Shown here: piece by piece, positions 1 to 64,000 of the stretch | How positions within the stretch are numbered: the stretch's first letter is position 1 | Layout: every line of letters begins with the position of its first letter | Assembly: GCA_021646415.1 (NCBI GenBank) | Contig: SOEU01000001.1 | Location: 310,001-374,000 of the forward strand | Source: Candidatus Brocadia sp. | Lineage (GTDB): Bacteria > Planctomycetota > Brocadiia > Brocadiales > Brocadiaceae | Direction of reading: 5' to 3' | Length of the DNA: 64,000 nt | The notes under the pieces: generated by a model | The model's database searches: none | The model's input: only the letters and a program-made list of their open reading frames with translations | Told to the model about the DNA's origin: nothing | Translations under genes and position numbers: made by a program

Positions 1-722
1 TCAAGGGATTCATAGAAAATAGCCTTATCGAATGGGAAGGGAAGATTGTCTCTATAATCTTCCTGCCAACCTGTAATCTCCGTTGCCCTTATTGCCATGC
101 CCCCCATCTGGTTCAAACACCGAATGAACTGGAATCCATCCCGGTCGATGCCGTTATTGACAAGATACGACAAACTCTTGGCTGGGTGGACGGTGTTGTA
201 GTCACGGGTGGCGAGCCAACCGCACATAAACATCTCGACGTATTCCTTAAGTCATTAAAAGATACCGGGATTCTGGTTCGCCTGGATACAAACGGCACAA
301 ATCCTGGTGTGCTAAAAGATTTAATTAACAGAAGACTTCTGGATTGTGTTGCCATGGACATCAAGGCGCCTCTTCAGAAAGAAAAGTATGAGCTGGTTTC
401 TGGTGTGCCTTGCACTATTGAAGATATTAAAGAGAGTATCCGGATTATTATGGAGAGCGGTATTGAGTATGAATTCCGCACCACCGTATGTCCATCACAA
501 TTAGCTGGAGATGACATTGAGGATATCGCCAGAACCATTCAGGGTGCCGGGCGCTATACACTCCAGTCTTTCAGGCCGAATCATTGCCTGGACACATCGA
601 TGTTAAACATTGAACCGTACCCTGCAGAAATACTCAGGGGTTTTGCAGCAAGCGCCGGCAAATATGTCGGTTACTGCTGCGTGCGCGGCGAAGAGGGAAA
701 AGTTTTACAAAGGAATTGGTAA
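1..722 (+). CDS. nrdG: Anaerobic ribonucleotide reductase activating protein, radical SAM (5' partial)
   Basis: The reading frame is open from base 3, so the N-terminus lies outside the window. It contains the radical SAM cluster motif CNLRCPYC near bases 72-95 and the GGEP motif near base 210 that contacts SAM. The sequence resembles the NrdG2-type activases (TIGR02495 family), which use a 4Fe-4S cluster and SAM to install the glycyl radical on anaerobic ribonucleotide reductase. An internal ATG at 186 would start after the cysteine motif and is not the real start. The partner nrdD would be expected upstream, outside the window. The family call is firm; the exact partner is inferred. Confidence 0.85.
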   Translation, partial: KGFIENSLIEWEGKIVSIIFLPTCNLRCPYCHAPHLVQTPNELESIPVDAVIDKIRQTLGWVDGVVVTGGEPTAHKHLDVFLKSLKDTGILVRLDTNGTNPGVLKDLINRRLLDCVAMDIKAPLQKEKYELVSGVPCTIEDIKESIRIIMESGIEYEFRTTVCPSQLAGDDIEDIARTIQGAGRYTLQSFRPNHCLDTSMLNIEPYPAEILRGFAASAGKYVGYCCVRGEEGKVLQRNW

Positions 723-775
723 CTTCATTATACCGTTTGGTCTCGTTTATAGCCAGAGAAAGGGGGTGATTGTAT

Positions 776-871
776 ATGGCGATGAAGAAGTGTGGAAGTT
801 CTGGAAAGACAGCAAAGGTAGCAACAAAGAAGACAGCAAAGAAGACAGCAAAAAAGACAACAAAGAAATAA
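776..871 (+). CDS. 31-aa lysine/alanine/threonine-rich histone-like protein
   Basis: A short ORF starts MAMKKCGSSGKTAK and continues with three KKTA/KKTT repeats to a C-terminal KK. A strong ribosome-binding site (AGGGGGTG, 761-768) lies about 8 bases before the ATG. The composition resembles the basic tails of histone H1-like (Hc1/AlgP-type) proteins that bind DNA or RNA, although at 31 residues it would be one of the smallest. It follows the nrdG-like gene by 53 bases and precedes smc. A longer overlapping frame (610-915) lacks such a binding site and is a shadow. Function is inferred from composition only. Confidence 0.6.
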   Translation: MAMKKCGSSGKTAKVATKKTAKKTAKKTTKK

Positions 872-1066
872 TGAATGGTATTTATCAACCGAAAAGCATC
901 TTAAAAGACTTTTAAGATAATTTTACGGGCAAAAGGTTTACTTAATTGATATTTTAGTTATAATTAAATTCTGTATGCTGAGTGTTAGGTATCGAGGATA
1001 TTAATGGTTACTGTATAAAGCGATCCGTATATTTCATGTAAGAGACCAAATGCAGTGTGTATAATG

Positions 1067-1104
1067 AAAAGGGGGTGTTTCGCTCTAACGAAATACCCCC
1101 TTTC
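1067..1104. terminator. Intrinsic terminator before smc
   Basis: A 12-bp stem (GGGGGTGTTTCG / CGAAATACCCCC with one G-T wobble) closes a six-base loop. It is flanked by AAAA on the left and TTT on the right, so it could end transcription of the small basic gene and isolate smc. Confidence 0.7.
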
Positions 1105-1143
1105 GTGATTTAGTACATCATCGGTAATTTTGAAATTAGAACC

Positions 1144-4100
1144 ATGAAACTGAAAAAATTAGAATTATTCGGATTCAAATCTTTTGCTGAAAAAACTGAA
1201 ATTGTCTTTGAGGATGGAATAACCGTCGTTGTAGGGCCCAATGGGTGTGGAAAGAGCAATGTCATTGATGCCATAAAATGGGTACTCGGCGAACAAAGCG
1301 TGAAATCATTACGGGGCAACGAAATGGCGGACGTGATCTTTAACGGAACGGATAAGCGCCCATCATTAGGTTATGCTGAGGTATCACTGACTGTACAAAA
1401 CAACAAAGGGCTTCTGCCACTTGAATACACCGAGGTCTGCATAACCCGTCGTTTATATACTTCGGGTGAATCGGAATATCTTATCAATAAACAGGCAAGC
1501 AGATTAAAGGACATTCGGGAGCTTTTTCTCGATACGGGTTTTGGCGCAAATGCCTATTCTGTAATAGAGCAGGGCAACGTGGAAGCCATGCTGCAGGCTG
1601 ATTCCCGTGAGAGGCGGCTTTTATTTGAAGAGGCCGCTGGAATTAGCAAGTTTAAATCACGGAAGAAGGCTGCCTTGAGCAAGCTGGAACATGTGGAGCA
1701 GAACCTGCTTCGGGTTGGTGACATTATCGAGGAGTTGCAAAAACAACTCCGTTCGGTAAAACTCCAGGCATCCAAGGCGAGAAAGTATCAGGAATATGTG
1801 GAACAATTGAAAAAATTAAAGATTGGACTTTCGCTAAAAAACTATCGTGAGCTAAAAGGGAAAAAGGAGGCTGTTTCAGAACAGGTTAACCAGACAGAAG
1901 AACAAAGCAAAAGGGCAGTCGCCGAAATTAACGAACTTGAAGTGCAAATCAATGCAATTGATGGCATGATGGGGCAGTTAGAGAAGCAATTGGCACAGAT
2001 GCAGACCGAAAGGGTAAATCTGGATGCGCAAATATCCAAAAATCAGGATAAAGTAAAATACGATCACGAACGTATTAAAGAACTAGAAATTCTCCGGGAA
2101 AAGTATACTGAGCAACAAAAGGGTCTGGAAAATAAGATACATGAGACAAACAACAAGATTACAGAGACGAAGGAACAGTTAAATACGGTAGAACAAGAAA
2201 TTGTAAAGTTTGCAGATATCCAGAGGATAAAAGAGACTACCCTGAAGCAGATCAATCTCGAGTGCGATCTGCTGTACCAGGGTATTGATGAAAAGAAGTC
2301 TGAGGTTATCTCTATCCTTCAACAGGAGTCCAGCCTCCAGAATGAGATTGGTAGCCTTACAACAGAGAAAGATGCCCTGAAAACCAGGAAAATGCGTCTT
2401 TCAAAGAGGCAAGAGGAAATTACTTCATTCATAGATACCTTGATGTCTAAATATCAGGAGACCGCGAAAGAAAAAGATTCACTCATGGAAGAATCCAATG
2501 GTTTGGATCAGAAAATATCTGCCTCAAAGGGACGTATCCAAGAACTGGTAAGTATGATACGGTCTTTGGATGAGCAAATCAATCAGCAAAAGCAATTACA
2601 GAGCAGTAAAACCTCCCGACATGAAGTCCTTATGGATTTTGAAATGCGGGCGGAGGGTGTAGAGTCTGGTGCAAAGGCCATCTTAGAGGAGTCCAGAAAG
2701 GACCCTGCGGCAGTAAAGGGTATACGGGGCATGATTGCCGACCTGCTAAAAGTCGATCTCCAGTATGCATTGGCCATCGAAACTGCCCTGGGTGAAAGGG
2801 TGCAGGGTATAGTTACCGATACCACCGATGATGCCGTTCAGGCCATTGCATTCTTACAAAAGAGCCAAAAGGGTCACGCAATTTTTTTCCCATTGGACAG
2901 AACGGACGGTCAGTCTTCCATTCCTGAGAAAATCCTGCAAAAACCAGATGTTGTCGGCATCGCACGGAAACTTGTCAACAGCACAGAAGACGTTTGCAAG
3001 GTTGTTGATGGTTTCCTGAATAATACCGTTGTTGTAAAAGATCTTACTACCGCGCTTGCCATGAGCAATGATAATCGTACTATTCGGTATGTTACACTCG
3101 ATGGCGAGTTATTGGAACCCGAAGGCACACTCAGTGGCGGTAAGAAGCAGGGACAGGTAGGGATCATATCCCGTAAAAGTGAACTGAAGAAGATCGAAGA
3201 AGAACTGGTTCAAATACAGCAAACCCTTGAGAAATTGGAACTGGATAAACAATACCATATCGATGAACTCTCGGGACTCGAAGCAGAGACGGCTCAACTG
3301 GCGAAGAGAATAGAGCAGGTAAATATCCTGAAAATTTCCAAAGACAATGAGCTTGCACAGAATGAACAGAAGCGGGATGAGCTTACCGCAGAGAAAAAGA
3401 TCAATGAGAACGAGATGGAAGAGATCGATGTGGAAGTGGGAAATACCTGTGAACGTGAAAAAGGTTTGCAAGAAGAGTTAATGCAGCTCAACCAGCAACA
3501 CAAGCAATTGGAACAGGAGGTCGAAGAATCCTCCATGCTTGTGGAAGAAAAAGAGCATCTGAAAAAGAGTGTTCAGGATGAAATAACTGCAGTAAAGGTT
3601 GGTCTTGCTCAAAGACAGGAAAAGAAGGATGGACTGAGTAAAACCTTGAATAAACTCGATGCAGAGTTGCGGGAGACCCAGGAACAAATTAAGCATATTG
3701 TGCAGGAGCAGCAAAACTGCCAGCAGAAAAAGCTGGAAGCAGAAGAAGAGATCAAACACCTGGAACTTCTGGTAAGTGAACTCGACACAAAAAGGATTGC
3801 ATTGGAAGGGTCAATGGCGTCGCTCAAAGCCGAGCAGGACAGTCACAATCTTAAAGCGAAAGAATTAAAGGAACACTTTGATGAAAAACGGACAGAGCAG
3901 AAACATTTCGAACAACAACTACAAGGACTAAAACTCAAGGAAAACGAATATCAAATTCGCTTATCTAATCTGGAAGAGCGTGTCCGCGAGGAATATCAAC
4001 TCGACCTGTCAAACTTAGATGCTACAACCGAAGAAATCAAATTGGAACTTACTACGTCACAGGCAGAAACTACTGATCCCACCCAGCCTCAGATTGATTT

Positions 4101-4767
4101 CTGGGAGGCAGTTTCCCGGGAAATTGAGGAACTGCAGGGGAAGATCGGAAGACTGGGGAATGTGAACCTGGAGGCCATCAAGGAACAGGACGAACTGGAG
4201 ATCCGCGAGACATTCCTGGTAAACCAGAAGGAAGACCTCGAAAAATCCCAGGATGCCTTGCAGAACCTGATAAAAAAGATCAACCATACCAGCCGGGAAT
4301 TATTTGAGAAAGTCTTCAATGATATCCGCCAGAATTTTCAGGTGATGTTCCGGAAACTGTTTGGCGGTGGCAAGGCCGATGTAATCCTGGAGGAAAATGT
4401 GGATATTCTGGAGGCGGGCATTGAGATTATGGCACAGCCACCCAGTAAAGAACTTCGTTCAATTACCCTCCTCTCCGGTGGCGAAAAGGTCATGACCACC
4501 GTAGCGCTCCTTTTTGCAGTATTCCAATCAAAGCCCAGTCCATTCTGCATCCTGGATGAGGCAGATGCCGCCCTGGACGAAAGCAATATCAACAGGTTTA
4601 CCCATATTCTGAAGGAATTTACCAAAGACACACAATTTCTCGTTATTACCCACAACAAGGTCACCATGAGCGTTGCCGATGTGATGTATGGCATCACCAT
4701 GCAAGAGCCCGGCGTATCCATGAAGGTGGCCGTAAAATTTGAGGAGATCGAGAGGAAGGTTGCTTGA
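1144..4767 (+). CDS. smc: Chromosome segregation protein SMC
   Basis: This 1207-aa protein is full length for bacterial SMC, the ATPase core of the condensin-like complex (with ScpA and ScpB) that compacts and segregates chromosomes. The Walker A motif GPNGCGKSN is at residues 31-39. Two long coiled coils rich in E, K and Q flank a hinge near residues 520-680, which contains GIRGMIADLL and the glycine-rich GTLSGG. The ABC signature LLSGGEK lies near residue 1110 and Walker B FCILDEADAALDE near 1135. The ATG at 1144 gives the standard MKLKKLELFGFKSF beginning. scpA and scpB are not in the window. Confidence 0.97.
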   Translation: MKLKKLELFGFKSFAEKTEIVFEDGITVVVGPNGCGKSNVIDAIKWVLGEQSVKSLRGNEMADVIFNGTDKRPSLGYAEVSLTVQNNKGLLPLEYTEVCITRRLYTSGESEYLINKQASRLKDIRELFLDTGFGANAYSVIEQGNVEAMLQADSRERRLLFEEAAGISKFKSRKKAALSKLEHVEQNLLRVGDIIEELQKQLRSVKLQASKARKYQEYVEQLKKLKIGLSLKNYRELKGKKEAVSEQVNQTEEQSKRAVAEINELEVQINAIDGMMGQLEKQLAQMQTERVNLDAQISKNQDKVKYDHERIKELEILREKYTEQQKGLENKIHETNNKITETKEQLNTVEQEIVKFADIQRIKETTLKQINLECDLLYQGIDEKKSEVISILQQESSLQNEIGSLTTEKDALKTRKMRLSKRQEEITSFIDTLMSKYQETAKEKDSLMEESNGLDQKISASKGRIQELVSMIRSLDEQINQQKQLQSSKTSRHEVLMDFEMRAEGVESGAKAILEESRKDPAAVKGIRGMIADLLKVDLQYALAIETALGERVQGIVTDTTDDAVQAIAFLQKSQKGHAIFFPLDRTDGQSSIPEKILQKPDVVGIARKLVNSTEDVCKVVDGFLNNTVVVKDLTTALAMSNDNRTIRYVTLDGELLEPEGTLSGGKKQGQVGIISRKSELKKIEEELVQIQQTLEKLELDKQYHIDELSGLEAETAQLAKRIEQVNILKISKDNELAQNEQKRDELTAEKKINENEMEEIDVEVGNTCEREKGLQEELMQLNQQHKQLEQEVEESSMLVEEKEHLKKSVQDEITAVKVGLAQRQEKKDGLSKTLNKLDAELRETQEQIKHIVQEQQNCQQKKLEAEEEIKHLELLVSELDTKRIALEGSMASLKAEQDSHNLKAKELKEHFDEKRTEQKHFEQQLQGLKLKENEYQIRLSNLEERVREEYQLDLSNLDATTEEIKLELTTSQAETTDPTQPQIDFWEAVSREIEELQGKIGRLGNVNLEAIKEQDELEIRETFLVNQKEDLEKSQDALQNLIKKINHTSRELFEKVFNDIRQNFQVMFRKLFGGGKADVILEENVDILEAGIEIMAQPPSKELRSITLLSGGEKVMTTVALLFAVFQSKPSPFCILDEADAALDESNINRFTHILKEFTKDTQFLVITHNKVTMSVADVMYGITMQEPGVSMKVAVKFEEIERKVA

Positions 4768-4910
4768 AAAGCGTTTTCTTTTCCCAAACCAAATTTGTTA
4801 AAAACTGAATTCTACAAAGATGTCCTTCCAAGACCACTATTCTACAATAGAATAAACGATAATAAATCGATACGTTCCTTCTTATTGTAAATACCAAAGC
4901 GCAATGGTGA

Positions 4911-5507
4911 TTAACTAATAGTGACATTCCTTATTTCATCTTTAGGAATGTCTATCGGCAATCCAACCCGCATGAAATACCGTGCAAATGCTTGTGATAG
5001 ATGTTCACGATATGGAGGTAACAATCTAATTCTAGGTGAATTTTTTTCTGCTATACTTTTTAAATATTGTTTAGGAAGTGAGTATATTCTATGAAAATCA
5101 ACTACTGAATAAGGAAAATCAATACCATTGCCATCTAAATGATAAGAATTAAGAAGATGGTAGGCAGGTTCTTTTCCCTGTCGTAAACCTTCTCTCCCAT
5201 CTTTCGAGTTATAATATTGATTATTTTTCATTAAAACTGTAAGTGGCCATACGGGGCATAAAACTATAGAATCAATTTTATCATTCAAAATATCACATGC
5301 TTGTGTTAAAACAATTAAGTCTCCTGTACTAACATCTATTGGCCCATTTGGCTCACTTGTGTTTTCAAGAATTGCTTCATAAAATGATTTCCCCGGCAAT
5401 GGAATATAGCAATCCTTTATAATATCCCCTTGAGTAATATCATCACTTTGTTCAATAATTTCATACCAGGGATACATCCGTGATCCATCAAATAAATCCG
5501 TTTTCAT
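4911..5507 (-). CDS. Unknown protein, third gene of TIGR04255 cassette
   Basis: A protein of 198 aa from the ATG at 5507 (MKTDLFDGSRMYPW). A TTG at 5546 would add 13 residues but has no binding site. It carries QGDIIKDCYIPLP and TGDLIVLTQACDI, a pattern I know only from uncharacterised proteins. No membrane segment or signal peptide is visible. Its start overlaps the end of the preceding gene by 20 bases, so the two are probably translationally coupled. The three genes are AT-rich and stand apart from the smc side. No function can be assigned. Confidence 0.65.
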   Translation of the reverse strand: MKTDLFDGSRMYPWYEIIEQSDDITQGDIIKDCYIPLPGKSFYEAILENTSEPNGPIDVSTGDLIVLTQACDILNDKIDSIVLCPVWPLTVLMKNNQYYNSKDGREGLRQGKEPAYHLLNSYHLDGNGIDFPYSVVDFHRIYSLPKQYLKSIAEKNSPRIRLLPPYREHLSQAFARYFMRVGLPIDIPKDEIRNVTIS

Positions 5508-5850
5508 CTTCTGGCGAAGAAAATTGCATAGGCGTAATTTTTCCAATTTTCACTTTTAGAGAACGTATTTTGGGTAATTCAAGTAATGCTGTATCGGTTT
5601 TAAATATTTCAAAATCATAATCGTAAATTTGTTCATCTAATATGGTGATATTTGGAGAAGTCATATCCTTTGTTATTTCTAATTTTGACACTTCATCCAT
5701 AGTTATATTTGCTGTAAACAAAGTACAAGCAAATATTCCTGCCATTAGACGCTTATTATGAGGAATCTTAATACTATGAATAGCTGGTTTGAGATGCTTG
5801 CTACTAGAATCGCTAATGTTCTTTTCTCCTAGATCATCGTATTCAAACAT
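5488..5850 (-). CDS. Unknown 120-aa protein, second gene of TIGR04255 cassette
   Basis: Starts at the ATG at 5850 (MFEYDDLGEK), preceded at good spacing by TAGGAG; a TTG at 5889 is therefore unlikely. The ATG overlaps the 3' end of the TIGR04255 gene by 8 bases. The central stretch RLMAGIFACTLFTANITM is hydrophobic and could be one membrane segment. Very AT-rich. I do not recognise a family; its position between two partners implies a common role. Confidence 0.6.
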   Translation of the reverse strand: MFEYDDLGEKNISDSSSKHLKPAIHSIKIPHNKRLMAGIFACTLFTANITMDEVSKLEITKDMTSPNITILDEQIYDYDFEIFKTDTALLELPKIRSLKVKIGKITPMQFSSPEDENGFI

Positions 5851-6616
5851 TTTCAAAACTCCTATAAAGTTCTCCTTCAGAAAAAGCAAAAAAACTTTTT
5901 TCTGCTATATGATGAGCATCTGGGAGCCATATGCTAATGTCTGTGGGTAAATCTATTTTTTCTTCGTCTTTTGAAATTATTGAAATTTCCCAAATTAAAG
6001 CATCGTTGTTATCTTTTTTCCCTTTTGCAAATTTATACATTACCATTCCTTCAGGCTTTGATATTGGAAATGAAAATACTGTACTTAAAGAATTAGGCAT
6101 TGGAAGTATTTCTGTTCCTTCAAAAAGACTCTGCGGAAAATTAATCTTTAACTTAAGTAAATTATGCATATATTCTAATATATTAACATTATTTATTTTT
6201 AATGCATTTATGTAACGTAACGTTAATCCCTTTAATTTCAAATTATTAGTATCTGGATAACATTTATAAATGTTTTTAATTGCCTTACAGCATAAATCTT
6301 CGAAATTATTATCCCAAGCATAAGAGTCAGTATCATTCACTGTTAATATCCCAGGGCCTAATTGTACCAATGGCCAAGTCCTTTCCTTCTTACTAAACCG
6401 AAATTGTGGTACGTAAGGAATCATTTCTGCTGGCATTTGCGATGAAGGCAAATTTTCTCTAATTGGAAATACATCTCTTATTCCATTATAAAATAAACCA
6501 ATTAAAAAATTATAATTTTCATCGTATTCAATATTTTTCGAAGTGTCTTTATGTAGTAACCATCTAAATTCAAATATTGCTTCAATCAATGGGCTATTTG
6601 GTAAATGTTTCCCCAT
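5843..6616 (-). CDS. TIGR04255 family protein
   Basis: This 257-aa protein begins MGKHLPNSPLIEAIFEFRW, matching the PPI-x-EA-x-x-E-x-R opening that defines the sporadically distributed TIGR04255 family. Members occur in scattered genomes, often near mobile or defence genes, with no established activity. The rest has an aromatic-rich alpha/beta look without a catalytic motif that I recognise. The ATG at 6616 is used; no clear binding site precedes it. It heads an overlapping three-gene unit running towards smc. Confidence 0.75.
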   Translation of the reverse strand: MGKHLPNSPLIEAIFEFRWLLHKDTSKNIEYDENYNFLIGLFYNGIRDVFPIRENLPSSQMPAEMIPYVPQFRFSKKERTWPLVQLGPGILTVNDTDSYAWDNNFEDLCCKAIKNIYKCYPDTNNLKLKGLTLRYINALKINNVNILEYMHNLLKLKINFPQSLFEGTEILPMPNSLSTVFSFPISKPEGMVMYKFAKGKKDNNDALIWEISIISKDEEKIDLPTDISIWLPDAHHIAEKSFFAFSEGELYRSFENV

Positions 6617-7081
6617 AATGTCATTAAGAATTTACGTTAAAACCCTACTTTAAAAATATTTTTTTAAAATTATGAATTGTATTAAAATTTTTCTGAGGAT
6701 ATTTTGTGATTTGTTCAATGATTATTAGATGCTTATTGCAAGTTTCTCCTAATAAAAATAGAATTGTCAACTATAATGCTACTTTTCCAATTTATTTGCA
6801 ACTAAAAAATGTTGTATATTTGTTGAAACATTGATTCTTACCTAAAATACTTAATGGCAAACTTTACATTGATCCTGAAAGATAGATGCTTCTTTACTCA
6901 GTAAAAAGTTGCGAAATTAGTCCAAGAAGGAAAGTTCATTGGAGATCCTATTATATGGAAAAGGGAGATACGCACTAATAACATTGTTCTGCACGCTGTC
7001 ACACTTCTTCTGTCTTTGAATGTTATGTACCACCTTGATCGTCGGAAATAGAATTTCCACAAATCAATTGCACAAATCTGC
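6617..7081. other. AT-rich intergenic region without supported gene
   Basis: Strongly AT-rich. A plus-strand frame around 6906-7050 reads VAKLVQEGKFIGDPI but lacks a start codon and a binding site, so it could be a decayed small gene. Nothing else is supported. Confidence 0.4.
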
Positions 7082-7110
7082 TTGACAAATAATTGAACAC
7101 GTAGTATATT
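7082..7110 (+). promoter_or_regulatory. Sigma-70-type promoter for fluoride riboswitch 1
   Basis: TTGACA at 7082-7087 and TATATT at 7105-7110 are separated by 17 bases. The riboswitch aptamer begins 22 bases further on, so the spacing fits transcription starting just before it. Confidence 0.7.
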
Positions 7111-7131
7111 TTTGTACATAATTGAAATTCA

Positions 7132-7210
7132 GGCGATGGAGTTCGCCCAACGCTATGTGATAGCTGATAACTCCTATTGAAGCCAGATACTTCGATAGGA
7201 GTTTTTTATT
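7132..7210 (+). promoter_or_regulatory. Fluoride riboswitch (crcB motif) with terminator
   Basis: The aptamer starts GGCGATGGAGTTCGCC, continues AACGCTATGTGATAGCTGAT, then ACTCCTATTGAAG. This follows the crcB consensus, including the GGAGT segment that pairs with ACTCC. The ACTCCTATTGAAG segment also pairs with CTTCGATAGGAGT, followed by TTTTTT, forming the intrinsic terminator of an ON switch that is relieved by fluoride. The layout matches the well-studied Bacillus cereus element nearly base for base. The first downstream gene encodes a 66-aa unknown protein, not a fluoride channel. Confidence 0.93.
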
Positions 7211-7215
7211 TATAA

Positions 7216-7256
7216 GAACCCCTGTCGAAGACACGGTCTCGACAGGGGTTTTTTGT
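7216..7256 (+). terminator. Second intrinsic terminator after fluoride riboswitch
   Basis: A 12-bp stem (AACCCCTGTCGA / TCGACAGGGGTT) is followed by TTTT. It sits 5 bases after the riboswitch terminator. Its tail (TTTTTTGTTATACCGTTATA) nearly repeats the tail of the second fluoride riboswitch, so the two sites share ancestry. Confidence 0.75.
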
Positions 7257-7310
7257 TATACCGTTATACAGCGTAAAATAAATCCCTGTCCTAATTCATA
7301 GGAGGGATTT

Positions 7311-7511
7311 ATGGAAAAGATCATTGGCATTAAGGATCTCCAGGATGCAGGTTTGTTGGGCGTTGAATATACGGAGTCAGATTTGTGTGATGCCTTTTTG
7401 ATGTACTGGATTTCCCATAATAAGTTAAATAAAGACCATGTTGTTTTGCGTGACGGTGACTTTATGCTTGATATCCGTAGTTATTTTGAGTCGTGTAATT
7501 GGATGGTTTAA
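7311..7511 (+). CDS. 66-aa unknown protein downstream of fluoride riboswitch
   Basis: ATG at 7311 is preceded by a strong binding site (TAGGAGGG). The product, starting MEKIIGIKDLQDAGLLGVEY, is acidic, with no membrane segment, so it is not a small Fluc channel. No family is recognised. It is the only gene between the riboswitch and the next terminator at 7531, which makes it the direct candidate for fluoride-controlled expression. Confidence 0.65.
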   Translation: MEKIIGIKDLQDAGLLGVEYTESDLCDAFLMYWISHNKLNKDHVVLRDGDFMLDIRSYFESCNWMV

Positions 7512-7530
7512 GCAGAAGAGTGTAAAAATC

Positions 7531-7580
7531 AAAACCCACCGCTGAGTCCCTTCCCAGGAAGGGATTGAGGGGTGGGTTTT
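7531..7580. terminator. Long hairpin terminator
   Basis: AAAACCCACC pairs with GGTGGGTTTT around an inner TCCCTTCC / GGAAGGGA stem. It closes the 66-aa gene and belongs to the C-rich/G-rich intergenic hairpins scattered through the window. Confidence 0.75.
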
Positions 7581-7804
7581 GTGAAGGTGGATTCGGCGGA
7601 AAAACCAACGCCTTAATCGTTCGACTGAGCGCTCACGACGAAGTCCGCCCTAGTTATAACCGGAACTCGTGCTGTGAAACGAAATTATATCAAATGTTTC
7701 TGCTCAATCAAAGACGATTGAGCCAGCGGAGTCGCTGAGGCGTTGACTTGTCAGATCCGAAGGACGTTACACTTGATGCTTTTATTATGTGGAGGAATTC
7801 TACT

Positions 7805-9607
7805 ATGTTGGAAGAATTTATAAGGCATAAAACAGAAATACTGGGCACCATTGAAAATACTGTTGATTTGATAAAGGATGATACGAGGGCCGTGGATAAC
7901 AGGCTACTTATGGTCAAGGAACAGTTGATATCGAATTGTTTTAATCTGGTAATTTTAGGACAATTTAAAAGGGGCAAGACGACGCTTATTAACAGTATGA
8001 TCGGTAAGGAAATACTCCCTTCTTCCGTAGTACCACTGACGTCTATTGTGACGATCCTGAAGTATGGCGAAGAGGTTAGCTGTGTGGTCTCTATGGAGGA
8101 CGGCAGTGAAAAGAAGATTTGCATAGAGGAACTTCCTGATTATGTAACGGAGAAAGGTAATCCCAAAAATATACGGGGCGTACGATGCGCACGCATCGGG
8201 TATCCATCCCCTTTCCTTGAAAAAGGGATACTGCTGGTAGACACGCCGGGCGTAGGGTCCACCTTCCTGCACAACACAGAAACGACCTATGAATTTTTAG
8301 ACCATCTGGATGCGGCATTGTTCCTCATGAGCGCCGATGTCCCCATCTCGCAGGTGGAAAAAGAACTCCTCGTTACCATCAAAGGTTCTACCCAAAAGAT
8401 ATTCTTTGTGTTGAATAAGATCGATAATCTGACTCCGAAAGAGATAGAAGAAATAGCCGCCTTCAATAAACAGGTATTGGAGGAGATGGGGTTTACCGTT
8501 CAGGAAATCTGGCCTATCTCCGCAAGGGAAGCATTAAAGGCAAAAATAGCGAACAATGACGTTCAACTTTCCCAGAGTGGCCTTTTGAACCTGGAAGATG
8601 CCTTAGGGAGTTTTCTCTCTTTAGAAAAAGGGAAAATCGTTCTCAATACCACCATATCCAAGACAAAGCGGGTCATCTCCCGGATACTATCCCAGATAGC
8701 TATTGAAAGAAAGACCATGGAAGCATCCGGGGAGGAGTTAGAAAATAAGATCAACACCTTTCATCAGCTTGTAGCGATCCTGAAGCAAGACAGAGCAGAT
8801 ATGAAATATCTGCTCAAAGGCGAATCGGACAAGCTGTGTTTCAAGGTGGAAGGGATGTTAAAGATTTTAGAAGAAAAGGAGACCCCGGGAATAAAGCAGT
8901 GTCTTATGGATTTCTATGAAAAAAATGCCGATCTCAATCCAACCGTCTTAAGGGACGGAATGCAAAAGGTTATCAAGGATGAGATCGTTAAAGAATTCGA
9001 TGCATTCAGAAAGGATGCGGAAAAGGAAATCTTAAATACAATCCAGGAAACTTGTAATCGTTTTACAAGACGTTCCAATAATATCATCAATGAGTTTAAA
9101 ACGGCCGCAGAAATACTCTTTGAGGTATCCATGGAACAATGTGAATTTTCCGTTGAACTGGCCAGGGATACTGGTTTTTATTACATGGTCCAGGAATATA
9201 CAGCCCCCACGGAAGAAGAGGTCAAGTCCATCCTGCGCACCTTCCTGCCGAAATCCCTGAGCAGAAAGATGGTCTTGAACGAGATGATGGAGCGGGTATC
9301 CTCCGATGCAGGCAGGAACTGTGGCAGGATACGTTCTGACCTCACAGCAAGGATCAGTAAAACCATTGACCATTACTCCAAGCAACTGAAAGATCTTGGG
9401 AGCGATCTTATTGCTCAGATAGAACAGGCCATACAAAAGGGACAAGAGCGGCGAAGGGCTGGTAGCGAGTCAGTACGGATCGAGCTAGAGTTATTGGCAA
9501 ACAAGACCAAAACCCTGGAAGAGTACAAAGAAAATCTGGAGAAGGTATGGAATATCGTAAATCTGACTGAGATAAGCCATGAACAAAAAAGTGTGGCGAT
9601 GGCCTAG
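7805..9607 (+). CDS. Dynamin-like GTPase
   Basis: A 600-aa protein of the bacterial dynamin superfamily, membrane-remodelling GTPases. The G1 motif GQFKRGKTT is at residues 52-60, with conserved threonine region VVPLTS after it, G3 DTPGVGS and G4 NKID downstream. The C-terminal half is helical with coiled-coil character. The ATG at 7805 is chosen because GGAGG at 7791-7795 precedes it; a TTG at 7748 adds 19 residues without support. No second dynamin gene is adjacent, although pairs are common. It lies between two fluoride riboswitches, but the terminator at 7531 separates it from the first. Confidence 0.85.
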   Translation: MLEEFIRHKTEILGTIENTVDLIKDDTRAVDNRLLMVKEQLISNCFNLVILGQFKRGKTTLINSMIGKEILPSSVVPLTSIVTILKYGEEVSCVVSMEDGSEKKICIEELPDYVTEKGNPKNIRGVRCARIGYPSPFLEKGILLVDTPGVGSTFLHNTETTYEFLDHLDAALFLMSADVPISQVEKELLVTIKGSTQKIFFVLNKIDNLTPKEIEEIAAFNKQVLEEMGFTVQEIWPISAREALKAKIANNDVQLSQSGLLNLEDALGSFLSLEKGKIVLNTTISKTKRVISRILSQIAIERKTMEASGEELENKINTFHQLVAILKQDRADMKYLLKGESDKLCFKVEGMLKILEEKETPGIKQCLMDFYEKNADLNPTVLRDGMQKVIKDEIVKEFDAFRKDAEKEILNTIQETCNRFTRRSNNIINEFKTAAEILFEVSMEQCEFSVELARDTGFYYMVQEYTAPTEEEVKSILRTFLPKSLSRKMVLNEMMERVSSDAGRNCGRIRSDLTARISKTIDHYSKQLKDLGSDLIAQIEQAIQKGQERRRAGSESVRIELELLANKTKTLEEYKENLEKVWNIVNLTEISHEQKSVAMA

Positions 9608-9688
9608 CGCGGCGGAGTTGCAACTGGACAGATGCAACCGGGACGGTTGCGCTGCCGGTTAAAATTCTAAACGTTTAATTAATATTTA

Positions 9689-9757
9689 GGGCGATGGAGT
9701 TCGCTTAACTGCTACGTTGTAGCTGATAGCTCCTGTTGAAGTTGTTCTTCGATAGGG
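9689..9757 (+). promoter_or_regulatory. Second fluoride riboswitch, apparently orphaned
   Basis: GGGCGATGGAGTTCGCTT, then AACTGCTACGTTGTAGCTGAT and AGCTCCTG reproduce the crcB aptamer. CTCCTGTTGAAG pairs with CTTCGATAGGGG before TTTTTT, giving the terminator. P-stem bases differ from copy 1 in compensating or wobble positions, indicating a real second copy. The next 330 bases contain no gene; the first coding remnant downstream is a truncated PII gene, so its original target is probably gone. Confidence 0.85.
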
Positions 9758-10938
<1,181 letters not shown>

Positions 10939-11688
10939 TTAATCTCCGGGTTGGTTTTCTATGGATGGTTTAAACAACAATCCCCTTTTATACAATCGTT
11001 TGAATTTCAAGACCATGAGGAGGGTTTTTACAAGGATTTTGTAATTGAGTTTTGTTTGACCGTGTGTACGGTCTTCAAATTCGATGGGGACTTCTTTAAT
11101 CGAAAAGCCCTTCAGGTGTGCCCGGTAAAATACCTCAGATACGATGGACGGGCCGGTTGAGATCATGGAGTCCAGCTCAATCGCCTCCAGTACCTTCCTT
11201 TTAAAGCATCTGTAACCAGAAGAAACGTCATGAATCTTTAATCCGAGCAGAACTCTTACATAGATACCTGCCAGGATTGTGATTGTCTTGCGTATGATAC
11301 CCCTGTTGACATCTTTCCCGCCGCTTATAAAGCGGGAACCAATGACCATATCGGCATCCTGGAGTGCTTCTAATAAGCGAGGAATGTATTTGGGATGATG
11401 AGAGAAATCTGCATCCATTTCGATTACAGAGTCGGCCCCGTGTTTCAGCGCATATTTGAAACCAGCGATACCAGCCGAACCACGCCCTCTTTCGGTTGTC
11501 CTGAGAAGGAGTTCCACCTCAGGATGTTTTTTTGACAGATTTGTTACCACCTCAGATGTGCCGTCAGGTGAGTTATCATCTACAACGACAATATGGAGGT
11601 CCTGGATTTTGAGATTTACTATTTCCTGTATTAAATTTCCTATGTTTTCCCGTTCATTATAGGTCGGGATCATTACGTAGGTTTTCAT
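10939..11688 (-). CDS. Polyprenol monophosphomannose synthase (GT2)
   Basis: A 249-aa family 2 glycosyltransferase resembling dolichol/polyprenol-phosphate mannose synthase, which moves mannose from GDP-mannose to a lipid carrier at the cytoplasmic membrane face. Visible motifs are MIPTYNERENIG, VVVDDNSPDGT, EMDADFSHHP (DxD-type metal site) and GSRFISGG. No C-terminal membrane segments, so it is the short soluble form. The mannosyl lipid could feed the O-mannosyltransferase-like protein at 48278, but that link is inference. Confidence 0.85.
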   Translation of the reverse strand: MKTYVMIPTYNERENIGNLIQEIVNLKIQDLHIVVVDDNSPDGTSEVVTNLSKKHPEVELLLRTTERGRGSAGIAGFKYALKHGADSVIEMDADFSHHPKYIPRLLEALQDADMVIGSRFISGGKDVNRGIIRKTITILAGIYVRVLLGLKIHDVSSGYRCFKRKVLEAIELDSMISTGPSIVSEVFYRAHLKGFSIKEVPIEFEDRTHGQTKLNYKILVKTLLMVLKFKRLYKRGLLFKPSIENQPGD

Positions 11689-11696
11689 CTAAAATA

Positions 11697-11783
11697 CCCC
11701 TCACCCTAATCCTTTCCCGCAAGGGGAGAAGGGATTTCTCCACATTATTCCTCTCCCTTGCCGGGAGAGGTAAGGCGCGGGTG
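11697..11783. repeat. Pair of C-rich/G-rich palindromes
   Basis: CCTTTCCCGCAAGGGGAGAAGG-type and CCTCTCCCTTGCCGGGAGAGG-type hairpins lie side by side between two minus-strand genes. They resemble the hairpins near 7531, 9917, 54011 and 54301 and may act as terminators or be REP-like elements. Confidence 0.55.
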
Positions 11784-11845
11784 ATAAATTTCCATGCCTT
11801 ATTGTGAAGTATGGTTGGCGTGAATATTTCATAAAATTAAAATCG

Positions 11846-13036
11846 TTACGATAATATATCAAGAGCGATTAAAGCCATAATTTGTGCAAAATCAACCAGT
11901 TCCTTAATACTGATGGATTCATTTGTTGCATGTGCCTCGGTCTCATCACCCGGACCAAACCCAACGGCGATTATTCCCTTTTGGATAAGTTGCTTCGTTA
12001 CCGTCGCACCGGACATTCCTTTCGGCTGAGGCCTGGTTCCCAGAATGGTTAAGGTGTGTTTTGAAATCAATTCCACCAATGGATTATCGATAGCGACGGC
12101 TGTTGGAGGCTGGTTGGAAATGACCCTTAAGTCAAATTTTACCGAATATTGTGTTTCGACCTCTTTGATAATATTTTTAATAGTACCGATAATGGTATCG
12201 GCTGAATCATCGGGCAAATAACGAATATCCAATTGTGCCTTGCAGAGGGCAGGTACGATATTTGGTGCCGTTCCGCTGTGGATAGATCCCAGATTCAGAG
12301 TGGGCGGGGTATGGAGTGGATGTGCGGCTTTTTGGAACTTTAATTGTTTTATACGTTCCAATAAGGGTATCATATTCCATATGGCATTTATCCCTGTTTC
12401 CGGTCGGGAGCCGTGTGCCTGTTTGCCGTGTGACGTGATTTCTAAAAATAATGCTCCTTTTTCTGTTACATCGATCAACTGCATATTATGTGCAACGTCG
12501 GGAATAATAGCGTAATCGGCTTTGATCCCACATTCATTCAGCAAATACTCTAAACCTAAGGTGGAACCCCGTTCCTCATCAGCGACACCGATTAAGAGAA
12601 ATTGCCCCTTTAATCGGGATTCATTCTCTTTCAGGAATCTTGCAACGGCCATCATGGAGGCCATTTGACCCTTGTTGTCTGATGAACCTCTCCCATATAT
12701 CCGGCCATTTTCTATCCATGCCTCAAAGGGGTTCCGTTTCCAGTCATCACCCGCCGGCACAACGTCTAAATGGCATGCTACCAGCAATGCAGGGGTCCCT
12801 TTGCCTATGTATCCAACGATATTTGTCCTCCCCTTTATCTTTTCATGAATGGTATATGGGATTTGTAATGATTTGAAGAAATCTTCGACTACTTTGGCAG
12901 CAAGGGTTTCATTTCCTGGTGGGTTTTCGGTCTTGGCAGTAATTAATTTACACGCAAGATCGACAATCTCTTGCTCTTCATCTTGCATGTATTTTTTTAC
13001 ACGATCTATGAGATCGTTCGAAGGTGAATTATTCAT
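11846..13036 (-). CDS. M20 family metallopeptidase (ArgE/DapE/CPG2-like)
   Basis: A protein of 396 aa from the ATG at 13036 (MNNSPSNDLIDRVKKYM). Motifs of the di-zinc M20 fold are present: LLVACHLDVVPAGD, GRGSSDNKGQMASM, DEERGSTLG and, near the end, HATNESI. The family hydrolyses N-acyl or peptide bonds; the exact substrate (succinyl-diaminopimelate, acetylornithine or dipeptides) cannot be decided. An in-frame TTG at 13126 would add a hydrophobic stretch (TIVLTVFIIKFSVTF), giving a possible membrane anchor, but lacks a binding site. Confidence 0.85.
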   Translation of the reverse strand: MNNSPSNDLIDRVKKYMQDEEQEIVDLACKLITAKTENPPGNETLAAKVVEDFFKSLQIPYTIHEKIKGRTNIVGYIGKGTPALLVACHLDVVPAGDDWKRNPFEAWIENGRIYGRGSSDNKGQMASMMAVARFLKENESRLKGQFLLIGVADEERGSTLGLEYLLNECGIKADYAIIPDVAHNMQLIDVTEKGALFLEITSHGKQAHGSRPETGINAIWNMIPLLERIKQLKFQKAAHPLHTPPTLNLGSIHSGTAPNIVPALCKAQLDIRYLPDDSADTIIGTIKNIIKEVETQYSVKFDLRVISNQPPTAVAIDNPLVELISKHTLTILGTRPQPKGMSGATVTKQLIQKGIIAVGFGPGDETEAHATNESISIKELVDFAQIMALIALDILS

Positions 13037-13247
13037 AGGAATTATTTTAAAAGTAACGGAAAATTTGATAATGAAAACTGTTAAAACAATGGTGATAATC
13101 TTACCGTGCAGTCTGAGATATTTCAAATTAAAAGATTGATTAAATTTTCAGCTAATTTCAGGAACTCATTTGCATAGTTGACGTAGCCGATAAAACTGAC
13201 TATAGTAGTCATATAAAATAGTTCTAAGAGTACTGGAGGATAATACT

Positions 13248-13541
13248 GTGAAAACAGCGGCTGTTTCTGAATTAAAGGCATCTATTAGTGAATATCTTGC
13301 CAAAGTAAAGGCCGGAGAGGAAGTGCTTGTTACCGACAGGGGAAAACCGATTGCCAAGTTGGTACCTCTTGATAGGGCAGAAGCAGATGTGCCAGCCCAT
13401 TTGCACATGCTTGAAAAAGCCGGTTTGGTTCGTATTGGCAGCGGCAAAATAAAAGGCAGCTTTTGGGATTTGCCGAGGCCAAAGGATGAAAAAGGGCTTG
13501 CCCTTAAGGCCCTTATCTCTGAACGGGAGGAGGAGAGATGA
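13248..13541 (+). CDS. Type II antitoxin, Phd/YefM family
   Basis: A 97-aa protein starting at GTG behind GGAGG. It reads MKTAAVSELKASISEYLAKV then VLVTDRGKPIAKLVPL, the Phd/YefM DNA-binding domain. Its stop overlaps the ATG of the VapC-type toxin remnant by ATGA, the usual toxin-antitoxin coupling. The toxin is broken, so the antitoxin is an orphan and may still bind its own promoter. Confidence 0.85.
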   Translation: MKTAAVSELKASISEYLAKVKAGEEVLVTDRGKPIAKLVPLDRAEADVPAHLHMLEKAGLVRIGSGKIKGSFWDLPRPKDEKGLALKALISEREEER

Positions 13542-13847
13542 TATTCTGGGATGCTTCTGCCATTATCCCTCTCTGTATTGATGGACCGCAAAGCAAAGTC
13601 GCTAAAGGTATCTTAACTGGCAAATGCATGGACTGAGGTTGAACCCAGCGGCGATATCAGGGATATAGCATCTCGTCTTCTTTTGACTCATCCATTGCGC
13701 GCTGCGGATTCTCTTCAACTGGCAGCTGCCCTTGTCTGGGCCAACAAAACTCCCAAAGGGAACCATTTTGTATGCCTGGACCGTAGGTTAAGAGACGCAG
13801 CCAGAAAAGAGGGGTTTATGTTAATGCCTTCTGCATTCCCCGAATAA
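13538..13847 (+). pseudogene. VapC-type PIN toxin with internal deletion
   Basis: Begins MIFWDASAIIPLCIDG, the PIN N-terminus with its first acidic residue, and runs to a stop after 32 residues. In another frame it resumes as LANAWTEVEPSGDI and continues LTHPLRAADSLQLAAAL and CLDRRLRDAARKEGF, the VapC C-terminus. Roughly the middle third of the usual 135-145 aa is missing, so the ribonuclease is inactive. Confidence 0.85.
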
Positions 13848-13848
13848 T

Positions 13849-15039
13849 ATGCGGTTATCAAAAGAAAATGAGAAAAGAATTATAGCGACAAATAACTTCA
13901 GAGAAAAGGCAAACTTCATCTGGTCGATCGCAGACCTGTTAAGAGGCCATTACAAGCAGGCTGATTATGGCAAGGTGATTTTGCCATTCACGGTTTTGCG
14001 ATGATTGGACGCTGTTTTACAGCCAACCAAGAAGGACGTGCTTGCTGCATATCAGAAACATAAAGACAAAAAGCCTGAAGTACTCGAACCCATTCTCAAT
14101 AACGTAGCCAAAGCAAAATTTCACAGTCGGAGCAAGTTCGACTTTGCTGAACTGGCCAAGGACCACAACAACATTGCCGCAAACCTTCGCAATTACATTA
14201 ATGGGTTTTTCATAAGCGTGCGGGAAATAATTGAATATTTCAGTTTTGAAGATCAGATACGAAAGCTGGATGAATATGATTTGCTCTATATGATTGTGAA
14301 GCGTAGTGCTGGTGGCAGCCGCATTGGAATAGTTTTTAACGGCTCGCCTTTGTTCAGCGGCGGCGCCGGAAGCGGTCCCAGCGAAATACGCAAATGGATT
14401 ATTGAAAATGATATGCTTGAAGCCATAATCGCCTTGCCTGACCAGTTGTTCTACAACACGGGCATTTCCACATATATTTGGATCGTTACCGACCGAAAGA
14501 GCAAGAAACGCAAAGGCAAGGTGCAGCTTATTAATGCAACTGGCGCTGATAAGGAAGACAAAAACAATCCCTTTTACAGTAAGATGCTCCGCAGTCTCGG
14601 CAATAAGAGGAAAGAGATACACGAGGAGGCCATTAAGCGCATTACCGAAATCTACGGTGAGTTCAAGGATGGCCCATACTGCAAGATTTTTGACAATGAT
14701 GATTTTGGTTACAGGCGGATAGCCGTTGAGCGCCCTAAACGTGATGCGAAAGGCAATATTGAAAAAGATCGAAAGGGCAATCCTTTGCCCGATGCAGACC
14801 TTCGTGATTTTGAAAATGTACCGCTAAAAGAGGATGTTGAGGAATACTTTAGGCGGGAAGTCTTGCCGCATGTGCCAGATGCATGGATTGACCACGGTAA
14901 AACAAAAGTGGGATATGAGATAAATTTCACAAAGTATTTTTATCAATATAAGCCGCTACGCAGTTTGGAAGAAATAAGAAAGGATATACTGGCATTGGAA
15001 AAAGAAACCGAGGGAATGATTAAACAGATAGTTGTCTGA
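13849..15039 (+). pseudogene. hsdM: Type I restriction-modification DNA methyltransferase, decayed
   Basis: The frame starts [20 protein letters not shown] two bases after the VapC remnant and reads through [14 protein letters not shown] to a TGA at 14002-14004, then continues in frame as LDAVLQPTKKDV. Intact relatives have an arginine at that point, so this looks like CGA to TGA. Further on, the sequence jumps from KLDEYDLLYMIV straight to GGSRIGIVFNGSPLF, omitting roughly 200 residues that hold the SAM-binding motif and NPPF catalytic motif. The C-terminal part to 15039 is well preserved. No methylation activity is possible. Confidence 0.88.
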
Positions 15040-15158
15040 TATTCCCCATGAGGATAAGGGGTGAAGTGGTTCAGTGCAATTCCCCCTTAATAAAGGGCAT
15101 ACGTCTTAAGGTAAGGATTCAATAATCACCATAAAATTCTTGTTACTGTTGTATCCTT

Positions 15159-15218
15159 CATGTCCCCCGGTGGCTATACCATGAACTTGTCCCCCGCTGT
15201 CGGGGGTGCAGGGGGTGG
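15159..15218. repeat. Left arm of inverted repeat flanking DUF559 gene
   Basis: CATGTCCCCCGGTGGCTATA and following bases to GGGGGTGCAGGGGGTGG match the reverse complement of 15639-15725. The right arm holds one extra copy of an internal unit of about 27 bases (CCAGCGGGGGACA type). Confidence 0.75.
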
Positions 15219-15236
15219 AAAAGGAACGCGGAAATC

Positions 15237-15677
15237 ATGCGAAAAAAACCAAAAGCTGACGGAACCAATAATTACGGCTACAACAAACGATTACAGCCGC
15301 TTGCAAACAGCCTGCGTAAGAAAATGACGAAAGCAGAGGCTTGCCTCTGGAAATATGCACTGCGAGCCGGACAGATTAAGGGCTATCAATTTAGAAGGCA
15401 AAGGCCCGCGCTGCAATATATCGCAGACTTCCTCTGTAAGGAATTGAAGCTGATCATTGAGGTTGACGGGATAACTCATTTAGACGTAGAAACAAGTGAA
15501 AAAGATAAGCGTAAGACCCGTGCACTTGAAAGCGCCGGGTTTACCATAATCAGGTTTACTGACGAAGATGTATTGAAGAATATGAGCGGTGTTATACAGA
15601 AGATTGTGCGGGTAGTTGACATGATTGGGATATCCGGTCCACCCCCTCACCCCCGCCAGCGGGGGACAGATTCATAA
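15237..15677 (+). CDS. DUF559 domain endonuclease-like protein
   Basis: A 146-aa protein with LRKKMTKAEACLWKYALRAG, QFRRQRPALQYIADFLC and LKLIIEVDG, the DUF559 pattern. DUF559 is related to very-short-patch repair endonucleases, with the ADF...IEVDG segment forming the metal site. The last residues (GPPPHPRQRGTDS) are encoded by the flanking repeat, so the natural C-terminus was probably changed by the repeat. Such genes are often found inserted among restriction genes; here it separates hsdM from hsdR. Substrate unknown. Confidence 0.8.
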   Translation: MRKKPKADGTNNYGYNKRLQPLANSLRKKMTKAEACLWKYALRAGQIKGYQFRRQRPALQYIADFLCKELKLIIEVDGITHLDVETSEKDKRKTRALESAGFTIIRFTDEDVLKNMSGVIQKIVRVVDMIGISGPPPHPRQRGTDS

Positions 15678-15725
15678 CATAGCCAGCGGGGGACAAATTC
15701 GTGGTATAGCCCGTGGGGGGACATG
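15639..15725. repeat. Right arm of inverted repeat flanking DUF559 gene
   Basis: Reverse complement of 15159-15218 with an additional internal copy. It overlaps the last 39 bases of the DUF559 gene. The rest of the gap to hsdR holds no supported gene. Confidence 0.75.
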
Positions 15726-15974
15726 GAAAGACGTCCAGGCTTAGTGTCTCTGCCAGAACACGGGGTTGATGGTAATTTATAGAGTCTTGTTTAATTATGT
15801 ATGTCCTACACATCCTTTTCAGCCAAAAATGTCGGGAGTGATAAAAAGCCCCAATGGATTCTAATAAATTATTAGAGGGAAAATTTGATGTTCCAAATAA
15901 GGACAAGTGGTTATGCTTCTAATACTATTACTATGCAAGGTAATTAAAAATAATTAGATAAACTTCAGACAAAC

Positions 15975-18968
15975 ATGACTTCTATTCACACAGAATCCAT
16001 TTTTGAATCAGCTATCATTGAGCATTTAACCACCAATGGTTGGCATTTAGGTAATGATTCAGATTTCAGCCGAGATCTGGCATTTGATAAAAAGGCAGTG
16101 CTTTCATTTATTCAGACGTCTCAGCCTAAAGAGTGGGACAAGTTGAAGTCTTATTATAAAGATGACACCGAGAACAAATTCATTCAACGCCTCTTTAAAG
16201 AACTGGATTTAAGGGGCATGCTGGATGTAATCCGTCATGGTATTACCGACAGCGGTGTTAAATTCAAACTGGCTTATTTCAAACCCGATAGCAAACTGAA
16301 TCCTGAAACGCTTGAACTTTATAAACTCAATAAACTCTCTGTAACCAGACAGGTTCATTTTTCTACCAAAAACAACAAGAGCATAGACCTGCTGCTTTCT
16401 TTAAACGGTTTGCCTGTGGCGACTATTGAATTAAAAAACCATTTCACCGGTCAATCCGTAAGTGAAGCGATGGAGCAATACCGCACCAGCCGTGACCCGC
16501 GGGAACTGCTTTTTCAATTCAAAAAGAGAGCCTTGGTGCATTTTACCCTCGACCCAGATGAAGTGTATTTCACTACCAGGCTTGAGTCAGGCGGCACACG
16601 ATTCTCACCATTTAACAAGGGTTTTAAGAATGGAGCAGGCAACCCTCCGGCAAAGGACTATTCCACTTACCGTTCTGCCTATTTCTGGGAAGAAACACTG
16701 AATGTGGACGGTTGGCTGGAAATTATCGGAAGGTATATGCATTTGCAAAAAGAAGACTTTACGGTTGAGGGAAAGAAATATACAAAAGAATCATTGCTAT
16801 TCCCTCGCTATCATCAGCTTGATGCGGTTCGCAAACTTACCACCGACGCAAAAATCAGCGGCCCCGGCAGGAATTATTTGATTCAGCATTCAGCAGGCAG
16901 CGGCAAGAGCAATTCAATTGCATGGCTCGCCTACCGGCTGAGTAGTTTATACAATGTGCAGGACAAGAAGGTATTTGACTCAATAATTGTAATTACCGAC
17001 CGAAATGTGCTTGACCAGCAGTTGCAAAATACCATCTATCAGTTTGAGCACAAAACGGGCGTGGTTCAGCGCATTGATGAGGATTCCAGGCAACTGGCTG
17101 AAGCGATTACATCAGGAACGGGCATTATCATCACTACATTACAGAAGTTTCCCTATGCGCTTAAACATTTGGGAGAAAATTCCGGGCGCAACTACGCGGT
17201 AATCATTGATGAGGCGCATAGCAGCCAGGGCGGTGAAGCAAGCAGAAAGATGACTGAAGCACTCGTTGGAAAGAATGTCTCGCTCGAAGAATCAGAAAAG
17301 ATTGAAACTGAAATTGAGAGCAGTGTGGAAGATGAGGATGATTACATCCGTGAAACGATACGTAAGCGCGGTCCTCAAAAAAATATAAGCCTTTTTGCCT
17401 TCACTGCAACGCCAAAGGCAAAAACAATAGAGGTGTTTGGCTTCAAAAATGACGAAGGCAAATCCCTGCCATTCCATCTTTATTCTATGCGGCAAGCCAT
17501 TGAGGAGGGATTTATCCTTGATGTGCTGAAGAATTACACTACGTATGAAACTTATTACAAATTTTGCAAAACCATTGAGGACGACCCGGAACTGAATAAA
17601 AGAAAAGCAGTAAAGGCAATTGGCCGTTTTGCAACGCTCCATCCCACAAACCTTGCGCAGAAGACCGAAGTGATGGTTGAGCATTTCAGACAGATCACGA
17701 TGAAAAAAATCGGAGGCAAGGCAAAGGCAATGGTTGTAACTTCATCAAGAAAACATGCCCTGAGGTATTACCTTGAGTTTAAGGATTATATTAAAGAAAA
17801 GGGCTACACCAGCATAAAACTTCTGGTAGCTTTTTCCGGGACAGTGATTGACGACCTCTATCCGGAAGGAGTAACCGAAGCACAGTTGAACAAGTTTGGC
17901 GAGAAGGAATTGCCAGAAAAGTTTGCAACGAATGATTATCAGGTCTTGCTGGTGGCCGATAAATATCAGTATGGCTTTGACCAGCCTTTATTGCACACCA
18001 TGTATGTTGACAAAAAGCTGTCAGGAGTAAAAGCCGTGCAAACGCTTTCACGACTCAACAGGACTTATCCCGGCAAGGAAGACACCTTTGTTCTCGATTT
18101 TGCCAATGATAGACAAACAATCATTGATTCATTCCAGCCATACTATGAACTGACAGCAATGACAGAAACCACTGACCCGAATCATTTATATGATTTGAAG
18201 GGTAAGACCGATGCCGCGAATGTCTATTACCAGTCTGAAGTGGATGCATTTGCCAGAGTATTCTACAAGCCGGGACATTCATCTGTGAAAGATCAGGGCA
18301 GGTTGTACGCATTTATTGATCCGGCAGTCGACCGGTTTAATGCCTTACAGGAAGAGCCGCAGGATGAGTTCAAAAAGTCTTTGACTGCTTTTGTCAGGTT
18401 GTATTCATTTCTTTCGCAAATCATGCCCTTTCAGGACGTTGAGCTTGAAAAATTGTATTCGTACGGCCGATTTCTGCTGACGAAACTGCCCAAGGCAGAT
18501 TATACGGAGCGATTGAAACTGGATAATGAAGTAGCGCTTGAATATTATCGCTTACAAAAAGTAGCCGAAGGCGATCTGGTTTTGCAGGTTCAGGGAGAGC
18601 ATAGCCTTGACCCAACAACAGAGGCTGGTATCAGCAAACCAAAAGATGAAAAGGATAAACTCTCGAACATTATTTACTTATTGAATGAAAAATTTGGCAC
18701 TGACTTTACTGAAGCTGACCGCTTATACTTTGAGCAGATTGAACAAGCGTTATTTGAGAATGAAGATTTGAAGATAAGGGCGCAAAACAATCCGATTGAA
18801 AATTTCAAGTACGCCTTTGAAGAGGTATTTATCCAAACACTTATTGACCGGATGGATTCTAATCAGGAAATATTTGATAAGATCATGGAAAATTCTGAAT
18901 TTAAAAATGATGTGAAGGACTGGTTGACCAGGAAAATATATCAACGGTTTAATGAGAAGCAGGCATAA
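15975..18968 (+). CDS. hsdR: Type I restriction enzyme R subunit
   Basis: A 997-aa protein, full length for an HsdR of this subtype. The nuclease site appears as LLLSLNGLPVATIELKN around residues 137-155 (D/E-x-K). The motor follows: Walker A SAGSGKSNS near 305, DEAH in IIDEAHSSQGGE near 410, FAFTATPKAKT near 476, and the second RecA domain with FDQPLLHTMYVDK and QTLSRLNRTY. HsdR cleaves DNA only with HsdM and HsdS. Here hsdM is broken and no hsdS is present, so the intact frame is either recently orphaned or used with a remote M/S pair. Confidence 0.93.
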   Translation: MTSIHTESIFESAIIEHLTTNGWHLGNDSDFSRDLAFDKKAVLSFIQTSQPKEWDKLKSYYKDDTENKFIQRLFKELDLRGMLDVIRHGITDSGVKFKLAYFKPDSKLNPETLELYKLNKLSVTRQVHFSTKNNKSIDLLLSLNGLPVATIELKNHFTGQSVSEAMEQYRTSRDPRELLFQFKKRALVHFTLDPDEVYFTTRLESGGTRFSPFNKGFKNGAGNPPAKDYSTYRSAYFWEETLNVDGWLEIIGRYMHLQKEDFTVEGKKYTKESLLFPRYHQLDAVRKLTTDAKISGPGRNYLIQHSAGSGKSNSIAWLAYRLSSLYNVQDKKVFDSIIVITDRNVLDQQLQNTIYQFEHKTGVVQRIDEDSRQLAEAITSGTGIIITTLQKFPYALKHLGENSGRNYAVIIDEAHSSQGGEASRKMTEALVGKNVSLEESEKIETEIESSVEDEDDYIRETIRKRGPQKNISLFAFTATPKAKTIEVFGFKNDEGKSLPFHLYSMRQAIEEGFILDVLKNYTTYETYYKFCKTIEDDPELNKRKAVKAIGRFATLHPTNLAQKTEVMVEHFRQITMKKIGGKAKAMVVTSSRKHALRYYLEFKDYIKEKGYTSIKLLVAFSGTVIDDLYPEGVTEAQLNKFGEKELPEKFATNDYQVLLVADKYQYGFDQPLLHTMYVDKKLSGVKAVQTLSRLNRTYPGKEDTFVLDFANDRQTIIDSFQPYYELTAMTETTDPNHLYDLKGKTDAANVYYQSEVDAFARVFYKPGHSSVKDQGRLYAFIDPAVDRFNALQEEPQDEFKKSLTAFVRLYSFLSQIMPFQDVELEKLYSYGRFLLTKLPKADYTERLKLDNEVALEYYRLQKVAEGDLVLQVQGEHSLDPTTEAGISKPKDEKDKLSNIIYLLNEKFGTDFTEADRLYFEQIEQALFENEDLKIRAQNNPIENFKYAFEEVFIQTLIDRMDSNQEIFDKIMENSEFKNDVKDWLTRKIYQRFNEKQA

Positions 18969-19198
18969 TCAAGAATACGCCCTTTTAAAGCCGTTGCAAA
19001 CTTGGCAGCAGTGGACACGTACGACTTTTGCGGCAAGAAGCAGAGAGATGTATTCAAAGAATTATTTCTGAGATGTGGAGAGAGTAGCCAGGAAAAAAAC
19101 CAGTATTAAAGAATCATTTGGAAGATGAGGTGGCTGCATGGAATAATTTCGTCATGTCACAATTTCTGAAAGGATATTTGGACAAAGAGAATATTAAG

Positions 19199-19496
19199 AT
19201 GGAAAAATCTGTGAGTGAAATAATTTCAACGATAGCCAGTGTAAAGGCTGAGGCGAAACTGCAATTCAGGGCTGAAATAAAAGGTATATTTGGCTCTTAT
19301 GTAAGGGGTGAACAAAAGGAAGGCAGTGACCTGGATGTACTGGTGGAATTTGAGAAGGATACGAATCTCTTAGACCTTACCGGTCTGGCTGATTTTCTTG
19401 AGGAAAAGCTTAATATTCAAAGTAGATGTTGTGCCTGAGAGCGCTCTTAGGGAAGAAATAAGGAGTATAGTTTTAAAGGAGAAAGTGGCTGTATGA
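19199..19496 (+). pseudogene. MNT-type nucleotidyltransferase antitoxin, frameshifted
   Basis: From the ATG at 19199 the frame reads MEKSVSEIISTIASVKAEAK and then GSYVRGEQKEGSDLDVLVEF, the GS-x10-D-x-D active site of minimal nucleotidyltransferases (MntA). An extra base near 19418 shifts the frame; the natural continuation KVDVVPESALREEIRSIV resumes in the next frame and ends at 19496. The upstream in-frame ATG at 19118 lacks family similarity. MntA-like enzymes AMPylate and silence HEPN toxins. Confidence 0.8.
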
Positions 19497-19543
19497 GGGA
19501 GTATTCCCTATATCTTAAGGAAATGTTGAAGGATATAGAGTAA
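19493..19543 (+). pseudogene. HEPN toxin fragment
   Basis: MREYSLYLKEMLKDIE is the start of a HEPN ribonuclease of the MNT/HEPN pair, overlapping the nucleotidyltransferase stop by ATGA. It ends at a stop after 16 residues and the rest of the gene is absent; GC-rich mutM sequence follows within 120 bases. Confidence 0.65.
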
Positions 19544-19660
19544 TGTCATAGCCGTTGATAATCCTATACTGAATAAGCCATACAGGCAGAAAAAAACAGC
19601 AGCAGAAGGATGGCAGCTTCATTATGTACGTTATGTCTTGCATGCCGGGCAACCTGCCGG

Positions 19661-20473
19661 TTACTGGTGCTGGCACCTGGGGCAGAAGTAGGTGCCGCGA
19701 TTCCGTACCGTAATGCGCTGTATGGGCGTGCCACAGTTGTAGCATACCTCGCCGCGCCGGTGGGCCACCCTGAACTGGAAATGGGCCGTGCCCAGCTCGC
19801 CACCCGGCCGGTAGTAGTTGATGACGCTTGCCCCCTTCTTGCCGATAGCCTGCTTCAGCACCTGCCTGATGGCGCTATGCAGCCTTTTCACCTCGTTCGC
19901 AGACAGGCTACCGCCAGGCCGCAGCGGATGAATCCCGGCAGCGAACAGGACCTCATCGGCATACATGTTGCCAATACCGGCAATCAGGTTCTGGTCACAA
20001 AGCAGCGCCTTTATCAACGCAGCACGGTCGCTCAGCAGCCCGGCCAGGAGTTTCACTGTAAAGCCTGCCTCAAGTGGCTCCGGGCCCAGCTTGCCCACGA
20101 TTGTTCTATTATCGGCCACCAGCCACATCCGGCCGAACTTGCGTTGGTCACGGAAGTAAAGCTCCGAGCCATCATCCAGGCGGATGATGGCCCTCACGAA
20201 CCGGTCATCAGTCAAGTTCCGCTTCAGCAGGAGCGAGCCGCTCATCTTGAGGTGAATGACCAGGCTCTCGCCACTGCCCAGGCTGAAGCAGAGGTACTTG
20301 CCTCTGCGGGTCAAGCCGGTGATTCTCTGCCCGATAAGGCGGGCGCGGAACTGCCTGACCGAAGGCTCCCATACGATTCCCTTCCAGGGCAGGCTAACGC
20401 CGGTAACTCTCCGTCCGACAACATGTGGCTCAAGCTCATTCTTGATTGTTTCAACTTCAGGTAATTCGGGCAT
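19661..20473 (-). CDS. mutM: Formamidopyrimidine-DNA glycosylase
   Basis: A 270-aa Fpg/MutM, normal length, which removes 8-oxoguanine and nicks the DNA backbone. The N-terminus MPELPEVETI carries the catalytic proline and glutamate. VIHLKMSGSL and LIAGIGNMYADEVLF are the conserved lysine region and helix-two-turn-helix. The C-terminal zinc finger is CYNCGTPIQ...YFCPRC. GC content is clearly above that of its neighbours and codon endings are mostly G or C, suggesting acquisition from a GC-rich donor. Confidence 0.95.
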   Translation of the reverse strand: MPELPEVETIKNELEPHVVGRRVTGVSLPWKGIVWEPSVRQFRARLIGQRITGLTRRGKYLCFSLGSGESLVIHLKMSGSLLLKRNLTDDRFVRAIIRLDDGSELYFRDQRKFGRMWLVADNRTIVGKLGPEPLEAGFTVKLLAGLLSDRAALIKALLCDQNLIAGIGNMYADEVLFAAGIHPLRPGGSLSANEVKRLHSAIRQVLKQAIGKKGASVINYYRPGGELGTAHFQFRVAHRRGEVCYNCGTPIQRITVRNRGTYFCPRCQHQ

Positions 20474-20792
20474 TCACGACTCTTCTCCCGCTTAGACACT
20501 ACTCAATCCATCCCCTCAGTTGTCGCCCACCGTGGTATTATTTACTGGACTGCTGCCCGTAAAGATGGTTCCTATTGAGAACGATATTCAGATCGTTCAA
20601 AGTTAAAGAGTCCGCTGCTCTTCTTATCATTGTCTCCGCTATCCGGAGGACCCTTCGCTATCATCCCTGGGTTAGAAGGAGAAGTTCCACCAGGATTTTT
20701 TCCTTCGGAACCCCGCCCTGACTCAGATTACCGCATCATTCGCGATAACCGCATAATCATTGTGTTCAGGTTTTCCTTGCTTTTGTTTCAGT
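20474..20792. other. Intergenic region, no gene supported
   Basis: Relatively GC-rich, like mutM. A plus-strand frame (20630-20824) has no binding site and no recognisable similarity. It may be the end of the segment transferred with mutM. Confidence 0.35.
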
Positions 20793-21827
20793 TCATGCTG
20801 GCGTGTTGTGGGGTTCAACGATGACCTTGATGGAATCCTTGGCCTCGGCAACGAGCTTAAAGCCCAGAGCCGTTTCAGAAAGAGGTAATCGGTGGGTAAT
20901 CAATTCTCCGACCTTTACCCTGCCGGCGCGGATCAATTCGATGGCCGTTGCTGTGTCATCCGGAGGGCCGGCATACGACATGATGACAGAATTGCAATTG
21001 CGCCAGAGGTCCCAAAGGTTCATAGGAGTTGTTACATTGGGTTCTGTGGGGGCAAAAAAAAGAATCGTTCCGCCCCGGTCCACGGAGTTAAATGCCTGCT
21101 GAATAGCTGAAGGAGCCCCTGTGCATACGATGACGAGGTCTGCCAGCCGTTCGTCATTTGCTTTGCGTAAACAGGCGGGGACATCCTCTCTGGCGTGAAT
21201 GGTTATATCTGCCCCGCATTGTTTGGCCATTTTTAAACGGTAGTCAGTGATGTCCACTGCACATATTCGTCCCGCCCCCAGGGCACGTGCCAGTTGGATG
21301 TGAAGGAGTCCGGAGATACCGCTGCCGATGACGAGTATACTCTGGCCCGGACGCAGATTTGCTTTCTTTTGACCCAGCAGGGTACAGGCCAAAGGCTCTG
21401 CAAAGGTTCCCTCTTCAAAAGAGACCTCATCTGGCAGGATAAAGGTACCACGGTCAACATTGATTTGAGGGATGCGGGTGTACTCAGAAAAGCCTCCCGG
21501 GTAAAAATTCGTAGTGCGTAAGGTTTCGCATACTGAATAGTGGCCATTCAGGCAATAGTGACAGGTATTGCACGGGACATGATGGGCAACCGTTACCCGG
21601 TCGCCCACCTTGAAGCGTTTCACTCCCTCACCAGTAGCAACGATCTCTCCGGCAATCTCGTGTCCAAGTACCAGGGGTGCCCTTTTGATACGATACCACT
21701 CCATTACGTCACTGCCGCAAATGCCGCTTGCCTGTATCTTTATCAATAACTCGCCCGGACCGATCTGCGGGGTCTGCATCTCTTCGATTCTGACATCCCT
21801 GTTATTATAATACATTGCTACGCGCAT
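20793..21827 (-). CDS. Zinc-dependent medium-chain alcohol dehydrogenase
   Basis: A 344-aa MDR enzyme. The catalytic zinc site is GICGSDV with GHEIAGEIV; the structural zinc loop is CNTCHYCLNGHYSVC (four cysteines); the NAD(P) site is VIGSGISGLLHIQ. It resembles sorbitol or threonine dehydrogenases, but the substrate is not readable. The class I aldolase gene is 75 bases upstream on the same strand, so the two probably form an operon that cleaves or builds a phosphorylated sugar-like compound. Confidence 0.85.
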   Translation of the reverse strand: MRVAMYYNNRDVRIEEMQTPQIGPGELLIKIQASGICGSDVMEWYRIKRAPLVLGHEIAGEIVATGEGVKRFKVGDRVTVAHHVPCNTCHYCLNGHYSVCETLRTTNFYPGGFSEYTRIPQINVDRGTFILPDEVSFEEGTFAEPLACTLLGQKKANLRPGQSILVIGSGISGLLHIQLARALGAGRICAVDITDYRLKMAKQCGADITIHAREDVPACLRKANDERLADLVIVCTGAPSAIQQAFNSVDRGGTILFFAPTEPNVTTPMNLWDLWRNCNSVIMSYAGPPDDTATAIELIRAGRVKVGELITHRLPLSETALGFKLVAEAKDSIKVIVEPHNTPA

Positions 21828-21902
21828 GCTATTTTCCTCATGTAGTTCTTACGAAAAGTTTGTTTTCCTGCTGATGACCAAAAGATTATCACATATGTGA
21901 AG

Positions 21903-22700
21903 TTATTCTTTCTTTTCGTTCTTTGCGGAGTTAAATAGATCATTGGCCTGTTTTGCAGTTGCGTTTTCATGGATAATGGCATGCAAGGCCTTGATCATGG
22001 CTACCGGATGTTCGTTTTGCCAGATATTTCTGCCCAGATTTACACCAATAGCACCTTTTTGCATTCCGTCATGAACGAACTCAAACACCTCCATATCAGA
22101 ATTTGTTTTTGGACCACCGGCCATGACCACGGGTACGGGACAGCCATTGGTTACCTTGTCAAAATTTTCACACCAGTACGTCTTTACAACACGGGCACCT
22201 AATTCTGCTGCAATACGACAGCATAGGGCGAGGTAACGGGCATCCCGTTTTTCCAGTTCCCTGCCCACAGCGGTAACGGCCATTACGGGAATGCCGTATC
22301 TTTCTGCCTCGTTGACCAGGTTTGACAGATTTAACAATGTTTGGCGCTCGTAATCACTGCCGATAAAGACGGAGATACCAACGCCAGATGCATTCAGACG
22401 AATCGCCTCTTCCATTGAAGTGGTTAGCCCTTCATTGGCGAGATCCTTTCCCACCATACTGGTGCCTCCGGATACCCTAAGGATAATAGGCTTGCTATTC
22501 TCCGGGTTTATGCAAGCACGCAGTACCCCGCGGGTACAAAAGAGTGCATCGGCATAATCGATAATCGGTTTAATCGTTTCGCCCGGCCTTTCCAGTTTTG
22601 AAGTAGGCCCCTGGAAATATCCATGATCGATGGGCAGAAACATACAACGACCATTTGGTTTGATGAGTTGAGATAAACGATTCTTTATTCCCCAATCCAC
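21903..22700 (-). CDS. DeoC/LsrF/FbaB-type class I aldolase
   Basis: A 265-aa TIM-barrel aldolase. It shows FLPIDHGYFQGP, ADALFCTRGVLR, VVKTYWCENF (candidate Schiff-base lysine) and VMAGGPKTNSD with GVNLGRNIWQ (phosphate site). This is the pattern of archaeal-type fructose-bisphosphate aldolases, LsrF thiolase and ADH synthase. The closest-looking option is LsrF-like, but no lsr genes are present, so the substrate is left open. It is co-directional with the zinc dehydrogenase. Confidence 0.8.
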   Translation of the reverse strand: MDWGIKNRLSQLIKPNGRCMFLPIDHGYFQGPTSKLERPGETIKPIIDYADALFCTRGVLRACINPENSKPIILRVSGGTSMVGKDLANEGLTTSMEEAIRLNASGVGISVFIGSDYERQTLLNLSNLVNEAERYGIPVMAVTAVGRELEKRDARYLALCCRIAAELGARVVKTYWCENFDKVTNGCPVPVVMAGGPKTNSDMEVFEFVHDGMQKGAIGVNLGRNIWQNEHPVAMIKALHAIIHENATAKQANDLFNSAKNEKKE

Positions 22701-22924
22701 TGTTTTATTCCTCCGTTTTCAAAAATGTTAACAATTTCCCTGTGACGTTTCAGGTCTGACAATGAGACATCCTTTCCCTATCAATAAATGATGGCATTGA
22801 TGGGTGAGGCACATTTACAACTCATTTTACAAATCGCCCTAAATTAATAAAAACTGAGAAACAGGTATATTGACGAATTGTCTGTTGTCAAAAAAATGTC
22901 ACTGTCTTGAAGAAAATCCACTGC

Positions 22925-23674
22925 TTATTTTTGTACCAACTTTGAAAGGGTAATGGCATTTTTTACTGCATAACCCGCCTCGTCATTATTAAAATATGCG
23001 AATACATTTTTTCTTTCTTTCAGCCATGATTTTATCTTTATCGCATCGGCGTGTAATCTGGCATCAGAATAGCATCCTCCGTAAAGATACTGTCCCGCTT
23101 TGTGATATCTGAGATATACAAAATCGGCCATCGCGGGAACACTCTTCGTAAACTCTGGCCAATCGGCAATACATATCGCCATATTTGCATCCTTTAATAG
23201 ATGATATACATCGTCACAAAGCCAACTTTTGTTTCGAAACTCGAAGACGTGTGATATTGTGCTTAACCTTTTTAAGAGTATCACAAAATCTGATAACCTG
23301 TCGACACGGACATTAAACAGAGGAGGCAACTGCCACAGAATTGTGGCTAATTTTTCTTCGAGAAATTTTACCCTATTTAAAAACAACTTTAATGGCGCCT
23401 CTACTTCATTGAGTTTCTTGACATGGGTAATAAATCGGCTCCCTTTTACGGAAAATGAAAAATTATTTGGTGTTCGCCGATACCAGGCTTTAAAGGTCTT
23501 TTCTGAAGGTAGTCGATAAAAAGAGACATTTAATTCTATGCTATCAAAAAATTGTGCATAATATTCCAGCCACTTACTCTTTGATAGTCCTTCAGGGTAA
23601 AATACCCCATTTCCCCAGTGTTCATAACCGAAACCACTGGTACCAATACATGCTCTACCTTTTTTCCTAATTAT
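22925..23674 (-). pseudogene. DUF72 family protein lacking a canonical start codon
   Basis: The frame is open from just after a TGA at 23699-23701 down to 22925 and reads ACIGTSGFGYEHWGNGVFYP, SKWLEYYAQFFDSIELN and FEFRNKSWL, a complete DUF72 (YecE-like) barrel of about 249 aa. There is no ATG, GTG or TTG before residue 97. An AGAGG binding site sits 8-9 bases before ATA at 23674, so the start was probably ATG changed to ATA. Either the gene is silenced, a rare ATA/ATT start is used, or there is a sequencing error. DUF72 function is unknown. Confidence 0.75.
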
Positions 23675-23741
23675 AAAAATATCCTCTTCGTCTTTGATTC
23701 ACAAGGAGGACAAGGATTCGTAGTAGTTTAACTAATCCATC

Positions 23742-24479
23742 CTATATCCCGTCCCCATCTTTATAGTTTTTCATGAATACCGTCATTACTTCTGATTCTT
23801 TTTCGGAAATGTTATCGTCTTCTCTGATTGAAAGGCTTAAAGCGTCCTCAAGTTTTTTAACACGCTGTTTGAGTTTGCAATTTTCTTTTAACACCATCAT
23901 AATAGCTTCTGCAATAGGATCGGGTAATTGTCCGTGATCCAACATTACTTCCTGTTCTTCTTTTTTTCGTTGCTTAATGATTCTGCCCGGCACACCCACT
24001 ACGGTTGCATGGGGTGGCACATCTTTCGTTACTACAGAACCGGAACCGATCCGTGCATAATCCCCGATCATTATGTTGCCCAGGATGCAGGCATTAGAGC
24101 CTACGACAACTTTTTTGCCCAGATTAGGATGCCTTTTTGTCTTTTCGACAGTCGTGCCACCGAGTACAACCCCCTTGTAAAGGAGACACCCATCACCAAT
24201 TATTGCCGTTTCACCTATTACAACACCCATACCGTGGTCGATGAATACGCCACGTCCTATTTCAGCCGCGGGGTGTATTTCAATTCCAGTCAAAAACCGA
24301 TTTATGTGGGAAATGAGGCGGGACAATACAATCCACCCTTTCCTCCAGAGATAGTGAGATATCCGGTACAGCCATAATGCATGTACGCCGGGATAACATA
24401 AAATTACTTCGAGCTTGCTCCTTGCAGCCGGGTCATTTTGAAAGGCGACATCGATGTCTTCCTTCATGCGTTCAAACAT
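23742..24479 (-). CDS. cysE: Serine O-acetyltransferase
   Basis: A 245-aa CysE that makes O-acetylserine from serine and acetyl-CoA. Left-handed beta-helix hexapeptides are visible ([46 protein letters not shown]). The start is the ATG at 24479, which overlaps the cysK stop as TGATG, so the pair is translationally coupled. The C-terminal tail beyond the helix is long and charged ([12 protein letters not shown], coiled-coil-like), unlike the short CysE tail that binds CysK; this may alter complex formation. Confidence 0.95.
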
Positions 24480-25408
24480 CAAAATTCCTTAAACAAAACG
24501 GTGGACAGATATCTTTCGCCCGTATCGGGAAGCACGACCACAATCAGCCTTCCTTTGTTTTCAGGTCTTGCGGCTACCTGTAGCGCGGCATAGGCGGCAG
24601 CCCCGGAAGAGATGCCTGCCAAAATTCCTTCATGTCGTGCCAGTTGACGGGCAACAGCAAATGCCTGCTCGTTCTTTACGGTAATAATTTCATCAATCAC
24701 CTTCATGTTGAGGATATCCGGAATAAATCCTGCACCGAGCCCCTGAATCTTGTGCGGACCGGGTTTTCCTCCGGAAAGTACCGGTGAATCGGTAGGTTCT
24801 ACGGCAATTACCTTCAGTGATGGTTTGCGATTCTTAATGATCTCTCCGACGCCAGTGATCGTCCCACCCGTACCCACACCCCCGACAAAGATATCGATCC
24901 TGCCGTCCGTATCGTTCCAGATCTCTTCGGCCGTTGTCTTCCGGTGTATTTCCGGATTAGCCGGATTCTTGAATTGCTGTGGCATAAATGAGTTTGGGGT
25001 ATTCTTTAACAATTCTTCTGCTTTATTGATGGCGCCTTTCATTCCTTCTGCCCCTGGTGTTAATATGATCTCAGCGCCAAAAGCCTTCAAAAGATCCCTT
25101 CGTTCTGTACTCATGGTGTCCGGCATTGTTAAAACCAATTTATATCCCTTTGCAGCGGCTACAAAGGCCAGTGCGATACCCGTATTGCCTGACGTGGGTT
25201 CTACAATAACTGTAGATTTGTTGATCAGCCCTGCCTTTTCTGATGCTTCAATCATTGCGATTCCAATGCGGTCTTTTACACTGGCCATGGGGTTAAAAGA
25301 TTCCATCTTGGCAACCACAGTGGCCTCTAATCCTTTGGTGACATGATTTAATTTGACTAATGGTGTATTGCCAATTGTCTTTGTGATATCCTCGTATATC
25401 CTTGCCAT
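24479..25408 (-). CDS. cysK: Cysteine synthase A (O-acetylserine sulfhydrylase)
   Basis: A 309-aa PLP enzyme making cysteine from O-acetylserine and sulfide. The PLP lysine is in MASVKDRIG, the substrate loop in [13 protein letters not shown], and the phosphate-binding loop in [11 protein letters not shown]. The C-terminal [12 protein letters not shown] segment is normal. It precedes cysE in a coupled operon, showing that cysteine is made by the standard free-sulfide route here. Confidence 0.97.
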
Positions 25409-25616
25409 ATTTTTTTCCCTTCATTAAGTTCCGATATAAAGCAAGTGTTTTTATAAGTCAAAGCAAATATACTATCATAGTGAGAAGTTGTTTCTCAAGG
25501 AATTTTTACGGCTCGATTTCCCTTGACAAAAAAGAATTTTTATATAGTATATGTGGCTTACTCTAGAATTGTTTGAGAATTCTTTGACCAGTTTTTTAAT
25601 GATACTATAAAACGAC

Positions 25617-25653
25617 GATAGGGCTTTTAGGGAAAAGCCGGCTATCTTTTTTT
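25617..25653 (+). terminator. Terminator-like hairpin upstream of rpoZ-like gene
   Basis: GATAG and CTATC enclose GGCTTTT / AAAAGCC around an AGGG loop, followed by seven T. It lies 60 bases before the rpoZ-like start, with no gene before it on the plus strand for 2 kb, so it could be a leader attenuator. No known riboswitch aptamer precedes it that I recognise. Confidence 0.6.
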
Positions 25654-25712
25654 AAAAAATATCGGTAAATTTATAAATTTTTCGGAACATATTTCATATC
25701 ATAGGTGTTAAT

Positions 25713-25973
25713 ATGGATTATAAAAATATAGACGAGCTTGCAAAACAGGTCGGTGGTTCGTTGCGGCTTACAACTTTAATTATAAACAGAGCAAGGCAAA
25801 TCATAAAAAAGGCGCCTGTGTTCATTGAAACGGATTCTGATGATTCTGTAAGGATTGCTTTTTTGGAATTAATGCAATCGAAGATCAGACTAAGTGAAGG
25901 TGATGTACGGCAAATGAAAATTTTAGAATCTAATAAAATGGAAAACTCCTTAGAAGGTTCTGGAAAGACATAA
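25713..25973 (+). CDS. rpoZ: RNA polymerase omega subunit-like protein
   Basis: An 86-aa protein, MDYKNIDELAKQVGGSLRLT, then TLIINRARQIIKKAP, which is the conserved core of omega (R-x-x-L-x-x-x-x-x-R-A-R). Omega helps assemble the RNA polymerase beta' subunit. Length and position of the motif fit; the acidic-basic tail is variable in the family. Confidence 0.7.
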   Translation: MDYKNIDELAKQVGGSLRLTTLIINRARQIIKKAPVFIETDSDDSVRIAFLELMQSKIRLSEGDVRQMKILESNKMENSLEGSGKT

Positions 25974-26307
25974 ACCATTAGTTTTGTAATTGAAGATATG
26001 GTTTTTGCGTTGCTGTTTTTTTCGATGCACGGGAATATGTTGTGTGTTTTGTTGCGTTGTAGTACAGCTACATCCTCATTTGCCTGCCCAAAATATTGCA
26101 TCAAATCATCGGCATCAGTTCTTTAATTTCAATATTTCAAAAATCCATACAATAAAGCGATTGTATCTTTCAGAGTTATACAAATACGGTGAGTACGGCC
26201 ATGGTATAAAATACACGGTTATAGTGTTATTTAATGAAGAGGGGATCAAACTCATGAGGCGAAGAAGTTTTTAAAAGATAATTCTAAAAGGAGAGTTTCT
26301 TAATAAT
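25974..26307. other. Spacer before ABC operon
   Basis: A cysteine-rich frame at 25990-26274 has no binding site and no family resemblance; I do not accept it as a gene. A binding site (AAAGGAGAG, near 26288) serves the ABC ATPase. Confidence 0.4.
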
Positions 26308-27252
26308 ATGATTAAAGTTGACCATTTAGCAAAACGTTATGCAGATGTTTATGCGGTAGACGATATCTCGTTTGAAGTTAAACAAGGTGAGATTTTAGGG
26401 CTTTTGGGACCGAACGGGGCAGGTAAAACCACTACCATGCGCATCCTTACCTGCTACATGCCGGCGACTTCTGGTACTGCCACGGTTGCTGGTTACGATG
26501 TTTTCCGTGATTCGATTAAGGTACGCAGGCAAATAGGGTATTTGCCCGAAAACGTGCCCCTGTATCCAGAAATGAGGGTTAAAGAATATCTCTCGTTCCG
26601 TGCTAAACTGAAGAAGTTGCCCTATCGTGAGCGCAAATCGAAAATCGATGAGTGTCTGGAGAAGTGCAGGATTGCCGATGTGCAGAATCAGATCATTGGT
26701 ACACTGTCCAAGGGTTACCGCCAGAGGGTTGGTTTAGCAGACACCCTCGTTCATGACCCGAAGATCCTCATTCTTGATGAACCGACAATTGGACTCGATC
26801 CCAATCAGATCCGGCAGGTCAGACAACTCATAAAGGAATTAGGTGAAAAACATACCATTTTACTGTCTACACATATTCTTCCCGAAGTCGAAATGATCTG
26901 CGGTCGTGTAATTATTATTAACAAGGGCAAGATTGTTGCGATGGACACGCCTTCCAATTTGGCTACCCAGTTGAGGAGTGGAAATAACGTTTTACTGGAA
27001 GTGCGTGGCGATGGCCAGAAAATCAAGAATGCCCTTTCCGCCATTAAAGGTGTCAAAAAAGTTGTATGGCACAATAAGGGGGAATTCGGTAATTTTACCG
27101 TTGAAGCAGAAAGAGGTGTGGATATTCGTGAAGATGTCTTTGTGAACGTTGTGAAAAATAACGGAATTATTCGGGAGATGAAACAGGCCTCTATTACATT
27201 AGAAGAAATATTCCATCAGATTACGATGCAGGAACAGGAGGTAACGACATAA
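26308..27252 (+). CDS. ABC transporter ATP-binding protein (GldA/CcmA type)
   Basis: A 314-aa ATPase with Walker A GPNGAGKTTT, signature LSKGYRQRV, Walker B ILILDEPTIGLD and the switch histidine in LLSTHILPE. It powers an ABC-2 exporter whose permease begins at the next base. The four-gene order ATPase, ABC-2 permease, GldG-like and DUF4340 matches the cassette related to Gld gliding genes, widespread in planctomycetes and not necessarily linked to motility. Confidence 0.92.
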   Translation: MIKVDHLAKRYADVYAVDDISFEVKQGEILGLLGPNGAGKTTTMRILTCYMPATSGTATVAGYDVFRDSIKVRRQIGYLPENVPLYPEMRVKEYLSFRAKLKKLPYRERKSKIDECLEKCRIADVQNQIIGTLSKGYRQRVGLADTLVHDPKILILDEPTIGLDPNQIRQVRQLIKELGEKHTILLSTHILPEVEMICGRVIIINKGKIVAMDTPSNLATQLRSGNNVLLEVRGDGQKIKNALSAIKGVKKVVWHNKGEFGNFTVEAERGVDIREDVFVNVVKNNGIIREMKQASITLEEIFHQITMQEQEVTT

Positions 27253-27963
27253 ATGATAAGCACAGGTACCATCTTTCAAAGGGAAATTAACGCATATTTC
27301 CTATCACCGATTGCATACGTTGTTATCGCGGTATTTACGGTGTTTTCGGGTTATTTCTTTTCCATCATGCTTGGTATCACCCAGGAATCAACGTTGCGAT
27401 ATAGCTTGGCCTATACGCAATTTATTCTCTCCATACTCACCCCTGTTATTACCATGAGATTGCTTGCCGAAGAGAACAAGACAGGTACCATTGAACCCCT
27501 GATGACAGCCCCTGTTACAGATTTTGAAGTGGTATTTGGGAAGTTTTTAGCGGCTTGGGCGCTTTACAATATCATGGTTGCTCCAACAGCTTTTTATATC
27601 ATATTTTTAGCATGGGTAGGCAATCCCGATTATGGTGCAATTATTGCCAGTTACATTGGACTGGTCTTGATGGGGGGACTATTTATTTCTATAGGGCTGA
27701 TGGTGTCTGCCATCACGAAAAATCAAATTGTCGCAGCTGTTATTGGGATTGTAGCCCTTCTTATCCTTTTAGTGATCGGTCTTGCAAGTTCCGGAAGTGA
27801 AGGGTGGTTTTACAGCGCACTGAGATATATAGGCACCTATGACCATTGGGATACGTTTACGAAGGGGATCGTGGATACTCGTGATGTGGTTTACTACATT
27901 AGTTTTACTGCGTTACTCATATTTATTGTAGTACGCATTGTTGAGAGCAGGAGATGGAGATGA
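27253..27963 (+). CDS. ABC-2 type permease (GldF-like)
   Basis: A 236-aa membrane protein with about six hydrophobic segments (for example VIAVFTVFSGYFFSIML and VIGIVALLILLVIGLASS) and the conserved RLLAEENKTGTIEPLMTAPV block of ABC-2 permeases. It abuts the ATPase stop directly and overlaps the next gene by ATGA. Confidence 0.9.
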   Translation: MISTGTIFQREINAYFLSPIAYVVIAVFTVFSGYFFSIMLGITQESTLRYSLAYTQFILSILTPVITMRLLAEENKTGTIEPLMTAPVTDFEVVFGKFLAAWALYNIMVAPTAFYIIFLAWVGNPDYGAIIASYIGLVLMGGLFISIGLMVSAITKNQIVAAVIGIVALLILLVIGLASSGSEGWFYSALRYIGTYDHWDTFTKGIVDTRDVVYYISFTALLIFIVVRIVESRRWR

Positions 27964-29663
27964 GCACTTTGAATACAAAAAAGAATGATTGGTTTGAGCA
28001 ATTTGGCGGATATATTATCCTGGCTGGAATTATTGCAGTTGTGGCAGGTTTTGGCATATCAAGGATTTTTAACTTATGGGGCTTGTCTTCCCTGATTCCG
28101 GTTGGTATCGGCGGAGGTGTCATTATTGGATTTAGCGCTGTTATGGCCGTCCGAAAAAATTGGTTTTCATCTGAGGCGTCCAGGAGGAAAGCGCTTGTCG
28201 GTACCAATGTTGCAATAATGTCCGTCTTTGCAGCTTGCATTTTTGCGGTTGTCGGATTTCTCAATAATCGGCACTATGAACGTTTTGACCTTACGCTTAC
28301 CGGCAAGTATTCCCTTTCACCAAAAACAAAAAACATACTCAAAAATCTTGACAAACCTATTGTTGTTACCACCCTTTTCAATCCGGGCGAGATGTTTTAT
28401 GAACAAATCCTGGATATCCTGAAAGAATATGCCTACCATACGGACAAAATCAAGGTGGAAAGTATCGATCCGTTAAGAAACCGTACCAAGGTTGAAGAAC
28501 TTGCAAAACGCCTCAATATCAGTGATCTTCAACTCAATACTGTGGTATTTGAATGTGGTGAGCACAGCAAGCATGTGCAGCAAAGTGAAGTGATAGAAAA
28601 ACAGTACCCTTTTAAGTTTAAGGGAGAAGAGGCATTCACGGAAGCAATTCTCAACGTTACGCAAGAAAAACAATCTGCTATCTACTTTGTTACAGGTCAC
28701 GGTGAACGGCAGTTCGAAGATTTCGACCGCGGGGGAATTTCTGGAATTGCCAATGCACTTAAAAGAGACAACTGCCGTGTGGTCCCGCTCGATATTTTGA
28801 CTGCCAAAAAGATTCCGGACGATTGCGAGGTACTCGTGATTGCAGGGCCGACCAAGGCTTATCTGACAGAAGAATTAAATATTATTCGCAACTATCTGGA
28901 AAATCGGGGCAAGCTTTTACTTATGCTGGAACCTGCACTTAGCCCGAACGCTCCTACCGGATTTAAGACACTTTTGCCGGAATACGGCATTGCAGTTCGC
29001 GATGATGTCGTTGTGTATAACAAAGTCAATATGCCACTTTTTGGTATACAAACCGTTGCGGAAATTTATGTGGGCAAGGACGAATACGCAGAAGAACACT
29101 CGATTACGAATGACCTGAAGAATTATAACACGATTATTTTTGGCGCATGTCCTGTTGATGCGTCACCACCGAATGACCAAATGCCTTATCAGGCAACCGT
29201 GCTTATGCGTGCGCCTGAAGGGTCATGGGGAGAAATTGATGTCGCAAATTTGCGGCAGAAGAAACCTGAATATAATATAGACACCGATGTGCAGGGCCCC
29301 GTGTCTCTGGCTGTGGCTGCTCAGGTAAAGGAATTACCCAAGGCTGTTACCCAATCGCATCCTGCTATGGCCAATGACCCGTCGGCTAAACCGCAAGGGG
29401 CACGATTGGTCGTCTTTGGAGATGTAAATTTTGTCACAAACGAATATATAGAAAATCCTGGGAATGCAGACTTATTTCGCAATTCTGTTAACTGGTTAGC
29501 ACAAAAGGAAACGCAGCTTGGTATTTCTGCCAAACCGCCTGATTTCCGCAAGGCAACGATTAACCCCATCCAGATGAAGGTTATCTTCTGGGTGTCGATT
29601 GCAGGAATTCCTGTGATACCAGTTATTATTGGCAGTATCGTTTGGTGGAAAAGGCGTCGCTGA
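27960..29663 (+). CDS. GldG-like ABC transporter component
   Basis: A protein of 567 aa from the ATG overlapping the permease stop (an ATG six bases earlier is also possible). It has three N-terminal membrane segments, then the GldG signature RFDLTLTGKYSLSPKT, a large extracytoplasmic domain, VTGHGERQFEDF, and a final membrane segment before WWKRRR. It is the auxiliary subunit anchoring periplasmic parts of the exporter. Confidence 0.9.
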   Translation: MSTLNTKKNDWFEQFGGYIILAGIIAVVAGFGISRIFNLWGLSSLIPVGIGGGVIIGFSAVMAVRKNWFSSEASRRKALVGTNVAIMSVFAACIFAVVGFLNNRHYERFDLTLTGKYSLSPKTKNILKNLDKPIVVTTLFNPGEMFYEQILDILKEYAYHTDKIKVESIDPLRNRTKVEELAKRLNISDLQLNTVVFECGEHSKHVQQSEVIEKQYPFKFKGEEAFTEAILNVTQEKQSAIYFVTGHGERQFEDFDRGGISGIANALKRDNCRVVPLDILTAKKIPDDCEVLVIAGPTKAYLTEELNIIRNYLENRGKLLLMLEPALSPNAPTGFKTLLPEYGIAVRDDVVVYNKVNMPLFGIQTVAEIYVGKDEYAEEHSITNDLKNYNTIIFGACPVDASPPNDQMPYQATVLMRAPEGSWGEIDVANLRQKKPEYNIDTDVQGPVSLAVAAQVKELPKAVTQSHPAMANDPSAKPQGARLVVFGDVNFVTNEYIENPGNADLFRNSVNWLAQKETQLGISAKPPDFRKATINPIQMKVIFWVSIAGIPVIPVIIGSIVWWKRRR

Positions 29664-29739
29664 TTTCAATACACTGCACAGGGAAGATTCCCATCATTTC
29701 AATTTCATGATATTCTTTGCTGGAGGAAAGAGTTAAGCT

Positions 29740-32184
29740 ATGAAACTTAAAACAACCATTATCCTTTTAATTGTAGCAGCCATTGGCATTTCGTATATCG
29801 TCATTTACGAAAGAAAGCAATTGCCTCATGAGGAATGGGAAAGGCTGCAGAAAAAGGTGATCCCTGATTTCAAGGCATCGATGATCAAAAAGATTGAATT
29901 GTGCAATGAAAGCGGCAAGATCATTTTGGAAAAATCAGAAGATAATTACTGGCGCATTGTTGAACCGCTGAAACTTCGTTCGGATAATTCCGAGGTGAAC
30001 AGCATACTCTCCGAGTTCGAGTTTATGTACAAGGTTGGCTCCTTTAAAAAAGAAGGGGATAAACCCTTTGATCTCCATGATTATGGCCTTGATGATCCAA
30101 AGACCTCTATCACCATGTATACCGATATTCCAGCGAAACCAGATAAAATACAGGTAACCGGGCCGAAAGATAAATATACGGTATTTGTTGGACAAAAACT
30201 TGCTGCCGGTGACAACGTATACATCAAGCTTGATACGAGCGATGAGGTTACTGTTGTGCCAGGCACCCTCGTTGATAAAGTTAACAAAAATATTTTGGAT
30301 TTGAGAAGTAAATGGGTGTTTAGTTTCGACAAGGAAGCTGTAGACACGATACAGATCAAAACGAAAGAATTCAACATTATTTGTAACAAAAAGGGTAATT
30401 TCTGGCGTCTTGCCGAACCTGTCAATGATTTGGCCGACCTGGAAAAAATTAAGGATATTCTTGGAAAATTCAAAAACCTGCAAATTGACCGGACAGACTT
30501 TGTTACCGAAGAATCAGGTGATTTAGTTAAATATGGCCTGGATTCTCCACGATTCACTGTTGTCATTAACGAAAAAGGCGCTGAACAGTCTGTTGTCTTT
30601 GGGCATTCCCTGGATAATAAGGTTTATGCAAAGCGCTCCGATGAGCCTACGATCTTCTTTCTTAAGGATACTATTCTTGCTGACCTGAGTAAAAAACCAA
30701 ATGACTTGCGGGACAAGAAAGTGGTCAGGTTTGAATCTATAGGAACCTATGGAATAAATAAATTGGAAATTAAAACACCAACCGATGTAATTGCTATCGA
30801 AAAATCCCTGGATCTGGATTGGAAACTTACAAAACCGATTAATATTTATGCGGACCAGGATACTGTTAAAAACTTTATAGAGAAGATCAAATCCCTCGAA
30901 ATAGAAGATTTTGTTTCTGATAAACCAACTGATTTGTCCGTGTACGGTTTGAAAGATCCCGTCTTTGAGATCTCCGTTACCAAAGAAGAGGATAAGACTC
31001 TGGCTAAATTTTACGTAGGTAACAAGTTACCCGATGGCACCAAATGCTATGTGAAACGTGTTGGAGAAGATCCTGTTTATACAGTCCCTACGGCTGAATT
31101 CTACGACAAGATTGAGAATCCGCTCCTGCGCTTCCGGGACAGGCTGGTGTGCGATTTTAACAGGGATTTGGTCAAAAAGATTGTTATCGAAAAACCAAAT
31201 CGTACTTTCGTTTGTGAAATAACAAATAAGAAGGATGCGGAAGGACAATTCCAGTGGGCACTCTCAAAGCCTGTTCAAACGATAGCTGATGTGCATGCGG
31301 TAAACCAGATTGTGTGGGACTTATCCTTTTTAAAAGCAGATTGCTATGTTACAAAAGCACCTAAAGACTTGAATGTCTTTGGGTTAAATGATCCGAGGAT
31401 CAAAGTTTCTGTAACTTACGAAAAAGTCCTGGAGCAAACGCCTGAAGGTTCGGATAAGAAGAGGAAAGAAGAGGTATCCGATCCTGCCATGAAACCGAAA
31501 GAGTCCGTCGAAAAAATTGTCGAAACAAGGACTTTGCTTGTTGGCAAGAAAGTGAAGGAAGGTGATAAGGTAAGTTCATATTGCATGTTTAGTGATGACG
31601 ATCATGTATTTGAACTCTCCTGGCCAAAGATTAAAAACTTTGATGCTGAACTTGTACCAACCAAAATTCTTAATTTTGACAGGACGGAAGTGAAAGAGCT
31701 TGCACTCAACTATGACAAGAGAAGTGTATTATTGAAGAAAATCAACAATGTGTGGAAGTTGAAAAATAATGAGCAAAAAGACGTACAGGGAAGAGAAGTA
31801 GATTACTTTGTCCGTAATCTTGACGAGTTAAAGGGCAATTACATCGAACAATACAAAGCAACCAATTTAACGCAATTTTCTTTGGATAAACCTCAGCTTG
31901 CCATTGTCATGAGTTTGGAAAGTGGTGATGTTGTGCTTTCTATCGGCAAGAAGAAGGATGCTGGCAGCTATTATGTGAAAGCAAGTGATTCTGAGTATAT
32001 TTATGTCGTTGGTAGTGAGTCGATCGCTAAGTTGATGAAAAACGAAGAGGATTTTACTACGATTGTTCATGAAACTTCATCAATGGTGGAGGAGGCGGCA
32101 AAGGCTCTTGGCAATGAAATGCCTATAGGTGCCACTCCGCACGGGAGGCCTTCTGTTAACCCTCCCCACGGAGGGTTTCACTGA
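29740..32184 (+). CDS. DUF4340 repeat protein of the ABC operon
   Basis: An 814-aa protein with one N-terminal membrane anchor (TIILLIVAAIGISYIVIY). It holds about five copies of a DUF4340 unit, recognised by repeated LKDP/LDDP/LNDP-type turns and VGKK-type strands (for example YGLDDPKT, YGLDSPRF, YGLKDPVF, FGLNDPRI). It is most likely periplasmic and works with the GldG-like subunit. The tail PHGRPSVNPPHGGFH is His/Pro/Gly-rich. No catalytic motif is seen. Confidence 0.85.
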   Translation: MKLKTTIILLIVAAIGISYIVIYERKQLPHEEWERLQKKVIPDFKASMIKKIELCNESGKIILEKSEDNYWRIVEPLKLRSDNSEVNSILSEFEFMYKVGSFKKEGDKPFDLHDYGLDDPKTSITMYTDIPAKPDKIQVTGPKDKYTVFVGQKLAAGDNVYIKLDTSDEVTVVPGTLVDKVNKNILDLRSKWVFSFDKEAVDTIQIKTKEFNIICNKKGNFWRLAEPVNDLADLEKIKDILGKFKNLQIDRTDFVTEESGDLVKYGLDSPRFTVVINEKGAEQSVVFGHSLDNKVYAKRSDEPTIFFLKDTILADLSKKPNDLRDKKVVRFESIGTYGINKLEIKTPTDVIAIEKSLDLDWKLTKPINIYADQDTVKNFIEKIKSLEIEDFVSDKPTDLSVYGLKDPVFEISVTKEEDKTLAKFYVGNKLPDGTKCYVKRVGEDPVYTVPTAEFYDKIENPLLRFRDRLVCDFNRDLVKKIVIEKPNRTFVCEITNKKDAEGQFQWALSKPVQTIADVHAVNQIVWDLSFLKADCYVTKAPKDLNVFGLNDPRIKVSVTYEKVLEQTPEGSDKKRKEEVSDPAMKPKESVEKIVETRTLLVGKKVKEGDKVSSYCMFSDDDHVFELSWPKIKNFDAELVPTKILNFDRTEVKELALNYDKRSVLLKKINNVWKLKNNEQKDVQGREVDYFVRNLDELKGNYIEQYKATNLTQFSLDKPQLAIVMSLESGDVVLSIGKKKDAGSYYVKASDSEYIYVVGSESIAKLMKNEEDFTTIVHETSSMVEEAAKALGNEMPIGATPHGRPSVNPPHGGFH

Positions 32185-32231
32185 AAAGTATTTTCTGGTA
32201 AGCAAACTGCACAAAAAGACGTAATAACAAG

Positions 32232-32299
32232 AAATATCCAAACAAGGAATCTGAATTGAAAACAATTTTCCATTTTAATTACTTGTTTGGATATTTTTA
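32232..32299 (+). terminator. Operon terminator
   Basis: ATATCCAAACAAG pairs with CTTGTTTGGATAT across a 31-base AT-rich loop, followed by TTTTTATTG. It ends the ABC operon. The remaining gap to the protease holds no supported gene. Confidence 0.7.
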
Positions 32300-32536
32300 T
32301 TGAATTATTTTACGTAATTATTCAAAATGTGGTTTATAGTGAAGGTGTGATGATTTGTGTTGTGTTCCGTTATTCTTGCGCAGAGCAATGTGGGAATAAA
32401 GCAGTATGCTTCCTGCTTCAGCAGTTTTTGCCCTATATGTGACACAGGAAATGACACAGAGTTGTGTGGCCAAGATTGGCACGGTGACAGTTGAAAATTT
32501 TGAAATTACATATGACATATTTTTTCCGCAAATGCC

Positions 32537-33931
32537 TTGAAAAAAATACTTATCTTTTTATCAATTTTTGCAACACTTGTCTGCATTCCGTTAGCGTACA
32601 ATAAGGCGCCTGCCCTCGAAACTAGTTCTAATCGCAGGACTCCTATTGTTATGGCAGTAGAGAAGGTGGGGCCTGCTGTAGCCAATATCAGTACAGAGAG
32701 GCTTATTACCCAGCGACATGTAGACCCATTTTTTGGATCGAGAAGTGAACTGTTTGATCAATTTTTTAACGACTTTTTTGGCCAAAGCCAAAAGCAGATG
32801 GTCGAAAGGCCTTTAGGCTCCGGAGTTATTATTGATGAAGATGGCTACATTGTCACGAATGAACATGTTGTTAGTCGCGCATCGAAAATCAAAGTAAGAC
32901 TATCTGACGGTAGAGACTTTGAGGCAACCATGATCAGTTCCGACCCGATTAGTGACATCGCCGTGTTAAAAATAAATTCTCCCGGACCTCTTCCCTATGT
33001 CAAAATGGGCACGTCCAAGGATCTCATGATCGGGGAAACTGTAATAGCGTTGGGCAATCCCTTTGGCTTGGAAAACTCTGTTACCACTGGGGTGCTGAGC
33101 GCAAAGAACCGCATCATGACATTCAGCAGTGAATATGGCGATATTAAGTATGATGGCCTTATTCAAACTGATGCATTGATCAATCCCGGAAACAGCGGTG
33201 GTCCTCTCATCAATATTGATGGGGAACTTATTGGTATTAATGCTGCAATTGTAAATCAGGCTCAGGGGATCGGGTTTGCGATTCCGGTCGATAAAGTAAG
33301 ACAAACCCTTGTTAAGCTTTTTAATTTTAGGGAACTCAACAAGATATGGTTTGGCGTACAGGTAGAAGAGAAAAATGATGATGCTTTTAGAGGTATCATG
33401 GTTTCCTCTGTTGATCCTGGTAGTCCTGCCGACAAGGCGCGAATCAAAAATGGGGACTATATTACTAGAATAGACTCTAAACAAATTCAGGATATTCTTG
33501 ACTTTGAAAAATACATACTCAAGAAAAATGCAGGAGATAAACTGTATATTTACGTCAAACGAGGCGGACGAGATTTCAAGGTGGATGTCACTCTAGAAAA
33601 GGCACCACTTCCATCCGTGGAAAAGCTTGCCCTGGAAAAGTTAGGGCTGTTCGTACAAGATTTGACACCACAACTTGCAAAACAATTAAATTTATGGTGG
33701 TTAAAGAGCGGGGTGTTAATTTCGGGGGTGCAAAAAAACAGCCCGTCTGCGAGCGTTGGGATTGTGGCAGGTCACGTGCTTGTGTATGTCGGCCAATATC
33801 GAATTAACAATATTGAAGAACTTGGTGCCTTACTAAAGATCATGCAAAAAGGAGACATCTGGGAGGTTGGTATTGTCTGGTCAGATAAATACGGCGACCA
33901 TCAGGGATATGCCCGACTAAAGGTTCGTTGA
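32537..33931 (+). CDS. HtrA/DegP-type periplasmic serine protease
   Basis: A 464-aa protein with a signal peptide (MKKILIFLSIFATLVCIPLA), a trypsin-like domain with H110 (TNEHVV), D140 (SDIAVLK) and S220 (GNSGGPL), and two PDZ domains (about 260-350 and 365-460). HtrA proteins degrade or refold damaged envelope proteins and are activated through the PDZ domains. The start is TTG; no ATG lies near and the signal peptide begins right there. The N-terminal loop (FFNDFFGQSQ) is that of DegP/DegQ. Confidence 0.94.
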   Translation: MKKILIFLSIFATLVCIPLAYNKAPALETSSNRRTPIVMAVEKVGPAVANISTERLITQRHVDPFFGSRSELFDQFFNDFFGQSQKQMVERPLGSGVIIDEDGYIVTNEHVVSRASKIKVRLSDGRDFEATMISSDPISDIAVLKINSPGPLPYVKMGTSKDLMIGETVIALGNPFGLENSVTTGVLSAKNRIMTFSSEYGDIKYDGLIQTDALINPGNSGGPLINIDGELIGINAAIVNQAQGIGFAIPVDKVRQTLVKLFNFRELNKIWFGVQVEEKNDDAFRGIMVSSVDPGSPADKARIKNGDYITRIDSKQIQDILDFEKYILKKNAGDKLYIYVKRGGRDFKVDVTLEKAPLPSVEKLALEKLGLFVQDLTPQLAKQLNLWWLKSGVLISGVQKNSPSASVGIVAGHVLVYVGQYRINNIEELGALLKIMQKGDIWEVGIVWSDKYGDHQGYARLKVR

Positions 33932-34127
33932 CCGTTTTTCTGTAACTATAATCTTCATGAAATGAAATCATAACGTTTAGGATGATTTCAGAAAATAATT
34001 CTCTTCTTCAATGCTGCCTCGTTTTCATAAAATGCCAAAGTCAACAACATGGTTTTTTCCTATCACGTTATCCTTTGCAACCAATTCAACTCCCTCTGAT
34101 TACGTTTTTTGCAAAGATAGTATATTT

Positions 34128-34406
34128 CTAATTGCCACCAGCAATGGCAGGCACTATGGAAATATAGTCGCCATCTTTTACAGACGTATTTAGATTACCC
34201 ATAAACCGAATGTCTTCATCATTGAGATAAAAATTAATAAACCTCCTGATTTGACCGTCATTGTCACAAATTCTCTCTCTAATTCCCTTATAATTTGTTT
34301 CAAGATTATCAATAATGTCTTTAATATTTTTTCCCTCCGCCTTTACCTCGTCTGCACCCTTGGTAAGGGTTCTTAGTGGTGTTGGAATGCGTACCGTTAC
34401 TGGCAT
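34128..34406 (-). CDS. ThiS/MoaD-like sulfur carrier
   Basis: A 92-aa ubiquitin-fold protein: MPVTVRIPTPLRTLTKGADE, then FYLNDEDIRF and ISIVPAIAGGN. The diglycine is followed by one extra residue (N), so a protease would have to trim it before thiocarboxylation, as JAMM-type proteases do for CysO- or HcyS-like carriers. It lies 180 bases downstream of the ThrC-like gene on the same strand, under the same SAM-I riboswitch if transcription reads through. No moa or thi genes are nearby, arguing against molybdopterin or thiamine roles. Confidence 0.85.
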   Translation of the reverse strand: MPVTVRIPTPLRTLTKGADEVKAEGKNIKDIIDNLETNYKGIRERICDNDGQIRRFINFYLNDEDIRFMGNLNTSVKDGDYISIVPAIAGGN

Positions 34407-34586
34407 ATTTATGCTCCTTTCGGGTTTTCAAAAATTATCATAAAATCGTAACTAAAAAATATCAAAATGTATGTAAATTAGAGAGTTATCATACTGTTAA
34501 AAAAATGTTCAAAAGAATATTTCTTCTATTTTACGTTTTGATTTATAAAGGTCTGAGGTAGCACCTTGCTAAGAGGCTGATTACTT

Positions 34587-35831
34587 TTAATGTACTGCTG
34601 CCATCTTCTCTTCCATAATCGCATCAAATTCAGAGAGGGAAGGGTTGATGATTTTTGGTACTTCTAATTTGTCCAGTACAGCCTCCTGGGTTTTTAGGCC
34701 ATTTCCCGTAACACTGATTACAATGGACTCATCCTGTGGTATTTTGCCCTGTTCGATAAGTTTTTTTGTAACCGCCACAGTTACACCGCCCGCTGTTTCT
34801 GTGAAGATACCTTCCGTTCTGGCAAGTAATTTAATACCCTCTACGAGTTCATCGTCGGTTACATCCTCTGCCCATCCTCCGGACACATTAATGGACTTCA
34901 CAGAATAATAACCGTCAGCCGGATTGCCGATTGCTATTGACTGGGCAATAGTCCTGGGCTTTACAGGTTTTATCACGTCGGTTACCTGCTTAACAGCTGT
35001 GGTTATCGGTGAGCTGCCGCTTGCCTGGGCGCCATGGAGCCTGGTATCTGCTTTATCGATAAGACCTAGTTTTACGAATTCTTTAATAGCCTTTTCAATC
35101 TTCGTAATCAAGGACCCGCCTGCCATGGGAACTACAATATGTTGTGGTGCTTTCCATCCTAGTTGTTCTATGATCTCATATCCATAGGTCTTTGAACCCT
35201 CTCCATAGTACGGTCTCAGATTTACATTCACGATTGCCCAGCCATATTTATCAGCGATCTCAGAGCAAAGCTTGTTTACGTTGTCATAGTTTCCTCTGAC
35301 TTTTATCACATTCGTACCATAAATCAGGGTGCCAATAATCTTACCCTGTTCAAGATCGGCAGGCATAATAATATAACTTTCCAGCCCAGCCTGCACGGCC
35401 TGTGCTGCTACTGCATTTCCCAGATTTCCTGTTGTGGCACATCCGACTGTTTTATATCCAAATTCCTTTGCCTTTGTCAGGGCCGTCGAAACAACCCGGT
35501 CTTTAAAGGAGAACGTGGGATAATTCACGGAATCGTTTTTCACATACAGTTCTTTTACTCCAAGTACCTTGGCAAGGTTGTTTGCCTTGACAAGGGGCGT
35601 GAAACCTACCTGAGCGCCAACCGTTGGTTCACCATCCACCGGAAGCAGTTCCTGATAACGCCACATTGTTTTGCCGCGGGATTCGATCAGTTTTCTGTTC
35701 AAAACCTTCTTAATTCCGTCATAATCATAATCGACTTCCAAAGGGCCAAAACAAAAGCTGCAGACATGAAGTGGCTCTTTTGGATATGGTTTTCCACACT
35801 CCCGACACTTTAGACCTTTTACAAATCCCAT
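34587..35831 (-). CDS. thrC: Threonine synthase-like PLP enzyme under SAM-I control
   Basis: A 414-aa fold-type II PLP enzyme. An N-terminal zinc ribbon uses C9, C12, C24 and C27. The PLP lysine is K110 in PTFSFKDRV, with TGNLGNAVAAQA and AGGSLITKI as phosphate loops. Standard ThrC converts O-phosphohomoserine to threonine. GGAGG precedes the ATG. The leader carries a complete SAM-I riboswitch, odd for threonine synthesis but expected for methionine synthesis, and a sulfur carrier gene follows. It may therefore make homocysteine from O-phosphohomoserine and carrier thiocarboxylate, as CysM does for cysteine with CysO. Family call is firm; the alternative reaction is a hypothesis. Confidence 0.9.
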   Translation of the reverse strand: MGFVKGLKCRECGKPYPKEPLHVCSFCFGPLEVDYDYDGIKKVLNRKLIESRGKTMWRYQELLPVDGEPTVGAQVGFTPLVKANNLAKVLGVKELYVKNDSVNYPTFSFKDRVVSTALTKAKEFGYKTVGCATTGNLGNAVAAQAVQAGLESYIIMPADLEQGKIIGTLIYGTNVIKVRGNYDNVNKLCSEIADKYGWAIVNVNLRPYYGEGSKTYGYEIIEQLGWKAPQHIVVPMAGGSLITKIEKAIKEFVKLGLIDKADTRLHGAQASGSSPITTAVKQVTDVIKPVKPRTIAQSIAIGNPADGYYSVKSINVSGGWAEDVTDDELVEGIKLLARTEGIFTETAGGVTVAVTKKLIEQGKIPQDESIVISVTGNGLKTQEAVLDKLEVPKIINPSLSEFDAIMEEKMAAVH

Positions 35832-35942
35832 CTGTTGCCTCCATTCATTTTTGATAAGGACGCAGATTTCCGCAACTATACATGATAATAAATACTCCCG
35901 TTACATCCTGATAAACTGTGTTAATCTGTGTCCAATCAAGCA

Positions 35943-35992
35943 AATAAAAAGGCCTCTTTCTATTCAAATAAGATAGGAAGAGGCCTTTTTAT
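35943..35992 (-). terminator. SAM-I riboswitch expression platform (terminator)
   Basis: On the minus strand AAAAAGGCCTCTT pairs with AAGAGGCCTTTTT around a 24-base loop region, directly after the aptamer. This gives SAM-dependent termination before thrC, 110 bases upstream of its ATG. Confidence 0.88.
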
Positions 35993-36000
35993 GTACCTAT

Positions 36001-36118
36001 CTTATCTTTTCCCAAAACACGAGACAGGAATTAGCACCAGCATCTTGCACAGCTTTTTGCTGAACAAGACCGGTTGCTGTGGCTTCACAGGGCCAGTCCC
36101 TCTGCCACTCTCGATAAG
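36001..36118 (-). promoter_or_regulatory. SAM-I riboswitch (S-box)
   Basis: The minus strand reads CTTATCGAGAGTGGCAGAGG, GACTGGCCCTGTGAAGCC, CAGCAACCGG, then GGTGCTAATTCC and GATAAG. These are all the conserved S-box blocks, with P1 formed by CTTATC and GATAAG. SAM binding would favour the terminator at 35943-35992 and switch off the gene behind it. The only downstream genes are the ThrC-like enzyme and the ThiS/MoaD-like carrier. Confidence 0.96.
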
Positions 36119-36136
36119 ATGAATAATATTTTTGCA

Positions 36137-36165
36137 ATTGTAACGGAAAATATGTGTCCTGTCAA
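36137..36165 (-). promoter_or_regulatory. Promoter for SAM-I riboswitch transcript
   Basis: On the minus strand TTGACA (36165-36160) and TACAAT (36142-36137) are 17 bases apart and end about 19 bases before the aptamer. Confidence 0.75.
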
Positions 36166-36202
36166 TTGCTAATCAGAAAAAACTTTCATTCAACTGTTGC
36201 GA

Positions 36203-37513
36203 TCAATTTAAGCAGTTTATCACAATGCCGGTGATTAACTTCGGATAAAAATATGTCGACTTAGGGGGCATAACCTTGCGTGCCATGGCGATTTCTTTTA
36301 CCTGTTCAATAGGGGTGGGGTTAAGAAAGAATGCCAATTGATACTGGCCGGATTGCACGAGCGATACGGCCTCTGCTTCATCCTTTACGTATTTCACGTA
36401 GTCTTTCACGGTTACATCATCGGAATTTATACCCAGTATTTTGTTGATAATCATACCATGAAGGATACCCGCATCCAGATGCTTCCATTCGGGATGGTCT
36501 TTGGCGAATACTGCATCAAGTAATTTTTCATTGCCAAGCCGCAATTTATAATAGGCGTCTTCCTGACCAGCGTACATTATAAAGGTATGGCCTTTAGTTT
36601 CATCGTTGAGGCTCGACATAAAATCCTCTACCCGGCACCCCTTGCCTAACAGCTCGACCTCAAAAGACTCTTGTATCGATTGTAAAATCCGGTCAAAGCG
36701 ATAATTCTTTATATTACGTACGAGCCGATGGGCCGGCAATATCTTCAACCCATTATTGTTCATCGACACGCATACCATCATCACATAGTCTGAAGGCAAA
36801 TCATCTCCATTCCGGATGTTTTCTTTACGCATTTGTTCTTTGTAAACCAATGCAGTTTCGTAACGATGGTGTCCATCGGCTATAAAAAGGGGTTTCTCCT
36901 TCATGAGAGCAACTAAATTGTCGATAGTCTGTTTTTCCTTTATTACCCAAAGCTTATTTTTTACTCCGGTATCGTCTAAAAAATCCACCTCGGGTCTTGT
37001 GATAGTTGTCATTGACAGATAAGTATCGATTGCGTTATTATCGTCCGGGAAAAGGGCAAATATAGAACTGAGGTTGGCCCGGCACGATTGGGTAAGTTTT
37101 AGCCGATCTGCCTTTGGACCAGGAAGTGTTTGTTCGTGAGGGTAGATGTATCCTTTGTCAAAGGGTTCCAACTTCACCAACGCAATGAAGCCTCTCCTGA
37201 CCAGCCATCTGTTGCCAGACAAAAATTTTTGATCATAAATATATATTGCCGGGTCATCTTCCTGCTTAAGGATACCTTTTTCCCTCCAGCTCTTGAGCAA
37301 TTCAGCAGCACGGGTATATTTGTTGGTTTTTTCTGTATCGCAGGAGAAGTCCTTTCCCAAATCCAAACGAATAATATTATTGGGGTGAGCCTGGTAATAC
37401 CGCTCTTGCTCTTGCGGAGAAATTACATCATAAGGGGGTGTCACAACGGCCGAAATGTCCGTAATGACGTCTTGATTGTATCGTAATCCACGAAACGGTT
37501 TAATAATGGCCAT
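36203..37513 (-). CDS. DUF1015 family protein
   Basis: A protein of 436 aa from the ATG at 37513 (MAIIKPFRGLRYN), 7 bases after the ahcY stop; upstream in-frame starts lie inside ahcY and are rejected. Conserved DUF1015 segments include VVTPPYDVISPQEQERY, HEQTLPGPKADRL, FIADGHHRYETAL and PTPIEQV. The family is often found beside serine or SAM-cycle genes and its reaction is not established. It is the last gene of a metK-ahcY-DUF1015 unit. Confidence 0.88.
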   Translation of the reverse strand: MAIIKPFRGLRYNQDVITDISAVVTPPYDVISPQEQERYYQAHPNNIIRLDLGKDFSCDTEKTNKYTRAAELLKSWREKGILKQEDDPAIYIYDQKFLSGNRWLVRRGFIALVKLEPFDKGYIYPHEQTLPGPKADRLKLTQSCRANLSSIFALFPDDNNAIDTYLSMTTITRPEVDFLDDTGVKNKLWVIKEKQTIDNLVALMKEKPLFIADGHHRYETALVYKEQMRKENIRNGDDLPSDYVMMVCVSMNNNGLKILPAHRLVRNIKNYRFDRILQSIQESFEVELLGKGCRVEDFMSSLNDETKGHTFIMYAGQEDAYYKLRLGNEKLLDAVFAKDHPEWKHLDAGILHGMIINKILGINSDDVTVKDYVKYVKDEAEAVSLVQSGQYQLAFFLNPTPIEQVKEIAMARKVMPPKSTYFYPKLITGIVINCLN

Positions 37514-37520
37514 ATTCCAA

Positions 37521-38798
<1,278 letters not shown>

Positions 38799-38876
38799 TT
38801 AAGAATGTCATCTTTTGTTAACAACATGAAAATAAGTAGGGGCACGTACAATGTGCCCCATACAGTTGGTGATTTT

Positions 38877-40043
38877 TTAAACAACGGCAGCTTTTCGCAA
38901 GGCATCCACCATGTCTGTCTTTTCCCATGTAAACGTGTCCTCTGGGCGACCAAAATGACCGTGACGGGCCGTGATCTTATAAATCGGTCTTCTGAGTTTT
39001 AACCGATCGATAATACCCTTTGGGGTCATATCAAAAACATTTTCGCAAATTTGGGTAAGCTTTTCATCGGAGATCTTGCCTGTACCTTCGGTAGCGATGT
39101 GGATGGCAAGGGGCTTTGCCACCCCAATAGCATAAGCTACTTGTGCTTCGCATCGGTCTGCCAGGCCGGAAGCTACTACATTTTTTGCGACATGTCTGGC
39201 AGCATAGCAAGCACTTCGATCAACCTTCGTTGGATCTTTTCCTGAAAAAGCACCCCCACCGTGACGTCCCCACCCGCCATACGTATCAACGATAATCTTT
39301 CGCCCTGTTAAGCCGCAGTCCCCCTGGGGGCCACCGATCACGAAACGTCCTGTTGGATTAATATGGTAAATCGTTTTACCATCCAAGAGGTTTGCTGGTA
39401 TTACCTGTTTCGCAATCTTTTCAATCATATCATCTTTTATGGTCTCGTATTTTACATCCGGTGCATGTTGGGTAGAAATAACTACGGTATGTACCCTGAC
39501 AGGGGTATGATCCTGATATTCAACAGTAACCTGAGATTTTGCATCGGGACGGAGATATTTCAATGTCCCGTTTTGCCGTAATTCGGCAAGTTTTATAATA
39601 ATTCTGTGTGCCAGCATGATAGGAAGCGGCATGAGTTCCGGGGTATCATTGCAGGCATAGCCAAACATCATACCTTGATCACCTGCTCCGTGCTCTTTAT
39701 AGAGACCTTCGCCACTCACACCTTGTGAGATATCCGGTGATTGTTTGCCAATACTGGTAAGAACCGCACAGGTATTATAATCGAATCCCATTGAAGCATC
39801 ATTGTAACCAATTTCTTTTATGGTATTTCTTACAATATCAGGAATATTTACATTGGCTTTTGTAGTAAATTCTCCCGCTACAAAAGCAACACCTGTCGTC
39901 ACCAATGTTTCACATGCTACCCGGCTCATCGGGTCTTGCTCAAGCATTGCATCCAGCACTGCATCGGATATCTGGTCAGCGACTTTATCCGGATGTCCCA
40001 TGGACACTGATTCTGAGGTAAATACATGCCTTCCTTTCTTCAT
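38877..40043 (-). CDS. metK: S-adenosylmethionine synthase
   Basis: A 388-aa enzyme making SAM from methionine and ATP. Motifs: [32 protein letters not shown] and [16 protein letters not shown]. The ATG overlaps the stop of waaA by ATGA, so metK is co-transcribed with it. Notably no SAM riboswitch precedes metK itself; the one in the window is further downstream before thrC. Confidence 0.98.
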
Positions 40044-41356
40044 ACTGATACTGTCCTCTCCTTCAATAAAATTTTCTTTAATACTTTTAAATTACGATCG
40101 GTAGCACCTCTTTGTTTCATTACAACCGATTGTGCCCTCTTGCCCATTTCATGGGCTTCATCTGGATGCTCCAATAAATACGTCATTTTGTTCAGTAGTG
40201 TCGGTTCATCCCGAACAACCTTTATGGCATCGGCTTCTCTTAATAACTGAACCTCTTCGCGAAAATTAAACGTATGCGGGCCAACAATAATTGGCTTGGC
40301 CAGTCCCGCAGGTTCCATCATGTTTTGTCCACCAAGCGGCACAAGACTTTTCCCGACAAAAACACAATCGGCAATGCTATATGTCGCAAGTAATTCCCCG
40401 ACGGTATCAACAAGAATAACTGTTTCATATTTAAATTCGCCTATTTTATTTCCCTTATCGAGTGAGGTCTTCCTTATCCATCTGAGCCCCATGGATTCGA
40501 TAAGCTTAACTATACTGTTGGCTCTTTCGATATGCCGTGGAACCAAAACCAGCCTTAGCTTTTCAGTTTTTGTGCAAAGGTGTTTAAAGATTTTTAAAAT
40601 AACGTTCTCTTCCCCCTCGTGAGTACTGCCACAGACAATCACCTTATCGTCTTTGTCAATTTCAAAAAGATATATTAACCGTTTTTTTGTGTCTTCCGGG
40701 ACGTTAGTTACCATATTATCAAATTTCATATTACCAGTAACAAGGATTTGTGTCTCGGATATGCCTAAATCCGTAAGACGAGTTGCATCGGCTACGGTTC
40801 TTGCGCAAAAGGCATTATCGCTCGTGGCTAAACTTTCAAAGAATTCCTTTGAAAGTTTCCTGATCAAACGATACCATTTTAGCGATTTTTCTGATATTCT
40901 GGCATTCAGTAAGACGACTGGAATATGCCTTTTTGCAGCTGCTATTAAAAAATTAGGCCATATCTCCAATTCGATCAATATCACGCAACTCGGTTGTATG
41001 GTACTCAGTACCTTCTCAGCTACCCAACTCAAATCGAGAGGGAAATAAAAAGTCTTCTTGCCATGAAAGCATTGTTTCGCAACAGACAATCCCGTGTTGG
41101 TATTGGTAGTGATAACGATATCTAAATAATTAAACTCTTTTTCGATAGATTTTACAAGTGTTTTTGCTGTTAAAACCTCTCCAACAGAGGCGCAATGAAT
41201 CCATACACATGGCTTTTTTCTTTCCCTCGTCTCAATCCAGCCCAAACGTTGTGACAAACCAGAACGATATCGTCTGCTGGTGATGAATTTTAAAAAAAAA
41301 TAAGGTGAGCCAAAAGTAAGCGCTGTTATATAAACAGCATCAAAGAGTGTCGACAT
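40040..41356 (-). CDS. waaA: 3-deoxy-D-manno-octulosonic acid (KDO) transferase
   Basis: A 438-aa GT30 enzyme that adds KDO to lipid A precursor at the inner membrane. It starts with a membrane-anchoring helix ([20 protein letters not shown]), then [20 protein letters not shown], and [18 protein letters not shown] with GPHTFNF in the C-terminal sugar-nucleotide domain. Its presence implies an LPS-type outer membrane. It is translationally coupled to metK. Confidence 0.94.
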
Positions 41357-41425
41357 GCGGGATGGGGTTGATTTTCAGGTTATTTATGTGTCTTTGCTCG
41401 TAGTATTCAAAGGTGAAAACTAAAA

Positions 41426-44041
41426 TTAACTTACCCTGCCACAACACTGCTTGAACTTTTTGCCACTACCGCATGGGCAAGGTTGATTTCTGCCTACTTT
41501 AATTCCGACTTTGATAGGTTCCATCTTCCGCTCAACCTGTTCTTCTGTGTTCGCATTTGCACCCTGAATGGCAGCGGCAACGGGCGATTCCTGAATCGTT
41601 TCCAATCCCGAGACTTCCTGGTGAACATAGTGGTCTGGGTGCCATATATCTTTTTTCTCTGCCTCTCTGCCTAATTGCAATTTGAATATAAGGTCTGTTA
41701 CCTCGTCTCGAATCGACAGATTCATGCTTTCAAACATAGCCAATGCTTCTCTTTTGTATTCTATTCTTGGATCCACCTGTGCATAACCGCGAAGGCCAAT
41801 GCCCGACCTCAGATGATCCATGGCATAGAGGTGGTCTTTCCATTTTGTGTCGATTTTTTCCAGCAGGAGTATCTGTGCAATTTTTTCCATTTCCTCTTTT
41901 CCGATGGTGTTTTCCTTTGCTTCGTATGCCTCTTCTGCTTTCTTTATCAAAAACGCTTCCACATTCTGGCGCGTCTTTTCCTCAACCTCGTTGAGATCAA
42001 TAAGCAATCCGAATTTTTGCTTGAACCAGTCTGCAATATCAAAGGGTTCTTCCTCATCTCTTCCACTCTTTGTGTCGAAAGCAAAAGCTGTTACCTCCTT
42101 AATGCCATCCTCTATCATTTGGAAAATATAATCGCGGATATTCTTGCCTTCAAGTACATCCTGCCGCAGAGAATAAATCGTTTTTCTCTGCTGGTCCATG
42201 ACTTCGTCATATTCGAGCAGGTGTTTCCGTATTTCAAAATTGTGTTCCTCAACCTTTTTCTGTGCCCTCTCAATGGATTTCGAGACCATCGAGTGCTCAA
42301 TTGCCATACCTTCTTCCATCCCAAAGGTCTTCAGGAGTGAACTAACGCGCTCAGAGGCAAAAATACGCATTAAATCATCTTGAAGCGATACATAGAAGCG
42401 GGATGAACCGGGGTCCCCCTGACGACCGGCTCGTCCACGAAGCTGGTTGTCAATACGCCGGGCCTCATGCCTTTCGGTGCCTATGATATGAAGACCTCCG
42501 AGATCTGCAACACCCTCACCTAAAACAATGTCCGTACCCCTTCCGGCCATATTTGTTGCGATTGTGACATTCCCGCGTTGTCCGGCTTTTGCAACGATAT
42601 TGGCCTCCCTTTCATGTTGCTTGGCATTCAACACCTCATGTTCAATGCCTTCTCTCATGAGTTTCTCGCTCAGCAATTCTGATTTTTCAATAGAGACTGT
42701 TCCAACCAGTGTTGGCCTGCCTGATTTATGTACCTCTGCTATCTCTTTAATGATGGCATCAAACTTTTCCTTTTCGGTCCGATAAACCCGGTCTGGAAAA
42801 TTTGTACGACGCATAGGTTTGTTTGTGGGAATCGCAACAACTTCCAGTTTATAGATCTTGTCGAATTCTGCGGCCTCTGTCATTGCCGTCCCTGTCATCC
42901 CGGCAAGTTTTTTATACAATCGAAAAAAATTCTGAAGGGTAATAGTCGCCAGTGTCTGGTTTTCTTCCTTGATGCGTTGATGCTCCTTTGCCTGTACGGC
43001 CTGATGCAGTCCATCGCTCCATACACGACCTTCCATTAAGCGCCCGGTAAATTCATCCACAATAATTACCTCACCACCTTTGACGATATAATCCCGATCG
43101 TTTTTGAACAGGTAATGGGCACGGAGCGCCTGCTCTATGTAGTGAGGCCATTCCATGTTCCGGTCGGTGTAAATACTGTCAACATTCAGGAGTTTCTCTA
43201 CTTCTTCAATACCCTCCTCGGTAAGATGCGCCATACGCTCTTTCTCTTTTATTTCAAAGTGTTTCCCGGCTTTTAAACGTCTGGCAACTTTATCTGCTAG
43301 ATAATATTTTTCTGTAGACTCTTCTGCTGGGCCAGAGATAATTAAGGGGGTGCGTGCCTCATCGACTAATATGCTATCAACTTCATCGACAATGGCATAA
43401 TTCAGACCGCGGCTAATCTGTACCTGTTCTTCCGTCCTGACCCTCATATTGTCGCGGAGATAATCAAAACCAAATTCGTTGTTCGTTCCGTAGGTAATAT
43501 CGCATAAATAAGCGGCTTTCTTTTCTTCGTATGGCTGATTTGACTGAATGGCACCAGTTTTTAGCCCTAAAAATTCGTATAAGGGGCTCATCCAATCCCG
43601 GTCGCGTTTTGCCAGATAATCATTGACGGTAACAATGTGGACACCTTTCCCTGACAGTGCATTCAAGTATGCAGGCAGGGTCGCAACCAGGGTCTTGCCT
43701 TCACCAGTCGCCATTTCAGCGATCTTTCCCTGATGTAAAACAATGCCACCAATGAGCTGGACATCAAAGTGCCGCATGGTGCGATTGGGGCTGTCGGGAT
43801 TGGGGGCAACAAGGACCCGCCTGCTTGCTTCCCGTACAGTAGCAAACGCCTCAGGCAGGAGATCATCCATGGTCTCTCCCCTGGATAATCTTTCTTTAAA
43901 CTCATCCGTTTTCTGTCGGAGTTCTGCATCCGTTAATGACATCATCTTGGGCTCGAGAGAATTGATATGTTCTATAATAGGTTTTATCTTATTCAGTATT
44001 CTCTCGTTTGATGTTCCGAATATTTTAGTTAGAAAGCTCAT
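41426..44041 (-). CDS. secA: Preprotein translocase ATPase SecA
   Basis: An 871-aa motor that drives proteins through SecYEG. Walker A is in [14 protein letters not shown], the DEAD-like box in [15 protein letters not shown], and the second motor domain carries [12 protein letters not shown] and [13 protein letters not shown]. The C-terminal zinc motif [14 protein letters not shown] binds SecB or ribosomes. Full length and single. Confidence 0.98.
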
Positions 44042-44246
44042 AGTTCATTATGCCTTTTGCATTTTTTTATATAATTTACAGAAAACAAAGTGATGTTTTT
44101 GATTGTATACTTTGTGATGAATTAAAAATGAAATCAGGGTTTTTTACGTAGCTTCTGCAAAAAATTCAAAGCTGAAAATCCGCAATATTCGACTATTTTA
44201 AGCAAATATAGATATATATGTCAAGGTAATGTTTAGGAACAAAATG

Positions 44247-44292
44247 AAAAAGAAGGCTGTTGATTCCTTTTGTGTTCAGCAGCCTTCTTTGA
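44247..44292 (-). terminator. Terminator after fhs
   Basis: On the minus strand AAAGAAGGCTGCTGA pairs with TCAACAGCCTTCTTTTT. It lies about 145 bases after the fhs stop and before secA transcription resumes. Confidence 0.75.
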
Positions 44293-44435
44293 ACGGTAGC
44301 TTCTGTTTGCAGATTAAAAAATGGCTTAATCCAAATTAAAAATGTTACCGTTGGATTGTCTAACTCTTTCCAAGAAATCCGAAATATTTTGGTACCGGAG
44401 AAGGTGTTCCTTGTTTTGTCACAGCACGTAAGGAA

Positions 44436-46199
44436 TTAGAAAAGCCCCTTTACTTTTCCCGTGTTTACGTCAACATCCACACGTCGGAATGCAGGGTCAG
44501 AACTCGTTCCCGGCATGAGTTTAATATCTCCTGCCATTGGTACTACAAAACCAGCACCTTTAAAGGTCAATATATCCCGAATACGTAATCTCCAGCCCTT
44601 CGGTGCGCCTTTTATTTGTGGATTATCAGTGACGGAAAGATGGGTTTTCACCATGCAAGTTCCCATTTGAGAAATATCAGGGTCATTGTCCAATGCCTTG
44701 ATTTTTGTTAAGGCCTCCGGGGTAAAATCAACTCCATCCGCACCATAAGCTTCCTTTGCAATCAGTTCAATACGCGTCTTTAAAGGTGTACTTAAGTCAT
44801 AAAGGAATTTAAAGTTCGTGGGGTGGTTACATGCATCAATTACCGCGTCAGCAAGTTCTAAAGCACCCTCACCACCTTTTAGCCAGTGCTGAGATACTGC
44901 AACACGGGCCCCTGCCGCATCTGCTATTTTTCGGATTACTTTAATTTCGGCGTCTGTATCCGTATGGAAGTGATTAATACAAACCACAGGGTTAATTCCG
45001 GCTTTCCTTACCGTTTCTATGTGATGGACAAGATTTTCCGTTCCCTTTTCTACCCACGCGACATTTTCTTCTTTATAGCACGAATCCAGAGGACGTCCGG
45101 GTACGGGAATAGGAGCACCACCATGGCATTTCATTGCACGTACAGTGGTAACAATTACCGCTGCATTTGGGCGATGTCCTGAGTAACGGCACTTTAAGTT
45201 CCAGAATTTTTCAAATCCGATATCCGCACCAAATCCAGATTCGGTCACATGGTAATCACCTAATTTCAAGCCAATCCTATCGGCAATAATCGAGGACTGC
45301 CCGATGGCAATATTGGCAAAAGGCCCCGCATGAACGAACACCGGTTGTCCTTCAATGGTTTGCATGAGGTTTGGGTTAATGGCACCCACCATCCATGCAG
45401 TCATAGCGCCAGCCACTTCAAGATCGCTCGTCGTTATTGGTTTACCTTTTTTGTCGTAAGCAACAACCATCTTTCCTATCCGTTCTCTCATGTCTTTTAA
45501 ATCTGTAGCTACTGAAAGAATTGCCATAAGTTCAGAAGATACTGCTATGGCAAAACCAGACTCCATCATAAAGCCATCCATTCTACCACCAATACCGATG
45601 ATGATTTTTCTCAATACCTGGGCACAAAAGTCGATAATCCACTTCAGTTCGATTCTATCTGGGTCGATATCAAGACGTTTTAAATTACTTTTTGCAAGCC
45701 TTTCGTCATCATAATTGAATTCATGTTGTATTCTGGATGTAAGAGCGACCATAGCCAGGTTGTGGGCATTTATAATGGCATTAATATCCCCTGTCAAGCC
45801 AAGGGAAAAAGGAGTCAAAGGGATGCATTGGGAAAGACCACCACCAGCGGCAGACCCCTTGATGTTCATCGTTGGCCCCCCTGATGGCTGACGAATGGCC
45901 CCGATAACCTTTTTATTTCTTTTTCCTAAACCCTGTACCAGTCCCATGGTAGTGGTGGATTTCCCCTCACCCAAAGGAGTTGGGGTTATGGCGGTTACAT
46001 CAATGAATTTCCCGTCGGATTTTTTCTCAACCCGTTTTAAAACCTTATTAAAATCAACCTTTGCTACGTAATGTCCATGGGGGAGTAGCTCTTCTTTCTC
46101 AAGGCCTAATTCTTCAGCCAATTGATACACCGTCTTCATTCGAGTTTCAGCATCTTCTGCTATTTCCCAATCTGCATGCTTGGTGGGATCCAACGCCAT
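44436..46199 (-). CDS. fhs: Formate--tetrahydrofolate ligase
   Basis: A 587-aa enzyme joining formate to tetrahydrofolate with ATP, in one-carbon metabolism and the methyl branch of the acetyl-CoA pathway. The P-loop is [19 protein letters not shown]; also visible are [19 protein letters not shown] and the substrate region [13 protein letters not shown]. It is slightly longer than the usual 556 aa owing to an N-terminal extension. It has its own terminator, so it is probably monocistronic. Confidence 0.97.
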
Positions 46200-46402
46200 A
46201 CTGTTCCTCCTTAAATAGGTTATTTTAAAATGGAATCCAAACGCACTATAAATTGATGACTGTCATTTGGTCTTGAACAGGTAAAGGATAGGGAGTCTGT
46301 TCTAAGAAATTTGAATTTGTCGATTATACTGATAAAAGTTTTAACGTCAAGAAAAATGATTGGTTATTTGTCAAGTTTTTTTGATGTATTTTAGGATTTT
46401 TG

Positions 46403-46430
46403 TTGACAAGGATTTTTATAAATATACAAT
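46403..46430 (+). promoter_or_regulatory. Candidate promoter in long porin upstream region
   Basis: TTGACA (46403-46408) and TACAAT (46425-46430) are 16 bases apart. If used, the porin mRNA has a leader of about 435 bases. The gap 46200-46871 otherwise shows only AT-rich sequence and the porin binding site (AAAGGGGG near 46856). Confidence 0.4.
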
Positions 46431-46871
46431 GCAGCATGTCGTAAAGCGTTTTTAGTAAAATCTACTGTCTCATATCGTCCACTTTGCTGTTAAATTCCTG
46501 ACAGTGGAAGGGTATGTAAAGGTTGTTTTTTCCTCAGGATATATTTTGAAATACAGATTCCGTAATTCTCTGTTCAAGACTAATTTAAGGCCAATGGTGT
46601 TGTAAGTTCTTGTTGTTTTTGTGTTTGTTTTGCTGTATGTTTGGTGTAATCGTGGTTCAGTATTAATAAAATATTCATTTGTAGTGTATTTTTGTGGCTT
46701 AAGGCATGTTTTTTGCTGCGTTTACATGTGAGGAGGAGAAAGGGGGGCGGATTAGGGATTATATTAATTTATAGCCGATCTAGATGATTATTATTTTTCA
46801 TACCATGGAAAATCAGAAGCATGTAAATTTAAACACTAGATCCTTAGATAAGGAAAGGGGGAAGTTCTAAA

Positions 46872-48095
46872 ATGAAGAATGTAAATAGTTGGGGGTTGGT
46901 GGGTATATTGTGCAGTGCGCTGACAGGTTTCGCTGCGCCGGCTTTTGCGCAAGAAGCAGCGCCTTTACCTGTAGCCATGGCTCCATCCGAAGAGGGTAGG
47001 TTAGCCAGTTTTTTCAAAAGCGTAGAAATAAGTGGTTTTATTGATACGTATTATAGTTATAATTTCTCAAAACCGGATGACCAGCGGGGTTCTGCCGGTG
47101 GTTTTGCCCGCGACGGGGCACAGGGAGACTGGATAGATGTAAGGGCATTCGATAGGGAAAACAATTCCTTTACCCTGGACAATATTGAAATCTCCGTTTT
47201 CAAACCATCTACAGAAAAAGACCCCATCGGTTTTGGGTTTACCACAAATTATGGTGAAATTGCACAAAGGTTGACATTCATACCGAGCGATGGTCGGGTT
47301 GATGACGATGATTTTACCGTAAGCCAGGGTTTTGTGACGTACAAGGCTCCCGTTGGAAAGGGCATTGATTTTAAATTCGGTAAATTCGCCACCTGGATCG
47401 GTGCAGAACTCTGGGAAAGCGTGGACAATCCCAACTTCTCCCGTTCACTCCTGTATCAGAATGCGATCCCATTTACCAATACGGGTTTGGCCGTAAGCTA
47501 TCCTGTATTGGATAGCTTAACCGTGACAGGTTATCTTGTGAATGGCTGGGATACCTTTGTTGACAATAATGACAGTAAGACTTTCGGGTATCAGTTCAAC
47601 TGGAAAATAAGTGATAATACAAGCTTTATTGTTAATGGTAGCCACGGAGCAGAACAAGATGAAGACATTGCGGCAGACGCTGATGGAAATATAAGACATT
47701 TCTGGGATTTGATCCTGGCATTAAAACCTTTTGAAAAGACAGCCTTTAACCTTAACTTTGATTTTGGTACAGAAGAGGGCGCTGCAGGGGCGGCTAGCGG
47801 TTTCTTGCCAGGAGAAGGCAACGGTAAATGGTGGGGTTTCTCAGGTATTATTAATCAAGATATTACAGATTACTTTGGCGTAGCACTAAGAGGTGAATAT
47901 TTTGATGACCACGACGGAGCCAGGATAGGCGTTTCTGCTCTTCATCTCTGGGAAGTTACCGTTACCGCCAACTTCAAGATCAGGGAGAATTTACTTGTCA
48001 GACCCGAGGTACGTTATGACGAAGGAAGCGAAGATATATTTAACGGTCATAACGATGAGCTTACAACAGCAATTGATCTTGCCTATTTATTCTAA
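46872..48095 (+). CDS. Outer-membrane beta-barrel porin (BBP2 type)
   Basis: A 407-aa protein with a signal peptide cut after APAFA, then alternating strands beginning ISGFIDTYYSYNFSKPDD. Typical barrel segments FKFGKFATWIGAELWES, LTVTGYLVNGWDTF and a final aromatic-ended strand DLAYLF are present. This matches the DUF1597/BBP2 porin-like family seen in planctomycetes. It would let small solutes through the outer membrane; specificity cannot be read. A strong binding site and two downstream terminators suggest high, monocistronic expression. Confidence 0.88.
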   Translation: MKNVNSWGLVGILCSALTGFAAPAFAQEAAPLPVAMAPSEEGRLASFFKSVEISGFIDTYYSYNFSKPDDQRGSAGGFARDGAQGDWIDVRAFDRENNSFTLDNIEISVFKPSTEKDPIGFGFTTNYGEIAQRLTFIPSDGRVDDDDFTVSQGFVTYKAPVGKGIDFKFGKFATWIGAELWESVDNPNFSRSLLYQNAIPFTNTGLAVSYPVLDSLTVTGYLVNGWDTFVDNNDSKTFGYQFNWKISDNTSFIVNGSHGAEQDEDIAADADGNIRHFWDLILALKPFEKTAFNLNFDFGTEEGAAGAASGFLPGEGNGKWWGFSGIINQDITDYFGVALRGEYFDDHDGARIGVSALHLWEVTVTANFKIRENLLVRPEVRYDEGSEDIFNGHNDELTTAIDLAYLF

Positions 48096-48120
48096 TAAGA
48101 TTATTATTTAGGTCAAGAAG

Positions 48121-48201
48121 GGCATTCACGCTTATCGTGAATGCCAGGAATTACGAAATCCCCCTGTACCACCTTTTACAAAGGTAGGTATAGGGGGATT
48201 T
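48121..48201 (+). terminator. Tandem hairpins after porin gene
   Basis: First stem GGCATTCACG / CGTGAATGCC (48121-48145), then AAATCCCCCT...AGGGGGATTT with an inner CCTTT/AAAGG stem (48156-48201), ending in TTTGTATTT. Two terminators in a row fit a highly expressed porin. Confidence 0.75.
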
Positions 48202-48277
48202 GTATTTATAAAGGAATGCTTTTTATTACTTTATTCTGCGTTTGCAAAATCACCAAAAATTAAGTATTGTAAAAACA

Positions 48278-50446
48278 ATGAAAAACGGCCCGATTTACAA
48301 GGAGAATCAGTTTTTTGTATTTACTCTCATCTTGATATCCGCATTTTGTTTTTTGCTTTATTTAAATGCAACGCACGGCCGATTTGTCTATGATGATTTT
48401 AAGATTATTGTAGAAAATTCTTTCATTAAGGAATGGAAGTATCTTCCCAAAATCTTTACCAAAGATTATTTTTCTATTTCTGGGGAGATGAGTTATCGCC
48501 CCCTTGTTACAATCTCATATTTTGTTGATTATGCCATCTGGCGCTTAAATCCTTCTGGATTTCACCTCACCAATGTCATTTTGCATACAGTAAATTCGGT
48601 ACTTTTTTATCTTTTTCTCCGTACCGTTTTAGACAACAATAAGATTGTTTTACTTTCAGTTTTTTTCTTTCTTACACACCCGTTACTTGTGGAAACCGTA
48701 AATGCCGTTGGCTATCGTGAAGATCTCTTATCAGCAACCTTTCTCCTTGTCTCTCTTATTTGTTTTATAAAATCCGATACCCTTCTTTATCGGGAAAGTG
48801 GTAAAAAGAGTCGATTTCTAGTTTATTATGCAATTTCTCTTGTAGCATATCTGTGTGCCCTCTTTTCAAAAGAAATGGCCATAACCCTTCCTGCCCTGCT
48901 TATATTGTTTGCGGTATTCTCTGATCAAAAGCCATGGCCGGCCATTGCGAGAAGATTTAAAGGAATCTATATAGGGCATCTTGCTATCACCCTATTCTAC
49001 TTTGTAATTCGGTTTATTGTATTCAGTAATCCTGCATTAAAAGCTGCCTATCAACCCGGTGGTTTCTGGGTCAATGCCTTTACCATGATTACGATACTGG
49101 CATCCTATATCAAACTATCATTCTTTCCGCTTAATCTGAATGCGGACTATGTGGTCTCCCTTGTGACGCATCCACTGGAAGTGTCCTCTGTTCTTTCCAT
49201 AACCTTGCTGATATCAATTTTTATCATATTTGCGATATTATGTAAAACGAAGAACATATTTGCCTGCTGGATGGCATGGTTCTTTATTACACTATTACCG
49301 ATTATGAACATCCTTCCGATAGGCAATATCATGGCCGAAAGGTATCTCTATATCTCGGTAATGGGATTTTGCGTAGTAAAAGGAATTCTCATTTATCGGA
49401 TCACAGACCGCACCCTGTCTCCGCGCGCTATTCCATTGAGGCGAATAGTACAACTTGTCCTGGTTACCTTAATGATCGGAGGATATGGGATTTCTATTAT
49501 CTGGAAGAATGGGAATTGGCGGGACGAACTTACGCTATGGACAAAAACCATCGTACGTTCCCCCAATAGCTATCGTGCTCATTGTAATTTAGGAAATGTA
49601 TACATAGAAAGGGGGCTTATTGAAAGGGCACAAAAGGAATATCAAACTGCGTTAAGCATAAATCCGAAGGACGCCAATGTTCATAGCAATCTTGGAAACG
49701 TTTACAGTAAACAGGGGCTTAACGACAAAGCCTTCGGTGAATACTCTGAGGCCGTTCAATTAGACAGAAATTATGCACCACCCCATAACAATCTTGGCAA
49801 TATCTATTTTAATCAGGGTTCTCTTGATAAGGCAAGGCTGGAGTACGAAGAGGCACTGAGGATAAAGCCTGACTACTCACTGGCCCATAACGGACTTGGC
49901 AATATTTATAACAGAATGGGAAACCTCGACAAGGCTATGGAAGAATTCAAAAAATCTCTTTATTACGACAGCAAGTACATTCCTGCACTGATTAATTTAG
50001 GTGTGAATTATGCCAAAAGAGGGCGGCTAAATGAAGCCGTTATTGAATTCAAAAAAGCTATTGAATTGGATGGTAATCAATCATTAGGCCATTACAATTT
50101 AGGTCTTGCCTATGAAAAATTGGGAAAACAAACTGAGGCTATTAATGAATACAATATCGTAATTCAGCTAGACCCCAACAATCTCAATGCTCACTACGCA
50201 CTCGGCTGTTTATACCGCGGATTGGGCCTGGCAGATAATGCTATAGACATATTCCAGAAAATTCTTATACGTAAATCCAACATCCCAAATGTTTACAAAA
50301 ACCTCGTTTTTTTATATCTCGATAGTAAGAATGATAGAGAAATGTCTCAATATTATCTGAAGGAATTATTAAGAATAGACCCATCACAGGCTCAAAAAGA
50401 GGATATCAAACAGGTTTTAGAACGTTTAAGACTAATGGGAAACTGA
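48278..50446 (+). CDS. TMTC-like membrane protein: GT-C domain plus TPR repeats
   Basis: A protein of 722 aa from the ATG at 48278; a TTG at 48242 is possible and neither has a clear binding site. The N-terminal half has about ten membrane segments with FVYDDFKIIVEN (acidic pair in the first lumenal loop, as in PMT-type O-mannosyltransferases), RPLVTISYFVDYAIW and NVILHTVNSVLFY. From about residue 440 it holds eight or nine TPR units (HCNLGNVYIERG, HSNLGNVYSKQG, HNNLGNIYFNQG and so on). Animal TMTC proteins with this layout O-mannosylate cadherins; here a periplasmic glycosyltransferase is likely. Confidence 0.85.
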   Translation: MKNGPIYKENQFFVFTLILISAFCFLLYLNATHGRFVYDDFKIIVENSFIKEWKYLPKIFTKDYFSISGEMSYRPLVTISYFVDYAIWRLNPSGFHLTNVILHTVNSVLFYLFLRTVLDNNKIVLLSVFFFLTHPLLVETVNAVGYREDLLSATFLLVSLICFIKSDTLLYRESGKKSRFLVYYAISLVAYLCALFSKEMAITLPALLILFAVFSDQKPWPAIARRFKGIYIGHLAITLFYFVIRFIVFSNPALKAAYQPGGFWVNAFTMITILASYIKLSFFPLNLNADYVVSLVTHPLEVSSVLSITLLISIFIIFAILCKTKNIFACWMAWFFITLLPIMNILPIGNIMAERYLYISVMGFCVVKGILIYRITDRTLSPRAIPLRRIVQLVLVTLMIGGYGISIIWKNGNWRDELTLWTKTIVRSPNSYRAHCNLGNVYIERGLIERAQKEYQTALSINPKDANVHSNLGNVYSKQGLNDKAFGEYSEAVQLDRNYAPPHNNLGNIYFNQGSLDKARLEYEEALRIKPDYSLAHNGLGNIYNRMGNLDKAMEEFKKSLYYDSKYIPALINLGVNYAKRGRLNEAVIEFKKAIELDGNQSLGHYNLGLAYEKLGKQTEAINEYNIVIQLDPNNLNAHYALGCLYRGLGLADNAIDIFQKILIRKSNIPNVYKNLVFLYLDSKNDREMSQYYLKELLRIDPSQAQKEDIKQVLERLRLMGN

Positions 50447-50890
50447 TGCCTCAAAGGCCTTTTTCACTGCTTCTTCTGCATTAATAGCCTTTATGATGCC
50501 TTTTATATCCCATGTGCTTATCCCGATAACTGGCTTTCCCATTTTAAGAGCAAAAGCTATTTCTGAAAGGGTTCCGTATTCTCCGCCAACTGCGATTATG
50601 ACATCCGCTGTGCGAACAATGATAACATTTCTCCCCTCTCCAAATCCTGTAGCAACCGGGATATCAATATATGGACTTGCTCCTTTTTTATGTTCCTGGG
50701 GCAGTATCCCTACGGTAATACCACCCTCATGCTTAGCACCTTTTGCAGCTGCTTCCATTACTCCTCCGAGTCCACCGCAAACTAAGATAGCATTTCTCCG
50801 GGCAGTTAATTACCCTATATCTTCTGCAATTTTCAGAATCGGTTCATCTGCATTTCCTGCACCTACAACACCTATGATTTTTTTATTCAT
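50432..50890 (-). pseudogene. TIGR00725 family LOG-like protein with in-frame stop
   Basis: From the ATG at 50890 the frame reads MNKKIIGVVGAGNADEPI through KIAEDIG, hits TAA at codon 27 (50812-50810), then continues in the same frame as LTARRNAILVCGGLGGVMEA to 50432. This is a complete TIGR00725 protein (relative of LOG/cytokinin phosphoribohydrolases, with the GGLGGVMEA nucleotide loop and GGEYGTLSE). A single substitution such as AAA to TAA explains it. The downstream part could be translated from a later start but would lack the first Rossmann strand. Confidence 0.8.
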
Positions 50891-51114
50891 TATTTAAAAA
50901 TCCGAAATTATCGTAACGGTTTAGCTTTTTGAAAACATTCATGGTTGAAAAATACCTTTGTGGCAGTATATAGTGGCAATTCATGAATTGCCACTACAGT
51001 GTATGATAACCACATTATTGCCGGGATTTTTCAAAGAACAAAACTATTACAAATTATCTGATTCATGTGCTAGATAGCAGAGGCAGGTAATCGAAGAAAT
51101 ACTTGGAGAAAAAG

Positions 51115-51188
51115 TGGGCCCACAAGGATTCGAACCTTGGACACGCGGATTATGAGTCCGCTGCTCTGACCAGCTGAGCTATGGGCCC
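51115..51188 (-). tRNA. tRNA with CAU anticodon (elongator Met or Ile2)
   Basis: The minus strand folds into a normal cloverleaf: acceptor GGGCCCA/TGGGCCC, D-arm AGCTCAGCTGGTCAGAGC, anticodon arm GCGGACTCATAATCCGC, T-arm CAAGGTTCGAATCCTTG. The anticodon is CAT. It is not initiator-like, because 1-72 is a G-C pair. Met elongator and Ile2 (lysidine-modified) cannot be separated with certainty here. CCA is not encoded. Confidence 0.95.
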
Positions 51189-51541
51189 GTACAGATGATT
51201 TAGAATTATAACAAAATCTTGCCCCTTTTCAATTTCATTTTCAAATACCCCCCTTCCGACCTGACGGTATGACACTTAAATATATCAGGTTACGTCTCAA
51301 CTCATCAGTTTTCGCTTGACCATATTAAACCCTTGTGTATATTGATTGTATTCACAAAAAAAATCACGCATATAGTTTGTAGTTTGTCTAAATAATAGTT
51401 AGGCCATCAAAATTATACGAGAATTGTCTTATAGATCAAACTTAGATTGGTATTAATGAACGACCCTCAGAAACCAAAATCATTTATGATGAAAGTGGCA
51501 GGCCTATATCAAAACTGCCAGATTCCACTGAAAATCTTAAT

Positions 51542-52849
51542 TTGCCATCCGGTGTTCAAGCATTAATTGAAACACGCATCAATGATGCAGTTGACCGATT
51601 GCGTGAACACAATCAATTTGATTTAAAGAAACTAGCTCATGATTATGTCAAGAAATGGCGATACTGGGCGTTTATTGCAACAGCGTTTGCAATACTTGAA
51701 CCAGTGGCTTCGTATTTGATTGCACCCCAGCTAATCAAGAAATGGGTTAAAGATCATGTCCAACAGCGAATGACTGAGCCAATGTTAAAAGAAGCCGCTG
51801 ATGAGGCAATTCGCACAAAAATGGGCCAATATGTGGAAGAGAAAGTTAATCCTCTGAAATCGGAAGCTGATGATTTGTCCAAGCGCATTGAGGTATTAAC
51901 CACTGAGATATCAGCAAAACAGAATCAAATTGAAAAAAATCAAACTTCGCTTCATGAACAATTGCATGTCCAGCAATTAGCAGTGGCTTCAAAAGCAGGC
52001 TCACGTAAGGATTACGAAGAACTTAAAGGAATAGCAGCAAGCGAATCCGAATTACAGATTTATGCTCGAGCAGCCCTTAAAGAGATCGAGTTATACTTTG
52101 ATGCAGATAGGAACCAGCGAGCATACATAACTTTAGTAGAATCAATTTCTAGGCAAAACCCAGGTTTTTCAGTTGAAGAAGTAATTGATATATATCATAA
52201 TTCAGGCTTACAAGAAGCTGCTGTTAACGTTTTGTATGACCTAAATAGGAAAATGGCTGTGCAGGAACTTTGTGATTCCTTAGATTCAGAGCAGGACTTA
52301 CGCGTGATTGCAAGAATGACTCGAACACTAGAGAAATTAACAGGTGAGCGATTTCGTCCGCTCGACACAGACGCTGTAAAAGCTTGGTGGTCAATAAATC
52401 GGAGCCGATCTGAGTATAAATCACCTTATGGTGGATATCTAAAAGCTTTGACCCTTATTAGGCGTGGAAGTTTGACCGGCAATGACGTAAAACAAATTAT
52501 TTCTCTCTTGGATGAGACCATTCAGGCAGATCCCGAAGCTCTTCATGCAAGATGTTTACGTGGTTTCTACCTTATGCTACTTGGAAATTATGATAAAGCG
52601 GAAGAAGAATTCAAAGAGGTTGAAAAACACAACAAGGACTATCGATGGTTGCTACTCTACGAAGCAATATTGTTAGTAGTACAAAATAAGATCGACCAAG
52701 CAATAGAATTGTTAAACAAAGCATTAGAACGGTCTCCATCTCTTGAAATTGTTGCTAAACAATTAATATTATCCAAAGAGTTGATAACCAATCCAAAGAT
52801 AAAATGGCCGAGTGAAAAAACAAAGCAGCTGATGGCGATTGAAAAGTAA
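51542..52849 (+). CDS. Unknown membrane-anchored protein with TPR-like C-terminus
   Basis: 435 aa from a TTG (MPSGVQALIETRINDAVDRL). One membrane segment (YWAFIATAFAILEPVASYLI), a coiled coil (about 95-140), then helical repeats ending in LLGNYDKAEEEFKEVEKHN and DQAIELLNKALERSP, which are TPR-like. The same frame is open 100 bases further upstream and reads KIIYDESGRPISKLPD, which looks like real protein, but no ATG/GTG/TTG opens it; the nearby ATG at 51457 is in another frame. A start-region frameshift is possible. Function unknown. Confidence 0.65.
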   Translation: MPSGVQALIETRINDAVDRLREHNQFDLKKLAHDYVKKWRYWAFIATAFAILEPVASYLIAPQLIKKWVKDHVQQRMTEPMLKEAADEAIRTKMGQYVEEKVNPLKSEADDLSKRIEVLTTEISAKQNQIEKNQTSLHEQLHVQQLAVASKAGSRKDYEELKGIAASESELQIYARAALKEIELYFDADRNQRAYITLVESISRQNPGFSVEEVIDIYHNSGLQEAAVNVLYDLNRKMAVQELCDSLDSEQDLRVIARMTRTLEKLTGERFRPLDTDAVKAWWSINRSRSEYKSPYGGYLKALTLIRRGSLTGNDVKQIISLLDETIQADPEALHARCLRGFYLMLLGNYDKAEEEFKEVEKHNKDYRWLLLYEAILLVVQNKIDQAIELLNKALERSPSLEIVAKQLILSKELITNPKIKWPSEKTKQLMAIEK

Positions 52850-52988
52850 TAAAGGTACAGTTGGATCAGGCTTGATTGATGATTTAGGCGAGACCGACAA
52901 ACCGCCAGGCTATTTGAAAATTCAGTTTAAAAAACCATTAAAACTTCTCCGAAATTTTCTGAATAAAGGCGTTAAATGAGGTATCTTT

Positions 52989-53846
52989 ATGTCTTACACA
53001 ACCCTCATATCTTCTTTAGAACTGGTTAATCATATTGCTGATCCAAATTGGACGATTGTTGATTGTCGTTTTTCATTGGATGATACGGAACGTGGCCGGC
53101 GGGATTATCTTCAAGCCCATATCCCTGGCGCTGTCTACTCACACCTGAATGAAGACTTGTCCGGTAAGATCATTCCAGGCACAACAGGACGCCATCCGTT
53201 ACCAAGACCTGAAACATTTGCCCAGACCCTGTCGAATTGGGGAATAGATGCAGGCGTTCAGGTGGTGGCTTATGACGATAAAGGTGGTGCAATGGCAGCA
53301 GCCAGACTCTGGTGGATGCTGCAATGGGTTGGCCATGATGCCGTTGCTGTCTTGGACGGTGGTTGGCAACACTGGGAAAGCAAAGCTTACCCAGTGACAA
53401 GCGGTGTTGAGACCCGAAAACCAAGAATCTTTATTCCCAGAGTTCGAAACGATTTGGTATTCAATTCTACAGATGTATTGAAGATACTGCATAATCCAAA
53501 CTTTCGTTTAATTGATTCCCGAAGTGCCGACCGCTATCGTGGTGAAAACGAAACGATTGATCCGGTATCTGGTCATATTCCCGGTGCGCTATCCGCCCCT
53601 TTCGCTCATAATCTTGATTCGGAGGGTCTCTTCCTCTTCAAAGAGGATTTGAAAGCCCGCTTCCAGCACATCCTTGGTGATGTACCACCCGAACGTACGG
53701 TTTTTTACTGTGGTTCTGGTGTTACCGCATCACAGAACCTTCTTGCCTTGGCTCACGCAGGTTTAGGAAATGCTCGTTTGTATGCCGGTTCATGGAGCGA
53801 ATGGATTACCAACCCTGATCATCCAATCGCAAAGGGCTCAGGTTAA
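52989..53846 (+). CDS. sseA: Sulfurtransferase, tandem rhodanese (MST/SseA type)
   Basis: A 285-aa protein with two rhodanese domains. The first holds WTIVDCRFSLDD and GRHPLPRP; the second carries the active loop CGSGVTA with its catalytic cysteine near residue 239. CGSGVTA is typical of 3-mercaptopyruvate sulfurtransferases, but thiosulfate specificity is not excluded. It has its own weak binding site; no obvious operon partner. It could supply persulfide sulfur to carriers, though nothing here ties it to one. Confidence 0.9.
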   Translation: MSYTTLISSLELVNHIADPNWTIVDCRFSLDDTERGRRDYLQAHIPGAVYSHLNEDLSGKIIPGTTGRHPLPRPETFAQTLSNWGIDAGVQVVAYDDKGGAMAAARLWWMLQWVGHDAVAVLDGGWQHWESKAYPVTSGVETRKPRIFIPRVRNDLVFNSTDVLKILHNPNFRLIDSRSADRYRGENETIDPVSGHIPGALSAPFAHNLDSEGLFLFKEDLKARFQHILGDVPPERTVFYCGSGVTASQNLLALAHAGLGNARLYAGSWSEWITNPDHPIAKGSG

Positions 53847-54696
53847 AAATTTCAGAATGGAAGAGATACCCGTGAAACTTGATAGACACGCGCTTATTGG
53901 TTGTAAATGTTGTGTCCGACGCGACCTAATGTAATGTCAAGAATTTCAAACTATTAGTTTCTCCCCCTTTGATAGGGATAGCTAGGTGTGGGCGAAAGGA
54001 AAAGGCAGATTACCCTCCTCTACCTCTTCCCATCAGGGAGGGGTATTTATAACTTTTGTAGTTGCCGAAGGTCTAATTTGCCGTTCTGAGAATTTCCATA
54101 TGAAAGGTGGCATGGACAAACTTGTTTGTCCGTGCCTAATCAAGTGCTTTCTGGAATTTTATTTATTAACAATATTTTATTGAATTTTGTCCTTAAACCA
54201 TTCTTGGGTATTTACAGTCAGGTCTTTAATCTTGTTCTAATTTCACGTGTTATAGTTTACCCTGTAAAAACCTCTTTTTTTAGAAAAATTTTTTACTTCC
54301 CCTTCATCCCCTCCTTGCGAAGGAGGGGAAAGAGGGGTGGTTAATTTGGTTGCAGCTGTGCTACGTTATGATATAAACCCCATGAGTAACCAGGCGTCGA
54401 TTTTTAAAGGTTTACCTGTGCCGCTCATGAAACTTTTATCCTTATTAAATTGTTATTGTATATACTTATACCGAAGCATTTAAATGTTGATTCAGAAATA
54501 TATATAAAAGCTTTTTGCACTCAAAAAATTGTAAACGTGAATTAATCCACTTAATCGGGAAAAAGAACGTCGCCAATTCAATTTGAAACACTCTGCCTTT
54601 TTAGTTGCGACTTGCCATAGTATAGTGTAAAATTCGGTAAGTCTTGAAAAGTTGTTATACAAATGAAAATTTTATGCAATAAAGGAGTTTTCGTTC
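53847..54696. repeat. 850-bp intergenic region with two hairpin repeats
   Basis: No gene is supported. Two palindromes are present: TACCCTCC...GGGAGGGGTA (54011-54045) and CATCCCCTCCTTGCGAAGG with GGGGAAAGAGGGGTGG (54301-54340), members of the C-rich/G-rich hairpin family seen elsewhere in the window. The last 150 bases probably hold the promoter of the Fe-S protein. Confidence 0.5.
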
Positions 54697-55149
54697 ATGC
54701 TTAAGAAGAAATTTATAAAAGAGAACTGTGTAACCTGCAAGCAATGCATGATAGAGTGTGCAGTGAGACACTCGACCTCAAGGGACCTGTATGAAGCTTT
54801 TACAGAAACCCCCAAATCCCAATACCGGTTACAAGTATCCATAAGGAAAGACAAACCACATATGACGGTATGCCAGAATTGTACAAAACCCAAGTGTATG
54901 GCTGCTTGTGAGTACGGGGCAATCACAAAATATGAAGATGGGAATGTGATCATCGATACAAAAAAATGTGTCGGGTGCTGGGCATGTGTAACCGAATGTC
55001 CTTTCGGTGCCATTACGAAAGATACCGAACTCAACTTTGCCTTCAATTGTGATGATTGCAAGGGGTTTGATACTATGGCTTGCGTTGAGGCATGTAAGAC
55101 CGGGGCACTGGTATATACCGAGAAGCACGCTCGATATCAGCCAGTATAA
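54697..55149 (+). CDS. 4Fe-4S ferredoxin-type electron-transfer protein (CooF/HycB-like)
   Basis: A 150-aa protein with four cysteine clusters: CVTCKQCMIEC, CQNCTKPKCMAAC, CVGCWACVTEC and CDDCKGFDTMACVEAC. This gives up to four 4Fe-4S clusters, as in the small electron-transfer subunits of hydrogenases, CO dehydrogenase and DMSO-reductase-type enzymes. No catalytic partner is adjacent, so it is a free-standing carrier. AAAGGAG precedes the ATG and a strong terminator follows. Confidence 0.9.
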   Translation: MLKKKFIKENCVTCKQCMIECAVRHSTSRDLYEAFTETPKSQYRLQVSIRKDKPHMTVCQNCTKPKCMAACEYGAITKYEDGNVIIDTKKCVGCWACVTECPFGAITKDTELNFAFNCDDCKGFDTMACVEACKTGALVYTEKHARYQPV

Positions 55150-55182
55150 CTACGGCTATCCAAAAAGGTTTCATTTTTATAT

Positions 55183-55221
55183 AAAAAACCGGGGCGAACA
55201 ACAGTTCGCCCCGGTTTTTTA
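55183..55221. terminator. Strong bidirectional terminator
   Basis: AAAAAACCGGGGCGAAC pairs perfectly with GTTCGCCCCGGTTTTTT around AACA. It serves the Fe-S gene on the plus strand and leuS on the minus strand. Confidence 0.92.
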
Positions 55222-55287
55222 TGTAAATCCGTTTTAAAACTTTCCAAGAAACTCTCATTTGCAAGAATAAACGCTGTCAAGTCTCGG

Positions 55288-57789
55288 CTATTTTACCACG
55301 ACATTCACCAACTTCCTGGGCACTACGACAATATTCATAACTTTCTTACCGTTCAAAAACCCGGCAATGCGTTCATCGCTCAATACACGCCTTTTCAATT
55401 CATCATCACTGATATCAATAGGCACAGAGAGACGGCTTCTAACCTTGCTATTGATCTGAATTACGATTTCTGCCACTTCTGCCTGAATAGCATTTTTATC
55501 ATACGTAGGCCATCTCTGGTGAAAGATGCTTGGTTTATTTCCCATTATTTCCCACAATTCCTCGCAGATATGCGGAGTGAAAGGAGCCATTAACAGGAGG
55601 ATGGTTTCCATGGTGTGGCGGAAGATATTAAAATTAAGCTCTTCCGTCGCACTGCAGGGCATGGCAATGTTACATGCATCTACATTGTTTAACAACTCCA
55701 TTACAGATGCAATGGCCGTATTGAAATGCCAGGAGGTTTCCATATCATCGGTGACCTTCTTAATCGTTTGATTCGTCTGGCGATAAAGGGTCTTTGCCTC
55801 AGGCGGAAGTCTGCCGATATCGATATCCGTACGTTGCACCTTTGTATATTCGTCTTCATAATCAGTAATCTTCTGCCACAGGCGGCTCAGGAATCGGTAG
55901 GCACCCAGTACCCCACGGTCATTCCATTCGGCGTCTTTCTGCGGTGGGCCAATGAAAAGGATATAGAGACGCTGGGTATCGGCTCCGTATTTGTCAATGA
56001 GGATATCAGGACTTACCACATTACCCCTGGACTTGGACATCTTGGCCCCATCCTTGATAATCATACCCTGGGTAAAAAGGTGCCGAAAGGGTTCCTTAAA
56101 GTTAATGTATCCAAGGTCGTAAAGTACTTTGGTAATAAAACGTGAGTAGAGCAGATGCAGAATAGCATGTTCTACCCCGCCAATATACTGATCCACCGGT
56201 AACCATTTGTTGACCTTCTCTGTAACAAAAGGTTGACTATTGTCCTTTGGTGAGAGATACCTCAGGAAATACCAGCTCGAATCCACAAACGTATCCATCG
56301 TATCGATCTCGCGCCGGGCCATTCCAGAACACTTTGGGCAAATCGTGTTAATAAAGGAATCCACTTCTGCCAGAGGACTCATACCGTGCGGCTTGAATTC
56401 GACCTTTTCCGGGAGTACCACAGGGAGTTGAGATTCAGGTACCGGTAACGTACCACATTTTTCACAATAGATAATGGGAATGGGTGCACCCCAATAACGC
56501 TGTCGGGAAATGAGCCAATCCCTTAACCGATAGGTCACGGTCTTTGTACCAAGACCTTTGGATTCGAGATATATGGCAATTTTTTTTATCGCCTCTGTAT
56601 TCGGCATCCCATCGAAATTTCCCGAATTTACTTGTATGCCATTATCGACGTATGCCTCTTTCATCGTGTCGGCATGCAGTGCATTATCTTCAGGCTGAAT
56701 AACAATTTTGATGGGGAGCTTATATTTTTTTGCAAAGAGGAAATCCCGCTGGTCATGCGCAGGTACACCCATAACGGCCCCCGTACCATACTCCATGAGG
56801 ACATAATTAGCTACCCAAACAGGAACTTTATCATTATTGGCAGGATTAACAACGTACTTACCGGTAAATATCCCTTCCTTCTCAGTCCCTTCGGCGGTTC
56901 GTTCCACCATCCCCTGGTTGCGTGCCTTATCTACAAAGTCCATCACTTCCTTTTTCTGAGAAGTACCAAAAATCAACTCCTGAATGATGGGATGTTCCGG
57001 AGCCAAAGAAACAAAGGTCACTCCATAGAGCGTATCAGGACGTGTAGTAAAGCATGGTAAAGTCTTGCCTGAACCTTCTAACGGAAAATCGACCCTAACT
57101 CCCTCACTGCGACCGATCCAGTTTGCCTGCATGGTCTTGACCCGTTCAGGCCATCCTTCTAACAAAAAAATGTCATCCAGCAATTTTTGTGCATATTGAC
57201 TGATCCGGAAGAACCACTGCTCAAGGTCCCGTTGCCGTACCGGAGTATCGCAGCGTTCACAACAACCGTCAACAACCTGTTCATTCGCCAGCACCGTGGC
57301 ACAGGAAGGGCACCAATTCACTGCAGCCTTCTTTTTATAAGCCAGGTTATTTTCGTAAAGTTTCAGGAATATCCACTGTGTCCATTTATAATAATCAGGA
57401 TTACAGGAAGTAATCTCCCTGTCCCAATCGTACCCAACACCCCACCGGTGAAGTTGCAGCTTCATGGCCTTAATATTGTTTCTTGTCCAGACGGCTGGAT
57501 GAACACCCCCCTTAAGGGCCGCATTCTCGGCAGGAAGCCCAAAGGCGTCCCAACCAATGGTTGAAAGCACATTGTAACCCTTCATAATCTTATACCGTGC
57601 GACGACATCGCCGATGATATAGTTTCTGCCATGACCTACATGCAGAGTGCCGGATGGATACGGGAACATGACCAGACAGTAGAATTTTTCTTTGCTATCG
57701 CTCTCGTCGGTCTGGAATAATCTGCAACCTTCCCAGAAACCCTGCCATTTCCTTTCGATATCTGTAAAATTGTAATCTCTCTTTGCCAT
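55288..57789 (-). CDS. leuS: Leucyl-tRNA synthetase
   Basis: 833 aa from the ATG at 57789 (MAKRDYNFTDIERKWQ), preceded by AAGGAA; a TTG five codons earlier is rejected. Class I motifs: HVGH in YPSGTLHVGHGRNY and KMSKS in GAKMSKSRGNV. The editing domain (TRPDTLYGVTF, GTGAVMGVPAHDQRDF) is intact, and the zinc-binding cysteines WCPSCATV...CERC are present. Charges tRNA-Leu; single gene, full length. Confidence 0.98.
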   Translation of the reverse strand: MAKRDYNFTDIERKWQGFWEGCRLFQTDESDSKEKFYCLVMFPYPSGTLHVGHGRNYIIGDVVARYKIMKGYNVLSTIGWDAFGLPAENAALKGGVHPAVWTRNNIKAMKLQLHRWGVGYDWDREITSCNPDYYKWTQWIFLKLYENNLAYKKKAAVNWCPSCATVLANEQVVDGCCERCDTPVRQRDLEQWFFRISQYAQKLLDDIFLLEGWPERVKTMQANWIGRSEGVRVDFPLEGSGKTLPCFTTRPDTLYGVTFVSLAPEHPIIQELIFGTSQKKEVMDFVDKARNQGMVERTAEGTEKEGIFTGKYVVNPANNDKVPVWVANYVLMEYGTGAVMGVPAHDQRDFLFAKKYKLPIKIVIQPEDNALHADTMKEAYVDNGIQVNSGNFDGMPNTEAIKKIAIYLESKGLGTKTVTYRLRDWLISRQRYWGAPIPIIYCEKCGTLPVPESQLPVVLPEKVEFKPHGMSPLAEVDSFINTICPKCSGMARREIDTMDTFVDSSWYFLRYLSPKDNSQPFVTEKVNKWLPVDQYIGGVEHAILHLLYSRFITKVLYDLGYINFKEPFRHLFTQGMIIKDGAKMSKSRGNVVSPDILIDKYGADTQRLYILFIGPPQKDAEWNDRGVLGAYRFLSRLWQKITDYEDEYTKVQRTDIDIGRLPPEAKTLYRQTNQTIKKVTDDMETSWHFNTAIASVMELLNNVDACNIAMPCSATEELNFNIFRHTMETILLLMAPFTPHICEELWEIMGNKPSIFHQRWPTYDKNAIQAEVAEIVIQINSKVRSRLSVPIDISDDELKRRVLSDERIAGFLNGKKVMNIVVVPRKLVNVVVK

Positions 57790-58006
57790 CCAAATTTCCT
57801 TCAATACTTGGTTACAATAAAAATTCTTTTGAACCTTCAGAAGAATTTGAATTTTATCAAAATTCCATTCTGAATCAATCTAAATTCAGACCGAAAAGCC
57901 TTGACAATAATTATGTATCATGTTATTTTTAACACGTAGAAATCTCAAATGACCGCAAGGAAAATAGAAAAAAATTCTGTGTTCCTGTGGTTAAGGACAT
58001 TCAGGT

Positions 58007-58089
<83 letters not shown>

Positions 58090-58398
58090 AGCATTTACTC
58101 GGTTCATTATTCATACTAAAATCCCGCCAATAGGAAAAAGTGCTTAGGGAAAGAGACCATTGCAAATCTCAAAGTTTTTGAGAACTGTGATGGTTTTTCA
58201 TTTATTAGAAACATGGGTCTGAATATATCAATCTGAAAGAAAGAAGTAGAAGATAATCCTATTGTTGGGAGAGTGGTTTTTAGTTTTAGAAAATGGGTGT
58301 TTGGGCATATAATGAAATGAATATGTGGGCCGTGTTTATTACTGTTTATCTCCAAATCCTAATCTATGGATTAATTGGCGAGAAAGGAGAAGGTAATC

Positions 58399-58641
58399 AT
58401 GATGCCTTTTGAAAAATGCCCCGTTTGTGGGAGTAAAATGATCGAAAAAGAGGTAGAAAAGCTTTTACGTGGGGGCAATAATACCGCTGTTTTAAGAATA
58501 CATGCAGAAGTCTGTCTTCGTTGCGGTGAACGCCTTTACTCCCAGGAAACTGTCAGAAAATTTGAAGAAATCAGAACTAAACTCGAACATCAAGACACAG
58601 CAGATTTTCAACCATTAGGAAAGTCATTTCAAGTAGTATAA
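58399..58641 (+). CDS. YgiT-type zinc finger protein (MqsA-like antitoxin)
   Basis: 80 aa from the ATG at 58399 (MMPFEKCPVCGSKMIEK), with AGGAGAAGG before it. Two CxxC pairs (CPVCG, CLRCG) form the zinc finger typical of YgiT/MqsA N-terminal domains; VCLRCGERLYSQE is highly typical. The usual partner is a small RelE-like or DUF4258 toxin just upstream; that space (58090-58398) has no intact frame, so it is an orphan. Confidence 0.8.
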   Translation: MMPFEKCPVCGSKMIEKEVEKLLRGGNNTAVLRIHAEVCLRCGERLYSQETVRKFEEIRTKLEHQDTADFQPLGKSFQVV

Positions 58642-58755
58642 TATTTCACCTATTTCGCCCAATTCATTTCCTTCCCTCTTAGCTCCACAAAAACGTTCCG
58701 CTAAGAGCGAAGGTTTAACGCTTATTTCTTCGGCTAACCTTATTGCCTGTCCTGT

Positions 58756-58804
58756 CACAGCATTCTTTCATCTTCTACAAAACAGAAGATCAAAGAATGC
58801 TGTG
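58756..58804. repeat. 21-bp inverted repeat
   Basis: CACAGCATTCTTTCATCTTCT and AGAAGATCAAAGAATGCTGTG are complementary except for one base, separated by 7 bases. No T-run follows, so a terminator is not certain. The rest of 58642-59019 has no gene. Confidence 0.7.
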
Positions 58805-59019
58805 ATTTATAAATTATCGGTCAATCCTTTGTAATATTTAATCATCCCTATTTCACAAGTATATTGCTTTTAATTGAAATAGGTTTATATTTTTTCAGAT
58901 TTGATAATTAGGAGAGGATGATTCTATATGCAGGGATGTCTATTATAGGAAACAGTGTTATTTTATCAATAACGCAAGTATGAATTAGAAGGTTTTGAGA
59001 TTAGTATATATTCCCGATA

Positions 59020-59087
59020 CGCTAAGCATCAGCGGTTTGGTTGGATGCACAGCAGACAACCAAATCCGCTGGATGCGATTGTTAGGC
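59020..59087 (-). other. attC-like recombination site 1
   Basis: On the minus strand it starts with core GCCTAAC, whose TAA is the stop codon of the PIN gene. It then folds: GCAT, CAGCGG and TTTGGTTG pair with CAACCAAA, CCGCTG and ATGC, leaving extrahelical bases (CAATC, C, A) on one strand only, and ends CTTAGCG. This is the attC layout; the outer end core is degenerate. Confidence 0.7.
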
Positions 59088-59870
59088 GGTGATTAGTTTA
59101 TGACCATAATTTCTAAATCGAGCTTGCCAACCTTTATTTATGTATCCTTTACTCTCAGACCGAATTTTTTTCACAATGGCATCACAATCGGAGAAGTCAA
59201 TTACGCTGAAGTTGTTCTCTTGTGTGATAGGTACTTGATATTTATCTGACGAAAATTCTTTTAAAAGCAGATCATCTGTCATTAAAGCCACCGAAGAATC
59301 AATTGCAGAAGCTAAAATTAATATGTCATTGACACTGTTTCTGAAGTTTGCCTTGAGATTATATTTCTCAATAAATTCCTGAAATAATGTTAGAGCAACT
59401 GCCACTGATTGTTTGGTTAAAGGAACACACTGAACATCATTATCTAAAAGGAAGTCATATCGTTTTCTAATCTTTTTCCTTTTTGTCTTTGGTAGAAACT
59501 GTATTGCCTCATCAAATAACCCCAATACCTTTTTATTTATCAGCATGGAAATAGCCAAGCTCCCATATTCAACAATGGTTGGAAACTGGTACCCAAAATA
59601 GAGAATGATCTGATCCGTGCTACGCTTTGAAAATGGATGACCTATTCTGAGTTTATGGTTAGAGTAATCTTGCTCTTCAGAAAAGCCAAACATTTTTCCC
59701 ATTCGGTATCTTGACAGAAGTGGAACATAATAGCTTGCTTGTACAAGGTTCTCTCCTTGAACTAAAAGAAATTCGTTTGCTGAAATTGAAGAAATAGAAT
59801 TCTTTGTTTTTGGCAGATCACTTTTGCCTTTTAGAGCATAAGAGATTATTTGCGTATCAAGAATTCTCAT
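59082..59870 (-). CDS. PIN-like nuclease domain protein (integron cassette gene)
   Basis: 262 aa. The N-terminus MRILDTQIISYALKG and the later NDILILASAIDSSVALMTDD carry the acidic residues expected of a PIN-like ribonuclease, though the middle is longer than in VapC toxins (usually about 140 aa) and basic (PKTKRKKIRKRY). No antitoxin gene accompanies it. It is a single-gene cassette running from GTTAGGT (59909) to attC-like site 1. Confidence 0.7.
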   Translation of the reverse strand: MRILDTQIISYALKGKSDLPKTKNSISSISANEFLLVQGENLVQASYYVPLLSRYRMGKMFGFSEEQDYSNHKLRIGHPFSKRSTDQIILYFGYQFPTIVEYGSLAISMLINKKVLGLFDEAIQFLPKTKRKKIRKRYDFLLDNDVQCVPLTKQSVAVALTLFQEFIEKYNLKANFRNSVNDILILASAIDSSVALMTDDLLLKEFSSDKYQVPITQENNFSVIDFSDCDAIVKKIRSESKGYINKGWQARFRNYGHKLITA

Positions 59871-59902
59871 TTTATTGCCTCAGCTTCGAAATAGCGTAGA
59901 CC

Positions 59903-59965
59903 ACCTAACATCTGGCTCACCTGGCGCCGGCTTTTTCGGCAATCAGATGCAGCCGATGGTTATAC
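59903..59965 (-). other. attC-like recombination site 2
   Basis: Minus strand GTATAAC...GTTAGGT, 63 bp. CATCTG pairs with CAGATG, with an inner GCCG/CGGC stem and a purine-rich loop. The outer cores fit RYYYAAC / GTTRRRY. It lies between the stop of the 469-aa gene and the start of the PIN-like gene, as expected for a cassette junction. Confidence 0.7.
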
Positions 59966-59982
59966 GCTCATCCTATTGTTAC

Positions 59983-61392
59983 TTAGAAGCATGGAAGTTG
60001 GTCGAATCTGAATTTACATTTCGTGTTCGGCCGTAAGTTAGCTTCGTCAATCGCCGTTATGCCTCTGTTTATCATATCAATGACCTCATCTTCCTTGTAA
60101 AAGTAGAAACAGATGAGTCCCAGAAAGTACGGTAATCCCATAACGGAAAACCTTTTGTTCTTCAATGTGTATTCTATATTGAACGTTCTTTCGTCTTCAA
60201 AGGTGACAGTGAAACCCGCTGCCTCCATTTTGGATATGAAATGTGCCGGGTTATAGATTGTGAAGACTGCAAGCTCTTGAAATATCAGCTTCTTGATGGT
60301 ATCGGTTTTCAAAGGCCACCAAAACACAGGCAAAGTTCCCAGTTGAAATCTCGTGGCTCCGTTTCGACGATATATTAAGCTACATATATCTATGCAGTTG
60401 TGTAGCGAGTCAGGTAGGACTATTTTCAACGTATGCCGGCTAAGGTCATCAAGTTTCTTTGTAAAATCAATTTGTTTATCAGGTAATAGGACCGAGCGGA
60501 GGTTTCGTTTCCTGTGTCTATAAACTACGCACAACAACCCTGGCCCAAACTGCGCGTAGGAAAAACGACCAACTCGGGCTCCTCTCAACATCTTCTCAAA
60601 TTCAAGAACGTACGTTTCCACCCTCATGCTCATTTGAGACCCTTCTTTCGTAACGTGCGACGATGATATGGCTTTTACGGTCCGATCTATCTGACGATCT
60701 AACCTTGCTTTCATTGCAGGCGAAAAATCACTCACGGAGGTATTTGTCGATGATGGTATCTTGATTACTGATTCAGCGGGAAGAAGTTCCTTGTTTCCTA
60801 TAACCAATAATGTGATTAATAGTTCGCCGGGCTTCTTTGGGGTGGTTTTCAACTCGCCGATGCCTACAACCCTGAAGCTTTTTACGTCAATTAGACTGAC
60901 GTCACCTAGCCGCAATATGCTGGTTGCGCCGTGATAGAGGACTATAAAGTTGCCTATCCGCGGCACTCCCCTAACAAACTCCTTTTCTCCGAGACCTCCA
61001 AATCCCGGTGGCATATGACTTGTTTCAATATGCTTCAGGTGTTGTTCTAATAAGTTCAGATCATTCCTGTAAAGTAGCCACGCGAAGGAATCGCCCATTG
61101 TTCTTCCGATTGCACCGGCTTGAACAATTGCTTCTTGACGAGAAGCTAAGAGCTTCTGTCGTTTAGAAAACCAAGAAGGTGACAATTCTTGCTTTTTCGA
61201 AATCAGACGCTTGCGTTCCTGTGAAATCACCCTATAGCTGTTCGACAAATCGAAAAGGGCATCACAGAGCATGGGTTGGAATAGTTGAAGAGATTTATTT
61301 GGCTTGGTTTTCAAAGTGCCAAGAATTTCCCAGCATTTCTGGAATTTCTCGTCGGTTCTATGCAGTAGGCTGTTAAAATCGGTTTTCGTCAT
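59983..61392 (-). CDS. Unknown 469-aa protein (integron cassette gene)
   Basis: The start is placed at the ATG at 61392 (MTKTDFNSLLHRTDEKFQKC), because the longer frame to 61482 runs into the recombination site. The protein has an N-terminal helical region, GFGGLGEKEFVRGVPRIGNF and VIGIGELKTTPKK, where the E-x-K could be part of a nuclease-type core, but I cannot confirm that. No membrane segment. I do not recognise a family. Confidence 0.65.
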   Translation of the reverse strand: MTKTDFNSLLHRTDEKFQKCWEILGTLKTKPNKSLQLFQPMLCDALFDLSNSYRVISQERKRLISKKQELSPSWFSKRQKLLASRQEAIVQAGAIGRTMGDSFAWLLYRNDLNLLEQHLKHIETSHMPPGFGGLGEKEFVRGVPRIGNFIVLYHGATSILRLGDVSLIDVKSFRVVGIGELKTTPKKPGELLITLLVIGNKELLPAESVIKIPSSTNTSVSDFSPAMKARLDRQIDRTVKAISSSHVTKEGSQMSMRVETYVLEFEKMLRGARVGRFSYAQFGPGLLCVVYRHRKRNLRSVLLPDKQIDFTKKLDDLSRHTLKIVLPDSLHNCIDICSLIYRRNGATRFQLGTLPVFWWPLKTDTIKKLIFQELAVFTIYNPAHFISKMEAAGFTVTFEDERTFNIEYTLKNKRFSVMGLPYFLGLICFYFYKEDEVIDMINRGITAIDEANLRPNTKCKFRFDQLPCF

Positions 61393-61453
61393 TTCCAAGT
61401 ATCCAAAAGCAGCAAAATCAATTCCTCGTGTCGCGCAATGTCTTGTTTCGGTC

Positions 61454-61528
61454 GTATAACTAACCGCATAACCGGCTGGCAATGGAGTGCAGCGGAATTA
61501 CCAATCCGAGTTGATGCGGTTGTTAGCC
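61454..61528 (-). other. attC-like recombination site 3
   Basis: Minus strand GGCTAAC...GTTATAC, 75 bp. CTAA, CCGCAT, AAC and CGG pair with CCG, GTT, ATGCGG and TTAG, leaving CAA, C and T extrahelical. The right core GTTATAC is the exact complement of the GTATAAC core at the far end of the same cassette, and GGCTAAC is the complement of GTTAGCC at the start of the lipoprotein cassette: the signature of circular cassettes. Confidence 0.75.
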
Positions 61529-61534
61529 ATTAAT

Positions 61535-62002
61535 TCATTGCGTTTCAACTTGAACCTTTATTTTTTGCAGTATCTCCTGCAATTGCGCTCCAGCTTTTCC
61601 AGTTGTCATATCATTTACATCCTCTCGCCCAAAGGCATTTTGCATTCTAACGACAGCCTGCGCCATGACCCTTGTCGAATCATTCAGTGCCGCCATATTT
61701 ATCCTGGCATTCCATTCTGGATTGGAAGAGTATGAATTCCCAAGCATTGCCTTATACATAACGCCGCCAAACCCTTCCACTGGTTTTGAGAACACGACAC
61801 TGTAGTCACTTTCAGAAACCAATGAAAAACCCGCATTCATAAACTCGTTAATAATCACCGACTTTATTTTTCCCCTATCTGTAGTAGTGATATTCACCTC
61901 TGGCTTTCCTGATGGTGTTGCTAAATGCTGTGTTGTTGCACACCCAACGAGAATTAAACCAATCAGAATAGCACCGAAGACAACAGAACTTACTCTCTTC
62001 AT
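61535..62002 (-). CDS. Lipoprotein (integron cassette gene)
   Basis: 155 aa from the ATG at 62002 (MKRVSSVVFGAILIGLILVG), with AGGAGG just upstream. The lipobox LVGC at the end of a hydrophobic signal places a lipid anchor on the cysteine. The mature part contains NITTTDRGKIKSVIINEFMN and VRMQNAFGREDVNDM; no enzyme motif. Probably an outer- or inner-membrane-anchored periplasmic protein of unknown role. Cassette extends from GTTAGCC (62029) to attC-like site 3. Confidence 0.75.
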   Translation of the reverse strand: MKRVSSVVFGAILIGLILVGCATTQHLATPSGKPEVNITTTDRGKIKSVIINEFMNAGFSLVSESDYSVVFSKPVEGFGGVMYKAMLGNSYSSNPEWNARINMAALNDSTRVMAQAVVRMQNAFGREDVNDMTTGKAGAQLQEILQKIKVQVETQ

Positions 62003-62034
62003 TTGCGCACCTCCTCTTTCATGGCTAACAATGA

Positions 62035-62051
62035 TTATACAATCTGTATAA
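62035..62051. promoter_or_regulatory. Palindrome TTATACA-N3-TGTATAA, copy 1
   Basis: A 17-bp perfect-arm palindrome six bases outside the start of the first cassette. The same arms recur at 62172-62188, suggesting a regulator operator. Confidence 0.6.
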
Positions 62052-62166
62052 AACGGCAATCACAGACCATCTCGCTATATAATATAAGAAGTAGCCATGC
62101 CTTCTTGTCACGCGTTGTAACTACTTTCACATCCAGCTATTTCTGCATTTTCTCCCATTGCCCATT

Positions 62167-62193
62167 CCGGATTATACAGACTGTATAATCCGG
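62167..62193. promoter_or_regulatory. 27-bp perfect palindrome containing copy 2
   Basis: CCGGATTATACAG-A-CTGTATAATCCGG, thirteen-base arms around one base, holding the same TTATACA/TGTATAA core. It could be an operator or a structured recombination site. Confidence 0.65.
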
Positions 62194-62752
62194 CTTACAA
62201 CCCATCGCCGGACTTCGGACACCGTGACCTCCTTTGCTCAAGACATAGGTGTAGATCATCGTCGTGCGAACGTCTTTGGCGAAGACAAACAGAGATCATC
62301 ATTTACCGTTTTACAATGTCAAGATTCTTTAAATGGAGAGATGATAAGAAACTGCTTTTACTTTAAAAGGGATGATAATACAAAAAATGAAGAAGAATAC
62401 AAGCCTTTTTTCGGTTTTTCTTGGGAAAGAACGTGGGTGAATCGTTACAGGTTATCCGGGAACATGAATGCAATAAAAGGCAATATCACAATGGGGTGAT
62501 TGGATTGATTGAAAAACCAGAAACACAGGAGACATTAGAAGTCCTTGTGATATTTCCTGAAAAAAAGAACAGAACCAAAAATTGGTGAGCTCTTTAAAAA
62601 ATTACGTTCTTATTTTGAAGCCGTGGAAATCTTATTGGAAATTCATTGAAATTATGTTAAAGATAATATTGTAATTCAACAAAGTCACGAAAGAATTACG
62701 AGATTGATGTACTATTGTTATTAACGAGTAGTGGAGCTCGATAGGAGGCTTT
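62194..62752. other. Gap with decayed coding traces
   Basis: Short open stretches such as EPKIGELFKKLRSYFEAVEI (near 62572-62633) look like remnants of a small gene but are broken by stops. A frame at 62158-62499 begins inside the palindrome and is not supported. Confidence 0.4.
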
Positions 62753-62980
62753 ATGTTGACGGTAAAAATTACTTCTAAAGGTCAAGTAACTATTCCCAAA
62801 GAAATCAGGGACAAACTTGGTATTCGGCCAGGAGAAGACTTAGCCTTTGAAGAAAAAAATGGTACATTCTATATTAAAAAATCTGTAAAGAAATCCCCTT
62901 TTGATAAGTGGGTAGGCAGGCTGAAAAAATATAGAGGGCAAAAAACCGATGAAATAATTAAGGATTTGAGAGGAACGTGA
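62753..62980 (+). CDS. AbrB/MazE-type antitoxin (VapB)
   Basis: 75 aa, ATG behind TAGGAGG. The swapped-hairpin domain reads TVKITSKGQVTIPKEIRDKL with GIRPGEDLAFEE. The C-terminal part (FDKWVGRLKKYRGQ) would bind the toxin. Its stop overlaps the GTG start of the PIN toxin by GTGA, so the two form a coupled, self-regulated operon. Confidence 0.88.
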   Translation: MLTVKITSKGQVTIPKEIRDKLGIRPGEDLAFEEKNGTFYIKKSVKKSPFDKWVGRLKKYRGQKTDEIIKDLRGT

Positions 62981-63444
62981 TAACTGCAGTAGATACCAAT
63001 ATATTCCTTGATATACTTATCCCTGATGAGAATTATTGTTTCAAATCAAAAAAGTTGCTTGATGAGCATATCGAAAGAGGGCAACTGATCATAAGCGAGA
63101 TCGTATATGCCGAACTTGCCTCCCTGTTTTTATCGGAAAAGGAATTGAGAACTTTTCTTTCTGATACTGGAACAGAACTTGTTTATTCTGGTGAAAAGGC
63201 ATTGTATATTGCAGGTAACCGATGGGACGAGTATGCAAAAGATAAGAAGCGCTCGTTACAATGTCCTCGATGTGGAAAAGGAATAACCCTTACTTGTCAG
63301 AACTGCCATTCTTCTATTACATTTAGGCAACGAATCCTCAGTGATTTTATTATCGGTGCTCATGCCCTTGTACATGCTGATTTTCTTCTTTCAAGGGATC
63401 GCGGATTTTATAAGACATATTTTAAAGATTTAAAAATCGGTTGA
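62977..63444 (+). CDS. VapC-type PIN toxin with inserted zinc ribbon
   Basis: 155 aa from GTG (MITAVDTNIFLDILIPDE). PIN acidic residues are present in AVDTN, SEIVYAELAS, LSDFIIGAHALVHAD and SRDRGFYKTYF. Between the third and fourth strands it carries CPRCGKGITLTCQNC, a CxxC-CxxC zinc ribbon absent from ordinary VapC (about 130-140 aa). The enzyme is expected to cut tRNA or rRNA; the ribbon could shape RNA recognition. All active-site positions appear intact. Confidence 0.88.
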   Translation: MITAVDTNIFLDILIPDENYCFKSKKLLDEHIERGQLIISEIVYAELASLFLSEKELRTFLSDTGTELVYSGEKALYIAGNRWDEYAKDKKRSLQCPRCGKGITLTCQNCHSSITFRQRILSDFIIGAHALVHADFLLSRDRGFYKTYFKDLKIG

Positions 63445-63661
63445 ACTTATACAAATTTAAAGTCCTATGTTACGATTTAACCATAATACAATAAATCTAT
63501 ACTGTGACCAAATTGTGACCGACCCCAACGGAATCGAAAGAAATCAAACGGAGTTGCCAGAATTTCAAACTTATATTAAGTTGTTATTTTATAAATAGTT
63601 ACAGTCGCAACAGACACAAGGCCACTTAGTTATGAAAAATGCTAAAAATACCCTTTTTAGA

Positions 63662-63713
<52 letters not shown>

Positions 63714-63714
<1 letters not shown>

Positions 63715-64000
63715 CAAGGGTTTTCAAGCATTTGACACTTCACACTTTTCCTTAAAACCTTGTACCCAGAAATCTTCTTCTGGGTTATCTCCGACAACTT
63801 TTACTGCCCAAAATAGGGATTCAGGTGTTTTAGAGACGAAGCATAGCTTATTTGCATACTGTTTGACACATTTGGTGCATGCTCTCTCATGAACTTTTCC
63901 ATCATGTCTCTAAAAGTTTTGCTATCACCAATAGATTTCTCAAAGTATTTACCTTCGATTATTTCGGTTCTGACCTTTGCCTCTATTGACTGGGCGAGTT
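63714..64000 (-). pseudogene. Tyrosine recombinase (integrase) fragment, runs off the window
   Basis: On the minus strand the frame reads SIEAKVRTEIIEGKYFEKSI then FRDMMEKFMREHAPN and SYASSLKHLNPYFGQ, the core-binding (SAM-like) domain of phage-type integrases. TAA at 63801-63803 interrupts it; the frame continues KLSEITQKKISGYKV and ends at 63714, touching the att repeat. The catalytic R-H-R-Y domain is absent, so the protein is truncated. The N-terminus lies beyond 64000. Confidence 0.75.

Follow-up and report, generated by a model that had tools for sequence, protein, structure and literature searches.

A probable fluoride-induced dynamin operon in anammox bacteria

Promoter, switches and genes at the locus

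The locus lies within the window, the stretch of 64,000 nucleotides that was analysed, taken from the 3.8-Mb genome of a Candidatus Brocadia species. A search with the fluoride riboswitch covariance model (RF01734) returned exactly two matches in this genome, both within the present locus, which is made up as follows.

7082..7110, forward strand: promoter TTGACA-17-TATATT, agreeing with the consensus at 11 of 12 positions and kept 5' of leading switches in relatives
7123..7183, forward strand: fluoride riboswitch aptamer 1 (RF01734), scoring 44.2 bits where the gathering cut-off is 34
7169..7203, forward strand: intrinsic terminator T1, overlapping the aptamer on its 3' side, –18.1 kcal/mol
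7190..7230, forward strand: proposed anti-T2 helix between the T1 3' arm (7190–7203) and the T2 5' arm (7217–7230), predicted to form in the cell
7217..7250, forward strand: second terminator T2 with a U-tract running on to 7254, –23.6 kcal/mol, seen in 30 of the family's leaders
7300..7305, forward strand: ribosome-binding site AGGAGG, read from the sequence
7311..7511, forward strand: ORF66, a 66-aa protein, family unassigned by profile or fold (homologues, dN/dS, AF2 pLDDT 85.7)
7533..7728, no strand assigned: repeat-element material, including a hairpin earlier taken for a terminator, with dozens of copies in the genome and absent from the spacers of relatives
7805..9607, forward strand: DLP1, a dynamin-like GTPase of 600 aa (Dynamin_N 7.9e-27; BDLP 8e-37; fold 2j69 2.8e-20)
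9681..9742, forward strand: fluoride riboswitch aptamer 2, scoring 42.1 bits with the same cut-off of 34, fronting the gene DLP2 in relatives and orphaned here

Judged by their scores, both aptamers are real fluoride riboswitches (E = 5.6e-9 for aptamer 1) and would be expected to bind fluoride. The 5' arm of T1, AACUCC, sits inside aptamer 1 as its pseudoknot strand, complementary to the aptamer loop GGAGUU, so arranged that the expression platform would compete with the aptamer 3' strand, a feature of the RF01734 class. The first-pass annotation had described a canonical promoter, a crcB aptamer and a terminator in front of a 66-aa reading frame with a strong binding site, and all four are borne out by the promoter kept in relatives, the covariance score, T1, and the AGGAGG motif before a conserved gene. 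It had overlooked T2, the second switch and the dynamin-like gene, and its further statement that the small gene is closed by its own terminator did not hold. The inverted repeat 3' of ORF66 lacks a U-tract and lies within a repeat element that recurs dozens of times in the genome, in whole or in part, and the hairpin, when sought in the corresponding spacers of relatives, was missing from most of them. Since this hairpin is part of a repeat element, ORF66 was ruled out as a stand-alone unit with a terminator of its own.

Homologues of ORF66 are found in 13 genomes, with dN/dS values of 0.05–0.43 (pairs with finite dS) that reflect purifying selection; on both counts it is a real gene. The AF2 model is a small alpha/beta protein of fair confidence. 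No credible score was obtained in Pfam or NCBIfam, no sequence match was found in the PDB, and fold matches reached Z values of only up to 4.6.

DLP1, located 3' of ORF66 and between the two switches, has a Dynamin_N GTPase domain by Pfam, and its G motifs (GQFKRGKTT, DTPG, NKID) are intact in the alignment of relatives, with conservative variants in L111. The nearest solved structure by sequence is the Nostoc bacterial dynamin-like protein BDLP, and the DLP1 model, in which a GTPase domain joins a long helical stalk like that of BDLP, matches 2j69 in Foldseek at 16% identity. The model has a pLDDT of 75, with an uncertain stalk tip and low confidence at residues 451–470. In Nostoc BDLP the paddle contacts lipid (PMC2862293). 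DLP1 may itself bind and remodel membranes.

Two terminators in series behind one aptamer

In leaders before ORF66, DLP1 or DLP2, T2 lies 9–20 nt after T1, and its 5' arm is complementary to the T1 3' arm in 30/30 leaders. When the T1 5' arm is blocked in folding, to imitate the pseudoknot expected with bound fluoride, an anti-T2 hairpin of 9–15 pairs forms in every one of the 30 leaders with a clear T2, with a mean of –19.0 kcal/mol compared to –8.0 kcal/mol when the T1 3' arm is shuffled; one pair of this hairpin is mismatched in 29 of the 30. T2 becomes the better fold only at the last 0–5 nt of its stem, and in one leader it never does. The anti-T2 helix scores 0.166 for covariation, and changes are compensated at 4 of its pairs, close to the values for T1 itself (0.162, 3 pairs), while the transitive control, T1-5' with T2-3', gives 0.124 and 1 compensated pair (these counts omit L087, in which T2 was missed by the terminator finder, and some orphan switches, for which no clear T2 was found). 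Cognate T1-3' and T2-5' arms form better pairings than arms exchanged between leaders (p = 0.0003; p = 0.019 when the two most diverged genera are left out), and the transitive control also prefers its cognate arms (p = 0.0027; p = 0.077 without these genera), all four p values being lenient because the sequences are related.

We hypothesize, with moderate confidence, that fluoride disarms both T1 and T2 by a helix relay. Without fluoride, T1 would form and stop transcription, and T2 would catch the leakage. With fluoride, the aptamer pseudoknot would hold the T1 5' arm, and the freed T1 3' arm would capture the T2 5' arm on its emergence, so that T2 would come too late to form and ORF66 and DLP1 would be transcribed. 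Such a relay has to be kinetic, since T2 exceeds anti-T2 in equilibrium stability in most leaders.

This same stability, and the resemblance of T1 and T2 to each other, from which their complementarity could partly stem through an old duplication, would also suit a plain second terminator that is uncoupled from the switch and perhaps serves transcripts from other promoters. However, a T2 that acted independently of the switch, standing as it does before the gene, would cut off the induced transcript and defeat the switch, covariation of the T1-3':T2-5' pairing matches that of T1 in strength, and no clear T2 is seen at the orphan switches of the window, L076 and L077. An uncoupled T2 is thus considered unlikely, if still a serious contender, and the helix relay is retained as the preferred account of the leader.

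Genes behind the switch in relatives

Targets of fluoride switches named in the literature consulted are exporters, Na+/H+ antiporters, pyrophosphatase, enolase, haloacid dehalogenase-fold phosphatases and DNA-repair genes (PMC11139923, PMC7266159, PMC2864571). The absence of CrcB/Fluc as a switch target, pointed out in the first-pass annotation, extends to the whole genome, and a CRCB profile search detected CrcB/Fluc in 0/24 genomes of the family, that of the window included. Two CLC-type genes are present on other contigs, far from any switch, and might export fluoride without one; CrcB or CLC under switch control was accordingly rejected for this genome.

It is uncommon for one member of a dynamin pair to lack the GTPase domain. 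DLP2 is such a member, a homologue of DLP1 residues 300–510 that lacks the GTPase domain; bacterial dynamins are usually paired (PMC6104087). A further switch fronts DLP2 in L075, L086, L090, L091, L103 and L105, and DLP2 is missing, leaving an orphaned switch, in the window and L077. The leader of the second switch in the window is 84–90% identical to that of L075; no coding remnant of DLP2 was found behind it, and the leader alone remains. As the second switches are mostly without a good promoter, they are probably a second gate on the same transcript.

Several other features were observed in the window and in relatives. Switches at cluster ends (9681–9742 in the window; L076, L103, L104) are orphaned or stand before unrelated genes, coding for a rubredoxin-like zinc-ribbon protein in L076, a HEAT-repeat protein in L103 and a DUF6062 protein in L104, and part of these leaders have no clear terminator. 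In L091 (positions 5463–5649, genome G021), two fluoride aptamers stand 62 nt apart before DLP2, one scoring 33.9, just below the cut-off, and constitute a tandem fluoride switch; a review names fluoride among the classes without tandem examples (PMC9481103). In the window, a match to the Acido-Lenti-1 small RNA (10007–10052, reverse strand, 43.5 bits) lies just past the orphan switch, a 51-aa fragment of a P-II regulator is found at 10094–10249, and a SAM riboswitch (86.5 bits) is present at 35999–36120 on the reverse strand. Copies of P-II with 112 aa occur near switches in L086, L105 and L106, that of L105 beside a formate/nitrite transporter gene.

A membrane GTPase as target fits either protection of the membrane or replacement of an inhibited GTPase. 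Fluoride switches often control fluoride-inhibited enzymes (PMC11139923), and dynamin-superfamily GTPases are trapped in complex with GDP and aluminium fluoride (PMC2862293); DLP1 might therefore be induced because fluoride together with metal (AlF4–, MgF3–) blocks such GTPases, the extra protein restoring activity, as proposed for enolase and pyrophosphatase, with no protection of the membrane. This explanation appears improbable, as DLP2 has its own switch although the GTPase domain is missing, and the other essential GTPases of the genome have none (two switches in all). Membrane protection is preferred, because DLP2, devoid of the domain that would be inhibited, is also placed behind switches.

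The linkage of switch and dynamin was surveyed within Planctomycetota. In the family Brocadiaceae, the switch is present in 23/33 genomes, covering all 11 genera, and across these genera the leading switch fronts a dynamin-like GTPase of ~600 aa, with or without ORF66 between (several neighbourhoods end at contig ends). It stands directly before DLP1 in, for example, L079, L080, L082, L088–L092, L103 and L104, and is followed by ORF66 and then DLP1 in the window, L075–L078, L081, L085 and L087. In Candidatus Brocadia pituitae, DLP1 (L076:6844–8245) is split over three frames, by pseudogenization or sequencing error, with switch and ORF66 intact. In the phylum sample, a DLP1 match (E below 1e-120) was found in 18/18 genomes of the family with a switch and in 0/6 without, the six representing three genera. 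Since joint loss of adjacent genes is partly expected, cases outside the family weigh more. In G037, from another family of the same order, a switch precedes a dynamin 28% identical to DLP1, and in G250, from another family of the phylum, a switch is followed by a Na+/H+ antiporter, a universal stress protein and a dynamin whose gene overlaps that of the stress protein at ATGA; ORF66 occurs in neither. G029 and G032 contain DLP1 relatives without a switch. Genes for CrcB, a Na+/H+ antiporter or CLC lie behind the remaining switches examined in the phylum, and the dynamin is thus a lineage-specific choice of target.

ORF66 has a fluoride switch directly upstream in 11 of the 12 homologues with upstream DNA available (the exception being L094), so its earlier description as a candidate fluoride-response gene stands. 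If ORF66 were the true fluoride-response protein and the dynamin a mere neighbour with its own control, this position would be accounted for, as would the 294-nt spacer with repeat material that separates ORF66 from DLP1 in the window. However, no copy of ORF66 was found in about half of the switch-bearing genomes, in which the switch directly fronts DLP1; the ORF66–DLP1 spacers of L075, L076, L077, L085 and L087 are ~100 nt long and terminator-free; and the switch-linked dynamins of G037 and G250 lack ORF66 altogether. We therefore regard this alternative as quite improbable: the 66-aa protein is indeed fronted by a fluoride switch but does not stand alone behind it, and ORF66 is an optional passenger, the dynamin-like GTPase being the constant target. 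A phage-defence dynamin with a relic switch, suggested by a weak PADLOC match to LeoA (4.5e-13), is very improbable, given that the aptamer core and terminators are retained in all 11 genera and that the G250 operon contains two classic fluoride-switch genes.

A proposed fluoride-induced operon and its relation to known systems

The locus is likely to be a fluoride-induced dynamin operon of anammox bacteria, arranged as promoter, switch, ORF66 (optional), DLP1, second switch and DLP2 (lost here). The basis of this assignment is the sequence elements, their conservation, the linkage of switch and dynamin, the absence of Fluc and the covariation of T1-3' with T2-5'; fluoride binding, the relay, the action on membranes and any role for ORF66 are predicted from it. 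Once produced, DLP1 would work on a membrane, most likely in repair, tethering or remodelling under fluoride/HF stress, and ORF66 may be its small accessory. A switch followed by a dynamin, often with ORF66 between, in place of an exporter suggests a means of withstanding fluoride that has so far gone unrecognised. More tentatively, the fluoride response of anammox bacteria could be an induced dynamin membrane machine (DLP1, the stalk-only DLP2 and the accessory ORF66) that protects the membranes of the cell or of the anammoxosome, with one aptamer disarming two terminators by helix relay; this would constitute a resistance arm not based on an exporter and a new expression platform.

How cells withstand fluoride has been worked out chiefly from the genes that fluoride switches control. 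If correct, the use of a membrane-remodelling GTPase as chief switch target throughout a Fluc-free family would add a further response to those known, namely export, pH homeostasis and the replacement of enzymes. A bacterial dynamin would also gain an inducer that can be tested, and this in organisms whose internal membrane conserves energy. The pair of coupled terminators, if correct, would represent a novel type of expression platform, in which a single aptamer suffices for a leak-proof switch. A literature search for fluoride riboswitches together with dynamin or anammox found nothing, the main gene-list paper (Baker et al. 2012) and its supplement being outside its scope, and the literature on anammox and dynamin, judged by title, held nothing on the present topic.

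Compared with the fluoride (crcB) riboswitch class RF01734, the aptamer likewise scores above the gathering score and the terminator overlaps its 3' part, as in crcB RNAs (PMC2864571). The present switches differ in their targets, the dynamin-like GTPase and ORF66 not being among the published ones reviewed, in a T2 complementary to T1, and in having two switches in series within a single gene cluster. Tandem riboswitches for Na+ and c-di-AMP also have two terminators in series per leader (PMC9481103, PMC9337991), but with one aptamer per terminator, whereas in the present leaders a single aptamer would govern the two terminators by way of an arm common to both. Some fluoride-switch operons combine a Na+/H+ antiporter with a universal stress protein, and in that of G250 the dynamin is the next gene, whereas in Brocadiaceae the switch fronts the dynamin with no antiporter between. 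Among bacterial dynamin-like proteins, Nostoc BDLP (2j68), Campylobacter Cj-DLP1/2 (5owv) and IniA (6j72) resemble DLP1 in the Dynamin_N domain, the G motifs, the helical stalk and a partner gene nearby; in contrast to these, the partner DLP2 is without a GTPase domain, and expression is placed behind a fluoride switch.

Follow-up and report, generated by a model that had tools for sequence, protein, structure and literature searches.

A SAM-I riboswitch, a threonine synthase homologue and a sulfur carrier in Candidatus Brocadia: a probable homocysteine-synthesis operon of the MetM/MetO kind

Why should a threonine synthase (ThrC) homologue, followed by a small ThiS/MoaD-like sulfur carrier, be placed under a SAM-I riboswitch in an anammox bacterium? 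The arrangement lies on the minus strand of the stretch of Candidatus Brocadia DNA analysed here (the window, 64,000 nucleotides), where, from 36165 to 34128, a sigma-70-like promoter, an S-box, a terminator, a ThrC-like gene and the carrier gene follow one another. We refer to the S-box-linked, MetM-type enzyme of the window as ThrC2, to the separate ThrC of the same genomes as ThrC1, and to the source genome as G000. Comparison of sequences, and analogy with a published system, make it very probable that the operon at this locus belongs to the MetM/MetO kind, serves homocysteine synthesis and is repressed by SAM, with threonine made by a separate ThrC. It is a widespread new branch of the published MetM/MetO-type route, not a new route.

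The promoter (36137..36165, minus strand; TTGACA-17-TACAAT) matches the consensus at 11 of 12 positions and sits just upstream of the aptamer; its assignment is backed only by placement and score, because the 7 promoter-like sites in the region are at the level of chance (shuffles: mean 5.8, sd 2.4). At that same level, a second site with 10 of 12 matches ahead of the carrier (34437..34465, minus strand) may be fortuitous. ThrC2 (34587..35831, minus strand) comprises 414 residues and, judged from its reading frame, profiles, tree, class residues and fold, is a probable homocysteine synthase; its ATG is preceded by GGAGG and lies about 170 nt past the aptamer. The carrier (34128..34406, minus strand), of CysO/MetO type by its ThiS-family match and its likeness to CysO, starts 180 nt beyond the ThrC2 stop and has 92 residues, ending in AGGN. 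The immediate upstream neighbours of the operon, on the same strand, are genes for a DUF1015 protein (36203..37585; PF06245, 321.5 bits), S-adenosylhomocysteine hydrolase, ahcY (37521..38780), and SAM synthetase, metK (38877..40043), the latter two identified by profile matches. The preliminary description had listed the promoter, S-box, terminator, ThrC-like gene with zinc ribbon and K110, and AGGN carrier, each of which was recovered in its place, and the metK, ahcY and DUF1015 context that it gave agrees with the open reading frames and profile matches.

The aptamer (35999..36120, minus strand) covers the whole of the RF00162 model with a score of 86.5 bits and an E-value of 4.2e-19, the gathering score being 44.4, and with the expression platform that follows it qualifies as a SAM-I riboswitch. 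An intrinsic terminator hairpin followed by a T run occupies 35951..35985 (minus strand), with a computed energy of -22.0 kcal/mol on its own and an inverted repeat of 95% over 20 nt. The 3' strand of P1 (36006-35996) can find its partner either inside the aptamer or at 35977-35968, within the terminator hairpin, and the latter pairing is the antiterminator (35968..36006, minus strand) of a computed alternative fold. This succession of S-box, terminator and antiterminator is the usual attenuation layout. Binding of SAM would close P1, allow the terminator to form and turn the operon off. The computed folds give -72.6 kcal/mol with P1 closed and the terminator formed, and -59.8 kcal/mol with the antiterminator enforced, so that the closed form is computed to be 12.8 kcal/mol more stable even in the absence of ligand; real switching would therefore be kinetic.

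How general is this arrangement? Among 29 Brocadiales genomes, G000 included, ThrC2 is found in 28, being cut by contig ends in two (G016 and G018), and the carrier adjoins it in all 28; the remaining genome, G014, is without ThrC2, ThrC1 and carrier. In a scan of named genomes the identity of the relatives is 95-98% within Ca. Brocadia, 90-92% in Jettenia, Loosdrechtia and Kuenenia, and 77-79% in Scalindua. Of the 26 relatives in which it can be tested, 24 have the S-box ahead of the pair, a count made up of all 20 loci of a first set together with L028, L029, L030 and L035, with L033 and L034 excluded for want of an upstream side; it is missing before the pair in L031 and L032, both of one family. 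A genome-wide search of nine genomes found exactly one S-box in eight of them, always that of ThrC2, and none in the ninth (G021); 150 of the first-look candidates were scored in eight of the nine, so weak further S-boxes are possible.

What, then, does the enzyme do? By fold and by profile it is a threonine synthase homologue. It matches the PALP family at 238 bits, and across 29 aligned rows the zinc-ribbon residues C9, C12 and C24 and the lysine K110 are invariant, with C27 nearly so. The predicted structure (pLDDT 85.2, pTM 0.86) has threonine synthases as its nearest folds, led by 2c2b (Z 42.3, rmsd 2.3, 374 aligned) and including 1v7c (Z 35.2, rmsd 2.4, 319 aligned); cysteine synthases are absent among the 50 structural matches listed, which is no argument against carrier binding. 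Public profile models still label the protein threonine synthase: it scores 288.8 bits against TIGR00260, over the cut-off of 167.1, and 289.5 bits against PRK08197, under the cut-off of 303. An identity as cysteate synthase was set aside, the score against TIGR03844 being 68.6 bits for a cut-off of 324.9.

Within this family ThrC2 is nevertheless distinct. In a tree of 38 rows, ThrC2, its relatives and a protein from the actinomycete Nonomuraea form one clade of 25 rows (support 100/99), apart from ThrC1 and from the ThrC rows of other origin, plasmid-borne or chromosomal; the tree drew long-branch warnings, among others for the Nonomuraea row, which is its actinobacterial member, the rows not including S. 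albulus MetM. A fecal contig, L169, falls outside the clade. Fifteen columns distinguish the two classes, a class column being one in which 24 or more of the 25 MetM-type rows share one residue and 6 or more of the 7 canonical rows share another. Among these columns, a canonical Arg becomes Y209, Asn becomes R206, Gln becomes S213 and Thr becomes L137, and the loop GNAGN is replaced by A(G/S)(G/S)S(L/Q). ThrC2 likewise has N-V-N-L-R-P-Y-Y-G-E-G-S-K in place of the motif N-S-x-N-x-x-R-x-(E/Q)-G-Q-K of the canonical rows compared. In Thermus thermophilus threonine synthase, residues of this kind bind the substrate.

These differences bear on the alternative that survives best, namely that ThrC2 is a second threonine synthase, or a synthase/deaminase, with the S-box deciding how O-phosphohomoserine is shared out between the threonine and methionine branches. 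The TIGR00260 score, the structural matches and the report that a Microcystis homologue made threonine in vitro (PMC12172450) are in its favour. Against them, ThrC2 has other residues where the seven canonical rows invariably have Arg, Gln, Asn and Thr, and G000 has a separate ThrC that does carry the canonical motif; of the 29 Brocadiales genomes, 27 give a ThrC1-like match (in G022 a partial one), the exceptions being G014 and G025. The second thrC that the preliminary description had proposed to look for is thus there. Repression by SAM of threonine synthesis alone is also hard to rationalise, and the constant adjacency of the carrier (28 of 28 genomes, and 76 of the best 80 of 490 loci considered below) would be left without explanation. 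We consider this alternative very unlikely.

The carrier raises a question of its own, since its closest solved relative is CysO of Mycobacterium tuberculosis (3dwg, E 1.1e-24), and its match to the ThiS family is 57 bits. In the Brocadiales genomes that have it, the CysO-like carrier is found once per genome, bar two short extra pieces in G019. In the gathered set 11 carriers end exactly at Gly-Gly and 12 carry a longer tail, most of the others listed reaching up to 11 residues past Gly-Gly. The genes that would be needed to process and activate it, which the preliminary description had suggested seeking, are also to hand: a JAMM protease in 28 of 29 Brocadiales genomes (missing in G019), and an E1 enzyme over the cut-off in 28 of 29 (G016 being the exception). 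G000 encodes, on contig C11, a MoeB-like E1 followed by a protein with what we read, independently of any model, as a rhodanese-like sequence. On contig C18, other than that of ThrC2 and the carrier, it has a row of sulfite-reductase-like, DsrE-like, CysM-like, JAMM and TusA-like genes with no carrier of its own, and the solved relatives of this CysM include O-acetylserine and O-phosphoserine enzymes alike. Neighbourhoods of carrier, E1, JAB and cysteine synthase, and carriers accompanied by O-acetylhomoserine sulfhydrylase, were described by Iyer et al. 2006 (PMC1779556), where, in the portion of the text drawn on, the word threonine occurs once, in another sense.

Could the carrier therefore serve CysM, and cysteine, only, lying beside ThrC2 for joint regulation while ThrC2 uses free sulfide or another nucleophile? 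Its nearness to CysO would fit, as would a CysM/JAMM/TusA operon in G000 that has no carrier when the genome provides, fragments in G019 apart, a single CysO-like one. Yet in all 28 Brocadiales genomes the carrier has stayed with ThrC2 and not with CysM, and the same linkage holds in Nonomuraea despite a second carrier elsewhere in that genome. We regard a carrier for CysM only as very improbable indeed.

If ThrC2 and the carrier make homocysteine, are the known routes to it present as well? DUF39 (PF01837) is found in none of the 29 Brocadiales genomes, the same search ringing in 3 of 14 controls, and the DUF39 route was set aside. No credible MetX is seen in any of the 29 with TIGR01392, the sole match being of 20 bits over 61 residues in G007, under the cut-off; with this model 9 of 14 controls ring, none of them over the 500-bit cut-off either. 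PF01053 exceeds the Pfam cut-off of 27 bits in all 29 genomes, but the match is long in only seven: G000, G001, G003, G005 and G026 (each over 530 bits), G006 (174 to 380, 300 bits) and G024 (180 bits). The remaining 22 have best matches that stay below 50 bits and span the model only partly; we read such matches as probably belonging to other fold-type I PLP enzymes. Of these 22 genomes 21 keep the ThrC2/carrier pair. The PF01053 enzyme of G000, on contig C17, scores 531 bits as a cystathionine gamma-synthase (PRK07811, cut-off 513) and adjoins a CBS-like gene, presumably the order of reverse transsulfuration.

That homocysteine in G000 comes from this MetB/CGL-type enzyme, and that the pair does something else, seems extremely remote, for all that a long PF01053 match over the PRK07811 cut-off speaks for it: the enzyme has the CBS-like neighbour just mentioned, MetX is not credible in any of the 29 genomes, no second long PF01053 for the MetC step is among the matches listed for G000, and 21 of the 22 genomes with no long match have the pair. 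The preliminary description had placed the pair in lieu of a MetX/MetY route and had named a complete metX/metY or metB/metC route together with a single thrC as the finding that would count against it. That combination is not what the genomes show: there is a second thrC and no credible MetX, but G000 does have the one MetB/CGL-type enzyme beside its CBS-like gene.

Methionine synthesis itself presents a gap. MetH/BHMT-type (PF02574) methionine synthase is found only in G021 and G024, and the MetE type (PF01717) only in G002, G003, G005, G008, G009 and G010; since both are missing in G000, the path from homocysteine on to methionine is incomplete there as far as these two families go.

The set of genes extends well beyond the anammox bacteria. 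A scan for relatives, of which the best 80 of 490 were kept with more distant ones outside view, shows a carrier downstream on the same strand, within at most 0.65 kb, in 76 of the 80 loci. In two of the other four (L078 and L079) the contig end is close; L056 and L092 have other genes there, and in these two the enzyme and the S-box are present with no carrier within 5 kb downstream. Forty-four of the best 80 loci were scanned for RNA, and 35 of these have an S-box, including all four anammox-type loci so scanned (L056, L060, L079 and L092). S-box, enzyme and carrier occur together in all 28 scanned loci whose titles give Zetaproteobacteria, Mariprofundaceae, Mariprofundus, Ghiorsea or, for L120, Proteobacteria. 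The S-box is present in three of five other Planctomycetota loci (L082, L096 and L097; not L080 or L084), in none of six scanned Nitrospinota/Nitrospirota loci and not in L094. In Nonomuraea the same order recurs, with an S-box of 68.7 bits and an enzyme and carrier each of 51% identity. A long PF01053 match is found in 13 of 28 genomes reached through these loci and in none of the other 15, the completeness of the assemblies being unstated; the 13 are five Mariprofundus-type genomes (411-428 bits, MetY size), four other Planctomycetota, G046, G051, G052 and G053. The two genome sets seem to overlap: at least G048, G049 and G053 look like the same assemblies as G002, G013 and G024 of the Brocadiales set.

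The neighbouring genes among the best 80 loci (E 1e-6) include E1 in 37, NIL-domain proteins in 36, CysK/M in 33 and sulfite reductase in 20, all within 40 loci that are non-anammox by name or identity; E1 and NIL are not seen at that threshold in the other 40 (L043-L079, L081, L083 and L092). The NIL domain was confirmed with Pfam in two small proteins of non-anammox loci (44.8 and 59.3 bits). In six loci (L080, L082, L084, L094, L096 and L097) carrier, Gly-Gly and NIL domain lie in one open frame, implying that charging of the carrier would first require a protease to cleave behind Gly-Gly. The fusions thereby point to a precursor that is processed, and their NIL domain, already familiar from the DUF39 homocysteine pathway, links the route to that pathway.

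A mechanism can be proposed on this basis, in which we infer the substrate and the sulfur donor. The carrier would be trimmed to Gly-Gly by the JAMM protease, adenylated by the MoeB/ThiF-type E1 and turned into a thiocarboxylate. The ThrC-like enzyme would hold O-phosphohomoserine on PLP and eliminate phosphate to give a beta,gamma-unsaturated intermediate, as in threonine synthase; sulfur from the carrier would then enter at C-gamma, where threonine synthase has water enter at C-beta, and homocysteine would result, as the chemistry of the family and the MetM precedent suggest, leaving threonine to be made by the separate ThrC. MetO is reportedly the sulfur donor to MetM. The reaction put forward in the preliminary description, from O-phosphohomoserine and carrier thiocarboxylate to homocysteine, thus gains comparative evidence and a precedent, and for the Brocadia enzyme it stays at the level of inference.

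In favour of the MetM/MetO reading we counted the S-box linkage, the pair and the adjacency of its carrier, the second ThrC, the absences of DUF39, MetX and long PF01053, the presence of JAMM and E1, and the recurrence outside anammox; also the NIL fusions, the distinct clade, the 15 class residues and the published precedent. Counted against it were the Microcystis homologue, mainly a threonine synthase, the TIGR00260 naming and the absence of PF02574 and PF01717 in G000; also the long PF01053 of G000 and six relatives, the MetY-size match in five Mariprofundus-type genomes, the lack of a near carrier in L056 and L092, and the missing S-box in L031, L032 and six Nitrospinota/Nitrospirota loci. 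It is possible, and we offer it tentatively, that one carrier under the only SAM riboswitch found serves both CysM, for cysteine, and the ThrC-like enzyme, for homocysteine, as a single thiocarboxylate entry of sulfur, with the last methionine step falling to an enzyme of some family other than the MetH and MetE types searched. On the MetM/MetO reading as such, anammox bacteria would gain a plausible homocysteine route where the known routes searched are mostly missing, and to call them methionine auxotrophs from their genomes would then be unsafe.

How does this compare with known systems? The CysO/CysM/Mec+ system of M. tuberculosis shares with Brocadia a carrier nearest to CysO, a fold-type II PLP enzyme, and JAMM and CysM elsewhere in the genome, but the neighbour of the Brocadia carrier is ThrC-like, not CysM, and JAMM lies with CysM on another contig. 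Krishnamoorthy and Begley are said to have described, in 2011, carrier-dependent homocysteine synthesis by HcyS/HcyD/HcyF with MetY in Wolinella, and the same is proposed for the Brocadia pair. MetY is a PF01053 enzyme that uses O-acetylhomoserine; no such enzyme lies beside the Brocadia carrier, and long PF01053 and MetX are missing in most relatives. With threonine synthases ThrC2 shares the fold (Z 35 to 42), the PLP lysine K110 and a TIGR00260 score over the cut-off; it differs in its separate clade, its 15 class-distinguishing residues, its carrier linkage and its S-box. In the pathway of DUF39, NIL-ferredoxin and COG2122, as reported by Price 2018 (PMC5764234), Desulfovibrio vulgaris requires NIL/ferredoxin proteins to make homocysteine; the likeness is the NIL domain, which outside anammox is either fused to the carrier or its neighbour, and the difference is that PF01837 is found in 0 of 29 Brocadiales genomes.

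The closest parallel is MetM/MetO. As relayed by Kim 2025 (PMC12172450), Hasebe et al. 2024 (Appl Environ Microbiol 90:e01247-24) described MetM of Streptomyces as a homocysteine synthase that has cyanobacterial homologues; in the passages of Kim 2025 concerned, MetM converts O-phosphohomoserine to homocysteine and S. albulus metM has a SAM riboswitch upstream. A gene similar to S. albulus metO, annotated as a sulfur carrier, adjoins the Microcystis homologue, which is 51.6% to MetM, is described as being without a SAM riboswitch, acts in vitro mainly as a threonine synthase with O-phosphohomoserine and as a threonine deaminase at high threonine, and in the cell seems not to be fully a MetM (Kim 2025, PMC12172450). 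The statement of the preliminary description that no pairing of ThrC and carrier under an S-box had been described was therefore mistaken, S. albulus metM having both SAM riboswitch and metO; in the part of a 2025 survey of contiguous riboswitches (PMC12452182) that bears on this, thrC is listed under T-boxes. Compared by description, the S. albulus and Brocadia systems share a ThrC-like enzyme, a SAM riboswitch ahead of its gene and a carrier gene, and ThrC2 falls in one clade with the actinobacterial (Nonomuraea) homologue. They differ in that the Brocadia carrier ends in AGGN and that of Nonomuraea at Gly-Gly, in that one CysO-like carrier is found in the Brocadia genome and two in Nonomuraea, and in that the S-box target is single in the Brocadiales genomes searched (8 of 9). 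A MetM/MetO-like set, reported from Streptomyces and with cyanobacterial homologues, also occurs in an order of the Planctomycetota, where it is the sole target of the S-boxes found, and it recurs under an S-box in the Zetaproteobacteria.

Two of the anammox-type ThrC2 loci (L056 and L092) retain the S-box, that is the SAM-I riboswitch, together with the ThrC-like gene, and in both the place expected for the small CysO/MetO-type sulfur carrier is taken by other genes; one of the two is titled Kuenenia hertensis. For relative G014, a genome rated 99% complete, no match was found to ThrC2, to the separate threonine synthase ThrC1 or to the carrier.

The window's own genome has, on contig C18 (locus L040, 7269-10367), a row of sulfite-reductase-C-like, DsrE-like, CysM-like, JAMM and TusA/YedF-like genes, from which a carrier gene is absent. 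Among the 29 Brocadiales genomes, matches to methionine synthase of the MetH/BHMT type (PF02574) are lacking in 27 and to the MetE type (PF01717) in 23, the window's genome being included both times.

Outside the order, the Nonomuraea record NZ_LT559118.1 (L155) is filed under plasmid, and its size of 11.85 Mb suggests a chromosome. Fecal contig MT836106.1 (L169), an unverified 'Bacteriophage sp.' entry carrying a ThrC-like gene (40.5% identity), is possibly bacterial DNA.

Elsewhere in the window, two plus-strand fluoride riboswitch aptamers (7123-7183, 44.2 bits; 9681-9742, 42.1 bits) stand on either side of a plus-strand gene at 7748-9607, whose product of 619 aa is a dynamin-like GTPase (94.7 bits to Dynamin_N). 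The window's ORF list has no further plus-strand ORF of at least 90 aa between the first aptamer and this gene. An Acido-Lenti-1 RNA (RF01687) is located on the minus strand at 10007-10052 (43.5 bits; gathering score 37).

At six ThrC2 loci (L080, L082, L084, L094, L096 and L097), a single open frame joins the carrier, a Gly-Gly and a NIL domain, a domain known from the DUF39 homocysteine pathway. These products look as if they were precursors awaiting cleavage.
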